From contig CM037865.1 in assembly GCA_021292105.1 (NCBI GenBank), forward strand, positions 75,275,870-75,339,869: a stretch of DNA of 64,000 nt, given 5' to 3'. A program made the translations under genes and the position numbers. Positions 1 through 64,000 of this stretch are shown piece after piece. The first letter of the stretch is position 1; every line of letters begins with the position of its first letter. This DNA is from Anadara kagoshimensis. Lineage: Eukaryota > Mollusca > Bivalvia > Arcoida > Arcidae. The notes beneath the pieces were generated by a model, which saw only the letters and a program-made list of their open reading frames with translations, was not told the DNA's origin and searched no databases.

Positions 1-57
1 ATTTGTAATGTCAACATTCACATCTCTAATTAATCGAAAATAAAATGGTATTATAGA

Positions 58-400
58 CAATATATACCCTATATGATAGACAATCCAACCATCTTTTAAG
101 TGCATAATCTGTCCATATCAAAAGATGCACCATTTTGATAGGGTCTTGTGCTAAAAAATGTACAAAACACTATTAAATTGAAAGAGAAATTGACCTTTAC
201 ATTTACTGCTTCATATCATTGCTGCAGCAAGAAATGGAAGATAGTTTTATTATAAAATATCGCCTATATGATACACAATCCAACCATCTTTTAAGTGCAT
301 TATCTGTCCATTTTAAAAGATGCATCATTTTAATAGTGCCTTGTGCTAAACAATGCACAAAAACCATTAAAATGAAAGAGAAATTGAACTTAAATATGAA
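58..400. repeat. Two diverged tandem copies of a ~195-bp unit
   Basis: The stretch 58-205 is repeated at about 253-400. Both copies share TATATGATA, ACAATCCAACCATCTTTTAAG, a TCTGTCCAT block and AATTGAAAGAGAAATTGA-like ends. No coding potential is seen. It marks the left edge of the gene-less palindrome-rich field. Confidence 0.8.
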
Positions 401-734
401 AACTACCCAAATAAGAGACAATGCAACGTCATTAATAGTGTCTGATACATCAATATAATCCAACAAGCATATTTTAAATCAATAAAACAAAAAAAAATTT
501 TATAAAATTTAGTAAGGGGTACCCCTTGCAGATTTTTCGCTCAAAATTAAAGTTGTCTTTATAGAACAGAATATTTTTTAATCGAAATTTTGGTTAAGAA
601 TGTATTGAAAATTAGAGAGGAATTGCATAAATTTAATGCTATAAACATGTAATGGACAAACCCCACAATTATCATGTTTGTAACGTAAAAATTAAGTTAC
701 AAAAATGATGTCTGCGTTTTAGAATTAAAACAGT

Positions 735-1290
735 TCTACATCAAAGAAATTAAAGGGTTTTAATATGTTTCGAAACAATCATTTTCCATTACAAAGATTT
801 TAAAACTTGAACACATTTAAAATCCTTACAAAATGGCTTAAATCAGTTAACCGCGGCATCGTCATTTTTGTAACTTATTTTAGAATAGGTTACAAAAATG
901 ATGATTTTACGGTTAGACATTTTTTCGTTCAAACACTACATATAATTTGCTACAAATATTTTAAATTGATTAAAAAAAATATAATATGATGGGATAAATT
1001 GTTTTTTTTATTTAAAAACGGTTAGGAGTTCTACAATCTTAAGGTGCTTTAAAAAGATAAAATAATTTATCCCATCATATTATATCTCATTACAAATGTC
1101 TAACCGTAGAATCATCATTTTTGTAACCTATTCTTAAATAAGTTACAAAAATGACGATACCGCGGTTAGGTGTTTAAAGTCGTTTTAAAAAAGGATTTAT
1201 ATGTTTTTTAATATTAAAATCTTTGTAATGGAAAAGAATTGTTTCGAAACATATGAAAAACCTTTAAATTCTATCATTTAAGGCTTTTTC
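735..1290. repeat. Large imperfect palindrome, arms ~230-275 bp
   Basis: The left arm (about 735-1005) and right arm (about 1062-1290) are inverted copies. GTTTCGAAACAATC..TTTTCCATTACAAAG at 769-798 is mirrored by CTTTGTAATGGAAAAG..GTTTCGAAAC at 1225-1251. The hairpin module at 848-916 is mirrored at 1100-1169, and ATATAATATGATGGGATAAA near 978 is mirrored near 1066-1085. The ~55-base centre is not palindromic. The arms differ by scattered substitutions. Confidence 0.85.
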
Positions 1291-1534
1291 AATCCTAACC
1301 GCAGATTTATCATTTTTGTAACATTTAAATCAAGATGTTTTAGAATAGATAACAAAAATGATTCTATGATTAGACACCTCAATTTATTAAAACGACATGA
1401 TTTACATAGAAAAAATTAAAGGTTTTTGCTTAAATTTTCTACTGAAAATACTTATCTATATGTAACAAATCTGACTTATTACATGAGTCAAGGTAGAGTC
1501 TTGATGCAATTTAGATTGAAAATCCATATTAAAT

Positions 1535-1674
1535 CACTACTAGGCATCATAGAAAACATTTTTAAAATGATCTATTGTACTTGATATCTTTTGGTGGATT
1601 TGAATTTTTCATTAAAAATCATAGTATGAAAATGCTATCAAAATCGCTCTATCTCTTCTAATAAGGGAGATAGC
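1535..1674 (+). repeat. Arm of a long-range inverted repeat (partner 9920-10055)
   Basis: ATCATAGTATGAAAATGC, a GCTCTATCTCTT block and AAGGGAGATAGC (ending at 1674) reappear on the opposite strand at 9920-10000. Weaker similarity extends to the AGGCATCAT..AAACAT block. The arms lie about 8.2 kb apart and enclose most of the palindrome field. Confidence 0.75.
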
Positions 1675-1688
1675 GTATAACAATTTCA

Positions 1689-2115
1689 AATGATAGAATT
1701 TAAAGGGTTTTTCATAAGTTTCCAAATAATCCTTTTCCATTACAAAGATTTTATTATTAAAACACATTTAAATCCGTTTTAAAATTACTTAAAGCAGCTA
1801 ACCGCGGCATCGTCATTTTTGTAACTTGATTTAAATGTTACAAAAATGATAAGTCTGCGGTTAGGGTTTAAATGATAGAATTTAAAGGGTTTTTCATATG
1901 TTTCCATTACAAAGATTTAAATATTGAAATACACTTAACTCATTTTTAAATGACCCAAAGCAGCTAACTGCGGCATCGTCATTTTTGTAACTTATTTTAG
2001 AATAGGTTACAAAAATGATGATTCTACGGTTAGACATTTTTTCGTTCAAACACTACATATTACATGCTCCAAATACTTTCAATTGATATAAGATATAATA
2101 TGATGAGATAATTTT
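1689..2115. repeat. Two direct copies of the palindrome-arm unit
   Basis: The segments 1689-1867 and 1868-2115 both run AATGATAGAATTTAAAGGG, a CCATTACAAAGATTT block, the hairpin module and its GCGGTTAG/ACGGTTAG end. They lie in the same orientation as the arm at 735-1005. So one ~250-bp unit has been copied both directly and inverted within 1.4 kb. Confidence 0.8.
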
Positions 2116-4016
2116 ATTTTTTCATTTGAAAGCACCTGAGGATTGTAAAAATTTCTAACCGCAAAAATATCATTTTTGTAACGTAAAAACTAAGTTACAA
2201 AAATGACATTGATGTGGTTAGACATTTTTGATAAACGTACGATGAGTTTACTTTGAAAATCAATTGATTACATTATTATATGTATAATACTATTGCTTTA
2301 AAGTATATGCATTATGATATTCATAGCGTTTGAATGAATATATGCCTAACCGCGAAATCTTTATTTTTGTAACCTTGAAATATTAAACTTTAAAGTTTGA
2401 TTTCGAATTTAATGGCTTTGATTTCAATAAAAAAAACTAACTTCGTCTTCCCATCAGGCCAGTAGCAATATCCGCTGTATATATCAATATTGTGCCAGTC
2501 AATGATGTATTTAACTAAAACCCTAGGTGATTTCTGCACTTTTCTTTAAAACGTCAACATAGAATAAACGAATTTAGGATGTATTTTTGAAAATTATCCT
2601 TTGCAAAAATAGCATGAAACAACTTCCTTTCACAATTTGAAGCTGCATTCTTTATTTCCTTAAAAGTTATACACAGTTGAATGTGTTAATTGTATTGATA
2701 TAGCAAATACAAAAAGTATTGATAGTAATTAAAATTCGATAAACTATAGTTTAGTTTCAAGTAAAAATTAAATAAATTAATTTGGATATCGAAAAACATG
2801 AAATATATTATGTTCAAATTTGAAAATATGTCTTTATTAATACGATATTAACGTTACAAAAATGACAAATTCGCGGTGAGAAAATATTTGTTATCAAAAT
2901 AGCAAAAAAGTTTTTAGATTGATTAAAATTTAATATAAAAATCATACTATATGTAGGTATAAAAAAACTAAATTACAATTATTATTTTGTAAAAAAACAC
3001 ATTATTTATTTAAAATTGAAGAGAAAAAAATAGTATGAAATGATAGACAAAAGTGTCTAAAAACAAATGCTATAACTGCATTTATTGAATAGTATTTATT
3101 ATCAAATTTACTTGAAGATATTTTAAAGAAAACTATCAAACCCTAGACGTAGGGTTAAATTAAGGGTTAAATTTGAACTGTTATTATTCCTGAAATAATC
3201 ACCAGAGAACCAGGGTATCTTGCATGGCTGTTAATTGTGATATAACGTTTCATTTAAAATATCTTTTATATTTTCTTTGCAAAACATTAGCAAACGATGA
3301 GTGTCGGAAAATTGAAGATTTTTGGCAAAATTTCCAAAAACTTGAAATGGATTATTATCATATATTGAAGTGAGATAGAAGTTATAATTTTTGGTAAAAA
3401 GAGATAGATATGCCTAGTATTGCCTGAAATAAAAATTAATCTGAAAAATCTAGTTTGAATTTTAAGACATTTTTAAAATTTACTGCCAATAAATGGGTTA
3501 CATAAATGATATTTAAGAACAAATTGAACTTTTACATTTTTCCGAGCATGCAAATTCTTGATACCAAAAGATAGATCATTTTTTACGCTTTAAAACTGAT
3601 ACCAAACCCTAGGCAGTTTCTTAAAATCAACCATCAACCTAAGTGAAAACCTTTAAAAATTGATTAAGGTACAAAAATGACGATAATGAGAGGCAAGGGT
3701 TGATACTGTTTTCTTACAGAATTCAAAATTTAAAACCTATTTCCAATACGCCAATGTATGGTCTGTCGAAATTCGTAAACAGTAGTGAACTATCAAAAAG
3801 CAATAAAAAGTAATCTCAGGTTGAGCATGTAGGGGGTCGTCATTTATGTAACTTATGCAAGATTTTCAGAGTATGAGGTATGGGTGAATAAAGTGAATAA
3901 CCTTTTATTTAAAAAATTATGAAAAACAATTTTCTGTTCTGCATAGACATCTTTTTTCCGCATTTAGTATAAAACATATACCTGTATCTAGTAAAAAAAA
4001 GGTGAGATAGCTAACC

Positions 4017-4855
4017 CTTAGTGCAAGTATAGGGAAATCGAAATTTCAAAATTTTCACTCATTTGGTGGGGTATACCACTTAGTCCGTCCTCGGCAGGGA
4101 GTGATTTCTAGAAGTCGGGGGTTAAAGAAATGGTAGAATAAACATGTGGGGTTAGGAAAACCCCCGAATCTAACAAAAAATGAACTCTAACTTCCTATTT
4201 TGAAAAGTTTTAGATGGTCGTTTGATTAAGTTACATAATGAACAATGGACGTATGAACCTAACCCTCAATGGGTAAAACATGAGATATAAAAACATTTTA
4301 AGTGTTAGATTGTATATTTTAGTGAGTTTTATCGATATTAAACTGCGAAAAACATAAAATTGTATTTTTATGGATGAATTTTGACATTGAAAAGTCAGGT
4401 TACATAAATGACCTAACCATCTAACCATAACGATAATTATGGTTGAGTTTCTAACAACGGCGGTTAGACCTTCATTTGTGTAACCCTGATTTATGAGTAT
4501 CACCAAAAACGTTTCCAAAAATGACAGTTGTTTGAAATTTTGATTGAAATCACTTGTTTTTGTTTAAATCTATTGATATAAAAAAAATTCGACTTGAAAT
4601 GATACGTTTAAATGCCAAGGGTTAGAGATCGAAAAAACACTGTTTCATTATGGTAACATAATTCATTTTCTTTACTAATAGAGGGTTAGAAAAGGTTATT
4701 AGAGGGTTAGAGAGGGTTTGAAGCGCAATTCTAACCCTTCGAGACGATTTTTCGATCGTAGAACCTTAAAAAATAGGCCTCAGACAAAAAATGCACTAAT
4801 TGGTATATCCCCACCAAATGACCTTAACTTGAGATTTCAGATTTTCCTATCAATT
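4017..4855. repeat. Diverged palindrome centred near 4437
   Basis: The outer ends match inverted: TCATTTGGTGGGGTATACCA at about 4058-4077 pairs with TGGTATATCCCCACCAAATGA at about 4801-4821. At the centre, GGTTACATAAATGACCTAACC (about 4392) faces GGTTAGACCTTCATTTGTGTAACC (about 4463). The material between is only weakly alignable, so the structure is old. Confidence 0.6.
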
Positions 4856-7589
4856 TTTTAGTGACTTGATTTTTTGTCTCTAGCGTTTTTATTTTTGAGA
4901 TTTTTTTTCCTGGCATATATATTGCCGAATAGGTATTTTAATTCTCTACAACATGTTAAAAGCGATTTTAAGTATCTTTAACATTAAGCAAGATATGGCC
5001 AATTTTCTTACCCACCATGCATTTTTGCCATTTTCATTTCAGGTTACAAAAATGACGTTATAGGTTGACCCTACCCATGTTTGAGCACTTATAACTTTTG
5101 GTGTCTTCATTTGATTTTAAACTGTTTGCAAATTCGGAACCGCAAGACATGTATCTACCATATTATATAACATACAGTTCTTATCGGTCCAAAAAATAAT
5201 GAAACCAAGGTCATAGTTAGGTTCATTTTGGTGACTTCATCAATTTTGTCCGTTTTTGCCTAGGGTTGATGTGTTAAAAGCCTCTTTTGCTTAGAGTTTT
5301 TGTGCGGGATGGAAGCTGTATTCATTACAATTACTATGGAAAAAAGACTGGTTTCAATTTCTTTCTTCAAAGCCGATCCATGGAAAAAATTCAAATTACC
5401 CGTTTACGTCAATTTTGTAACCTTTTAGCAGGGGGTATTTCAAAAATCTGTAATTAATCCCCTGAGAAAGATACAATAATCTAGTGACTTTTAGTGGATT
5501 GCCAACTGTTTGTTTTGCCAGGTCACAAAGAATCATTCTTGTAAATTGCTTTAAACTATGAAATTCATTGCCAACATTTTAACAAAAATGACATAAAAAT
5601 GCAAAATTTCAAAGGGAGTACATTTTCCCATTTTCTGTCTGAACTTTATTTTAATTACAATAGAATAAAGTACGATTAAAACAACGGCCATGCAAGTGCA
5701 CCTGGTGCTCAGCATATTATTAACCGAGTAGAGAGACGTCAAAAATTAACCCCCAATTGATTTTTGCCTAGGGTTATGTTGATTATTAAGAGATATTTTG
5801 ATGAAACTTAAAAGCAAAGAAAATACAGCACAATTACTTATGTCTACTAAAAATTACATCAGTATCTTCATGTTTTTTCTCTTTTATGCATGTCAATTTT
5901 TGGCACTTATCAAGTTGTCATATGCTGTATAACTATTTCAAACGAAACTCTTTAATGTCATTAAATTAAGTTGTTCTTACGCTGTTAATATTACTTAACA
6001 AACTTAATTATTTGATTATTCTTCATTCTGAAAAGATCTACTCATCATTATTTCATGTTTGTAACTTATTCTCTGTTTCTAGTGTTTGAATTATTTTCAT
6101 AGTTAAATGCATTGAAACAAAGGAACTTTGACTAGTATCTATAGCATATTGGACATACTATCACCAACGCTATTTTTATTGCATAGAAAGCGTCGATTTC
6201 TACTCGAAAGAACAATGTTTTTTGACGTGATATTTTATTACCAAACATCTAAAAACAGTTTGTTAATTCGCTTTAATATTTGCAGTTATATGATCTATGT
6301 TTCATATGTATATGGAAAACAGGCATAATATTTTGCAAAATTGTTTCAAAATGATTAACTGCTAGGGTTATATACTTATACATTACATATCATTATGGTA
6401 TTGATATAATGAAAAGAGACGATAAAGATGTCTATGTGAACATGCCATACATTACAAGAGATAGTATATTTTAAGTTAACTTTTAACTTTTGTTTATGCG
6501 AATAAGTTACAAAAATGAAATCATTGCGGTTAGAGTAGTTAACTACGAAGTAGACATATCAGTGTCAACCTATTACTTACATTAACAAAATATGATCTAT
6601 GGAACTTGTAAAACATGGTTTACCCTTACTGTATGGATTCCACAATAATATATATCCTAAACGCAGAATTATCATTTATGTAACTTAGTTTATGACAATT
6701 CATCAGAACATAGAAGATTTGAAACATTCAAAAATACTGAAATTTAACTCTGTATATCTATGTCAATATCATAATTTTAAATCCCCGCACTTGTGACCGT
6801 TTGCATACCAATGTAAAACTTAAGGATAATATACGAATTGTTATACTTAAAATACAGAAATGGCGGAAAGCGATTCAATGGTACACTATCTAGTTTGCAC
6901 ATAATATAGCGTGCGTCGTGGAATATATCAATGAGATATTTAAAATGATTGACTGGAACCATTTCGTTACCATGCGTTGTAAAATTTAATGGTATTTTTT
7001 TAAAATTTCCTTACTTTCTTTCTCTGAATGCAACCAACTACTTGATATTATGAAATCAGACGTGGCCTATAGGATGGACATGTTCACGAGATACACAATG
7101 AGTTATTTTAAATGTTTCAAAGTGGCGTCATTTTGATACGATGCGCTGCAAAACTTAAGGTTCACTTAATAAATTTAAGTTACAAACATGATGTTCATAG
7201 GGTTTGTGGCAAGAATTAAATACAAGATAATATATGATTATCTTTGCTCTTATAGCATCATATCAATCCAACATAACAACTCAAGTATGCTATGCTAGAA
7301 AGAAATGTCATATCATTGTCACAATTTTCTAATCATGAAAACATCATTTTTGTAACTTAATCCTGTGTTCTTAAATGCCTATTGTCAGACACAAAACAAT
7401 GAACTTAAGTATGTTTGTCATTTATTCTTAATACAGTTTAACATAGAATTGAATAAAGCTAGGGTTTTACCGATTTAAGAAAAAGTGTTTTTACTTCAAA
7501 GATCTTGTAAGTGGTATACCTTACAAAAATCGATTTTTGTGTTTTAGAGAAGGCATTTAGTATGTAAGCGTATTTTGCACAACAGTTGA

Positions 7590-9030
7590 TACCGTGTTGT
7601 TGAACTAACACATGAAAACATAGTTTCTCTGTTATTTTAAGCGAAAGATGACCTATCGTAAGGCTTATCATTTTGGTAACTTACAAACAATAAACAAAAA
7701 AAGTTTGGGGTTATAATGTTTTTAGTTAATACACGACTCAATTAACCACGGTTCGTTAGTAAATTATGATTTGAGTTATGTATTATTCATAAATGAGGTA
7801 AAACGATTGAATTATTTCACTTCGCTTCTTTGCTGATCTAATCTTGAGATCTTCATTTTTGTAACCTAAATTACACCCAATTTTTGCGGTTAGGCATTTT
7901 CTCTTTATAACTCATGTTTAAAGGCTAGGTGTTTAAGCAATATAAAGGATCACAGAACTACACCTACGTATTTATCATCTAATGCATGGTATTAATCATT
8001 TTAGCTTGAGGAATTTCTTACCCCAATCATTTCATTTTTATAACATATAAAAAGATAAGTTACAAAAATGAAAACTTTAGGGTTTTAAGTTTTTTTTTAC
8101 AAATACAAGACTCAGTTAAGATAGGCCTGTTAATTAGTTGTAATTTAAGTAATGTTTTATTCATAAATGAAGAGAAACGATTGAACTATATCATTTTGTC
8201 TCTTTGCTGATCTAACCCTGATATCTTCATTTTTGTAACCTTAATTAAGTTACTGAAATGAAATTTTCCCGGTTAGAGAGTTATCGTCCTAAAATTAGTT
8301 ATTTTATTTACTAATTTATTGATACATATAAATAATTTTATTATATTCACATCAATAAAACATCTAGCTGTTGTACATAATTTAAAGCGCAAAATCTCTA
8401 ACCGCGGAAGTTTCATTTACGTAACTTAATTTAGGTTACAAAAATGAAAATGTCGGGGTTAGATAAGCAAACAGCCGAAATGATATAATTCAAACTTTTT
8501 GTGCAATGTTTTAATAAAGTAGAGCTTAAATCATTATTAATTAACAGTCCTCTATTAATTGAGTCTTATATTGAGTTACAAAATTAACAAGAATAGGATT
8601 AGAAATTTCTCATGCTAAAATCACCAATGCCATGTATTAGTTGATGAATATATATGTATAGTTGAGTTATCTTTTATATTACTTATACACCTAGCCTTTA
8701 TGCATATCTTATAGCGTGAAATGTCTAACCGCAACAATTTGATGTAATTTATGTTACAAAAATGAAGATATTACGTTTTGATAAAAACATTGTTATTATC
8801 ATATAATTCAACCATTTCTCCCCATTTATGAATAACACATAACATAAATCATATGTAACTAACACTCCTCAGTTAGTTGAGTCGTGCATTAATGCAAAAC
8901 ATCATAACCCCAAACTTTTCATTTTTGTAACTTATTGCTTGTAAGGTATTAAAATGATAAGCTTGGGGTAGGCCATTTTTTCTTTAGAATAATAAAAAAT
9001 CTATGTTTTGATGTGTCATTTTAAGAACAC
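7590..9030. repeat. Large palindrome centred near 8339, arms ~700 bp
   Basis: The arms pair in register over several blocks. AAGTTTGGGGTTATAATG near 7700 pairs with CATAACCCCAAACTT near 8900. TATTCATAAATGAGG near 7785 pairs with CCCATTTATGAATA near 8822. The module at 8212-8276 pairs with 8398-8462. The segment 8040-8240 is in addition a direct repeat of 7668-7880. No coding sequence was recognised. Confidence 0.75.
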
Positions 9031-9919
9031 GGTATCAACTAGTGTGCGAAATACACTAAAAACATAAAATTCAGTGTTAATTACACTGTAGCTGTAAATA
9101 AAGTGAATACAGTATGTGATTAAACGGAAAAATTGCTAAAAAAACGAAAAGAACACAGAGATTTAAATGAAACTATGGGCTGATTAAGAAAGAAATTTTA
9201 ACGTAACCTGACATAAACATATGTTAATTTAAACATTAACAATGATATACATACGGTCAGAGGTCCTTGGTAAATGCAGAATCGAAATTTAAGGTGAATT
9301 TATATTAAAAAAAGCTCTATTTTCCCATGTATTTTACACTCAAATAGTCTATTATATGTCTAACATGGCTTCTCGCGTTTAATTTTGTGAAACAAATATT
9401 TAATTTTTTGTAAGGTGTGTACTGTACCCCTTAAGAATTTTTTCGTGTAAAGAACTTTTCTCTTTAAATCTTTAAAGCTTCATATTATTCAAGTCTATGT
9501 TAAAACATATTTAAGGAATCAATAAGAATCTATTAATCTATTATTTAACAAAGTAATAGACAACTTTAGGATACTGTTTTAAGTTACAAAAATGATACGC
9601 ATAGGGTAAGGAAGTTTACAAGACAAGATGACATTTTGTTTAGATTAAACATAATTCTACTGTCATATTGTATTGGAGTAATGAGGTAATTGCGAGGAGA
9701 AAGACCCAATACGTTATATTACGTTGCCACCATTCTAACCCTGTGTACTTCATTTTGGTAACTTATATTATGTTACAAACTTGAAGATACTGCGGTTAGA
9801 ATTTTTTGAGATTGATTTGGATTAGAAACGCAAACAAACTGGTAGATGATGATCAATATTCTTCTTTTTAATATTTAATTGACATCAGACCTTAGATCAC
9901 GATATTAAAACTATTATAA

Positions 9920-10055
9920 GCTATCTCCCTTATTTAAAGAGATAGAGCAAATTTGAATGCATTTTCATACTATGATTTTCAATGACGAGTTCAAATCTAT
10001 CGAAAGATTTTAGGTGCCGTTGATCAATTCCTACATGTTTCCCATGGTGCCTAAT
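9920..10055 (-). repeat. Partner arm of the long-range inverted repeat (with 1535-1674)
   Basis: It begins GCTATCTCCCTT and contains GCATTTTCATACTATGATTTTC, the reverse complement of the block ending at 1674. It marks the right side of the palindrome field. Confidence 0.75.
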
Positions 10056-10687
10056 CATAATCAAATGTTTTATATTCATTTCAAATCCCCTCAAAAATTA
10101 AAAAAAGTCATTTATATGATATCATAATGTAAAATATGTATACCATATTTTCATAAGAAATAATATCTAAAAAAATGATGTTTTTTCTTGATAAATCTTG
10201 TCTTTTTAATAAGTCAAGATACCAAAAATTACTGATAATGACTTGATTCGAGGCTATAAGCTTATTTATTTTTTTTATAATTTAATTTATTTTCCACCAT
10301 TTAATATAAATTTTCAAAAAATTAAAACTATTCTTATTGACATAAAATTGACATGTATCGATAAAACATGTAAAATGCATATGTTTAAAATTCCAAAAAG
10401 GATGAAAACGAACGTTTTTACCATTCTAAAAGTGGAAAATCAGACTTTGATTATGTTACAAAAACGATTGTACCGCGTCCAAGTAATATTTCAGAAATTA
10501 TTGGTATTTTGTTTAAATAATTTGAGATTACAGTAACATTTTATTTCGCCTTTGGCAATCCGAATCGAAATTGTTGAAAAATGACAAATTTCTGCATTTA
10601 ATTGACTATCCAAAAACGACCTTGATTATGGTACAAAAATGCAAATGTCGTGGTTGAGACAGGGTTAACGTAAAAATATTTTACAAA

Positions 10688-10793
10688 TTCTATATGACAT
10701 CTCAACTTGCACTTGCAATTCCCTTTCATGATTGTGTCATTGACTCCACACAAAATGGAATTCTCAGTTTAATTTAAGACGCTTTTCCAATAT
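10688..10793 (+). repeat. Inverted-repeat arm flanking the 56-bp array (partner 12844-12950)
   Basis: TTCTATATGACATCTCAA, a GCAATTCCCTTTCATGATTG block, ACACAAAATG and AAGACGCTTTTCC recur in inverse order at 12844-12950 with an estimated identity near 88%. The pair encloses 2.05 kb that includes the 56-bp tandem array. It could be the ends of a non-autonomous element or an inverted duplication. No target duplication was confirmed. Confidence 0.8.
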
Positions 10794-11435
10794 AGTTTCA
10801 TCTTAGTTTGGTTAAATGTTTATAAAGTCTGACTTGGGGTTAAAATCACTATTAACGCAAATGGTTTATTCCAAGTTTGAAGTACAAAGTTAAATCCTTG
10901 GAGACAAAGAATATTAAATGCGCATGTAATGTCAAACATAGAGTAAAGAAACAAAAAATAAGAATTCATATCAGATTAGGACTTAACCTAGGGGTATAAT
11001 CACGGGTAGGGTAACGATAAAACTTATATATGCATCAAGTTTGATTTCGTGTTAAACTTTAAGAATAATCTAATTTAGAGTAAATCAACTTAGCTTAAAC
11101 CAAGTTAGGATTAAGATGTTAACGGGTGTTTTGGGGTTAGGGTTTGGGTAAAATTATATTTTAATATCGTGCAGAGCAAGTTTATCACTAGACAAGACTA
11201 AACATTGAAAACTGCAACAGGTCGGTTTGTCGTCTAACTTGTAGTTAAATTATAAGCAGATTTTAAAGTTTAATCCTAGTTCAGAGTTAAATTTTAAATG
11301 TTCAGTTTAATAATCGGGGGTAGACTAAGTCGTTTAATTTGGTTAGAAATAATATGTAAAATGCTAATAAAGTCAGATTTCGTGGTAAACTTGGAGTTAA
11401 TGTAAAGTAAATAGTTTAATCCTACTATACAATAG

Positions 11436-12500
11436 ATAGCAAAAAGCATAAGTGTAAGCATGTAGTCTTTGGGGTTTAACTTTGAGTCTATATAGCGGAA
11501 AGCATAAGTTTAAGCATGAAGCTTTTGGGGTTAAACTTTGAGTCTATATAGCAGAAAGCATAAGTGTAAGCATGTAGCTTTTGGGGTTTTACTTTGAGTC
11601 TATATAGCAGAAAGCATAAGTGTAAGCATGTAGCTTTTGGGGTTTTACTTTGAGTCTATATAGCAGAAAGCATAAGTGTAAGCATGTAGCTTTTGGGGTT
11701 TTACTTTGAGTCTATATAGCAGAAAGCATAAGTGTAAGCATGTAGGTTTTGGGGTTTAACTTTGAGTCTATATAGCAGAAAGCATAAGTGTAAGCATGTA
11801 ACTTTTGGGGTTAAAATTTGAGTCTATATAGCAGAAAGCATAAGTGTAAGCATGTAGGTTTTGGGGTTTAACTTTGAGTCTATATAGCAGAAAGCATAAG
11901 TGTAAGCATGTAACTTTTGGGGTTTTACTTTGAGTCTATATAGCAGAAAGCATAAGTGTAAGCATGTAGCTTTTGGGGTTTTACTTTGAGTCTATATAGC
12001 AGAAAGCATAAGTGTAAGCATGTAACTTTTGGGGTTTTACTTTGAGTCTATATAGCAGAAAGCATAAGTGTAAGCATGTAACTTTTGGGGTTTACTTTGA
12101 GTCTATATAGCAGAAAGCATAAGTGTAAGCATGTAGCTTTTGGGGTTTTACTTTGAGTCTATATAGCAGAAAGCATAAGTGTAAGCATGTAACTTTTGGG
12201 GTTTTACTTTGAGTCTATATAGCAGAAAGCATAAGTGTAAGCATGTAACTTTTGGGGTTTTACTTTGAGTCTATATAGCAGAAAGCATAAGTGTAAGCAT
12301 GTAACTTTTGGGGTTTTACTTTGAGTCTATATAGCAGAAAGCATAAGTGTAAGCATGTAGCTTTTGGGGTTTAACTTTGAGTCTATATAGCAGAAAGCAT
12401 AAGTGTAAGCATGTAACTTTTGGGGTTTTACTTTGAGTCTATATAGCAGAAAGCATAAGTGTAAGCATGTAACTTTTGGGGTTTAACCTTGAGTTTATAT
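11436..12500. repeat. 56-bp tandem array, ~19 copies
   Basis: The unit is GTCTATATAGCAGAAAGCAT, AAGTGTAAGCATGTA, (G/A)CTTTTGGGG, TTTTACTTTGA. Unit starts fall at 11486, 11542, 11598, 11654, 11710 and so on to 12437, exactly 56 bp apart except one 55-bp step near 12101. Copies are nearly identical, in contrast to the decayed satellite around them, so this is a recent amplification. Confidence 0.97.
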
Positions 12501-12843
12501 ATTCCAATAGAATCCCAATTACAATTCCAATCCATCTTAGGTAAAGATCTGATACAGATAATTTTAGGTAGAGTAAATAGTTTAATCCTGATGAAGTTTT
12601 TGTGTTATACTTGGAGTTCAATCTCAAATACAGTGAATAGGCTAATCCTAGTTAGGAGAAAATTGTTAAACGTACATCAAATTTGATTTGGTTTTATACC
12701 AGATTTTTATCTCTTGTAGAGTTCATAGTTAAATCCTCGTTAGGAGTATAAAGGTATTTGTTCATCATGTTGGATTTGGAGCTAAACTTGGATTTTAATC
12801 TAGGATAGAGTAAATATTTATGTAATAAGCAGGAGTTGAACGT

Positions 12844-12950
12844 TGGAATATTATGGAAAAGCGTCTTAAGTTAAACTGAGAATTTCATTTTGTGTAGAGT
12901 CAATAACACAATCATGAAAGGGAATTGCAAGTTTGAGATGTCATATAGAA
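12844..12950 (-). repeat. Inverted-repeat arm (partner 10688-10793)
   Basis: GGAAAAGCGTCTTAAGTTAAAC, the ACAATCATGAAAGGGAATTGC block and TTGAGATGTCATATAGAA mirror the left arm. A short deletion removes the doubled ACTTGC seen on the left. Confidence 0.8.
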
Positions 12951-14277
12951 CTACTAGTTCAATATAAGAACGGATATTTGGAATTTGGCTTTCATAAAAT
13001 ATTCATTTGAATTAGGTCTGAAAATATTAACAGGTTGAATAATCGAAAAAAAAAAAACAAATTAATTGAAGCAACTTTTCACTTAATACTGAAATAGAGT
13101 CGCCATTACCATGGATCATATAAATATTTCTGTAATTCTGATTTATGCACACACTTTACGGACGCTCAGTGACTTTCATTTAGAATTTATGCCTTTTAGG
13201 TAAAAATAAATGTACATCTTGTCTAACATGCATTTCAATAACTGAATTGATTATGCGTGATTATTGATTATACCGTCTTTCAATCTCAGTGTGTCACTAG
13301 TCATTGACGGAGCAACCAACAATATAGACCGCAAGTGACTAAAATGCCGGTAATGGTTAGATCACGTGATATAAAACCGCGAAATAACTGCATAAAATTA
13401 TAAATATCGTAGATGTAACGCATAATTAGTTATGTTACCCGAAAGCAACTTATATTTAAATTAATTCTTTTAAGTCTTGGATAAAGTAAATGGTTTAATC
13501 ATACTTCGGATTAAATAAGTTTAAAACTGAGTGATTTGTGATTAAACTTGGAGTTGAATCATGGGTACAGTGAATAGTATAAACTCAATTAGGAGTATAT
13601 GAGTAAATAAACAACAGTTTGGGTTTACGGCTTAACTAGGAGTTTAATCTTAGATACAGTAAATATTTTAATCCTAGTTGTGAGTAAAAATTAAATATGC
13701 ATCGAGTTGGATTTTGGGTATAAGCAACTAGCATTTTAATCTTGGGTAGATTTGTATAATCCTTTTTAGCAGTAAACTTCAACTGTGTATTAAGTTGGAT
13801 CTGGATTTAAACTGGATGTATTGGAAAATCTTATCATCACTAAATCAGTTAAATGTGCATCTAGTTGGAAGTAAAAAATTAAAATATCTGGGGTGGATAG
13901 AGTAAATAAAATAGGTTAAGCCTAATTAGGAGTAAAACATTACATCAATTAATCGTAGTTAGGGATAAGAAATTAAATGTGAGTCAAGTTTGATTTGTGT
14001 TTAAACTAATAGATTATTCCCTGGTAAAGTTAACCCTAGTTAGGACTCAGAAGTAAATTTGGAGTTTAATCCTAGTTATGATAACCCTGATATAGATTAG
14101 TATGTTTGTTTTTGATAAGAAGTAAAATGTTTCAATGAATAATTTGTATAAAAATGTGCAGTTTATTTTGCGGATACTCTCGGGTAGATTAAGTGGTTTG
14201 ATCCTAGCTGAGAGTTAAATTTGGAGTTAATTCGGAGTTAGACTCTTATCCGAGATGAGAATTAAGTGTTCAATCGA

Positions 14278-14296
14278 GTTAGGGTTAGGGTTAGGG
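14278..14296 (+). repeat. Interstitial TTAGGG tract
   Basis: Three uninterrupted TTAGGG units lie inside the decayed satellite. TTAGGG is the telomere repeat of most bilaterians including molluscs. The tract is short enough to have arisen by chance from the GTTAGG-rich surroundings. Confidence 0.6.
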
Positions 14297-14950
14297 TGTA
14301 ATCCGAGTTGAGAGTTAAGATATAAATCCAAAACGAGTTATATTTGGTGTTAACGTTCGGGTAGAGTAATTTTTTTATCCTCGGTAGGTTGAAAAGTTTA
14401 TCTTACACTTGGTGTTTAAATTCGGTCAGAGTTAAAAAATTTTATTCCGAAATTAGGGTCAAATGGCAAGTGTGCATCATGTCGGATTGGTGGGTTAAAC
14501 CTACAGTTTTATCATGGATAGAGTAAAACATTAACTCCCTCTTAGGAGGAAAGCGTTAAAATTTAATTTGCATTATGTTCATTGGGTTTGGTGAATAGTT
14601 TGATCCTAGTAAGAAGTAAATAATTTGTACTAAAATAGGAGTTAAATCTCAGGTGGAGTAAAACGTTTAATCATATTTTGGAGGTAAAGTTGAAGTTATG
14701 TTTAACTGGAGCTTTATCTTGGTTAAAGTAAATAGTTTCGCCCGACGGTGGTGTAAATATGCAAGTGTTTATCATCTATAATTGGTAAAGTGGTAAATTC
14801 GAATTAAGTTTGATTAAGGTAGAGCAAATAGTTCAATTTTAGTTAGTATGGAAGAATTCAATCTGCCTAAAGTTTGATTGTGGTTATTCTTCGCGTTTAA
14901 CTTTAATAAACATAAAGTGGGGCATCTTGAAGTAGGGCTAAAGACTTATA

Positions 14951-14975
14951 CCCTAACCCTGACCTTAACCCTAAC
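14951..14975 (-). repeat. Degenerate CCCTAA tract
   Basis: CCCTAACCCT, GACCTTAACC and CTAAC read as TTAGGG-like units on the minus strand, opposite to the tract at 14278. It lies at the right edge of the satellite region. Confidence 0.5.
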
Positions 14976-15989
14976 TTCACCGTCTTCCATAATTTTTCAA
15001 TAGTTGTCTATGTAGAGAAGAGCTGGGAAAAGATTGTCGTTTAAACATATAAATTGGTTTGGTCAGTAGTTTTTTTAATTATTTTATTTCATTTAAATAG
15101 AAGCATTTTTCAAATAAATGGAGGATTTAATTTTAACCATATGCCTTTATTTTATGGATATATATAGTAGACATTGATTATAGTGATGTGTAAATTATTT
15201 ATTATAATAAATCGTTTAGGATCAAATTTGATGGGCTTGATTAAAAGTAATGAATTATTGATGATAAGTTTCCGTTTTGGAAGAAAAAAGTCACAAAGCG
15301 ATTATTCAGAGAACAAATTAGAGCAAATTACACATGGTATGGCTATATTTTATTTAGTCCAAAGTATGTATACATGACATAAATTCAAATAGAAAAAATA
15401 TAAAGGAAACGCAAATTCAGAAGAATGTTTAATCAACATCTTAAATTTAATTTTTTGTACTTAATAGTTTCTTGAGAAGTTCCAATTCTCGATTATGAAT
15501 ACTAAACTCATTCCTATCACTAATTGATAATTCAGCCCACCAAATATTTTAATATTTAGAAACAGCTGTTATCATCAATTACTTTTACACACACAGTTTA
15601 AATAATGTAAAACTTACAAATAATACTAAATAAAAATCATAAATGATGCCCCCGCCATTCATGTCAAAGCCATTAATGTTTTGTGCTCACACTTTCCGTA
15701 AAGAACAAGAGTAATAGTTCATTTGCACAATCTAGTAGATTCAAAATACAAATATTTATAATATTATGCTATAGGACATTTGGTAACTTTTATATCTTAT
15801 TCTGTAGGTAAAATTTATTTTCATCTAAAAATTATGATTTTTGCATCTGTGTTTTTGTATATTATTTTGTTTGTGCAAATAGTTATTTCCCTTTGTCATT
15901 TGTTAACGCTGATTGTATATAACTATTTAGTGGTTTGTTTATTTGCTTTGACAATGCCTTGCCTCGTTACAGGGTGGTTTTATTGTCTA
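14976..15989. other. No feature recognised
   Basis: AT-rich sequence with short open frames only (for example 15174-15377 and 15780-16058). None shows a known domain, a start context or a repeat structure I can support. Confidence 0.5.
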
Positions 15990-16042
15990 AATCAAAAACA
16001 AACATGCTTATCCATTTCCGAATCACAATCCAGAAGCAAAGA
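15990..16042 (-). mobile_element. 3'-end fragment of the Penelope-like element
   Basis: AAAAACAAACATGCTTATCC, then TTTCCGAATCACAATCCAGA, then AGCAAAG match the 3' tail of the Penelope-like element at 30091-30140 and its copy at 44381-44530. Only about 50 bp remain. Confidence 0.6.
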
Positions 16043-16135
16043 AGTATTAACAGAATAAAAAATTCAAAACAGTTGAAAGTAATTGGCTTTACTTTTTAAC
16101 TGTTACAATTGCAGTGGTTTCAGAGAAAAAGATTT

Positions 16136-16566
16136 TCAAAGAATTGTCTATTGTAATTATTATACCTCATTTGCATAATTCATGAATATTTGGTCAGGTT
16201 AAGATTTTTTGTTACAAGTTGCCCAAAAGGTCATGTAATGCTCAACAGGCAAAAATTGACCTTTTTTGCATAATTTGCTTGAATTAGGTAAATGAAAAAC
16301 CCTTTAAATTGTTATATGGCTAAGAATCGACCTTCTAAATTTCAAATTTGAAGACAATTGGTGGCAAATTGAATGCATAGTGATTTTGCCATTTATAGTA
16401 ATGGCAGACATCTTATACTTTTTACATGTTTGCCTTGGGACCTTCCATATCAGATTTGGTTTCAATTGGCCCCATGGTTTCAGCGGAGAAGATCAAACTT
16501 TAAGCAAGGAAGCATACACACTTGACCATGTCATAAGCTCAGCTGGATGTAGCCAGTTGAGCTGAA
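16136..16566 (+). repeat. Bivalve-type non-coding repeat, copy 1
   Basis: It ends in ATAAGCTCAGCTGG, ATGTAGCCAGTTGAGCTGAAAA, the hairpin end shared by many copies in this window. The internal GTTTCAATTGGCCCCATGGTTTCAG block recurs near 21870. No protein is encoded. Confidence 0.6.
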
Positions 16567-17178
16567 AAATTATAGTTTTTGAGATAATTTACCATTTTGG
16601 CATCTTTGACCTTGAACTTTGAACCAATGACATTTTCTATACATCAAAATAATCATTGTATCAATACCTACAACATTCAAATATACTTTCCTGTAGAAAA
16701 CGTTAATAGTTTTCAAGATTATCAATAATTTCAGCATTCTGTCATATCTGTGACTTTGACCTTTAAACCCATGACCTTTTTCTATTCATCAAAATGATCG
16801 TTTCATTAATACCAACAATATTTTAATATACATGCCTATACAAATAGTTTTTTAGATAATTAACCATTGGTGTATTGTTTTGCTACTGTAATCTTTAACT
16901 TTAAACCCATGACCTTAATCTATCTATCAAAATGATTGTTACATCAATACCAACAATATTCTAATATACACGCCTATACATAAAGTTGATAGTTTTCCAG
17001 ATAATAAATAAAATCAGAAAGGTAAAAAATTAGGTCATGACCATCCTAATTGACCTTGACCCCATTCTGAAGGCTTTTACAAGAATATGCAAACCCCATG
17101 TCATTATATAATCAAATAGTCAAGTTATAACAATTTGAAGCTTTTTAATGATTTTTACAAAGTAAACACAAAAATGTG
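16567..17178 (+). repeat. Bivalve-type repeat, left part (continues at 21652-21985)
   Basis: About three diverged copies of the 145-bp unit (GACCTTTAAACCCATGACC, TCTATTCATCAAAATGATCG, CAATACCAACAATATTC) lead into CAATTTGAAGC and AAACACAAAAATGTG. The sequence is interrupted at 17179 by a DNA transposon and resumes at 21652 with ACCTATTTTTGTCCAAATATC. Confidence 0.75.
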
Positions 17179-18839
17179 TATAGGTCGCGCACGATAACTT
17201 GGCACATCCGGGGTTTTTCAGTTTGTAAATAAACATTGCAGCTCGTTGGATAAATGTTATGTTTTGGCCCATAGTGTATAACGGGGACAAGTGTTGCGAG
17301 TTCTATCCTGCTATACACCCTTCCGATAAATCGCGACACCTGGCGGGAGTGCTAGGATTGATAGTAGAATGTGACGTCATACAGGGAATTATGAAAAGAA
17401 ATACTAGCATTTCATATTTTCCCTCAACATAATATTGTTTTAAAATTTAATATTAAATTTCAATTTTAATTACATATATCGCTGGTATTTTATTCCATGA
17501 CTTCTTGAAAAATAATTTGTTATTAATATATTTTTCATTAAAAATTTTAAAAATTCATTTTAATTGTTACATAATAATAACTGTTCCATGACATATTTGA
17601 TATTGTAATACCAAGTCATGGGCAGTCATTCGGAACTAATTAGGGCACTGATTTTGATTACCTGATTGACAGGAGAGAAAATGCTTCGGTCCAACCTAAG
17701 GACAATTTGCTTATGCATGAATGAATCCAGGTGTGTCAGAAGTAGCCTAAGCTTTTCGTTAATCTCGGAAGATTCTCAGTCGGTAGAATTATTTAAACGA
17801 GAGAGAGAGAGAGAGAGAGAGCTACAAACATTGCATTTTAAGTATTCTGTAACTCTGTGTATAATTATATAAACGAACAAATTATCTATCCGAAAAATTT
17901 ATAACGAGTCATGGGATAATTATTTATCCGACATTTTGAAACTTAACATATTTGTGTTACAGTTTAAAGATGAAAAATATTAATAAACATCGCATAATTA
18001 GTATTAAAAGTTATTTATTTATTTATTTTCATTTTTATACTTTTTGATTTTTTTGACAAATAAGTATAATATAGCCAAAGCAGTGATAAGACACTACATG
18101 CGAATAAATCAGATATTTATCACTGTGTATTATAATCAGGGTTTGCCTTGGTCGTCTGTTCATCTCGTAGTCAGATAATCTAGAGAGGTAAGCGTACTTG
18201 TATTTTCCTGTTAATTGCAAATTGGATTAATGAAACCAATTAAAAGTCCTATAAGTCGACAAAGGTAAGGATGCCATCATTTCTACTTAGAATCAGTTGT
18301 TATTTTATATAAATTTGATCGAAATTTTAACCATACAACCAAAATTTCAATGTTGTTGTTTGTTTCTTGATTTTGTTTTTTTTTTTAAATATTTTTATTA
18401 AAAATTTTGGAAATAAATTTCAGAACCTTTACCATTTTAAGCAATAACAGATCTTTCTTTAATTAAAGTTTAATCCGTTGAACAATGATTTTTAAATACA
18501 ACTTTAAGATTTCGCTAATTTGTAATCATAGGAAAATTTAAGTTTTCTGAATTGTTTAATTTATATCAATATTTTGTAAATAAGTTTTACGAAAATTCCG
18601 ATTTTATAAAATAAATAAAAATTAATAATAAAAAGTGAAAGGTGAACGTTCGTAGTAATTTGATTAAAAAATTAAAATATTTCCAGTCGGATGAAAATAT
18701 GAATTTCAAATGTCCTTGAGAGTAATTAAATGGTCCAAGATATTAATAAATATACGTACATGTATTTTATATTTTTCAAATTTGAACATTTACAATTGGA
18801 ATTTATATTGTGCAGCTCCATGCAAGTTGGTAACAGTAA

Positions 18840-20296
18840 AAATTTCGTCAGCTGTATCAGTCGTATCTTCTTCTGAAATGGTTGATTCTTCGTCGGCCGT
18901 CACTGTAGATGTTTTTTCTTCCTCATCCTCTTCTTCTGTTGCTGTGTCTGTGTCTTCGTCGCTGTGTCATATACCATTTTTTGGTATACGACCATTTTTT
19001 TGAATGTATTTTATGATTAAATTCAAAAAATGGTATATGACAGCTGGAATCGGTATCGTCCAAGTTTTATCAAAATTTCTCTATTTCTTCATCGACTGCG
19101 ATGTCATTTTTCCAGTAATCGGTTTCTATTTTCTTTACGTGTTCAACACACCTTTTCCATTTTTCTGTCGATATGTCTTTCAATTGTTTTTGCACGTCCG
19201 AAAGTTTAAATTTTAAATTTTGTGAAGCAACATATGCTTTTAGATCAGCCCAAATTAATTCTATAGGATTTAAGTCTGCATGATAAGGTGGTAATCTTAA
19301 AATTTTATGTCCATGTTCTCTTAATATATAATTAATTCTGTAGGAAGGTGGAATAATTTGTTGTTTGCATATTGTAAGTAACTGCGCGAACCATGTCTTC
19401 TGTAAATTTAATGTTGTGTTTTGTGAGCCATTCCTGAATGTCTTTTTTCTTCCACGATGTTGTTGGTTTTTTGTCTACTTAGACGTTATGATAAGATGCA
19501 TTATCGACTACCAAGACGGAATTTGGTTCAAGGCTTGGAATTAATTTTTCGCGAAGCCATTTAGTGAAATTCTCAGCATTCATTTCATGGTGATAATCAC
19601 CTGTTGATGACTTGGCTTTATATATAAGGCTTGCATTAGGAACAAAACCCTTTTCTGAACCAGCATCAACAACAATCAGACGGTCACCTGCTCCGATTGG
19701 AACACTTAAACCGTTCCCATCCAACTGCCAACACTTGGGTACAGTGTGTGAAGAGTTTATATACGTTTCATCCATATAAATAATGTTGTGTCCAGTTTCT
19801 CTAAGTTTTTTAATTTCGCGAAGGTAATTATTCTTTTTGATACGATATCTGGTTTTTCCATAAGGATTTTTGTATTTGTGCTGCATTTTTTCCAGTTAAA
19901 CCCCATTTCTTTAAGCAATTTTCTGAGAATTGTTCCCCCCCCCCCTTAAAGTGAATTTTGTTAATTATTTCCGAATGAATAGCATTTATAGTTGGAAGAA
20001 CGCGTTTATTTAAATACATATTAATTATTGTTCTTCTAATCACGCAGATATCAAAATCATCAATAAAAATTTATCTGATCTCTGTTTTCTATCAGCCTGT
20101 TTGGTTTCTATTCCGAACGATTTTAATCTTGATAATGTTCTCCTCGGCACACCCGTCATTGCACTTGCTCTCTCCAAGGGACAGCTGATGGGATTTTTGA
20201 GACATTTTTGTTTTCCTCATCAAAGCAATGTTTTACAACATTGATGGCAATGTGTTTTGCCTGTGAATTTAATACAATCTTTTTATTTTCAGACAT
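18840..20296 (-). pseudogene. Decayed DDE transposase (long-spacing IS630/Tc1/mariner type)
   Basis: Translation from an ATG at 20296-20294 begins MSENKKIVLNSQAKHIA. A helix-turn-helix-like ERASAMTGVPRRTLSRLK lies near 20140. The catalytic region is clear: IIYMDETYIN (first Asp), GDYHHEMNAENFTKWL, SVLVVDNASYHNV (second Asp), and on a shifted frame LPPYHADLNPIELIW (catalytic Glu, about 19285). A Ser/Glu/Asp-rich acidic tail (DEDTDTATEEEDEEE) lies near 18930. Spacing between the second Asp and the Glu is roughly 75-85 residues, much longer than the 34-35 of classical Tc1/mariner. That suggests the long-spacing group I recall being described as DD82E. Frameshifts and stops are present: a run of Cs at about 19936 breaks the frame, and a stop follows SYHNV at about 19480. 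Confidence 0.85.
18966..19041. repeat. 76-bp foldback inside the transposase tail
   Basis: GTCATATACCATTTTTTG (18966-18983) is perfectly inverted at 19024-19041. The 40-base loop has its own small TGAAT/ATTCA inversion. It sits between the end of the catalytic domain and the acidic tail of the transposase relic. Confidence 0.8.
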
Positions 20297-21651
20297 CTTC
20301 TCGGTTATGAAAATCACACGTGTTGCCTCGTTTTCGCCTTATACCTATTATACTATATTCTCACATTTTTACGAGGGTGACCATTCAACTCGTTCGCATG
20401 TTCTAATTAATGGTCCAATTAACTTAATAATTAACATCTCGTCCCTTTTAACTCTCAGATTCACCCAACGCCATGATATGTTGGAATTCATATCCTATTG
20501 TATTATTTATTAATTAGAACAAACACCTGCTGTAATCTCTTGCATCACAAATTGGAAACTGTACACTTGATTCACTTTAATTTTGAATCTATTAATAAAA
20601 ATTATAAATGAATGCATTAATATGAGTTGTGTTGTTGGACCTAAAATATTTCACTTGTAAGGAGGAATTGTATTTTTATATTTCGCACAGCGTCATGTGG
20701 AGCATTTTGAATTTTAACAGAGAAAAATATTAAATTTAAAATTATGCACATGACAACAATATTAACTGTCTATTCCCAGATATGAATAAATAAAATAAAT
20801 AAATTAAAAAAACAATAAATAAATGAATAAACAACACAGATAAAATTTATTGATGTTGGCATCCTTTTCCAAATTAATATAGGTTTACAGTTTTTTTTTT
20901 CGTATGACGCGGCGGTGAGGTACGGATTAATAATAGTGATTAGTCCCAAATAGTGCTAATATTTTGATTTCTGTATGAAACGAGACGTTAAAATTTTGCC
21001 CTGTGCTAATTTTAAATGTTATGTAGTTCTGGTAGAAATAATTTCCACAAGAATTTTAAAATTTAGGTTGTTCATACATTTACAAGATAGAAATTATTAA
21101 TTATTAGCCTGATAGCACATTTAAATAATTAGTATAGATTCATTTATTTCTTTTACTTTTTAATTGAAAAGTTTTTATAAAAAATTAAAAACAAAATTAG
21201 ATAAAATTAAAAAATATATATGATGGACCCGGTATTGTTCGAACTCACTGTGACAAAATTATATAGCTGTCCACTAACTGTAAGATATGTTACATACCAC
21301 TGAGCCAAGGACGACAGTAACCTATCCTATCAAATTAAAGGTGTTAAGGACAAATACCTTGTTATATCTTCAGACAATTCGTTCCACAGTTATGTGGAAC
21401 TTCACAAAAATTATGCAGAAATGAAATAATTTTATGTGAATATTTAAAAAGTTTCAAATAAAGAACATAAATGAAAATGTCCAAGATAAGTGGAATATGA
21501 TAAATATTTATATTTCAACAAAAATATGTATGAAGGTGCAGCATGGACATTGGCGAGTTGTTCAATGTGCGTGTTTCATGAGTCCGAGTTACAATGTTTA
21601 TTTACAAAATGAATAAGCCCGTATGTGCCAAGTTATCGTGCGCGACCTATA

Positions 21652-21985
21652 ACCTATTTTTGTCCAAATATCACAAAATGTACAAATGTGTAGGTTAAGA
21701 CCATGAATAAGCTAAAATCATTACAGATTTTGTCTCCTGTAAATGGTTCTGGAGAAGACGATTTTTAAGTTTTTCTATTTTTAGTTACGGCGGTCATCTT
21801 TGATATCCTATCGCCATGATTTTAACAAACTACAGTAAGACTCTAATAAGGACCTTACACAGAAAATTTGGTTTCAATTGGCATAATAGTTAGAGAGATT
21901 TTGCTGTAAACGGACAGGCGCACACATGCATGTACACATCATGCCAATAGCTCATCTGGCTTTAGCCAGTTCAGCTAAAAACAAC
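21652..21985 (+). repeat. Bivalve-type repeat, right part
   Basis: This continues the copy broken at 17178: ATATCACAAAATGTACAAATG, then AGAAGACGATTTTTAAG, then the terminal hairpin AATAGCTCATCTGGC, TTTAGCCAG, TTCAGCTAAAA. It abuts the hammerhead array directly. Confidence 0.75.
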
Positions 21986-22049
21986 GTATTATTGTCAGAA
22001 ATATACTATAATTGTCTAAATTTCCTGCAAGTTAAAAATTAAAATATCT

Positions 22050-22058
22050 CAAAAACTT
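22050..22058 (+). repeat. Target-site duplication of LINE copy 2, left
   Basis: CAAAAACTT at 22050-22058 equals 26510-26518. Uninterrupted versions of the same host sequence exist in units B and C, which confirms the insertion point. Confidence 0.8.
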
Positions 22059-22796
22059 TTTTTGTAATTCATGTTTTTATTGTCCCAGACATTAAATAGG
22101 GATGGTCAAGTGCCAGGGTTGGGGCCACTGGGTTCACTTGCCGGGTAACAAAGGGACAATTTTACAAATACAACACGTCTATATATATACAACACACCAT
22201 CAAGTACTTAAGTAAATGACAAATATATAGTTTTGTTTCCAATATTCAAACATTTTATCTATTATATTTCCTTTGGTATGGTACTTGTATATTCTTTTCA
22301 GTTTTGTATGGGTTTTTGTTTATGCAAGTGTGTGTGTGTGTGTGAACCCCTATGAGATTCAGATACAAACAGAATATATAATTCAGATACAAACAATATA
22401 TATTATATATTTTCATGATAAAGGTATAGTTCTAAGCATCAGGAAACATTTATACACTATAAATGTTGATGATTTATTTCTACTACTACTTCTGCAGTAC
22501 TAACAAGCAGTCACATCAGATGAAGAAAGTATATTATTGGTTAAAGATATTGATCTATGGGTCCCAAAATTCCAGAAATTTGGCATAAAGATTATTTTTT
22601 ATTGCAATCATTTTTTCAATATCAATCTGATATTTAAGACTCATTTTCCATGTATTTAAATTTGGCAGTTTTTTATCAATTCTACACTTATATATGTAAA
22701 GTCTGGTAGTTAAAAGTAGAAAATTTTAGGGTTTATATTTCTGTTTTTGGTCAATAAGTCCAAAGATAGCACTTTCCATATAGATATTGATGTAGC

Positions 22797-22837
<41 letters not shown>

Positions 22838-25800
22838 TCTACTTCTATCCAAAAGTTATTAGTTATCTCACAATACCAAAACAGATGTTCTATTTTTTCA
22901 GCTGTATTGTTACAGAATGTACAGAGATTATTATCCCTTAGTTTAATTTTGAATAAAAAATCATTTGTAGAAATTATTTGGTTTATCCTGTATTGAAACC
23001 ATTGATGTTTGATATTTTAACAAGTTTTAAAGGGGATATTATATAGTGATTTCCAGTCAATATCAAGGTCTAGAACGGGTTTCCATTTTTCTTGACTTTT
23101 GACAATTGTTATTATTATTAAATAGATTGTAAAAGTCCTTACTCCCTTTTTTACTTTTAAAAACTATTCTGAAAAAATATGGCATATCAATTTGTAATAA
23201 ATTAACTAGCTGGTTTTGTATATTTAATCTTTTAATATATGATTCAATGGTGGACTTTATATCATTATATTCAACAAAGTTTGACCTGACAGCAGCATAT
23301 CTTCTATTAAATTCTCTATATGAAATTATATTTCCATCTTCGTTAAGTAAATCTTTTATGGTATATATGCCACAGTTAGACCAAGACTTGTAAAATACTG
23401 GACTTTTATTTATACAGTTATCTTTATTGTACCAGCTACTTACATCTTTAACATCATTTATATTTTCAGGGTTTTGTCTCATAGACAAGAAATTCCAGGC
23501 TTCAAAAACATTATTCCAAAAACAATTATTAGGATTATTTTGTTTATTTTATTAAAATAATCATTTCCATACTTTAAGAAATTATCAATTTTAGAATATA
23601 ACTTTCTGTATTTGGATTCAATTTGAAGTAGTCTTCTAATCCATGTTATTTTGAGTGATGCTATAAAATGTTTGATGTCTATCATTTTTAAGCCTCCTTT
23701 TTCATAGCTCTGTGACATTACCTCTCTTTTTATGCGATCATTTTTATGTTGCCAAATAAAGTTAAAAACATTTTATTCAGTTTTGTTATTATTTCCAGCG
23801 GTGGATTTAAAATAGCAATAAATAAATGGTTTAGTTTGGAAATTATCAGTGTTTTCAAAATGGTTATTCTACCTAAAGGAGTTAAAATTCTTTTTGACCA
23901 CTGTTTTAAGCTTTTTTCCATTTCTTGTATTTTAATATCATAAATTATTTTTATCATTCTGTCCAAATCAACAGAGAAATTTATTCCAAGCAATGTAAAT
24001 AGACTTGGTTCCAATAATTTAAAACGATGATTAAAAGTTTTGCCATTATATTTATTACATCCAATCCACACTACTCTTGTTTTATTATTATTAATTTTTA
24101 AACCGGAAAGCAAGGCAAAGTCATCTAAGACATGTAAAGTTTCTTGTAATGATGACTCTGCTCCATCCAGTATGACAGTAGTGTCATCTGCAAAAAGTGA
24201 CAGTTTAAATTCTTCATCACCAATTTTAATACCTTTGATATTTTTATTATTTTTCAGAAGAACAGACAGAATCTCAGCATACATTAAGAATATGTAGGGT
24301 GAAATAAGACCCTCTTGACGACAACCTCTTGTTATACTAAAAAATTCAGAAACAATTCCATTTTGTAGGACTGCTGACATAATATCTTGTCGACATATTT
24401 TAATCCATTTTATAAAAAATTCACCAAAATTGAAAAAATTAAGCACTTTATCAATATAATCCCAGGACACTGAATCAAATGCATTTTCAAAATCAATCAT
24501 TAAAAGTAGCCCTGGTATATTTTTTTCCTCTGTATATTCCATTAATCATAAATTAGTCTAGTGTTTTCTCCAATATATCTGCCACTGATAAATCCTGTCT
24601 GATCTTCTGAAATACTAAACGATAATACCTTTTTCAATCTTTCAGCTATGCAGCCAGTTGCTATTTTATATACAACATTCAACAATGATATTGGTCGCCA
24701 GTTTTTTAGAATCTGCTTTAGTTTGTCCCTTTTGGTGAACAAGTTATAATACCCAGACGTTGTGTAATTGACAATTTTCCAGTATGAAATCCTTCATTTA
24801 GCGAACGTCTTAAAAAGCTTACTAAGTCGTTATAAAAAAATTTAAAAAAATTAGATGTAAAACCATCTGATCTAGGACTTTTCAAATTTTTCATTTTTCG
24901 TAAAAAAGTATGAATTTCTGTGTTTGTTAATTCTCCCTCCAAACTATGATTTTGTTCTTCAGGTAAAATACTTATGTGTTTAATATCTTTAAGTTTACTC
25001 TTGAGATCCATATCATACTCCTCATTATCTCTATTATAAAGATTGAAGTAATATTGTTTAGTTTATGCTAGGATTTTCTTTTGATCAGTATTATAGAGTT
25101 ATCATCTTTTACAACTTTCCGGATTAATTTACTGACAAAATTTCTGGATTCTAAACTACAAAAATACTTTGTTGGTTTTTCAGCTTCCTCTACCTACCTT
25201 GCTTTAGACCTTAACAGAGACCCTTTCATTTTTTCTTTTCTTAATTCCTCCAAATCTTTCTTTTTATTATTAATTTCATTAATGTTAGAAAAACAGTTAC
25301 TTTTTAGTCTAGCAATTTCATCAATTATCTGTTTCTCTTTTTGGATGGACATTTTTTTACGGCAAGAGCAGTATGATATGGATTTTCCCGTAATTGCATG
25401 CAAAGCAGTTTCCAAAAATTGTTGATCTGTAATGGTAAATTGAATATCATCATTGCTAATTTCATTAATTTTTTCTATGTTATAAACAGGCACTACATAT
25501 TGCATTTTTACATCTTTGATACACTTTTTCACTATATTAATATAGTTTTTATCTGTTAGTAGGAAATTGTTGAATTTCTAGAGGCCTCTACCTTTAAGAA
25601 ATTCATTTAGTTTCAATGATAAACAAACAGAAGAATGGTCAGACCTATAACTAGGATTAATTTTGTCATCTACAACCTTGGACAACAAATTTTCTGACAC
25701 AAGAAAAAAATCAAGTCTACTTTGTTTTAATGGGTGTTTTTTTTCGCCAAGTATATTTTCTGTCATCTGGATATAGTTATCTAAAAGAGTCTATGAGATT

Positions 25801-26509
25801 AAATTCATCTTTCATATTTATTACAACATCTCTTGCTTTTGGATTATTGTAATGGAGGAAACCAAAGGTATCCAGTTCTTGATTCTGAACTAAATTAAAA
25901 TCACCATTTATGATACAATATTCATTTTCAAAATCTTGGAGAATTTTTGCTATATTTGAAAAAAATTGTGGGTTATCCTCATTTGGAGCATATATATTTA
26001 TTAATGTTACTCTCATCTTTTCAATAGTCAGGTCAACTGCTATATAATTCCCATTATTATCTTTTTTAATTTGGTGTATATTATACTCAAAATTATTATT
26101 AAACAAAATGCCTACCCCTCTTGAGTTTTATGTAACTGAATTTAAAATAATTTCTCCAAACCATTCTGATCTTATTACCAAATGTAAATTGTCTACCAAA
26201 TGAGTTTCTTGTAAACAGTATATATTATATGATTTTGACCTTATAAGTTCAACACATCCCTACGTTTTTCATAATCCTTTAGACCTCTACAGTTGGAAGT
26301 AAGTATTGTGATATTGTTATGTGCTTCCATGATTGGATTTGATCAATAACTTTCATTTTGTTGTCTATAAAACAAACAAGGCATTCTGGTGAAGTAATAC
26401 AAACTTCACTTCTTAATATATTAAACATTTTGTTACTAGTTACAAAAATCATGAGGAAAGTCAAGTGGGTTGACAAAGTGTATGATATGTGTTTGTGTAA
26501 AGGTGATTG
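22059..26509 (-). mobile_element. 5'-truncated LINE (L1/Tx1-like), copy 2
   Basis: This minus-strand element is homologous to the full-length LINE at 31025-38240. Its 3' end is at 22059 (poly-A read as TTTTT, then GTAATTCATGTTTTTATTG). Its 5' end is truncated at 26509, in the region corresponding to about 33837 of copy 1, so ORF1 is absent. The duplication CAAAAACTT lies on both sides. An (AT)n tract at about 22799-22835 lies within the ORF2-derived sequence. Confidence 0.93.
22488..26330 (-). pseudogene. LINE ORF2 relic (endonuclease + reverse transcriptase), copy 2
   Basis: The relic starts at the ATG at 26330 and shows in order: endonuclease pieces (NIYAPNEDNPQFF, CIINGDFNLVQ, SRLDFFLVSENLL, SDHSSVCLSLK), the thumb/linker region, RT motifs (RPISLLNVVYKIATG, DFENAFDSVSWDYID, SPYIFLMYAEILS, FADDTTVILDG) and C-terminal sequence. 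Several frameshifts and stops split it into pieces. Two RT positions also differ from copy 1: FEK to FEN, and CRQGDPIS to CRQEGLIS. It keeps the EIHTFLRKMKNLKSPRSDGF segment that copy 1 has lost. Confidence 0.92.
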
Positions 26510-26518
26510 CAAAAACTT
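26510..26518 (+). repeat. Target-site duplication of LINE copy 2, right
   Basis: CAAAAACTT, identical to 22050-22058, lies immediately beyond the truncated 5' end. Confidence 0.8.
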
Positions 26519-26634
26519 AATTATACTATTTCATGCAAAGTATTTCCTTAGCTTAGTTTGGTAAAATGTATTTTGGTGCTTTGGGTAGCTTTTCAACATC
26601 TTCAAAATAATTTTGGTTTCATAATTTTGGTCCA

Positions 26635-26680
26635 AGCACTACTGATGAGGAATTGTATTCCGAAACGGCCGTCTAGAGCT
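26635..26680 (+). ncRNA. Hammerhead ribozyme, type I (unit A)
   Basis: Core CTGATGA (26642-26648); stem II GGAATTGTATTCC; GAAA (26662-26665); short stem III ACGGCCGT; cleavage predicted after GTC at 26673. Stem I pairs AGCACTA with TAGAGCT, with one A.A mismatch. All conserved catalytic bases of the family are present. Confidence 0.88.
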
Positions 26681-26972
26681 GTAAAATTAAAACTGGTATA
26701 ATATGTTTTTAAACCCCTGAGCCGATATCTCTGCTGGTGGCTAATGCCCCGAGGATATCACAAACTGAGTAGGCAATAATTTCATATTAATGTCAGAAAT
26801 ATACTATAATTGTCTTAATTTCCTGCAAGTTAAAATTTAAAAAAAATTTAAAAACTAAGGTATACTCCCTTATGCAAAGTATTTCCTTACCTTAATTTGG
26901 TAAAATGTATTTGGTGCTTTGGGTAGCTTTTCAACATCTTCAAAATAATTTTGGTTTCATAATTTTGGTCCA

Positions 26973-27018
26973 AGCACTACTGATGAGGAATTGTGTTCCG
27001 AAACGGCCGTCTAGTGCT
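26973..27018 (+). ncRNA. Hammerhead ribozyme, type I (unit B)
   Basis: Same layout: CTGATGA (26980-26986), stem II GGAATTGTGTTCC, GAAA (27000-27003), stem III, GTC ending at 27011. Here stem I is perfect: AGCACTA with TAGTGCT. It is the best-formed copy. Confidence 0.9.
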
Positions 27019-27040
27019 GTAAAATTAAAACTGGTATAAA

Positions 27041-28664
27041 TGTCACCGGTCACCGAATTTTTTAAGTACTATTTTCAGAAAGATAACATCATAAAAAGTC
27101 GATTTAGCCACAAATAACATTTTTAAATCATTTCTGTCCTTTTCTACAGCGTAAATCAAATTCCTGTTAAAAAAATGTTATCTTCCTTTGTAGTAAAAGA
27201 GCACAAAACCGGAAGTGACGCAGAAGGTGTTATCCCAGCTATTTAGTAAATGAAGCTTGTATAGTGAACTGTATTTATTACCCAGATTTATCGGAAATAA
27301 CTTCAAGTGTTTTTATATGTTTATTTTATTTTAGCATTGGGTATTTCAGTTTCCTTCAGCAGAAAAAAATAAATAAAAAATAAACATAATAATAAGAAAT
27401 AAATAGAAGAAAAAACTATATGTGTGTTTGCTCTAAGTATGATATACTATTTACTAATACTTTTACAAAACATAATTTGACATTTCTTTTGAAATTTATT
27501 TATTTATTTATTTTATTTATTTATTTATCATAACAAATAATAAAAGAACCAAAATTTCCGTTTTTATTAAAATATTGTTCATATTAATTTTCATTAATAT
27601 TTAATATCATGTTAATTATCTTTACATTTCTCTTTGATTTATTTATTTATTCATTTATTGATTTATTTATTTATTGATATCTATTTATCGCAACAAAATA
27701 TATCTATTTGTCATAAGGAATAATAAAAAGAACCCAAATTTTTGTTTTTTATTTAAGAAAAATCTTTTCTTCTCTCCAGTACAGCTATATTATGACCTCA
27801 AATTTATTTTAATTCATGTTTGTTCTAGAAATTGTCCCATTTTTAATTCCTTTTTAGATTAAAATCAAAGACTTATTATTATTATTATTTTTATTATTAT
27901 TATTATTATTATTTACCCCTGTAATGAATAAAAAAACACGTTTTAGGGTAGAATCTGGGTCCAAGACCTGTAGTTTTTTGTACAATAAAAATATATAAAT
28001 AGAGGTTTAAAAATAAATCATCATCATCACTGTTTCCATTATAAAATAAAAATATTTTTTTTGTATTATAACTTTATTAAGGACTCAAAAATCGAGTGAA
28101 ACTTTCCTTTATCTGTTAATTTATTCACAATAAATTAATATCGTTCAAAGTGTGAATTACACCCCCACATACCAGTAATTAAGAGATTATCAATATGCTA
28201 CATTGGGAAACATCCTGTTTAGAGGTTGACATCTACCACCTGTAATTACCAGAGTTTACCTTGCAATATGCAACATTAATTGACATGTGCGTATATCTTT
28301 ATGATATACCCGTAAATGTTATTTGTCATTTTGATGGATTCTGAAAATCGAATAAATTAAAGTTAAATTAGATTAGTTAATTTGAACAAGACACAAACAC
28401 CACACAAACCAACATGTAATATGGATACATATATAGGTAATGTGTCTTTCCTCAGCAGCTTAACACCATGTACGTCATCAATTAGGTCGCCGGAAAGTTA
28501 CGAGCGGTGTCGGAAATTATCGGGTATTAGCAGTTCGTTTAGGTAAGGTTTTAGTGTATTACAGGTAAATGTAAGGCGTGGGAAACCGTCAGACACATCA
28601 ATATTGACTATTCAACCAATAGGAATGCAAAATACAAATTTGATAAATTTGGTGACCGGTGACC
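27041..28664. mobile_element. Non-coding element with short terminal inverted repeats
   Basis: GTCACCGGTCACC plus GAATTT on the left is mirrored by AAATTT plus GGTGACCGGTGAC on the right. The two ends lie exactly where unit B and unit C of the hammerhead array are pulled apart, so this is an insertion. The interior holds (TTTA)n-type low complexity (about 27495-27530 and 27635-27680) and (ATT)n at about 27875-27915. I found no transposase. The target duplication is unclear. Confidence 0.6.
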
Positions 28665-28941
28665 TTTGATATGTAATTTAAACCCCTGAGCCGATATCTC
28701 TGCTGGTGGCTGATGTCCCGAGGATATCACAAACTCAGTAGGCAATAATTTCGTATTATTGTCAGAAATATGCTATAATTGTCCAAATTTCCTGCAAGTT
28801 AAAATTTAAAAATTTCTCAAAAACTAAGGTATACTCCCTCATGCAAAGTATTTCCTTACCTTAATTTGGTAAAATGTATTTTGGTCCTTTGTGTAGCTTT
28901 TCAATATCTTCAAATAATTTTGGTTTCATAATTTTGGTCCA

Positions 28942-28987
28942 AGCACTACTGATGAGGAATTGTATTCCGAAACGGCCGTCTAGAGCT
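28942..28987 (+). ncRNA. Hammerhead ribozyme, type I (unit C)
   Basis: CTGATGA (28949-28955), stem II GGAATTGTATTCC, GAAA, stem III ACGGCCGT, cleavage after GTC at 28980. Stem I is AGCACTA with TAGAGCT, as in unit A. Confidence 0.88.
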
Positions 28988-29010
28988 GTAAAATTAAAAC
29001 TGGTATAATA

Positions 29011-29560
29011 TGTAATTTCTACTTCCAATATTTTAAACATGAACAAAATCAGTTGAAAATTGTTTGCACAATGGCTTCTTTTGCATTTTTACTATTTATA
29101 GTAATGGCGACCACCTTATAAGTACTATCTAGGTCACTAATGTACATAACATATAGATTTGTGGTGATACATCAACGTAGCAAATATGGTATTCTTAAGT
29201 TAAATTACAAAGGAATTATGACCCAGACACAAAATCGTCAGAGACAGACGGACAAACAGTGATTCATATATACCCCCTGGGCTTTTTTTTTTTTGTTTAG
29301 GTGTTAATTTCGGTTCCTTAAAACAAGTGCTTTAGATTTTTGGCAACCAAGGATATTTTTAATTTGCAGATTATTCTCTATATACAGAAATAAAGACAAT
29401 AATTTAAATTTAACTGGTTTTTTTTTCTTCAGTTTATTAGTTATGTTTATTTCAACACACATATTGGTTATTAAATGGAAAATTAAATGATACTGGCAAA
29501 TTTAAGTAAAAAACTGTCTTTAAGTATAAAAGACAAACAATAGTTTCACAGCTTATACTT
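29011..29560. other. No gene; repeat-like sequence
   Basis: The text ACTATTTATAGTAATGGCGACC, a GACAGACGGACAAACAG block and a T-run at about 29285 resemble tails of bivalve repeats. No boundaries could be set. Confidence 0.4.
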
Positions 29561-30090
29561 ATTGTCAAAATTAAACAACTAAGTCTAACCAAATTAACCT
29601 GTCTGTTTTACACAGATTTAAATAATCAACTGAGTGTAACGAACTTAACCTGTCCCTTTTACACAGATTTAAATAATCAACTGAGTGTAACGAACTTAAC
29701 CTGATCCTTTTACACAGATTTAAATAATCAACTGCGTGTAACGAACTTAACCTGTCTATGTCACACAGATTTGAATAATCAACTGAGTGTAACGAACTTA
29801 ACCTGTCCCTTTTACACAGATTTTAATGATCAACTGAGTGTAACCAACTTAATCGGTTTCACACATAATTAAACGATCAACTAAGTGTAACAAACTTAAC
29901 CTGTCTGTTTTACACAGATTTAAATAATCAACTGCGTGTAACCAACTTAATCTGTTTATCACAGATTTAAATGATCAACTAAGTGTAACGAACTTAACCT
30001 GTCCCTTTTACACAGATTTAAATAATCAACTGAGTGTAACCACTTAATCTGTCTGTTTCACACATAATTAAATGATTAACTGAGTGTAAT
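29561..30090. repeat. 51-bp satellite, left block (~10 copies)
   Basis: The unit is TTAACCTGTC, TGTTTCACAC, AGATTTAAAT, GATCAACTGA, GTGTAACCAA, C. The same satellite resumes at 40351, so the Penelope-like element between was inserted into one array. Confidence 0.92.
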
Positions 30091-30234
30091 AAAAAACAAA
30101 CATACTAATCCATGTCCAAATCACAATCCAGAGGCAAAGTAAACACTTTGGAACGGACAAGTTAGGTTAGACACGTGAACTTCCACCAGGGAAGTGAGGC
30201 CGGGTGCTCCGGAAGGGTAAACACCTCCTGTTTA

Positions 30235-31012
30235 GCTAGCTACACCCGCCACGTGTGTAATCAAAATTGTGTGAAAGGAACATGGAACTATGGGACGTCA
30301 AATATATCCAGGGCAATCCTGGACGCAGAGACGTCAAACTTATCAACAATACTGTGATGACGGTCATAACACTTTTTGAGGGCCTTAATAGGCCTGGGCT
30401 TGCAATATATTCTTGAGTCAGCCATTTATTTGCAAGCAGCCTACTTCGTTGTACAAAATCCCTGTAGTAGGAACAGGCTCTTCCATAGCGTATTAATTAA
30501 GAAACAAATACACCATAAGCAGGAGAAGCAGGTATATTGCTGCATAGAAAAGGAAAGTTGGCAATAGAAAAATTGAAGTCATCACGTTTGTCATCAAGTT
30601 TTAAATGTAGCCTTTCGTGTGCGTCATAATTCAAGTATAAGTCTAAATATGAAGTAGAACTTGAGGAATCAGTCGTGTCTTTTATTTCAAGCTCACTAGG
30701 ATAGATGATATTCACATAGTCTCCAAATTTAGGATTGTTAACAGACAGAACGTCATCTATATATCTGTATGTTGAGTTGAATGATTTGGCGACAATCTTC
30801 TCTCTAGATTTAACAAGGTTCTGCATAAATTCTGCTTCATAAGAATAAAGAAACAAATCAGCAAGCAATGGTGCACAGTTTGTACCCATTGGTGTACCGA
30901 TTGTTTGTTGAAAAACTATATTACCAAACACAACAAATATGTTATCTATCAAAATCATTTTGTTGATGGTTTCTTTAGTATATTTTTGTTTGGAATCCGT
31001 ATGGTGCTTGAC
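30235..31012 (-). pseudogene. Penelope-like RT, catalytic core and C-terminus
   Basis: Recognisable blocks: FVKHHTDSKQKYTKETINK, then VFQQTIGTPMGTNCAPLLAD, then FRYIDDVLS-type YRYIDDVLSVNNPKFGDYV (catalytic Asp pair), IYPSELEIKDTTDSS, KRDDFNFSIANFPFLCSNIP, PAYGVFVS. A weaker tail resembling LIRYGRACSYYRDF follows. This is the classical Penelope-like RT palm and thumb. The matching N-terminal half lies beyond the LINE at 38253-39010. Confidence 0.88.
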
Positions 31013-31024
31013 AAAGAATCCCTG
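31013..31024 (+). repeat. Target-site duplication of LINE copy 1, left
   Basis: AAAGAATCCCTG, identical to 38241-38252. Within the Penelope-like RT it encodes Q-G-F-F on the minus strand, and the RT reading continues from one copy to the other across the LINE. Confidence 0.92.
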
Positions 31025-31251
31025 ATCATGGGATTGATATCGAGATAGGAGCATGAAACACTAGCTCTACAAAATTACCAAAATTTGGGCAGTTAGAGAC
31101 AATTTTATGCGACAGTTTTTGGTATAGTATTTCATAAGAATGATTGGATCATATTTGTGAAAAAACATTTTCAAAAAATTTGAAAGAAAGTGTTATATTT
31201 GTGTTACAAAGTTCTATTTTTCCCCTTTGTTTGAGTCAGTGAGTACTTTTC

Positions 31252-32418
31252 ATGATGTCTTTACCACCCGAGTTATTAACTGCATTAGGTCAGTTACCTG
31301 TAATACAGGCTACCTTACAAACTATGAACAGTAAAATAACTGAAATAAGTGAACTTCAGCGAAACGTTAATGAATTGAAAGCAGATATCTATGACGAAGA
31401 CGGGATAGAACCGCGTCTCACATACGTTAGTCAGCAAACTGAGGATACTTTTTCAGACGTTGAGGCTTTGAAAACTGAAAATAAAAAACTTAAAAAAGAT
31501 ATTGACCTGCTTAAAGCCGTAGTTATACGATTAGACCGTAAAAGTACAGAGCAAGAACGCGAGATAACTGAGCTCAAGAGCCGCTCTATGCGCGATAACA
31601 TACTTATCCACAATCTTGCTGAGGAGGAAAATGAGGACCTTAAAACTAAGGTTAACCGTCTGTTCAGAGAACACCTCGGTGTTGATATTCAATTTGTTAG
31701 AATTCACAGAAATTCTCCTAAAATGAACCCTAAAGGAAAACCTCGTTCAATAACAGGCAAATTAGTGGATCTTGAACAAAAAGATACGATATTAAGAGCA
31801 CAACGTCGGAAACTTGACAACAACGAAAAGCTACCATTCTATGTAACACCCCAGACCCCACCACAAATTAACGAAAACAGGAAAAAACTTCATGAACTAA
31901 ATAAACAATATAGAGAAAATGGCACAAACACCCGTGTTGTCGGTAACAAACTTGTATTCCCCAACGGTAATGTTTATAAGGAGAAGGTCTTTACCCCCAA
32001 AGCCGAGGATATTCTCACCATAGACGACGAGGAATCAGAAAAGCTTTCCAAAATCAACACAAAATCTAGTTCAAAAATCTCGGAAAGTGGAAATCATTTT
32101 GTTGCTGAAGGGGGTATTACTAAGTCAATTACACAAGTTAGGAACTTATACAAGAAAATTTCATCCAATCCAGTACATGCACGCGCGAACCACAGGATAC
32201 TTGTATATAGAACTATTGATAATGACGGTAAAGTGCACGAAGGTTACAGTGATGATGGAGAATATGGAGCTGGACGGAAACTTCTTAAAGTGATGCAGGA
32301 TCAAGGACTTACTAATTGTACTTTCGTTGTAGTTAGGTGGTTTAGTGGCACACATCTAGGGCCAAAAAGATTTAAAATTATGGAAGATGTACTGCTTGAA
32401 GCAGCTGGTTCACTTTGA
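31252..32418 (+). CDS. LINE ORF1 protein with coiled coil, RRM-like domain and C-terminal IMPACT/UPF0029 domain
   Basis: 388 residues, uninterrupted. Residues ~25-112 are heptad-rich (coiled coil, trimerisation in L1 ORF1p). Residues ~113-245 look like an L1-type RRM plus C-terminal domain: SMRDNILIHNLAEEENEDLK, FVRIHRNSPKMNPKGKPRSI, LRAQRRKLDNNEKLPFYVTP. These domains bind RNA in L1. Residues ~282-388 match the IMPACT N-terminal/YigZ (UPF0029) fold: SDDGEYGAGRKLLKVM (~333-348), GLTNCTFVVVRWFSGTHLG (~352-370) and PKRF. They correspond to the DDGE..AGGRLLHLM and VVVSRWYGG..LGPDRF blocks of animal IMPACT. In animals IMPACT binds GCN1 and dampens GCN2 stress signalling; whether the LINE uses it so is unknown. 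The ATG at 31252 is followed at once by a second ATG. Confidence 0.93.
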   Translation: MMSLPPELLTALGQLPVIQATLQTMNSKITEISELQRNVNELKADIYDEDGIEPRLTYVSQQTEDTFSDVEALKTENKKLKKDIDLLKAVVIRLDRKSTEQEREITELKSRSMRDNILIHNLAEEENEDLKTKVNRLFREHLGVDIQFVRIHRNSPKMNPKGKPRSITGKLVDLEQKDTILRAQRRKLDNNEKLPFYVTPQTPPQINENRKKLHELNKQYRENGTNTRVVGNKLVFPNGNVYKEKVFTPKAEDILTIDDEESEKLSKINTKSSSKISESGNHFVAEGGITKSITQVRNLYKKISSNPVHARANHRILVYRTIDNDGKVHEGYSDDGEYGAGRKLLKVMQDQGLTNCTFVVVRWFSGTHLGPKRFKIMEDVLLEAAGSL

Positions 32419-32493
32419 TTATGATCTATACTTGTAATATGATCCTTAACATAATGACATAATGTTTATTGTAACTGTATACATCCTAAAATC

Positions 32494-32594
<101 letters not shown>

Positions 32595-32864
32595 GGTACT
32601 CTTGAAATCCGGATTTCGTACATTTCGTTTTCCTAGTAATTTATTAACATCGTGGAGTGACTTCCGACAGCACGTTATAGACCGGTTAGCCCTTGTAATG
32701 TTTTATTTTTTCTTTGATAACTAATGGTAAGATTACCCCCGCGGAATCTATTTATATCATAATGTATAGACAATATGACTTCACATGTCTTAACAGGACA
32801 ACTCCACTCCTAATTAAAACATGCTACATTTGAAATCAGAACTTATGCCGACCAGCCAAACGAG

Positions 32865-33330
32865 GTCGTGGTGTGTGTTTATATATATGTATGCGTATAT
32901 ATGTGTGTATTGTGCAGTGTATATATGTGTGCATGTACACATGTATATATGCACGCATTCATACCTTTGTATGCTTATGTCTTTTGGTATGGTGGTATAC
33001 ATGTATATACTTTTGTGTAAATATATCTGTATTTACACACATGTTGCTTAACCTGTGTATATAATGTATATATACTTTATATTATTCTGCAAAATTATAT
33101 ATTTGTCTACATTTGTACTTGCATGCATATATATATATATGTATATGTGTATACTGATATACATGTGGGCATTTTTTTGGGGGGGGGAGGAGAATGTGTA
33201 TGTATATATTCTAAGGTTTTTATGGAGGTATACTTCAGGGTGTATACATGAATGTATATTTATATATCCCTGTGTTAATAATTTTGTATGTATGACAGGT
33301 GTAGGGATGTACATACATGTGTATTTAGGT
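32865..33330. repeat. Degenerate TG/TA-rich low-complexity tract
   Basis: Irregular TATATGTGTG / CATGTACACATG mixtures that open long meaningless frames on both strands. It lies in the LINE inter-ORF region. Confidence 0.8.
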
Positions 33331-33399
33331 TAAATTTTTATTATTCTTTTCAGCCCAGTGCTGTTTTGTTTTTTTTTTTTAAGCAAGAAATAATCAGTA

Positions 33400-33613
33400 C
33401 AGTACAGACCTGCCAAAAGTTTAACACTGGGCTGGCGGATTAGTGCCGAATCAGCAGCTCATCTCAGACTCTGTAGTAAGTTATATCTACTGCAGCCACC
33501 ATATCTCTCGACAGCCTTTTAGTCACTAGCAATCTCTATCTCCGTCACTCGGTAGCCGAGATTTTGACACCTATTCGTTACCTCAGTGTTAAACTTTCGA
33601 GAGGTCTGTACTG
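33400..33613. mobile_element. 214-bp MITE with ~29-bp TIRs, Tc1/mariner-like
   Basis: It starts CAGTACAGACC..AAAGTTTAACACTG and ends in the inverse, CAGTGTTAAACTTT..GGTCTGTACTG. TA lies at 33398-33399 and 33614-33615, the expected target duplication. The CAGT start is typical of Tc1/mariner/pogo relatives. It is non-coding and inserted between the two ORFs of the LINE. Confidence 0.88.
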
Positions 33614-34012
33614 TAGCTTAGCTATGTCACAGTTCTTTTTTTATGGTACTGTCTTAAATTTTGGTTATTAATTGAACAGAAGTAGAAAATTCCCATGCTA
33701 TTTTTAGCTTTTTTTTCTTAATTATTAAATTCTATCTAACTTTGCCTTGCCACATCATTCAGTGGCATCTGCTTGCTTTGATAATATACAAAATCACATG
33801 AAAGTACAAATGAATTTATTACTTTTTATACATTACAATCACCTTTACACAAACACATATCATACACTTTGTCAACCCCATTGACTTTCCTCATGATTTT
33901 TGTAACTAGTAAAAAATGTTTAATATCTTAAGCAGTGAAGTTTGTATTACTTCACCAGAATGCCTTGTTTGTGTTATAGACAAATAATAAAAGTTATTGA
34001 TAAAATCCAATC

Positions 34013-37000
34013 ATGGAAGCACATAATAGTATCACAATACTTACCTCCAACTGTAGAGGTCTAAAGAATTATGAAAAACGTAGGGATGTGTTGAACTTCC
34101 TAAGGTCAAAATCATATAACATATACTGTTTACAAGAAACTCATTTGGTAGACAATTTACATTGGGTAATAAGATCAGAATGGGGTGGAGAAATTATTTT
34201 AAATTCAGTTACATCAAACTCAAGAGGGGTAGGCATTTTGTTTAATAATAATTTTGAGTATAATATACACCAAATTAAAAAAGATAATAATGGGAATTAT
34301 ATAGCAGTTGACCTGACTATTGAAAAGATGAGAGTAACATTGATAAATATATATGCTCCAAATGAGGATAACCTACAATTTTTTTCAAATATAGCAAAAA
34401 TTCTCCAAGATTTTGAAAATGAATATTGCATCATAAATGGTGATTTTAATTTAGTTCAGAATCAAGAACTGGATACCTTTGGTTACCTCCATTACAATAA
34501 TCCAAAAGCAAGAGATGTTGTAATAAATATGAAAGATGAATTTAATCTCATAGACCCTTTTAGAGAACTATATCCAGAAGATAGAAAATATACTTGGCGA
34601 AAAAAACACCCATTAAAACAAAGTAGACTTGATTTTTTCCTTGTGTCAGAAAATTTTTTGTCCAAGGTTGTAGATGTCAAAATCAATCCTAGTTATAGGT
34701 CTGACCATTCTTCTGTTTGTTTATCATTAAAACTAAATGAATTTGTTAAAGGTAGAGGCCTCTGGAAGTTCAACAATTCCCTACTAACAGATAAAAACTA
34801 TATTGATATAGTGAAAAAGTGTATTAAAGATGTAAAAATACAATATGTAGTGCCTGTTTATAACATAGAAAAAATTAATGAAATAAGCAATGATGATATT
34901 CAATTTACCATTACAGATCAACAATTTTTAGAAACTGCTTTGCTTGAAATTAGGGGAAAAACCATATCATACTCCTCTTACCGTAAAAAAATGTCCATTC
35001 AAAAAGAGAAACAGATAATTGATGAAATTACTAGACTAGAAAGTAACTGTTTTTCTAACATTAATGAAATTAATAATAAAAAGAAAGATTTAGAGGAATT
35101 AAGAAAAGAAAAAAAATGAAAGGGTCTCTGTTAAGGTCTAAAGCAAGGTGGGTAGAGGAAGGTGAAAAACCAACAAAGTATTTTTGTAGTTTAGAATCCA
35201 GAAATTTTGTTAGTAAAATAATCCCAAAAGTTGTAAAAGATGATAACTCTATAATTACTGATCAAAAGGAAATCCTAGCAGAAACTAAACAATATTACTT
35301 CAATCTTTATAACAGAGATAATGAGGAGTATGATATGGATCTCAAGAGTAAACTTAAAGATATTAAACACATAAGTATTTTAACTGAAGAACAAAAGCAG
35401 AGTTTGGAGGGAGAATTAACAAATTTTTTTATAACGACTTAGTAAGCTTTTTAAGACGTTCGCTAAATGAAGGATTTCATACCGGAAAATTGTCAATTAC
35501 ACAACGTCAGGGTATTATAACTTGTTTACCGAAAGGGGACAAACCAAAGCAGTTTCTAAAAAACTGGCGACCAATATCATTGTTGAATGTTGTATATAAA
35601 ATAGCATCTGGCTGCATAGCTGAAAGATTGAAAAAGGTATTACCGTTTATTATTTCAGAAGATCAGACAGGATTTATCAGCGGTAGATATATAGGTGAAA
35701 ACACTAGACTAATTTATGACTTAATGCAATATACAGAGGAAAAAAATATACCAGGACTACTTTTAATGATTGATTTTGAAAAGGCATTTGATTCAGTGTC
35801 CTGGGATTATATTGATAAAGTGCTTGATTTTTTCAATTTTGGTGAATCTTTTATAAAATGGATTAAAATATTTCGACCAGATATTAAGTCAGCAGTCCTA
35901 CAAAATGGAATTGTTTCTGAATGTTTTAGTATAACAAGAGGTTGTCGTCAAGGGGACCCTATTTCACCTTACATATTCTTAATGTGTGCTGAGATTCTGT
36001 CTGTTCTTCTGAAAAATAATAAAAATATCAAAGGTATTAAAATTGGTGATGAAGAATTTAAACTGTCACTTTTTGCGGACGACACTACTGTCATACTGGA
36101 TGGAGCAGAGTCATCATTACAAGAAACTTTACATGTTTTAGATGACTTTGCCTTGCTCTCCGGTCTAAAAATTAATAATAACAAAACTAGAGCAGTGTGG
36201 ATTGGATGTAATAAATATAATGGCGAAACCTTTAATCATCGTTTTAAATTAGATTGGAACCAAGGTCCATTTACATTGCTTGGAATAAATTTTTCTGTTG
36301 ATTTGGACAGAATGATAAAAATAAATTATGATAATAAAATACAAGAAATAGAAAAAAGCTTAAAACAGTGGTCAAAAAGAATTTTAACTCCTTTAGGTAG
36401 AATAACCATTTTGAAAACACTGATAATTTCCAAACTAAACCATTTATTTATTGCTATTCCAAATCCACCACTGGAAATAATAACAAAACTGAACAAAATG
36501 TTTTTTAACTTTATTTGGCAACATAAAAATGATCGCATAAAAAGAGAGTTAATGTCACAGAGCTATGAAAAAGGAGGCTTATAAATGATAGACATCAAAC
36601 ATTTTATAGCATCACTCAAATAACATGGATTAGAAGACTACTTCAAATTGAATCCAAATACAGAAAATTTTTGAGATTTCATATTCTAAAATTGATAATT
36701 TCTTAAAGTATGGAAATGATTATTTTAATAAAATAAAACAAAATAATCCTAATAATTGTTTTTGGAATAATGTTTTTGATGCCTGGAATTTCTTGTCTAT
36801 GAGACAAAAACCTGAAAATATAAATGATGTTAAAGATGTAAGTATCTGGTACAATAAAGATATCTGTATAAATAAAAGTCCAGTATTCTACAAGTCTTGG
36901 TCTGACTGTGGCATATATTTCATAAAAGATTTACTTAATGAAGATGGAAATATAATTTCATATAGAGAATTTAATAGAAGATATGCTGCTGTCAGGTCAA

Positions 37001-37788
37001 ACTTTGTTGAATATAATGGTATAAAGTCCACCATTGAATCATATATTAAAAGTTTAAATATACAAAACCAACCAGTTAATTTATTACAAATTGATATGCC
37101 ATATTTTTTCAGAATAGTTTTTAAAAGTAAAAAAGGAAGTAAGGACTTTTACAATGTATTTAATAATAACAACACAATTGTCAAAAGTCAAGAAAAATGG
37201 AAATCCATTCTAGACCTTGATATTGACTGGAAATCACTATATAATATTCCCTTTAAAACTTGTAAAAATACCAAATTACAATGGTTTCAATACAGGATAA
37301 ACCAACGAATAATTTCTACAAATGATTTTTTATTCAAAATTAAACTAAGGGATAATAATCTCTGTACATTCTGTAACAATACAGCTGAAAAAATAGAACA
37401 TCTGTTTTGGTATTGTGAGATAGTTAATAACTTTTGGATGGAAGTAGAGGATTTTATATATAAAAAAATAAATCGCTACATCAATATCTATAGGGAAAGT
37501 GCTATCTTTGGACTTATAGACCAAAAACAGAAATATAAACCTCAAAATTTTCTATTTTTAACTACCAGACTTTACATATATAAGTGTAGAATTGATAAAA
37601 AACTGCCAAATTTAAGTACATGGAAAATGAGTCTTAAATATCAGATTAATATAGAAAAAATCATTGCAAAAAAAATAATCTTTATGCCAAATTTCTGGAA
37701 TTTTGGGACCCATGGATCAATATCTTTGACGAATGATATACTTTCTTCATCTGATGTGACTGTGGTGTTAGTACTGCAGAAGGGGTAG
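34013..37788 (+). pseudogene. LINE ORF2 (APE endonuclease + reverse transcriptase), copy 1
   Basis: Endonuclease: ITILTSNCRGLKNYEKRRD, YCLQETHLVD, INIYAPNEDN, CIINGDFNLVQ, SRLDFFLVS, YRSDHSSV. RT: RPISLLNVVYKIASGCIAER, DFEKAFDSVSWDYID, GCRQGDPISPYIFLM, LFADDTTVILDG. C-terminal Cys/His cluster: CTFCNNTAEKIEHLFWYC. Breaks, judged against copy 2: two extra As in the A-run near 35110 (stop after EELRKEKK), an ~80-bp deletion near 35421, AAA to TAA at about 36583, and a lost A plus rearranged bases at about 36618-36680. The remainder at 36793-37788 is open. So reverse transcriptase activity from this copy is not expected. Confidence 0.95.
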
Positions 37789-38085
37789 TAGAAATAAATC
37801 ACCAACATTTATAGTGTATAAAATGTTTCCTGATGCTTAGAACTATACTTTTATCATGAAAATGTACAATATATACTGTTTGTACCTGAATTATATATAC
37901 TGTTTGTATCTGAATCTCATAGGGGTTGACACACACACACACACACACTTGCATATAAACAAAAACCCATACAAAACTGAAAAGAATATACAAGTACAAT
38001 ACCAAAGGAAATATAAAAGATAAAATGTTGGAAATATTTGAAACAAAAATATATATTTGTCATTTACTTAGGTGCTTGATGGTGT

Positions 38086-38121
<36 letters not shown>

Positions 38122-38240
38122 TGTGTTGTATTTGTAAACTTGTCCTTTTGTTACCCGGCAAGTGAACCCAGTGGCCCCAACCCTGGCACTTGACCATCCC
38201 TATTTAATGTCTGGGACAATAAAAACATGAATTACAAAAA

Positions 38241-38252
38241 AAAGAATCCCTG
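38241..38252 (+). repeat. Target-site duplication of LINE copy 1, right
   Basis: AAAGAATCCCTG, identical to 31013-31024, directly after the LINE A-run. Confidence 0.92.
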
Positions 38253-39010
38253 TTCAGCACCGGCCTACCGTCTTTGTAAAAGAACGACAAGCAAACAATT
38301 TGTCCCAGACGCTCCCCCAGCCCAGAACGAGGGACAGTGGTGCACAGTGCAGAAAACCAAATACCTCCACACCCTTTATATCAGATAAAGCATTAGAAAC
38401 TAGATGGTCAAGTAATTCTCTAGAATTTCCGATAATCCACACTTGGTTGACTCCAGATGTAGAACATACCTATTCCGAATAAGACTGAAGACAATCTTTG
38501 ACAATTGTCAAAATTTGCAATAGAGTCACCGCCAATGATCCAGTAGTACATCCTTCCCTATATGGACCTCCATGGAGCCCAGGAATCCAACACAAGCAAG
38601 GAAGACCAAGACCCTTCCCCCAAGACCGACACCGAAAGACTCGAGAATGGCCGGAAAGAACCCCATCTTTGGCAAAAATAGTTCCAGCATATGCAGGGTC
38701 ATTTGACATACCATCCAAACCAAGCTCCCCAACAAGACACCCAAGGCAGAATCTTAAACAAACGAGAATAATGCTGTTGGAAGCCTTATCAGCTTGGACA
38801 ACAACATATTTGTTGTGTATGCCTTAATTTCTTGATCCCCGAGTACCGAAGACGGTTTAGTACTCATAGACCCTTTAAGTTTGGCAATTCTCGTTTTAAC
38901 GAAAGATCTCACAACCTTTATCCAGTCGGATGAGGTATCAAGCTCAACATCTTCTAATTTAGCCCAACGCCTGGCGTACTCTTCAACAGAATCCATGACA
39001 AGTCTGAAAT
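38253..39010 (-). pseudogene. Penelope-like RT, N-terminal half
   Basis: Blocks typical of this family are readable: MDSVEEYARRWAKLEDVELD and DWIKVVRSFVKTRIAKLKG (38754-38996), CLCWIPGLHGGPY and LLQILTIVKDCLQSYSE (about 38470-38620), then GVNQVWIIGNSRELLDHLV and DIKGVEVFGFLHCAPLS (about 38330-38450). The region reads into the 12-bp duplication and continues in the RT core at 31012. It is decayed, with several breaks. Confidence 0.8.
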
Positions 39011-39480
39011 TCTGTCCCCAAGTAAAAAGTTGAGCTTCTCTATATTTATGATCTTTTGAAAGTTAAGATCTTAATTTAGTGTTCTCGATTATATTGAGAT
39101 CACCATTTATAACATGTCCAGCTGGTTCATAAATATAGGGAGAAGACGACCAAGAGCAGGTAGGTGGAGTAAAATTATGAAAGTTCACACATGCAATGTT
39201 TGTTTAATATTATATTTTGGATGCAATAGGTTTATTGTATAAGTAGGAAACTTAAGGTGGCGAATTGTTTTTTAAATAAGCAGGAACTTTAGATTGTACA
39301 TGTTTATTTTGAAGAATATTGGAAATGTGTATAGCATCTATGCCTTTGTTAGCATAGTGTAACTTAAGATATTACCGTTGACTATCGTTCTCAATATCGT
39401 TTTCCCGAGCAGGTTTTAATAATCTGTTAAAAACAATATCCATGATGATAGCAGTAAGGTTATATTCTGATGTATTAGAA
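39011..39480 (-). pseudogene. Linker between endonuclease and RT of the Penelope-like element
   Basis: HNFTPPTCSWSSSPYIYEPA and GHVINGDLNII are readable at about 39095-39180. They match the position where Naiad-type elements have a short Cys-containing linker (CxC). The rest is too decayed to describe. Confidence 0.65.
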
Positions 39481-40150
39481 TCTATAGTAGTTTTAAATAT
39501 ACATTCTTCTTGTAACTGTCTACGACGGAATAGTGGTATAGACTAGAGTTTAGTTCGGATATGGTGTAATCCGAGAGGTTTCTGAATGGTAAAAGATTAG
39601 GAAAACTAACACCATAGATATTGGGTTTGTTGTAACGCAGATATCCATGACTTCTATTGTCACATGTAGTTTTATTGAACAAGTGTAAAACATTTACATT
39701 GTTACAACCCGGACTTGAAAGATTTCCTACGCTTACAATTTTGTCATTGCACCCATATGGCGAAGCAGTGCCTAGTTCTCTTATCCAGTAATTTTCCCGT
39801 TGCAATCGTTATGGAGTGCTTAATGTACGGCTATTTGTATGGCGGTATATTTTTTCCAAAAGTCTGACTCATAGATAACACAGAATGGTCAGGCTGGTTA
39901 AAATGTTGGTAAAAAAACTGATTACCATTGTTATTTATCTCAAACCGATGTCCATTCACACGTACATTTAGTCTACCTTTGGTTTCACCCACATATACGA
40001 GTTCACATTAAGTGCACTCTATTCCATATACAACATTTAGAATTCAGATCATTTAAAGAGTAAATTTTAGATGTAAGGTTACTGGCAAAATGCGTATTAA
40101 AATTTTACAGGTTTTGCAGTTTTTTAATTTACATGTTGTAACGGTGCAGC
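39481..40150 (-). pseudogene. N-terminal GIY-YIG endonuclease of the Penelope-like element
   Basis: From high to low coordinates: a Cys cluster (CTVTTCKLKNCKTC, about 40095-40150), VVYGIEC (the GIY part), YVGETKGRLNVRVNGHRFEI (the YIG part and catalytic Arg region), FYQHFNQPDHSVLSM, and then RENYWIRELGTASPYGCNDK and SVGNLSSPGCNNVNVLHLFN (39482-39805). The WI.EL.T..PYG..D block is the hallmark C-terminal part of Penelope-like GIY-YIG domains. The relic is broken in several places. Confidence 0.82.
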
Positions 40151-40350
40151 AAGTTAAATTGTCATCATAATTAAAAAATATCTGAAAATTTAATTGACTT
40201 TTTTATTTGTTTGAAAGTGTCTTGTGAATATTTATAGAATTAACGATGATCGGAACTGGCAATATATGATAATATATGATAACATTCTGAAGGATAATCC
40301 TAGGGGCACCAATATTAACTGCTACTCTAGTGCCTGTAGTGCTAGCAGGA

Positions 40351-40615
40351 GACACATGTTTAAATGATCAACTGAGTGTAACCACCTTAACCTGTCTGTT
40401 TTACATGGGTTTTATTGATCAACTGAATTACCAGCTTAACCTGTCTGTTTAACACAGATTTGAATGATAAATTGAGTGTAACCAACTTAACCTGTCCCTT
40501 TTACACAGATTTTAATGATCAACCGAGTGTAACCAACTTAACATGTCTGTTAAACACAGATTTAAATGATCAACTGAGTGTAGCCATTTAACATATTTGT
40601 TTCACATAATTAATA
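40351..40615. repeat. 51-bp satellite, middle block (~5 copies)
   Basis: The same unit as at 29561-30090, resuming right after the 5' end of the Penelope-like element. Confidence 0.9.
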
Positions 40616-41304
40616 AGATTTAATGCTTTAACATTAAATCAATTTATCAAAGTTAAGTGTGCACTTTTTTCTTAAGAATTTCATATTTGTACATCGAACG
40701 CATACTTAGTGTTATTATGTCCCTTTAACAGAACTCTTTTTCACGGTGTATAAAACACGTAGTTTTCCTTTGGAACGTGTCAGTTTCTTGAAAATTTTCA
40801 CCCATCCACCTCATATAGCTATTTTTTGTTAAAGAACATGTACTGCTGTTGTTTTACAATTTATATTTTCAGATTAACTGCCTAACCACCCAGACAACAG
40901 TTTGTTGCGGCCGATACAAGGTGTGGCAATGGTTGGCAAATTTTGCTCTCACAATTATATAGAATAAACCTGTTTTTCATAAATATACATAATATGGAAA
41001 TGTTTTCATGCTAAGTAAATGGCAAACATCTGTTACCAGGGTCCATCTTTTTCATTCTTTTAATAATCATTTACTTGTTATATAATTGTTTTTAAGGATG
41101 CCTATTACAGACTCAATTGGAGTCTTGGCTCCTCTATTGTACAGCCGTGGCCAGTTATCACCAAACTTTATAATAATAAATCCAAATCCTAAAAATTATA
41201 GCTATTTGTGTCGTTTTTAGTAATTAAAAAGGTCAAACTGTAGCTAGCGTGTTACCCCTCTCCTTTATAGGTGGTTTGATGTGTATTTAACACGCGTCTT
41301 TTGA
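40616..41304. other. Unidentified ~690-bp segment within the satellite
   Basis: AT-rich, non-coding as far as I can see. No inverted ends or target duplication could be identified, so it may be an old insertion or original flanking sequence. Confidence 0.4.
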
Positions 41305-42710
41305 TAAATGATCAACTGAGTGTAACCAACTTAACATGTCTGTTTAACAGATTAAAATGATCAACTGAGTGTAACCACTTAACCTGTCTGTTTCACACAT
41401 ATTTAAATGATCAACTTAGTGTAACCAATTTAACCTGTTTCACAAGATTTAAATGATCAACTGAGTGTAACCAATTTAACCTGTTTCACAAGATTTAAAT
41501 GATCATCTGAGTGTAACCAACTTAACCTGTCTGATTCATACAGATTTAAATGATCAACTGAGAGTAACCACTTAACCTGTCTGTTTCACACATATTTAAA
41601 TGATCAACTTAGTGTAACCAATTTAACCTGTTTCACAAGATTTAAATGATCAACTGAGTGTAACCAACTTAATCTGTCTGTGCCACACAGATTTAAATGA
41701 TCAACTGAGTGTAACCAACTTAACCTGCCTGCTTCATAGATTTAAATGATCCACTGAGTGTAACCAACATAACCTGTCTGTTTAACACAGATTTTAATGA
41801 TCAACTGAGTGTAACCAATTTAACCTGCCTGATTCATACAGATTTAAATGATCAACTGAGTGTTACCAACTTAACCTGCCTGATTCATACAGATTTAAAT
41901 GATCAACTGAGTGTAACCAACTTAACCTGTCTGTGCCATACAGATTTAAATGATCAACTTAGTGTAACCAACTTAACCTGTCTGTTTCACACAAATTTAA
42001 ATGATCAACTTAGTGTAACCAACTTAACCTGCCTGTTTCACACATTTAAATGGCCGAGTGTAACCAACTTAACCTGTCTGTTTCACACAGATTTAAATAA
42101 TAAACTGAGTGTTACCAACTTAACCTGTCTGTTTCACACAGATTTAAATGATCAACTGAGTGTAACCAACTTAACCGGTCTGTTTCACACAGCTTAAATG
42201 ATCAACTGAGTGTAACCAACTTAACCTGCCTGATTCATACAGATTTAAATGATCAACTGAGTGTAACCAACTTAACCTGCCTGATTCATACAGATTTAAA
42301 TGATCAACTGAGTGTAACCAACTTAACCTGTCTGTTTCACACAAATTTAAATGATCAACTGAGTGTAACCAACTTAACCTGCCTGTTTCACACATTTAAA
42401 TGGCCAAGTGTAACCAACTTAACCTGTCTGTTTCACACAGATTTAAATGATCAACTGAGTGTAACCAACTTAATCTGTCTGTGCCACACAGATTTAAATG
42501 ATCAACTGAGTGTAACCAACTTAACCTGCCTGATTCATAGATTTAAATAATCAACTGAGTGTAACCAACTTAACTTGTCTGTTTCACACAGCTTTAAATG
42601 ATCAACTGAGTGTAACCAACTTAACCTGCCTGATTCATACAGATTTAAATGATCAACTGAGTGTTACCAACTTAACCTGTCTCTTTTACACGGATTTCAA
42701 AGGTCAATAA
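41305..42710. repeat. 51-bp satellite, main block (~27 copies)
   Basis: The period is exactly 51 bp (for example AGATTTAAAT at 42241 and 42292). Variant halves (CTGTTTCACAC, CTGATTCATAC, CTGTGCCACAC) alternate, suggesting higher-order duplication. Because 51 is a multiple of three, a 17-residue periodic frame stays open on the minus strand at 42171-42395; it is not a gene. Confidence 0.97.
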
Positions 42711-43443
42711 AGTCACTTTATTTTTGAATAATACAATACCTTTGTCACATTATAAAAATTATACTTATACTGTACAAAAACTATATTATTGATAATAAAA
42801 TGCCACTCCATCTATAGGATGTCCATTATCTGATGATAGTGTATAAAGTTAGTCTATTTAAATATCAGGGTTGTTTCTACAGAGATATGATTATATACAA
42901 ACACACTGCCTGATTATTAACGGTTTATGTGGTATAGACTCATCCCATGTATTTATGTATTTGCAACCGTTCTTATCACAATAGCATTTTGCAGTCCTCC
43001 TATATTTTCTTTATGCATTGATCTACCTTCATTTCTAACCAACTCTCAAAACAAAAAATGATGACAGTTCTATAAACAAATATCCCTATTTATAATCAAT
43101 CATGGAGTCTTTTTAGTGTCTATTACTCAACAGCCATGAGCAAGAAGGTTAAACCTTCTGTTTTTTTTATTATAGTAGAAATCTTGTAATGTTGTGTGGT
43201 ATAATGGAACTCCTTTTAATACTTGTGATGTACATGATGTTATCTGTAATATAAAAAATAGAAAAGAAAAAATAGTGTATAGATGAATAAAATGTTTAAA
43301 ATTACTGGAAAATGTGTATAACTGACACCTAAAAAAACACATGTACTTATTAGTGTACAGTCTAAACCTGTCCAAAAGACCAATAAGGGAACTAGTAAAA
43401 GTGACCAATTGTATACAGGTTCAAAAAACATGAATTAAGAGCA
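42711..43443. other. No feature recognised
   Basis: AT-rich. Short open frames only; no repeat or domain was supported. Confidence 0.4.
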
Positions 43444-43992
43444 ATTGGGATCACATTTTACTGCTATTTAAAGAAGCTAGGTCACCTAAGGGTGCAAAAA
43501 TCTTAAAAAATCTTTTTAGAAACAAGCTATTGGAGAAAAAATCTGATGTGATATTTGGCTATGAATATTAAATATTACAGCAATTAAAGCCATTATGATA
43601 ATACTGAAAATTATCTTTATGCTAGTTATGTCAAAATATTTTATGAACAGACTTTTTCTTTACAAGTAGTTGGCAAACTTGGAAGAGCTTTTTGTCCTAC
43701 TGCTATACATGAAGTCTTAAGCTCATAGCCCTTTTGATTCATGAAAAAAAGATGTTAAACGGTTTTGTTGCTTTAGGTCACTGTGAATGTAGGTCAAGGT
43801 CAACCCATTTTCCAAACTTTAAAGGACTTTGTCCAAGGAACATCTATATTCACTTTCACTATCACTTGTTTACTGGTTCGGAAGAAAAGTTGAAAATGAT
43901 TTAAAATTGTTCATGATGCACACAGCACAACAACAGACAAACAAGGACCATTATAGGTCACCTTGTGCTAATTGCTCAGGTGACCTAAAAGG
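43444..43992 (+). repeat. Bivalve-type non-coding repeat
   Basis: It contains AAGCTAGGTCACCTAAGGGTG and ends in TAATTGCTCAGGTGACCTAAAA, a variant of the hairpin end. Confidence 0.55.
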
Positions 43993-44380
43993 GCACTTTT
44001 CCAAACTGCTGTAAAAGTGCAATGCCTATACCCATGGGGAAAGGGTTATGTTTAAAATGTAAAATAAACCAGCAAAATTATTTTTTTACATTTTAATTTT
44101 ACCATGTCAGACATATGGCTTCAGGAAAACAGATTAAGGATTAGAAAAACCATAAATTAAACTCCTGACAATACTTTTAATTGAATATTCACTATAGATA
44201 CCATCTGATGCAGAATTTAGAAAAAGTTTTAAAATAGAAAAGTTCTTTTTTTCCCGTTCATTCATTAGGATTTTGATTTTTTTCTTTCTTGTATATTTAT
44301 TTTGTTAATTCAAACACCAAAACAACTAGAAATAGTATTCCAAAGTTTTTACTTCTGGATTGTGATTTGGAAATAGATTA

Positions 44381-44530
44381 TACAGGAGGTGCTTACCCTT
44401 CCGGAGCACCCGGCCTCACTTCCCTGGTGGAAGTTCACGTGTCTAACCTAACTTGTCAGTTCCAAAGTTTTTACTTTGCTTCTGGATTGTGACTCGGAAA
44501 TGGATAAGTATGTTTGTTTTTGATTAGTAT
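44381..44530 (+). mobile_element. 3'-end fragment of the Penelope-like element
   Basis: GGAGGTGCTTACCC, CCGGAGCACCCGGCCTCACT, ACTTGTCAGTTCCAAAG and GGATAAGTATGTTTG are the inverse of 30103-30229, at roughly 95% identity. The GATTAGTATGTTTGTTTTT tail is duplicated. The copy is severely truncated and in plus orientation. Confidence 0.85.
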
Positions 44531-44697
44531 GTTTGTTTTTGATTTAAATGAATTTTGATAATAAAATTATCTGTCCTCCGAGACTATCACGAGAAATGTG
44601 ACTGAAATAAATTATGTTTCAGAGATCCAAGAATAAAGCATGCCATTTTAGCATTTATAAACTGATTATAAAAAGGGCATGTTGTCATAATCATTTA

Positions 44698-46771
44698 ACA
44701 AGAGGCCCATGGGCCTTATACGCTCACCTGATAACTAATGGCTAGCTGATAGATTTAAAGTAAACGTAAATACTAAATCCCAATGACTTTTTTCTTTACA
44801 TCAAAATGATCATTGTATCAATACCTACAACATTCTAATATACACGCCTATACAAAACGTTTATAGTTTTCAAGATAATTAACCATTTCAGTATTGTTTT
44901 ACATCTGTGACCTTGACCTTTAAACCCATGACCTTGACCTTTAAACCCATGACCTTTTTCTATACATCGAAATGATTGTTGTATCGATACCTACAACATT
45001 CTAATATACATCCTTATACAAAAAGTTAATAGTTTTCGAGATAATTAACCATTTCGGTATTGTTTTCGCATCAATGACCTTGACCTTTGAACCCATGACC
45101 TTTTTCTATACATCAAAATAATCGTTGTATCAATACCTACAACATTCTAATATACATGTCTATACAAAAAGTTTATAGTTTTCGAGATAATTAACCATTT
45201 CAGTATTGATTTGCATCTGTGACCTTGACCTTTGAACCCATGACCGTTCACTATACATCAAAATGATCGTCGTATCAATACTTACAACATTCTAATATAC
45301 ATGCCTATACAAAAAGTTTATAGTTTTCGAGATAATTAACCATTTCTGTATTGTTTTGCATCTGTGACCTTGACCTTTGAACCCATGACCTTTTTCTATA
45401 CATCAAAATGATCGTTGTATCAATACCTACAACATTCTAATATACATGCCTATACAAAAAGTTGATAGTTTTCGAGATAATTAACCATTTCAGTATTGAT
45501 TCGCATCTGTGACCTTGACCTTTGAACCCATGACCTTTTACTATACATCAAAATGATCGTCGTATCAATACCTACAACATTCTAATATACATGCCTATAC
45601 AAAAAGTTTATAGTTTTCAAGATAATTAACCATTTCGGTGTTGTTTAGCATCTGTGACCCTGACCTTTGAACCCATGACCTTTTTCTATACATCAAAATG
45701 ATTGTTGTATCAATACCTACAACATTCTAATATACATGCCTATACAAAAAGTTTATAGTTTTCGAGATAATTAACCATTTCGGTGTTGTTTCGCATCTGT
45801 GACCTTGACCTTTGAACCCATGACCTTTTTCTATACATCAAAATGATTGTTGTATCAATACCTACAACATTCTAATATAAATGCCTATACAAAAAGTTTA
45901 TAGTTTTCGAGATAATTAACCATTTTGGTATTGTTTCACATCTGTGACCTTGACCTTTGAACCCATGACCTTTTTCTATACATCAAAAAGATTGTTGTAT
46001 CAATACCTACAACATTCTAATATAAATGCCTATACAAAAAGTTGATAGTTTTCGAGATTATTAACCATTTCTGTATTGTTTCGCATCTGTGACCTTGACC
46101 TTTGAACCCATGACCTTTTTCTATACATCAAAATGATCGTTGTATCAATACCTACAACATTCTAATATACATGACTATACAAAAAGTTTATAGTTTTCGA
46201 GATAATAATTATAATCAGAGGTAAAAAAAATTAGGTCACGACCTTGACAATTGACCTTGACCTCATTTTGAAGATACTAACAAGAAGATGTCAAAACTGA
46301 AAACCCCATGTCATTATCTGGTCAAGTAGTCAAGTTATAACAATTTGAAGCTATTTTACAATTTTTTCAAAATTAAACGCAAAAACGAGTAACCCATTTT
46401 CAACCGAATTTCATGAAATGAACAAATTACAGGCTTAAGACCCTAGAGAAGCCAAATATCACATCAGATTTTTTCTCCCATCATCGGTTTCAGAGAAGAA
46501 GATTTTTCAAGATTTTTGCACCCCTAGGTCACTGTGACCTAGTTTTGGTAGCCATGGCAACACCATGAACAAATCTAAATTGCACCAACCCAGACATGCT
46601 TCTGACCAAGTCTCGTTGAAATCTGCCAAGTACTTTCAGAGGAGAAGTCGAAAATGTGTTAACGACGCACGCACACACGCACGCACGCACACACACGCAC
46701 GCACGCACGCACACACGCACATACACACGCCGCACCATACCATAAGCTCACATGACCTTTGGTCAGGTGAG
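44698..46771 (+). repeat. Bivalve-type repeat with internal 145-bp tandem array
   Basis: It begins AACAAGAGGCCCATGGGCC, TTATACGCTCACCTGA and ends with a CA-rich tract and the hairpin AAGCTCACATGACC TTT GGTCAGGTGAGCT. The interior has nearly ten 145-bp units; ACCCATGACC starts at 45091, 45236, 45381, 45526, 45671, 45816, 45961 and 46106. It is non-coding. Matched ends, a 3' hairpin and internal tandem repeats recall Helitron-related non-autonomous elements of molluscs, but that assignment is inference. Confidence 0.9.
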
Positions 46772-46861
46772 CTAAAAAGGGACAACACAGTACTAAGAGG
46801 ACATGTGCTATGCAATGTGAAAACAGCTGAGCTGGAGCACTGTGTGCAAATACAGACATAA
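46772..46861 (+). CDS. CDK5RAP1: CDK5RAP1 terminal exon (coding part), on the opposite strand to the other exons
   Basis: This encodes LKRDNTVLRGHVLCNVKTAE, LEHCVQIQT and a stop. LRGHVLC is the conserved end of the TRAM domain of CDK5RAP1 (human TLRGHVLCRTTL). The phase-0 end of exon 49878-50018 (GDYVVVQ) would join here. The start is uncertain: GTGAG|CTA gives phase 0 but lies inside the end of the bivalve repeat. AATAAA motifs at about 46972-46982 follow, as for a 3' UTR. All other exons of this gene are minus-strand, so this is an inversion, a displaced copy or a misassembly. Confidence 0.7.
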   Translation, partial: LKRDNTVLRGHVLCNVKTAELEHCVQIQT

Positions 46862-47414
46862 TATACCCCAAACACATTGATAATTTGCAGATGAACTACT
46901 TGATCAATATACAGGCATTCTGCAGGACTCATCTCTACTATAACGCTTTGTCATTAAACTTTTTAAAAATAAAAATAAAACAATACCTGTATTGCCTTCT
47001 TTTATGAATTTATCTTTGAATTACACCTAATTCAACTATGATCAGAATTTTACCTAATGACAGTGGGAGACGTTTTAGAATATTTTTTGTATCATGTGAT
47101 AAAAATATCAATGAACCAGGTCAGTATATACTAAATATGAAATATTATTGCACTGTTTGGTTAAACATTTGCAATAGAAATATATAAAATAACATTCGAT
47201 TTTACCAACCAGGACCTCTCTTACCACTTGCATGCTAAAAAACCCTCTTTGCATTTTATATAATTCACTTTTATTACATCTGGACGGACGTTAAACATCT
47301 AACAAACTATTTACTTGCCGTACAAATAAAAGTCAGAGAAGCTCTTTGGCAAATCATTCTCGGACTTTTCAAGCCTTCAATACTTCAAGGGATGTTACTT
47401 CTCTGTTCATAAAA
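46862..47414. other. Probable 3' UTR of the plus-strand exon, then unidentified sequence
   Basis: Poly-A-signal-like AATAAA motifs at about 46972-46982 on the plus strand. The rest has no recognised feature. Confidence 0.4.
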
Positions 47415-49800
47415 ATGGGTAGACACTGATTTTTCAATGCGCACTAGGCATTTAAAAATAAAAGTCACCAGGTCCTTAGGAAAAGATCATAAAACAATGT
47501 TCTGTGTCACAGCAGGCATGTCATGTTAAGACTCTCCCTGCATGTTCTGTGTCACAGCAGGCATGTCATGTTAGAGAACTCTCCCTGCATGTTCTGTGTC
47601 ACAGCAGGCATGTCATGTTAGAGAACTCTCCCTGCATATTCTATGTCACAGCAGGCATGTCAAGTTAAAGAACTCTCCCTGCATGTTCTGTCACAGCAGG
47701 CATGCCATGTTAGAGAACTCTCCCTGCATGTTCTGTGTCACAGCAGGCATGTCATGTTAAAGAACTCTCCCTGCATGTTCTGTGTCACAGCAGGCATGTC
47801 ATGTTAAAGAACTCTCCCTGCATGTTCTGTGTCACAGCAGGCATGTCATGTTAGAGAACTCTCCCTGCATATTCTATGTCACAGCAGGCATGTCAAGTTA
47901 AAGAACTCATCCTGCATGTTCTGTCACAGCAGGCATGCCATGTTAAACTCTCCCTGCATGTTCTGTGTCACAGCAGGCATGTCATGTTAAAGAACTCTCC
48001 CTGCATGTTCTGTGTCACAGCAGGCATGTCAAGTTAAAGAACTCTCCCTGCATGTTCTGTGTCACAGCAGGCATGTCAAGTTAAAGAACTCTCCCTGCAT
48101 GTTCTGTGTCACAGCAGGCATGTCAAGTTAAAGAACTCTCCCTGCATGTTCTGTGTCACAGCAGGCATGTCATGTTAAAGAAATCTCCCTGCATGTTCTG
48201 TGTCACAGCAGGCATGTCATGTTAAAGAACTCTCCCTGCATGTTCTGTGTCACAGCAGGCATGTCATGTTAGAGAACTCTCCCTGCATGTTCTGTGTCAC
48301 AGCAGGCATGTCATGTTAGAGAACTCCCTGCATGTTCTGTGTCACAGCAGGCATGTCATGTTAGAGAACTTCCCTGCATGTTCTGTGTCACAGCAGGCAT
48401 GTCATGTTAAAGAACTCTCCCTGCATGTTCTGTGTCACAGCAGGCATGTCATGTTAAAAACTCTCCCTGCATGTTCTGTGTCACAGCAGGCATGTCATGT
48501 TAAAAAACTCTCCCTGCATGTTCTGTGTCACAGCAGGCATGTCATGTTAAAGAACTCTCCCTGCATGTTCTGTGTCACAGCAGGCATGTCATGTTAAAGA
48601 CCTCTTCCTGCATGTTCTGTGTCACAGCAGGCATGTCATGTTAAAGAACTCTCACTGCATGTTCTGTGTCACAGCAGGCATGTCATTAAAGAACTCTCCC
48701 TGCATGTTCTGTGTCACAACAGGCATGTCATGTTAAAGAACTCTCCCTGCATGTTCTGTGTCACAGCAGGCATGTCAGTTAAGAACTCTCCCTGCATGTT
48801 CTGTGTCACAGCAGGCATGTCATGTTAGAGAACTCTCCCTGCATGTTCTGTGTCACAGCAGGCATGTCAAGTTAAAGAACTCTCCCTTCATGTTCTGTGT
48901 CACAACAGGCATGTCATGTTAAAGAACTCTCCCTGCATGTTCTGTGTCACAGCAGGCATGTCAAGTTAAAGAACTCTCCCTGCATGTTTTGTGTCACAGC
49001 AGGCATGTCAAGTTAAAGAACTCTCCCTTCATGTTCTGTGTCACAGCAGGCATGTCATGTTAAAGAACTCTCCCTGCATGTTCTGGTCACAGCAGGCATG
49101 TCATGTTAGAGAACTCTCCCTGCATGTTCTGTGTCACAGCAGGCATGTCATGTTTAAGAACTCTTCCTGCATGTTCTGTGTCACAGCAGGCATGTCAAGT
49201 TAAAGAACTCTCCCTGCATGTTCTGTGTCACAGCAGGCATGTCATGTTAAAGAACTCTCCCTGCATGTTCTGTGTCACAGCAGGCATGTCATGTTAAAGA
49301 ACTCTCCCTGCATGTTCTGTGTCACAGCAGGCATGTCATGTTAAAGAACTCTCCCTGCATGTTCTGTGTCACAGCAGGCATGTCATGTTAAAGAACTCTC
49401 CCTGCATGTTCTGTGTCACAGCAGGCATGTCATGTTAAAGAACTCTCCCTGCATGTTCTGTGTCACAGCAGGCATGTCATGTTAAAGAACTCTCCCTGCA
49501 TGTTCTGTGTCACAGCAGGCATGTCATGTTAAAGAACTCTCCCTGCATGTTCTGTGTCACAACAGGCGTGTCATGTTAAAGAACTCTCCCTGCATGTTCT
49601 GTGTCACAGCAGCATGTCATGTTAGAGAACTCTCCCTGCATGTTCTGTGTCACAGCAGGCATGTCATGTTAAAGAACTCTCCCTGCACATTGCCATTAGC
49701 ACTCGGCAAAGGTAAACATTTCTGCTACTTAACCTATAGATGGTGATGTCTCAATATAAGATATATAAATTCTTGACTGGGGCATAAAACCTAATTCATC
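47415..49800 (+). mobile_element. SINE remnant split by a 47-bp tandem array
   Basis: The left flank (AATGGGTAGACACTGA, CACTAGGCATTTAAAAATAAA, GTCACCAGG) and right flank (TGCCATTAGCACTCGGC, TTTCTGCTACTTAACC, ATTCTTGACTGGGGCATAAA) align to consecutive parts of the intact SINE at 51698-52038. The array lies exactly where that SINE has GTGTCACGGTGGGCTTGGCA, CGCTAAAGAACCCTGC. Confidence 0.8.
47494..49688 (+). repeat. 47-bp minisatellite, ~46 copies
   Basis: The unit is ATGTTAAAGA, ACTCTCCCTG, CATGTTCTGT, GTCACAGCAG, GCATGTC. Variants AAGTTAAAG and ATGTTAGAG form blocks, and some units carry 1-4-base deletions. It lies in the intron-side region between exons 46.8 and 49.9 kb. Long frames across it are an artefact of the absence of stops. 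Confidence 0.97.
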
Positions 49801-49877
49801 CATTTAATCCTACCTTTTGTGTGTGTGTGAGATAGAGAGAGAGAGAGATAGATAGAGAGAGAGACTGACATAATTAC

Positions 49878-50018
49878 CTGTACTACAACATAATCTCCTA
49901 CTTTCATATCCCTGTCTGTGTCACTGTCTATATCACTGGGAATTTGATCTTTTCGGATGATAACCTTAGTTCCTGCATCATTTTTTCCTACCAAGTCATT
50001 CACTGAACGTCTACTTTC
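49878..50018 (-). CDS. CDK5RAP1: CDK5RAP1 exon (TRAM domain start)
   Basis: The exon is 141 bp, phase 0 to 0, bounded by TTGTTAG| and |GTAATT on the minus strand. It encodes ESRRSVNDLVGKNDAGTKVI, IRKDQIPSDIDSDTDRDMKV, GDYVVVQ, matching the human GLSKRSATDLCGRNDGNLKV...PGDYVLVK region. It follows exon 53296-53445 in frame. The intron downstream opens with (GA/CT) and (GT) microsatellites at about 49818-49865 (plus-strand view). Confidence 0.92.
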
Positions 50019-50289
50019 CTAACAATAAAACAAATAATATAATAGCTGTTTAAAAGATATCAAAGATCAATGCTAATCTATAACTATATTCATCATTACT
50101 CAAACCCCATTTTTTAGAGATTTTCACTACATTTAACAAAAATTAAAATTTTGTTGCTAGTGGCATCATTTTATTAGGAAGTGACCTAATGTACATTATC
50201 AGTCTCAGCTCAACATCTTATTTTATATTATTACACCTTATGTAAAAATCTAGCAATTTCATTGGATAAGAACTATGTAACAATTTTTA

Positions 50290-50690
50290 CTGTCACATAA
50301 AATTTATAATGTCACATAGCGATGCGCATGACTATGTGACAGTATGTTTGTTCGAGTCGCCTCCCTTCACTGGATCATATCAGCACTTTGAACAAAACAT
50401 GTTTTCAGTTGTGTCTACGGCAAGCGTCTCATTGTTATTGATATTGTTTACATTCGTCTGTAACAATGGATGATGTTTGTCGAGGTTGACAATGACTTTC
50501 TTGGCAATTTGTTAGAGTCCAAAGACTCTGCATCAACTAAACGGATCATTAAGCGGACCGTGGATATGTTTCTTAAATTTCTTGGCTCAAATGACTGTGG
50601 ATTTGAGGCATTCCCGGTCGATAAATTGGATGAAAATTGGTATGGGCATTACTAAAGACAAAGGATGCACATCATGTATTGATAAAATAA
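50290..50690 (+). other. Possible fragment of a tyrosine-recombinase-related (Crypton-like) gene
   Basis: A frame at 50470-50655 encodes FLGNLLESKDSASTKRIIKR, TVDMFLKFLGSN, FPVDKLDENWYGHY. The S-T-K-R...F..FL pattern resembles the helical N-terminal domain of Crypton-derived proteins (as in ZMYM/KIAA1958-type genes). Only about 60 residues exist and no catalytic domain is present. A short palindrome GTCACATAG...CTATGTGAC (50311-50340) and a large one (50713-50854) flank it. The call is weak. Confidence 0.3.
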
Positions 50691-50712
50691 AACAAACATT
50701 CGGTGTAATAAA

Positions 50713-50854
50713 ATAAATATTACATTTCTGACAGGGTGCCAGTACATATTGTCACCTCTCGAAAAGCATTATCAGCCTCGGCTATCGCCTCGGCAAACAA
50801 TGCTTCCTCGAGGTGACAATATGTACTGGCACCCTGTCAGAATGTAATATTTAT
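50713..50854. mobile_element. Foldback element with ~55-bp inverted arms
   Basis: ATAAATATTACATTTCTGAC, AGGGTGCCAGTACATATTGT and CACCTC are mirrored almost perfectly by GAGGTG, ACAATATGTACTGGCACCCT and GTCAGAATGTAATATTTAT. The short centre, GCCTCGGCTATCGCCTCGGC, is itself repetitive. It would fold into one long hairpin. It is intronic to CDK5RAP1. Confidence 0.92.
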
Positions 50855-50887
50855 ATAATGCCATCAAATTTTCATTTTCACTTCAAA

Positions 50888-51092
50888 TTGAACAAGAGCC
50901 CAAAGGACCTCAACAGTCAACTTAGGGCATGTACATATCTCCTGCAGTAGTTCAACGGCCAATTACATGAATTTATATCCAAATTTCAGCAGTTAGGGCC
51001 AATAGGCAAGGATTTTTGCAAATTAATTATAACGCTCCATCTAAAACATCTAAGGTCTAGCTGCAGTATATTTATACAAAAGTACAAAAATT
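50888..51092 (+). repeat. Bivalve-type repeat, 5'-end fragment
   Basis: It starts AACAAGAGCCC, with CAGCAGTTAGGGCCAATAGG inside, as in the copies at 61836 and 62393. The 3' part is missing. Confidence 0.6.
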
Positions 51093-52286
51093 AAACAAGA
51101 GGGTCATGAGACTCAGGCTGCTCACCGGAAAATAAATTGAATTCTGCATATTTTTCCAATTATGTAATGTATGGAGAGTTCCTCAATAAAAATGGATTCT
51201 TTAGAGTTAACAAGGGTTTTCTATTATTTGACCCAATGCTCTACTTATTGGCCCAATATGACCCATATACACACGTGACATAGATTTGGTCATGAAGATC
51301 ATTCTGAGCAAATTTAATGAAGATTGGATGAAAAATGTGGTGTTGAGGGTTGACAAGGTTCTTCTATGATTTGACCTAGTGGTCTACTTATTGGCTCAAC
51401 ATGACCCATATACAAACTTGACCTGACTACTGTCAAAAAGATCATTCTGGACAAGTTATATGAAGATTGGACAAAAATATAGACTCTAGAGTGTTCACAA
51501 AGTTTTTCTATGATTTGACTTAGTGACCTACTTATTGATCCCATATATGTACCTGACCTAGCTTTTGTCATGAAGATCATTCTGGACAAGTTTGATGAAG
51601 ATTGAACTAAAACTAGAGTGTTAACAATAAAAACTTGACAGACGACTGACATTGCATGACAAAGACTGATTACAATAACTCACATGAGCATTTCTAACCA
51701 CTGCGGTAGCTCAGTTGGTAGAGTGCTTGCTCTGTAAGTGGGAGGTTGTGGGTTTGAACACCGGCCGGGTCTGACCCAAGACTTGAAAGTGGGTAGTGAT
51801 TGTTCTTTCGCCAAGCACTCGGCATTACGAAATGAAAGCCACAGTTCTTTCAGATAGGAACTTAAAATAGACGAGGTCCCGTGTCACGGTGGGCTTGGCA
51901 CGCTAAAGAACCCTGCTGTATAATGCCATCAGCGCAACGCACAGGCAAAATTTCTGCACCTTCGCCTGCAGCTGGCCACGTCTTGATATAAGTGAAATAT
52001 TCTTGACTGGGATGTTAAACACCATTACTCAACTCACTTGAGCATATCTAAACTCATCTATTTTATATGAAAGAGGAGATGATTTTGTTTATTTGTCATT
52101 TGTGCAAATCTGAAAGCCCTTTACCTAGACATCATTATAGCAATAGCATCCAATTTGGGCCAGTAGTTTTGGAGGAGTTGATTAAAATGTGAAAAGTTTA
52201 TACACGACAGATGGTGAAAGACACACAACAGGGAAAGATAGATGACAAAAGCTCATCTAAACCTATGGCTCAGGTAAGCTAAAAAT
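51093..52286 (+). repeat. Bivalve-type repeat interrupted by a SINE
   Basis: It begins AAACAAGAGGGTCATGAGAC and ends GACAAAAGCTCATCTAAACC, TATGGCTCAGGTAAGCTAAAAA. Inside are four loose repeats of ATGAAGATCATTCTG, GACAAGTT.GATGAAGATTG. The SINE at 51698-52038 was inserted later. Confidence 0.7.
51698..52038 (+). mobile_element. tRNA-derived SINE
   Basis: The tRNA-like head has box A TAGCTCAGTTGG and box B GGTTTGAACACC with tRNA spacing. The body includes AAGCACTCGGCATTACG, GGTCCCGTGTCACGG and CATCAGCGCAACGCACAGGC, and the 3' part ends TTCTTGACTGGGATGTTAAA, CACCATTACTCAACTCA. Flanking TGAGCATTTCTAA (51685-51697) and TGAGCATATCTAA (52039-52051) is a 13-bp target duplication with one change. It is not a functional tRNA gene: the body cannot fold into a normal acceptor and the 3' part is long. 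Confidence 0.9.
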
Positions 52287-52479
52287 GTTTATGTCCAACA
52301 ACTCCATCTTTTTATCCATAAAAGGAATGATTGCTAGCTAATAATGTGAATGACATTACAAATAAGCTAAACAATTTATAAAGATAAAAGAAAAAGGTAC
52401 TGAACATCTGTCAACTTTGAACATGTCACCAGGTGTCTAAAATCACTTTCTTTATTCATTTTTTCTATGACTGCAATTT

Positions 52480-53286
52480 TTGAACAAGAGACCCATGGGG
52501 CTAAATGCTTACCTAAGAACAATGCCTACTGTGTTTCCATAAATTCAGTGCATATGGTAAATGCAAGAATAAAGTTGTATTTTCTAACAAACGCACAAGA
52601 AATTTGCCAAACTTGATGCAAAATCTACTGACCTAATAGGAAAAAATATTTCTCATTCATCCAAAAGTGAATTTAATTCTGTACATAGTGCAATTTTTGA
52701 AGTTTTTAACAAAACAACAAATATAACTATGTCAAAATTATCCCTTCCTTACCTTCTTACTCTGAACAACTATAAATGTTATGTCATAATTTACCAATAG
52801 GATACATTATTAGGAACAATGTAGTTAATTCTAAAAGAACACCAACGACCCATATGTATTTCTGATCAATTTTCATTGCAATCTTTCTTGTTCTTTTTAT
52901 CACAGAAGAAGAAAATAGGTATTCACAATGCACACAAAAATAACTAAGATGATTAACGATATAAATTTCCCTGACTAGATGATCAGAACGTTTGAAAAAG
53001 AAGGAAGTAAATGACACTTGCACATGCATAGTCTGCATCAAATATATTTCAGGCATCTGATTGGCTAATAATATGGCATTGAAAAACATTATTTATCTTT
53101 GCCAAAGAATCAAATACTAGTTAGTCACTAGGGAAACTAATATTTTAATATAGGTGCATTTATCAAAGCAAAAAACAGTGATTTTTGCAGTTTTCCCCAT
53201 GTGAAATGTTAACACAGAATGGACAACACATAACATTGTGTACCATCAAAAAGGCTTATCTAAGCTTTCATCTCAGGTGAGCTAAA
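52480..53286 (+). repeat. Bivalve-type repeat, diverged copy
   Basis: It starts GAACAAGAGACCCATGGGGC and ends GGCTTATCTAAGC, TTTCATCTCAGGTGAGCTAAAA, next to exon 53296. The middle shows no unit structure. Confidence 0.65.
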
Positions 53287-53295
53287 AAAACTTAC

Positions 53296-53445
53296 ATCTT
53301 CAATGAGAACTAACTGCTGACTTCCTATCATCTCAGTTTGAATTTGTAATGCTTCTTCACGGAAGATTTCAATGATTTCTGCAACACGCTGATTTTTTAC
53401 AGTAAATGTAATGTTGTCTTTAAGTCTATGATGTGCTCGAGTTTT
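53296..53445 (-). CDS. CDK5RAP1: CDK5RAP1 exon (end of radical-SAM core region)
   Basis: The exon is 150 bp, phase 0 to 0, bounded by TTTACAG| and |GTAAG on the minus strand. It encodes KTRAHHRLKDNITFTVKNQR, VAEIIEIFREEALQIQTEMI, GSQQLVLIED. The KTRA.HRLKD and FREEA..... .G..QLVL.E blocks match human CDK5RAP1 (KTRAYHRLKDDV, IFREEATKANQ, GCTQLVLVEG). It follows SMRE of exon 56379-56509. The acceptor side abuts the 20-bp/93-bp satellite intron. Confidence 0.95.
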
Positions 53446-53639
53446 CTGTAAATGAAATGTTGATATATTTTTATAGTTTAGAAATATTCAGTTTAGTAAT
53501 CACCTCAGAAATATGTATACATATATTGTCTGAACACATAGTAACTGTACATAGATATACAATTTATATGCAAATACACAACACTATATGTACACAACAT
53601 AATTCATCTTTATACATATATTTCACTACCTGCACTTAC

Positions 53640-54690
53640 AATACACTTACACTATACACATGTACACAATCCATTATCTATATACACAATCACAATCCAT
53701 TGATTGTACACACAATCCACTACCTATACATACAATCCATTATCCGTACCTATAATCCATTATCTATACATACAATCCATTATTTGTACACACAATCCAT
53801 TATCTACACATACAATCCATTATTTGTACATAGCATTCATTATTTGTACATACAATCCATTATTTGTACACACAATCCATTATCTACACATACAATCCAT
53901 TATCTGTACATACAGTCCATTATCTGTACACACAATCTATTATCTGCACATACAATCCATTATGTATACATACAATCCCGTATCTGTAAATACATTCCAT
54001 TATCTGTACATACAATCCATTGTCTGTACAAACAATCCATTGTCTGTACACACAATCTATTATCTATACATACAATCCATTATGTATACATACAATCCAT
54101 TATCTATACACACAATCCATTATCTGTACATACAATCCGTTATCTATACATACATATACATACAATCCATGATCTGTTCATAAAATACATTATCTATACA
54201 TACAATCCATTATCTGTATATACAATCCATTATCTGTATATACAATCCATTATCTATACATTCAATCCATTATCTGTACATACAATCCATTATATGTATA
54301 TACAATCCATTATCTATACATACAATCCATTATCTATACACACAATCCATTATCTGTACATACAATCCGTTATCTGTACATACAATCCATTATCTATACA
54401 TGCAATCCATTATCTATACATACATATACATACAATCCATTATCTATACATACATATACATACAATCCATGATCTGATCTGTACATACAATCCATTATCT
54501 ATACATACAATCCATGATCTGTACATACAAACCATTATCTGTACATACAATCCATTATCTGTACATACAATCCATTATCTATACATACAATCCATTACCT
54601 ATACATACATATACATACAATCCATTATCTGTACATACAATCCATTATCTATACAAACAATCTATTATCTGTACTTACACTCCACATTAT
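53640..54690. repeat. 20-bp minisatellite, ~50 copies
   Basis: The unit is CCATTATCTATACATACAAT with TATCTGTACACACAAT variants. Short CATACATATACATACAA insertions break the register near 54150, 54420 and 54605. Together with the next array it fills nearly the whole intron between the 53.3 and 56.4 kb exons. Confidence 0.95.
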
Positions 54691-56350
54691 ACACACAATC
54701 CACAGCCTGTACATTTTTTCTATACACAATACTCTATCTGTACACACACTACACATGTATACATACAATCCATCAGAGCTTGTATATGAGTTTTTAACCT
54801 ATGACATTTTTTCTATACAAATACTCTATCTGTACACACACTACACATGTTTACATACAATCTATCAGAGCTTGTATTTGAGCTTTGAACCTATGACATT
54901 TTTTCTATACACAATACTCATCTGTACACACACTACACATGTATACATACAATCCATCAGAGCTTGTATTTGAGTTTTGAACCTATGACATTTTTTCTAT
55001 ACACAATACTCTATCTGTACACACACTACACATGTTTACATACAATCTATCAGAGCTTGTATTTGAGCTTTGAACCTATGACATTTTTTTCTATACACAA
55101 TACTCTATATGTACACACACTACACATGTATACATACAATCTATCAGAGCTTGTATTTGAGTTTTAAACCTATGACATTTTTTCTATACACAATACTCTA
55201 TCTGTACATACACTACACATGTATACATACAATCTATCAGAGTTTGTATTTAAGCTTTGAACCTATGACATTTTTTCTATACACAATACTCTATCTGTAC
55301 ACACACTACACATGTATACATACAATCTATCAGAGCTTGTATTTGAGTTTTGAACCTATGACATTTTTTCTATACACAATGCTCTATCTGTACATACACT
55401 ACACATGTATACATACAATCTATCAGAGTTTGTATTTAAGCTTTGAACCTATGACATTTTTCCTATACACAATACTCATCTGTACACACACTACACATGT
55501 ATACATACAATCCATCAGAGCTTGTATTTGAGTTTTTAACCTATGACATTTTTTCTATACACAATGCTCTATCTGTACATACACTACACATGTATACATA
55601 CAATCCATCAGAGCTTGTATTTGAGTTTTTAACCTATGACATTTTTTCTATACACAATACTCTATATGTACACACACTACACATGTATACATACAATCTA
55701 TCAGAGCTTGTATTTGAGTTTTGAACCTATGACATTTTTTCTATACACAATACTCTATCTGTACACACACTACACATGTATACATACAATCTATCAGAGC
55801 TTGTATTTAAGCTTTGAACCTATGACATTTTTTCTATACACAATACTCATCTGTACACACACTACACATGTATAAACACAATCCACAGAGCTTGTATTAA
55901 AGCTTTGAACCTATGACATTTTTTCTATACACAATACTCATCTGTACACACACTACACATGTATAAACACAATCCACAGAGCTTGTATTAAAGCTTTGAA
56001 CCTATGACATTTTTTCTATACACAATACTCATCTGTACACACACTACACATGTATACATACAATCCATCAGAGCTTGTATTTAAGCTTTGAACCTATGAC
56101 ATTTTTTCTATACACAATACTCTATCTGTACATACACTACACATGTATACATACAATCCATCAGAGCTTGTATTTGAGTTTTGAACCTATGACATTTTTT
56201 GTATACAAATACTCTATCTGTACACACACTACACATGTTTACATACAATCCACCAGAGCTTGTATTTAAGCTTTGAACCTATGACATTTTTTCTATACAC
56301 AATGCTCTATCTGTACACACACTACACATGTATAAACACAATCCACAGCC
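54691..56350. repeat. ~93-bp satellite, ~18 copies
   Basis: The unit is CTATACACAATACTCTATCT, GTACACACACTACACATGTA, TACATACAATCTATCAGAGC, TTGTATTTGAGCTTTGAACC, TATGACATTTTTT. The part TTTGAACCTATGACATTTTTTC, TATACA resembles TTTGAACCCATGACC, TTTTTCTATACATC of the 145-bp bivalve repeat unit, so it may derive from it. It lies intronic to CDK5RAP1. Confidence 0.95.
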
Positions 56351-56378
56351 TGTACACAGTTGATATAGTAATACTTAC

Positions 56379-56509
56379 CTCCCTCATGCTGTATGGAAAA
56401 CAATATACAAAGTGATATTTAATTCTCTGTATCAAATCTAAGGTAAGATGGTGATCCATCTGTGTTTCGTCACAAAACCCAGCAATAAAATCACTGGTTA
56501 GGGCTATAT
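56379..56509 (-). CDS. CDK5RAP1: CDK5RAP1 exon (radical-SAM core)
   Basis: The exon is 131 bp, entered in phase 1 (the split codon G|AT gives Asp) and left in phase 0, bounded by ACTTGTAG| and |GTAAGTATT. It encodes IALTSDFIAGFCDETQMDHH, LTLDLIQRIKYHFVYCFPYS, MRE. SDFIAGFC.ET..DH and the YSMR block are conserved in CDK5RAP1 (SSDFIAGFCGETEEDH, FAYSMRQ). This is part of the TIM barrel that binds SAM and substrate. Confidence 0.95.
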
Positions 56510-57237
56510 CTACAAGTATTTAAAAATGTGTTTGTATTAAGAGCACTGCTAGGCAGAGCAAGATATGTCCATTTACATGTTTGCCATTAGACTGTTGGCA
56601 AAGATCACAATGATAGCAACATACAAAGTGATATAAAATATTTCAGTATTTTTGTGTAAAACGGAAACAGAAACTTAGGCTTACTCTAGCTTACTACATT
56701 CACTGGCTACAACTCTGAGTTAATAAAAAATAAAGTTTAAAGTACACAATTAATGTATATTTGTACTTGCATAAAAGATGAGGTAATTTGATTACCAGTA
56801 ATAACTGTGCACTACAACTTTTTTTGTATAGGAGAATATTTTAGTCTGTTTCATGCTCTTGTACTGTGGGTATATGGAATATTGTCATTTATCATACATG
56901 ATATACATCCCAGATTGTCTTAGGTGTCACAGATTTTGAAGCTTTTTAAACCTATCCCCTAGGACACACCAAATCATGGAAATTTTACCCTGTCAAGAAT
57001 TTTGAAAAGCACAAGAAAAATTCAGTCTTGTAAAAAATGTAATCATATTTCATTTCATGATAAAATTTCTTCAGGACAGTTTGTTTTTGCAATACCAGAA
57101 AATGTATATTATTATTTAACTTTTATTTACTAAATATAACTATTAACACAAAACTACTGACTATTAAAGCTGTTATACTATTTACATCTTTGTAATTCAT
57201 TTCCTGTTCTTCGAAATGGAATGTAAACAAACATATA
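56510..57237. other. CDK5RAP1 intron sequence, no feature recognised
   Basis: AT-rich, non-coding. No repeat structure was seen before the MITE at 57238. Confidence 0.5.
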
Positions 57238-58110
57238 CAGTCCAACCTGTGTTAAAGGCCACCTCTATATAAGGGCCACCTGTCTATAAAGGCCACTTTC
57301 AATTCCTCCCAAGCCATTTTACTCTTTATTTAACCTCTATATAAGGGCCACTGTTCAACTGAGCCAGAGGCCACCCTATTTTTGTACAAAATGGCTTATG
57401 AACCTGTCTATAAAGGCCACTTTTTATTTGTATTTTGGGGATAAGTTTTATTATAGTTTTAAAAATTTGTGCAAAAATGTTAAGCCATGTTGTTTTTTTA
57501 AAATCTTGAAGCTAAAATTAGATTTTAAACATTGATTATTTAACTTTAAACCATTTAACATTATACTAAGTACATGTAACCAAATCTGTTTGTTGATAAG
57601 AAAAGAATTTTTAAAAGTATATTTTTGAAACTTTTTTAAAAACTTAAAAAAAACAATCTTAAATCATTTATCCTCATGTCAACAAATGAAGCCATAAAGC
57701 ACTAAGGATAGATTATTACTCATTATTAATTATGATACATATACTATTTTCTATTGTTTTCATTACTAGCTTCTACCTATTAAAGAAAACATGTCTTTAT
57801 TTAAGATGTGTGTATATATATACTTGGTGATTTTTAAGGTTTTGTTTTCAAAGATTGATAAATAGTGTGGTCAGAAGATTTTTCTTTAATTGTTTTCAAA
57901 GACATTATTCTGTTAAAATTAGCTAATGCCTTTTTTGTAACAGAAATTTTAACAAATAAAATAAATAAATTAGAACTGCTCACTATTTTTCCAACTAATA
58001 TTTATATTGATGTCATAACTGGATTTACAAACCTCTATATAAAGGCCACCTGTCCATAAGGGCCACTTTTGCAACTTCCCCTGAGTGGCCCTTATAGACA
58101 GGTTAGACTG
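57238..58110. mobile_element. 873-bp non-autonomous pogo/Tigger-like element
   Basis: CAGTCCAACCTGT at the left and ACAGGTTAGACTG at the right, each flanked by TA (57236-57237, 58111-58112). Subterminal CTATATAAGGGCCACC and CTATAAAGGCCACTT blocks recur in both halves and in both orientations, as in Tigger-type ends. The interior has no transposase. Intronic. Confidence 0.85.
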
Positions 58111-58119
58111 TATTTTCAT

Positions 58120-59077
58120 AACAAGAAGCCCAATGGGCCTGATACGCTCACCTGATAATGGCTACCTAAAATGTTTTAAAAATATTAAAACTGAAATACC
58201 TGAAATCTTTATACATAGACAATTTTTAAAGCCTCCTCTAGATAACTAACCATTTCAAAATTTTTAAACATTTGTGACATTGACCTTCATCTATATATAA
58301 AACTTTGTTGAATTAATACCTACATTATTCTAATATACATGCCTATACAAAAAGTTTATAGTTTTTAAGATATTTAACCATTTCAGTATTCTTTCACATC
58401 TGTGACCTTTACTTTTGAACCTATGACCTTCACCTATATCTCAAAATCACCATTTCATCAATACCTACAATAATCTAATATACATGTCCATGCAAAAAAT
58501 TTAAAGCTTTCAAGATATACCATTTCACTATTCTTTTGCAGCTGTGACACTGACCTTTGGACCCATGACCTTCATCTTTATATCAACAAGAACATGGACA
58601 ATATTAAAATATAAATGCCTATACAAAAAACTTTATAGTTTTCCAGATAATTTAGTATTTCAGTATTTTATTATGATCAATAAGTCAAGTTATAACATTT
58701 TGAAGCTATGTTACTATCTTTTTTTTAAAAAAATTAAACGCAAAAACGTGTCCTTATTTTACAAAATGAACAAACTATAAGCTTAAGACCCTAGAAAAGC
58801 CAAATATCACATCAGATTTTTTTCCACGATCATCGCTTTAGGAGAAGATTTTGCACTCCTAGGTCACCTTGAACTAGTTATGGAAGACAAGGCAATGCCC
58901 CAAACAAATCTGAATGGCACCAGCCTATATATTCTTCAGACCAAGTTTCATTGAAATCTGTCTGGTAGTTTCAGGGGGGAAGTCTAAAATAGGTGTTAAG
59001 GACCCAGGCACACAAGCACATACACATGCTGCACTATAACATAAGCTCACATGACCTTTGTTCAGGTGAGCTAAAAA
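58120..59077 (+). repeat. Bivalve-type repeat with ~3 internal 145-bp-type units
   Basis: It starts AACAAGAAGCCCAATGGGCC, TGATACGCTCACCTGATAA and ends AACATAAGCTCACATGACC, TTTGTTCAGGTGAGCTAAAA. It is older and more diverged than the copy at 44698. Confidence 0.88.
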
Positions 59078-59196
59078 TGCAATTATATATCTAAATATCT
59101 AATGTCTAACTAAAGTAAATGTATAGACAGCTGGTTAAAAATGCAAAGGCAAAAACCTAGTCTGTTTCAGTATTTTTTACAGTTCTTTGACCTTAA

Positions 59197-60448
59197 GGTA
59201 GTTCCATACCATGGTGACGTCGTCGTTTTGTGCGTACGGTCGAAATGTCAGATTTGACATCTTTTTTATCTATGACGTCACGAATGTGTGGTCTTCGGCG
59301 CCTTCAGAATTATGGCGGGAACGCTGTTATGCTATCATTCAGTAGAATAATTTTCTGCATTCACAAAAGATTAGAATTCACAATATTAATTCTGTGCACA
59401 ATTTTTAAGAAGAAAATATATATTGTACATAACGGAAATTAGGTAGATCTACACTATTGAGAGTACTATTCTAAATAATTGAAAGATTTGAGTACATTGT
59501 TTAAATTTTGAAGACAGTATTTTAAATGCCGCTTTATGTTTGTTTTTTTTCAGTGATTTTAAATACAAACTGACGATTCTTCAATAAACATAATGATGAT
59601 CATTTTTCTCGGTGTCAAATTTTAGCAGTTTGGCTATGTTCTTGTATTTGCGTTTCATTCAGCGCCTAAAATCAAGAACGCTTCATCAATGTATACGAAT
59701 CCCCTTTCCACTTTAACTGATCTGTGTTGGGTAACGGTTGCTATGTGTTTCTATGGGTGACAGACCATAAGAATATTAAATTGGTTTTGTTTTGCACAGC
59801 CAAATAGCTCACAATCAGTATTTTTGTTTATTTGTTAATACCAAACGAAAAACAACGAGTTCATAAGAGTATCCTAGGACATTATTGGTAACTTCTTGCG
59901 TAAGGAATGATGCTTTTTTCTTGTTTCAGGATTTTGATGCAATTTTATGAAAAAAGTAGCTTGACGACCCCCAATTTTTTGTTTTCGAAAATCAAACTTA
60001 CATATTTATGTGCGATATATGTGAAAATCAGGGGTCGTATTCGACTTAGATTATTTAAAATCGACAAATTAACGAAAGAGTGTTACTTTTAGTTTTCTGG
60101 AAATTTAATGTTCTCTCTTGATAGGTGGCGCTGTAGAAAAATACCACGTGACCGGAAGAAAAATTCCATTGGTCCAAATAATCTTCATGACATAATGGTT
60201 AATTTAGATGCAAGAGACTTTTGGTTTCTAAGCATGACAAAAAATTATTAATGCTTATTTGTTGATAACAGTAGTAATATTTTGATCATTTATGTCGTGA
60301 AAATGGCCACCAGGTGGTGCTTCAGAACTTCTTAAGCAAGTCGAATACCTGCCCTGAAATTTTGGCATGTTGAATGGTTTATACCCATGTACAACATATC
60401 AAAATTTCAATATGTGTTTTCAGGCGATTTGTAAAGTATGGAACTACC
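59197..60448. mobile_element. 1.25-kb non-autonomous element with TTAA target sites (piggyBac-like)
   Basis: GGTAGTTCCATAC at the left and GTATGGAACTACC at the right, each flanked by TTAA (59193-59196, 60449-60452). The outer flanks join into one continuous bivalve repeat (..CTTTGACC / TCTTTGAACC..). It is more GC-balanced than its surroundings and includes TGACGTCA near 59272. No transposase was recognised. TTAA specificity is characteristic of piggyBac, but the TIR is short. Confidence 0.8.
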
Positions 60449-60452
60449 TTAA

Positions 60453-61368
60453 TCTTTGAACCCATGAATTTCATCTATCTTTGAACCAATGACTTTCATC
60501 TATCTTTGACCCATGACTTTCATCTATCTTTGACCCATGACTTTCATCTATATTAAAATGATTGCTAGACTAATACCTACAATATTTTTATATACATGTC
60601 TATATAAAAGTTTATATTTTTCCAGTTAAGAAACCATTTCAGTACAATAGAACTGTGGTTATTCTAACTTTGATTTTTCAAAATACCTTAGGTTATTAAA
60701 AGTTCATCATGACAGGTCCCGACTGTCCTGCACTTTAATTAATATTTAAAAAACTTCTTTTATTCAAACTTTTTAATTGGAATGCCGACGATTATTTGAA
60801 CCTAATTTTGAGTCCATAGTTATATTTTTCAGTAAAAATAAATCCTCAAAAAAATTAAAAGTTGGCTTTTTAGTAAACCTTGCACAGTAAATTAGGTTTC
60901 AAAATGCCCAGCAGTTTCAGAGTTTTTGCTGTTAACGGACAGACACACACGCAACCACCCATGCACATATGCATCATGCCAATCTAAACCTTAATTCTGA
61001 TAAGGAAAATATCGAATCTTCAAATATTCCAAGCATCTAAACTGCTGGTTACATGTAACCCATCGCACTGGAAGTGACCTCGTGGAACTTTTGGTTAATG
61101 ATGTAGACATTTTCATCTCAAAAGGTAAGAGAGTGCGTAATCTGAAACATTTGTATTGGCAATTTTTTGTTACATCATTGCTTTTGGAAAATAAGACTTT
61201 TTAAAAGATTTTGAACCCACAGATCACCTTGACCTAGATTTGGTAGCCATGACAACACCAATGACAATCTAAATTGCACTAACCCATACATGCTTCTAAC
61301 ACATCCATACATACACAAACACACTGCATCATGCCATAAGCTCACATGATCTTTGACCAGGTGAGCTA
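60453..61368 (+). repeat. Bivalve-type repeat, 3' part
   Basis: It opens with four short TTTGACCCATGACTTTCATCTATC-like units and ends CATAAGCTCACATGATC, TTTGACCAGGTGAGCTAAA. A different hairpin-less internal section at about 60900-60980 carries the AACGGACAGACACACACGC block. Confidence 0.7.
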
Positions 61369-61434
61369 AATACTTGGTTATAGAAATGCATTTGTATATG
61401 AATATTCTAGATAAATTCTACTGATATTCAATAC

Positions 61435-61588
61435 CTGGAATTGTCTTTCTTATTGTGTCTACCAGATCTAAATAACTCTCTCTTGTGTAATGTCTACCCA
61501 TAGCTTCAAGTATTCTGTTACTACCACTTTGAGCTGGTAAATGTATTTGATTACATACATTGTTTCTTTCCTTTATAATCTGTAGTAC
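61435..61588 (-). CDS. CDK5RAP1: CDK5RAP1 exon (radical-SAM core)
   Basis: CDK5RAP1 is a radical-SAM methylthiotransferase of the MiaB family that turns i6A37 into ms2i6A37 in tRNAs, mainly mitochondrial. This 154-bp exon (phase 0 in, phase 1 out; AATTATAG| and |GTATTG) encodes [59 protein letters not shown]..(V/I)LEAM.R.Y(S/T)RE is diagnostic for the family (human [20 protein letters not shown]). Upstream exons, including the CxxxCxxC iron-sulphur motif, must lie beyond 64000; none was seen in 61589-64000. Confidence 0.96.
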
Positions 61589-61835
61589 CTATAATTAGAT
61601 CATTATTTTGTTGTAAGTATCTTTCACATTGAGTTAATGCTCCATTTATTTGCAGACCTGTTAGATATCAAATGTATTTTAACATGTCAACCTTAGTCAT
61701 TTCCTACCATAACCCTTTCTTACCCAAATACTTTATCTAAAATATCTAAGATCTAGCTTAATTAGTAAACAGGAGCCACTGTAAAAGAGATCTTTAAATT
61801 GCTCATGCAAAGTTCCACTTTCATTCCATTTTTAA
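61589..61835. other. CDK5RAP1 intron, no feature recognised
   Basis: AT-rich sequence between the exon and the next bivalve repeat. Confidence 0.5.
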
Positions 61836-62392
61836 TCAAAAGGCCCATGGGCCTTAACACTCACCTGACATATCTCATGCACAGGTTCAATGATCACTTA
61901 CATTAAAGAGAATGTTTAAACTTCCAGCAGTTAGGACCAATATGCAAAACGTTTTGCTAATATTAATAATAACTTGTTCTGAGAATGCTAACTCTAAAAT
62001 ATCTAAAGTCTAGTTCAGTATAATATTTATAAACAGCTACAATTGTAAAATAAAAGTACAAATGTAAAATCAAAGTACTGAAAGTACTAAAATTCGCGAA
62101 AGATTAGAAAGACAGGGAGTTCAGTGTCTCCATCAATGTAGTGTCAGGTATATGAAGTTGTCAGGTAACTGAAAGGAGGTTGTTATGTTCACCTTGCATT
62201 GCTCCCAACACAACATAGCGGGTTCATGTAGTGTGCAATGTGCAGACTATGAGCATGGGGCTGTTTTAATATTCACACATTGGACCAATATTAAGGATTC
62301 ATGTAGGAAATAGTTCAATCCGAATAAATGCATGTATGGAACCATCAAGGATGGTCAAAGTTACTTCCATCGTCATGGAGACCCTAATATTA
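61836..62392 (+). repeat. Bivalve-type repeat, 5' part, plus unassigned sequence
   Basis: It begins AATCAAAAGGCCCATGGGCC, TTAACACTCACCTGACATA and has the CAGCAGTTAGGACCAATATG block. The segment from about 62095 to 62390 is less AT-rich and non-coding, with no hairpin end. Confidence 0.6.
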
Positions 62393-63715
62393 AACAAGAG
62401 GTCCATGAGCTTTAATGCTCACATGCAGCTGAGTACATATCTCATGCAGAGGTTCAATGGTCATTGACATTAATTAAAGAGAATGTCCAAATAAATTTTC
62501 AGCAGTAAGGGCCAATTATATGTAAGGATTTTTGCAAATTTATTATAACATAACTAGTCATAAGAGTGCTACATATAATATATCTGAAATCTAGCTACAA
62601 TATATTGTTTATAAACAACTAAAAAGGTAAAGAAAAATTTGAACCCATGACCTTAATCTAAATATCGCAATGAATATTAGGTCAATACCTACAATTTAGA
62701 AGCCTATACAAAAAGTTTATAGTTTTTGAGATAATTAACCATGTCAGTATTTGTTTGCATCAGTGACCTTGACTTTTAAACTCATGTCCTTCATTCATAT
62801 ATCAAAATGATCGTTAGGCCAATACCTACAATATTTTAACATATATGCCTATACAAAAAGTTTATAGTTTTTAAGACAATTAATCATTTCAGTATTCATT
62901 TGCATCTATAACCTTGACCATTAGACCTATGACCTACATTCATATATCAAAATGAACATTGTGTAAATGCCTATAACATTCTGATATACATGCCTATAGA
63001 GAAAGTTTATCATTTTTGAGATAATTCACCATTTCAGTATTTGTTTGTATCTATGACCTTGACCTTTGAACCTATGACCTTCATTCATAGATGGAAATGA
63101 CCGTAAGGCAAATGCCTACAATATTCTAATATACATGCCTACACAAAGAGTTCAAAGTTTTTGAGATAATTAACCATTTCAGTATTCGTTTACATCTATG
63201 ACCTTGACCTTTGAACTTATGACCTCTATTCATATATCAAAATGACCGTTGTGCAAATGCCTACAGTATTCCAATACACATGATGATGATGCCCATACAA
63301 AAAGCTTATAGTTTTCAAATATATTGACAAATACATTAATTTTGCAATTTCCCCTCAAGTACCTTGCCATTATCTCATTTTGGCCCCTAAAGCTACAATA
63401 TGTGCAAATCTAAAACTAGGTGCCCATAGTGTTTTACATGAAATATCTAAGTTATATCTCTTGTAGGTTCAGAGCAGATGATTTTTAAAGATTTTCACAA
63501 ATTTCCCCTTTATGGGGCCCCAAGGGGACATAATCCTTGCATTTGTGCAAATCTGAAAACCCCTTACTTGACCATTACTGTCAAATATCATCCAATTTGG
63601 CTCTGTAGTTTTGGAGGAATTGATAAAAAATGTGAAAAGTTTATACATGACGCACATCGGACGAAGATAGGTGGCAATTGCACATCTGAGCCTTTGGCTC
63701 AGGTGAGCTAAAAAG
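62393..63715 (+). repeat. Bivalve-type repeat with ~5 internal 145-bp-type units
   Basis: It starts AAACAAGAGGTCCATGAGC, has diverged units from about 62640 to 63330 and ends GCACATCTGAGCC, TTTGGCTCAGGTGAGCTAAAA. It is clearly older than the 44698 copy. Confidence 0.85.
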
Positions 63716-64000
63716 TTTATACAAGACGGATGAAGATAGATGACAATTGTTCATCTGAGCCTTTGGCTCAGGTGAGCTAATAAGCTTCTGATATCTTTCA
63801 TGTCATAATTGAAGATATTTTTTAAATAAATTAATAACTTGAAAAAATTAACTATTATTTTATTATTATTTATATCACCAGAGTTGTGTTTTAAGAATTC
63901 GATAATTTTTGGAAGACTTTTTATTCCCGAGACCAGCATAATGTTTTTTTTTTTTTTTTTAATCTTTTTTTTATTGCTTTTCAAATATAGAAACGAATAC
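63716..64000 (+). repeat. Duplicated 3' hairpin end, then AT-rich sequence
   Basis: TTCATCTGAGCC, TTTGGCTCAGGTGAGCTAA at 63749-63781 repeats the preceding element's end about 67 bp downstream. A run of Ts (about 63945-63960) follows. No gene is seen up to the window edge. Confidence 0.7.

Follow-up and report, generated by a model that had tools for sequence, protein, structure and literature searches.

LINE-1 retrotransposons encode a type II ORF1 protein (ORF1p; structures 2yko and 2ykp, Pfam family PF02994) in which a coiled coil is followed by an RRM and a CTD, and ORF1 is followed by an APE-type endonuclease and an L1-type reverse transcriptase (RT). In the accessible part of PMC4120745, five ORF1 types are described, IMPACT not being among them, and the domains given as additions to ORF1p are PHD, esterase and CCHC; ORF1s of Jockey/CR1/L2 elements carry PHD or esterase domains (types III and IV and PHD variants of types I and II), and in the Jockey superfamily ORF1 types have been shuffled among ORF2 lineages. 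Few add-on domains of LINE ORF1p have been described, and such domains hint at what a retrotransposon needs from the cell. IMPACT and its homolog Yih1 (6bqi) are composed of an RWD domain and an 'ancient' domain. According to the available portions of two papers, both proteins associate with ribosomes (PMC7140605), the invariant loops of Yih1 and YigZ lie on one face that was suggested for binding (PMC4503747), and the ancient domain is described as being of unknown function (PMC4503747, PMC7140605).

Here we describe a LINE in a 64,000-nucleotide stretch of Anadara kagoshimensis DNA (the window, meaning that whole stretch) whose ORF1 carries an IMPACT ancient domain. The protein resembles LINE-1 ORF1p in its succession of coiled coil, RRM and CTD, with an APE endonuclease and an L1-type RT encoded behind ORF1, but its CTD is followed by about 105 further residues, the IMPACT domain, and its sequence is too divergent for PF02994. 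With IMPACT and Yih1 it shares the sequence and fold of the ancient domain, including the DDGE and LGxxRF loops; unlike them, the ORF1s are without RWD, and the domain is fused to a retrotransposon RNA-binding protein. The predicted fold is also that of the PF01205 domain of bacterial YigZ and TTHA1053 (1vi7, 2cve), whose sequence matches are far weaker than those of Yih1. A host-like domain in ORF1 is common to this element and the Jockey/CR1/L2 group as covered in the accessible text, whereas the domain is another one and ORF2 is here of the L1 superfamily. The initial annotation knew of no described LINE ORF1 with this domain, and we likewise found none in the literature searched, a coverage that left most subscription papers and the Repbase notes outside, nor in the accessible parts of PMC4120745, PMC11203168, PMC8905726 and PMC10294476.

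The window ORF1 is of L1 type and ends in an IMPACT domain

ORF1 (31252..32418, + strand) is an intact reading frame of 388 residues, as the initial annotation had stated, and was aligned with 28 relatives to give a profile of 29 ORF1s. Its residues 282-381 (32095..32394, +) matched PF01205 with E=2.3e-20 and 73 bits (cut-off 27), covering model positions 4-103 of 107. The top PDB sequence match was Yih1 ('Protein IMPACT homolog', E=2e-10) over ORF1 residues 272-384, the IMPACT part aligning to Yih1 residues 137-250. PF01205 was matched by 29 of 29 ORF1s at E<=0.01, and RWD (PF05773) by none of the 29 at the same threshold. Six residues, D334, E337, G339, G370, R373 and F374, are invariant across the alignment.

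For the region upstream, residues 113-250 (31588..32001, +) were assigned to the RRM-CTD by profile and fold matches to LINE-1 ORF1p, and residues 1-110 (31252..31581, +) to the coiled coil by the helices of the model and a weak match of the 29-row profile. The window ORF1 taken singly gave no match to Transposase_22 (PF02994) at E<=1, and one of the 29 members matched it (E 0.002). The 29-ORF1 profile matched human LINE-1 ORF1p at positions 83-247 (2ykp, E=4e-7) and in the RRM-CTD region (2yko, E=6e-7; 2ldy, E=3e-6), the LINE-1 ORF1p coiled-coil chain 6fia weakly (E=0.0098), and Yih1 at positions 278-392 (E=2e-22).

An AlphaFold monomer model built from the 29-ORF1 alignment had a mean pLDDT of 87.8, with ten-residue means of 86-97 over residues 281-388 and long helices at residues 6-47 and 52-110; the model from the single sequence was poor (mean pLDDT 52) and was left out of the fold search. 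In Foldseek the alignment-based model matched LINE-1 ORF1p (2yko, E=3e-7, rmsd 7.8) and Yih1 (6bqi, E=5e-7, rmsd 4.5), and behind Yih1 came TTHA1053 (2cve, 4e-6) and YigZ (1vi7, 8e-6). Among predicted viral structures, the single match below 0.001 was an unnamed 161-aa protein (A0A346G423, E=9e-6). These results confirm an L1-type (type II) ORF1p, with coiled coil, RRM and CTD, that ends in an IMPACT ancient domain. Both the coiled coil with RRM-like region and the IMPACT/UPF0029 domain of the initial annotation are thereby upheld, and we regard this anatomical part of our explanation as almost certain.

Insertion unit, copies and selection

The whole element occupies 31025..38243 (+) and comprises a 5'UTR, ORF1-IMPACT, a spacer, ORF2 and a 3' tail. 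This 7.2-kb insertion lies in a Penelope-like element and is bounded by a 12-bp target-site duplication (TSD), AAAGAATCCCTG, at 31013..31024 on the left and 38241..38252 on the right, where it adjoins the A-rich tail; the TSD core GAATCCCTG has just two occurrences in the window, both on the + strand, and none as reverse complement. A paralogous empty site was found in locus L019, where one blastn piece of 72% identity spans the joined Penelope-like flanks, and L018 (contig 36) starts at the exact first base of the window element with different flanking DNA. ORF2 extends over 34013-37788 and encodes an APE-type endonuclease part (34013..35119, +; PF03372, E=6.6e-12), an RT part (35490..36584, +; PF00078, E=4.6e-35) and a C-terminal part with zinc-binding zf-RVT (36793..37788, +; PF13966, E=5.6e-8). 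In the window it is broken: about 80 bp present in other copies are absent near 35423, and the frame breaks a second time after 36584. The top PDB match of the window RT was human LINE-1 ORF2p (E=4e-51; R2, 4e-21), and from its APE endonuclease and an RT nearest to that of L1 the element appears to be an L1-superfamily LINE.

ORF1 and ORF2 are separated by a 1.6-kb spacer (32419..34012, +) containing a (TC)n(TA)n tract and an inverted repeat (33398-33450 and 33563-33615, arms 77% complementary). This length would fit a chance juxtaposition of two separate elements, one with ORF1-IMPACT and one with ORF2, as would a second, 5'-truncated copy of the ORF2 half (COPY2; 22057..26509, - strand, 94-96% identical), which starts at the equivalent of 33833-33836. 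COPY2, however, has its own 9-bp TSD, AAGTTTTTG, at its truncation point, and the outer TSD and the empty site of the window element enclose both ORFs. Moreover, L016 is colinear with the window from ORF1 residue 53 through the spacer to the 3' end, the spacer is likewise colinear in L018, and ORF1 is followed by the endonuclease in all 20 loci for which ten kb were taken. We therefore rule out two elements side by side on the outer TSDs, the L019 empty site and the L016/L018 colinearity, leaving that reading hardly any probability. Later insertions into the spacer were also rejected, as L016 and L018 have the spacer too. TSDs measure 12 bp in the window copy, 11 bp in L019/L020, 15 bp in L011 and 9 bp in COPY2, and were not found for L012 and L021. 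L019 and L020 are a duplicated segment, 99% identical including the flanks, so that three independent insertions with TSDs (window, L011 and L019/L020) hold both ORFs. The A-rich 3' tail, variable-length TSDs and 5' truncation are as in L1-superfamily LINEs.

The window's own genome (1.115 Gb, 36 contigs), the one genome examined, was searched in six frames with PF01205. All 150 places scored, the best 150 of 275 candidates, passed the cut-off, and 142 of them are without a stop inside the matched stretch. An RRM-CTD, recognised with a profile built from the window element's ORF1 family, lies upstream of IMPACT in 44 of 44 distinct LINE loci, the window included, and is at least partly in the same frame in 43 (the frame differs in L005); these loci are not a random sample, because they were drawn from PF01205 hits and many were picked for long frames. 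L003, L004 and L007 repeat L009, L010 and L011; they were left out of the alignment, and each repeated locus was counted once. In the 20 ten-kb loci the endonuclease lies downstream on the same strand in every case and the RT in 18. In the reverse search, the RRM-CTD (ORF1 residues 101-281) was the query and the best 150 of 686 candidates were scored: among the matches listed, an IMPACT place lies behind at least 92 of the 128 that reach query position 150 or beyond and behind at least 7 of the 22 shorter ones. Thirty-six ORF1s had no listed IMPACT place, and all ten that were sampled do contain IMPACT, which in several is truncated or lies in another frame; no ORF1 of the window clade without IMPACT was seen with these 10 of 36 candidates inspected. 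A PF02994 search of the genome gave no match, nor did it in control genomes, and no relatives of the window element were present in viral and prokaryotic contig collections.

Selection on the IMPACT domain was assessed by codon-model fits and raw pN and pS, because saturated dS defeats cross-family pairwise NG86. Very recent copy pairs hold too few changes for a good dN/dS test. In four subclades omega was 0.014, 0.020, 0.019 and 0.040 for IMPACT and 0.015, 0.035, 0.085 and 0.037 for the RRM-CTD, and across 19 representatives it was 0.016 (GY) or 0.026 (MG), values that are rough since cross-family dS is saturated. With omega set to 1 and kappa to 2, the IMPACT fits lost 62 to 124 lnL units. 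The raw proportions agree in direction, with pN 0.12 and pS 0.83 for L040/L042, pN 0.12 and pS 0.75 for L027/L033, and pN 0.29 and pS 0.76 for the window and L012, the least clear between-family pair. The IMPACT domain is under purifying selection.

As to the source of the domain, bacterial YigZ-type proteins were matched by the 29-ORF1 profile at 0.003 and 2e-4, so far below Yih1 that the source is probably eukaryotic. Two probable host IMPACT exons, L059 (G000:C19:28009838) and L060 (C19:29488231), are 66% identical to Yih1 over 35 aa, and that of L059 is preceded by an apparent splice acceptor. The two have equal scores and lie 1.5 Mb apart, perhaps through gene duplication or as an assembly duplicate. 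Leaving aside these exons and a single unassigned 57-aa place (47%), the matches have 25-42% identity to Yih1. The LINE IMPACT domains are intronless, and RNA-mediated capture is likely. The top genome hit, L001 (118 bits), was rejected as host IMPACT; alone among the 150 scored places it reads as a bacterial gene. The stretch at this locus (G000:C22, 3309 bases) is AT-rich, apparently has TGA inside genes, as in Mollicutes, and carries its own YigZ/IMPACT-family gene, so that the contig looks like assembled symbiont or contaminant DNA.

An intronless LINE domain, as against an intron-bordered probable host exon (L059), is also what a host IMPACT retrocopy that had landed by accident beside or inside the window ORF1 alone would produce. 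Against this, the same fusion recurs at the same position in all 44 distinct LINE loci, 43 of them in frame at least in part, and has been kept, with omega near 0.02, while the ORF1s diverged to about 30% identity. Such an accident is thus extremely improbable, and a local rearrangement joining the domain to one copy, which the initial annotation had named along with a missing PF01205 match as grounds for abandoning its reading, is ruled out by the many-locus fusion and by selection.

ORF1 and ORF2 have different histories. L010 is 98% identical to the window element in the endonuclease and 99% in the RT but 46% in the RRM-CTD and 54% in IMPACT, while L009 and L010 are 67% and 77% identical in the RRM-CTD and IMPACT but 45% in the endonuclease over 138 residues. 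Among nine families, identities of RRM-CTD and RT are uncorrelated (rho 0.11, p 0.54, 36 pairs), whereas RRM-CTD and IMPACT covary (Mantel r 0.88, p 1e-4, 19 representatives). In AU tests on the nine families, the RT tree was rejected for both ORF1 parts and RT rejected both ORF1 trees. Rejection was milder between the RRM and IMPACT trees (p 0.0016 and 0.012); this may reflect exchange inside ORF1 or noisy alignments, and the domain may have been captured more than once. In broken copies, endonuclease identities obtained by stitching come out too low, as L014/L015 gave 0.71 with DNA 98.7% identical; RT values, although stitched likewise, and long clean matches were therefore weighted above them. 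Long DNA similarity among families with different ORF1s begins near 33782-33833, about 180-230 nt before ORF2, which would place the cassette junction there, in the spacer. Given this phylogenetic conflict, ORF1-IMPACT behaves like a cassette that is exchanged between ORF2 backbones, and whole-ORF1 cassette exchange is suggested for L1-superfamily elements.

Candidate roles of the ancient domain

Our preferred explanation, to which we assign a probability of roughly 0.6 as a whole, is that a LINE lineage captured an IMPACT domain, has kept it by selection and uses it for docking. Long ago a eukaryotic IMPACT mRNA would have supplied the domain, in one or a few capture events, and selection would have preserved it as the ORF1 cassette diverged and passed from one ORF2 backbone to another. 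ORF1p trimers would coat the element RNA, each presenting three IMPACT domains, and the conserved DDGE and LGxxRF loops may dock on an old and conserved component of the translation apparatus, either the ribosome or a ribosome-associated factor; docking would keep ORF1p on its own translating RNA and could thereby aid RNP assembly and cis-preference. Strong selection on a translation-regulator domain throughout a large family suggests that the need it serves is translation or association with the ribosome. We tentatively favour, at somewhat less than even odds, a role in which the ORF1p RNP docks on the translation apparatus. It is a guess, because the literature accessible to us calls the function of the ancient domain unknown, and two observations go against it. 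In the available text on Yih1, a segment whose exact bounds are not stated there suffices to bind ribosomes, GCN1 and actin; it overlaps with residues 68-132 and with the linker between RWD and ancient domain, whereas the part kept in the LINE corresponds to Yih1 137-250. The other is the wide spread in net charge of the domain, given below.

Two other roles follow in our order of preference, the nearer being an extra surface for RNA or nucleic-acid binding or a chaperone surface, which would strengthen the packaging of RNA by ORF1p with no link to translation. A contribution to RNA binding is proposed for other ORF1 domains (CCHC, CTD; PMC4120745, accessible part), and several families have basic IMPACT domains; net charge, however, varies between -2 and +9 among 19 representatives, is not consistently positive and was rejected as a general argument, and the most conserved residues lie in loops that cellular IMPACT also has, not in a newly formed basic patch. 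We consider this role unlikely. More improbable still is an antagonist of the stress response, in which the IMPACT domain of ORF1p would bind GCN1 or a neighbour and limit GCN2 activation, so keeping element mRNA translated while eIF2-alpha kinases are on. Overexpressed IMPACT and Yih1 do inhibit GCN2 and associate with ribosomes (PMC4503747, PMC7140605, accessible parts), and the available text of PMC10289378 offers a precedent for an ORF1p that influences eIF2-alpha in a different way: in cultured cells PRKRA, an interaction partner of mouse L1 ORF1p, increased both the amount of ORF1p and retrotransposition, and it reduced eIF2-alpha phosphorylation moderately. The LINE domain may likewise act in the eIF2-alpha stress pathway. 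The GCN1 step, as the initial annotation had invoked it, is on the other hand not supported, since GCN1 binding depends on the RWD domain that all 29 ORF1s are without; a mutation in RWD helix H3 of Yih1 reduces GCN1 binding, so that the helix is needed for full binding, and RWD alone is inhibitory when overexpressed (PMC4503747, PMC7140605, both as far as accessible). In the genome, each of the 10 RWD hits is 0.99 Mb or more away from the IMPACT places among the matches listed, which is weak evidence because no RWD was found close to the probable host exons on C19 either, presumably on account of introns.

A broader proposal, that these LINEs carry their own translation-control module which at the ribosome either blunts the eIF2-alpha (GCN1/GCN2) response or holds ORF1p on its translating RNA, and that this advantage spread the cassette onto many ORF2 backbones, seems to us somewhat doubtful. 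The ORF1-IMPACT family offers a natural system for finding the binding partner of the ancient domain.

Surroundings of the element in the window

The element is flanked on the left by the C-terminal part of an RT (30497..31024, -; RVT_1, 22.6 bits, below the cut-off of 29.6), which also matched telomerase RT weakly (E=0.022), and on the right by an N-terminal part (38253..38469, -), read from the sequence and contiguous with the left part in L019, which alone had no Pfam match. We take this RT to be Penelope-like from its motifs together with the weak RT and telomerase matches; no relatives of it were found in viral contig and plasmid collections. The window LINE and the LINE family of L019/L020 have both entered one Penelope-like family, at sites roughly 100 bp from each other, too few cases for a claim of target preference. 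A 51-bp minisatellite (29572-30089) adjoins the Penelope-like element on the left, and the translation of the right flank at about 40.2-40.6 kb reads as a similar repeat. Elsewhere in the window, a 135-aa fragment (19479-19886, -) presumably derives from a Tc1/mariner-type transposase, and two long tandem-repeat arrays, 47497-49687 (unit about 47 bp) and 53664-56348, create long spurious ORFs.
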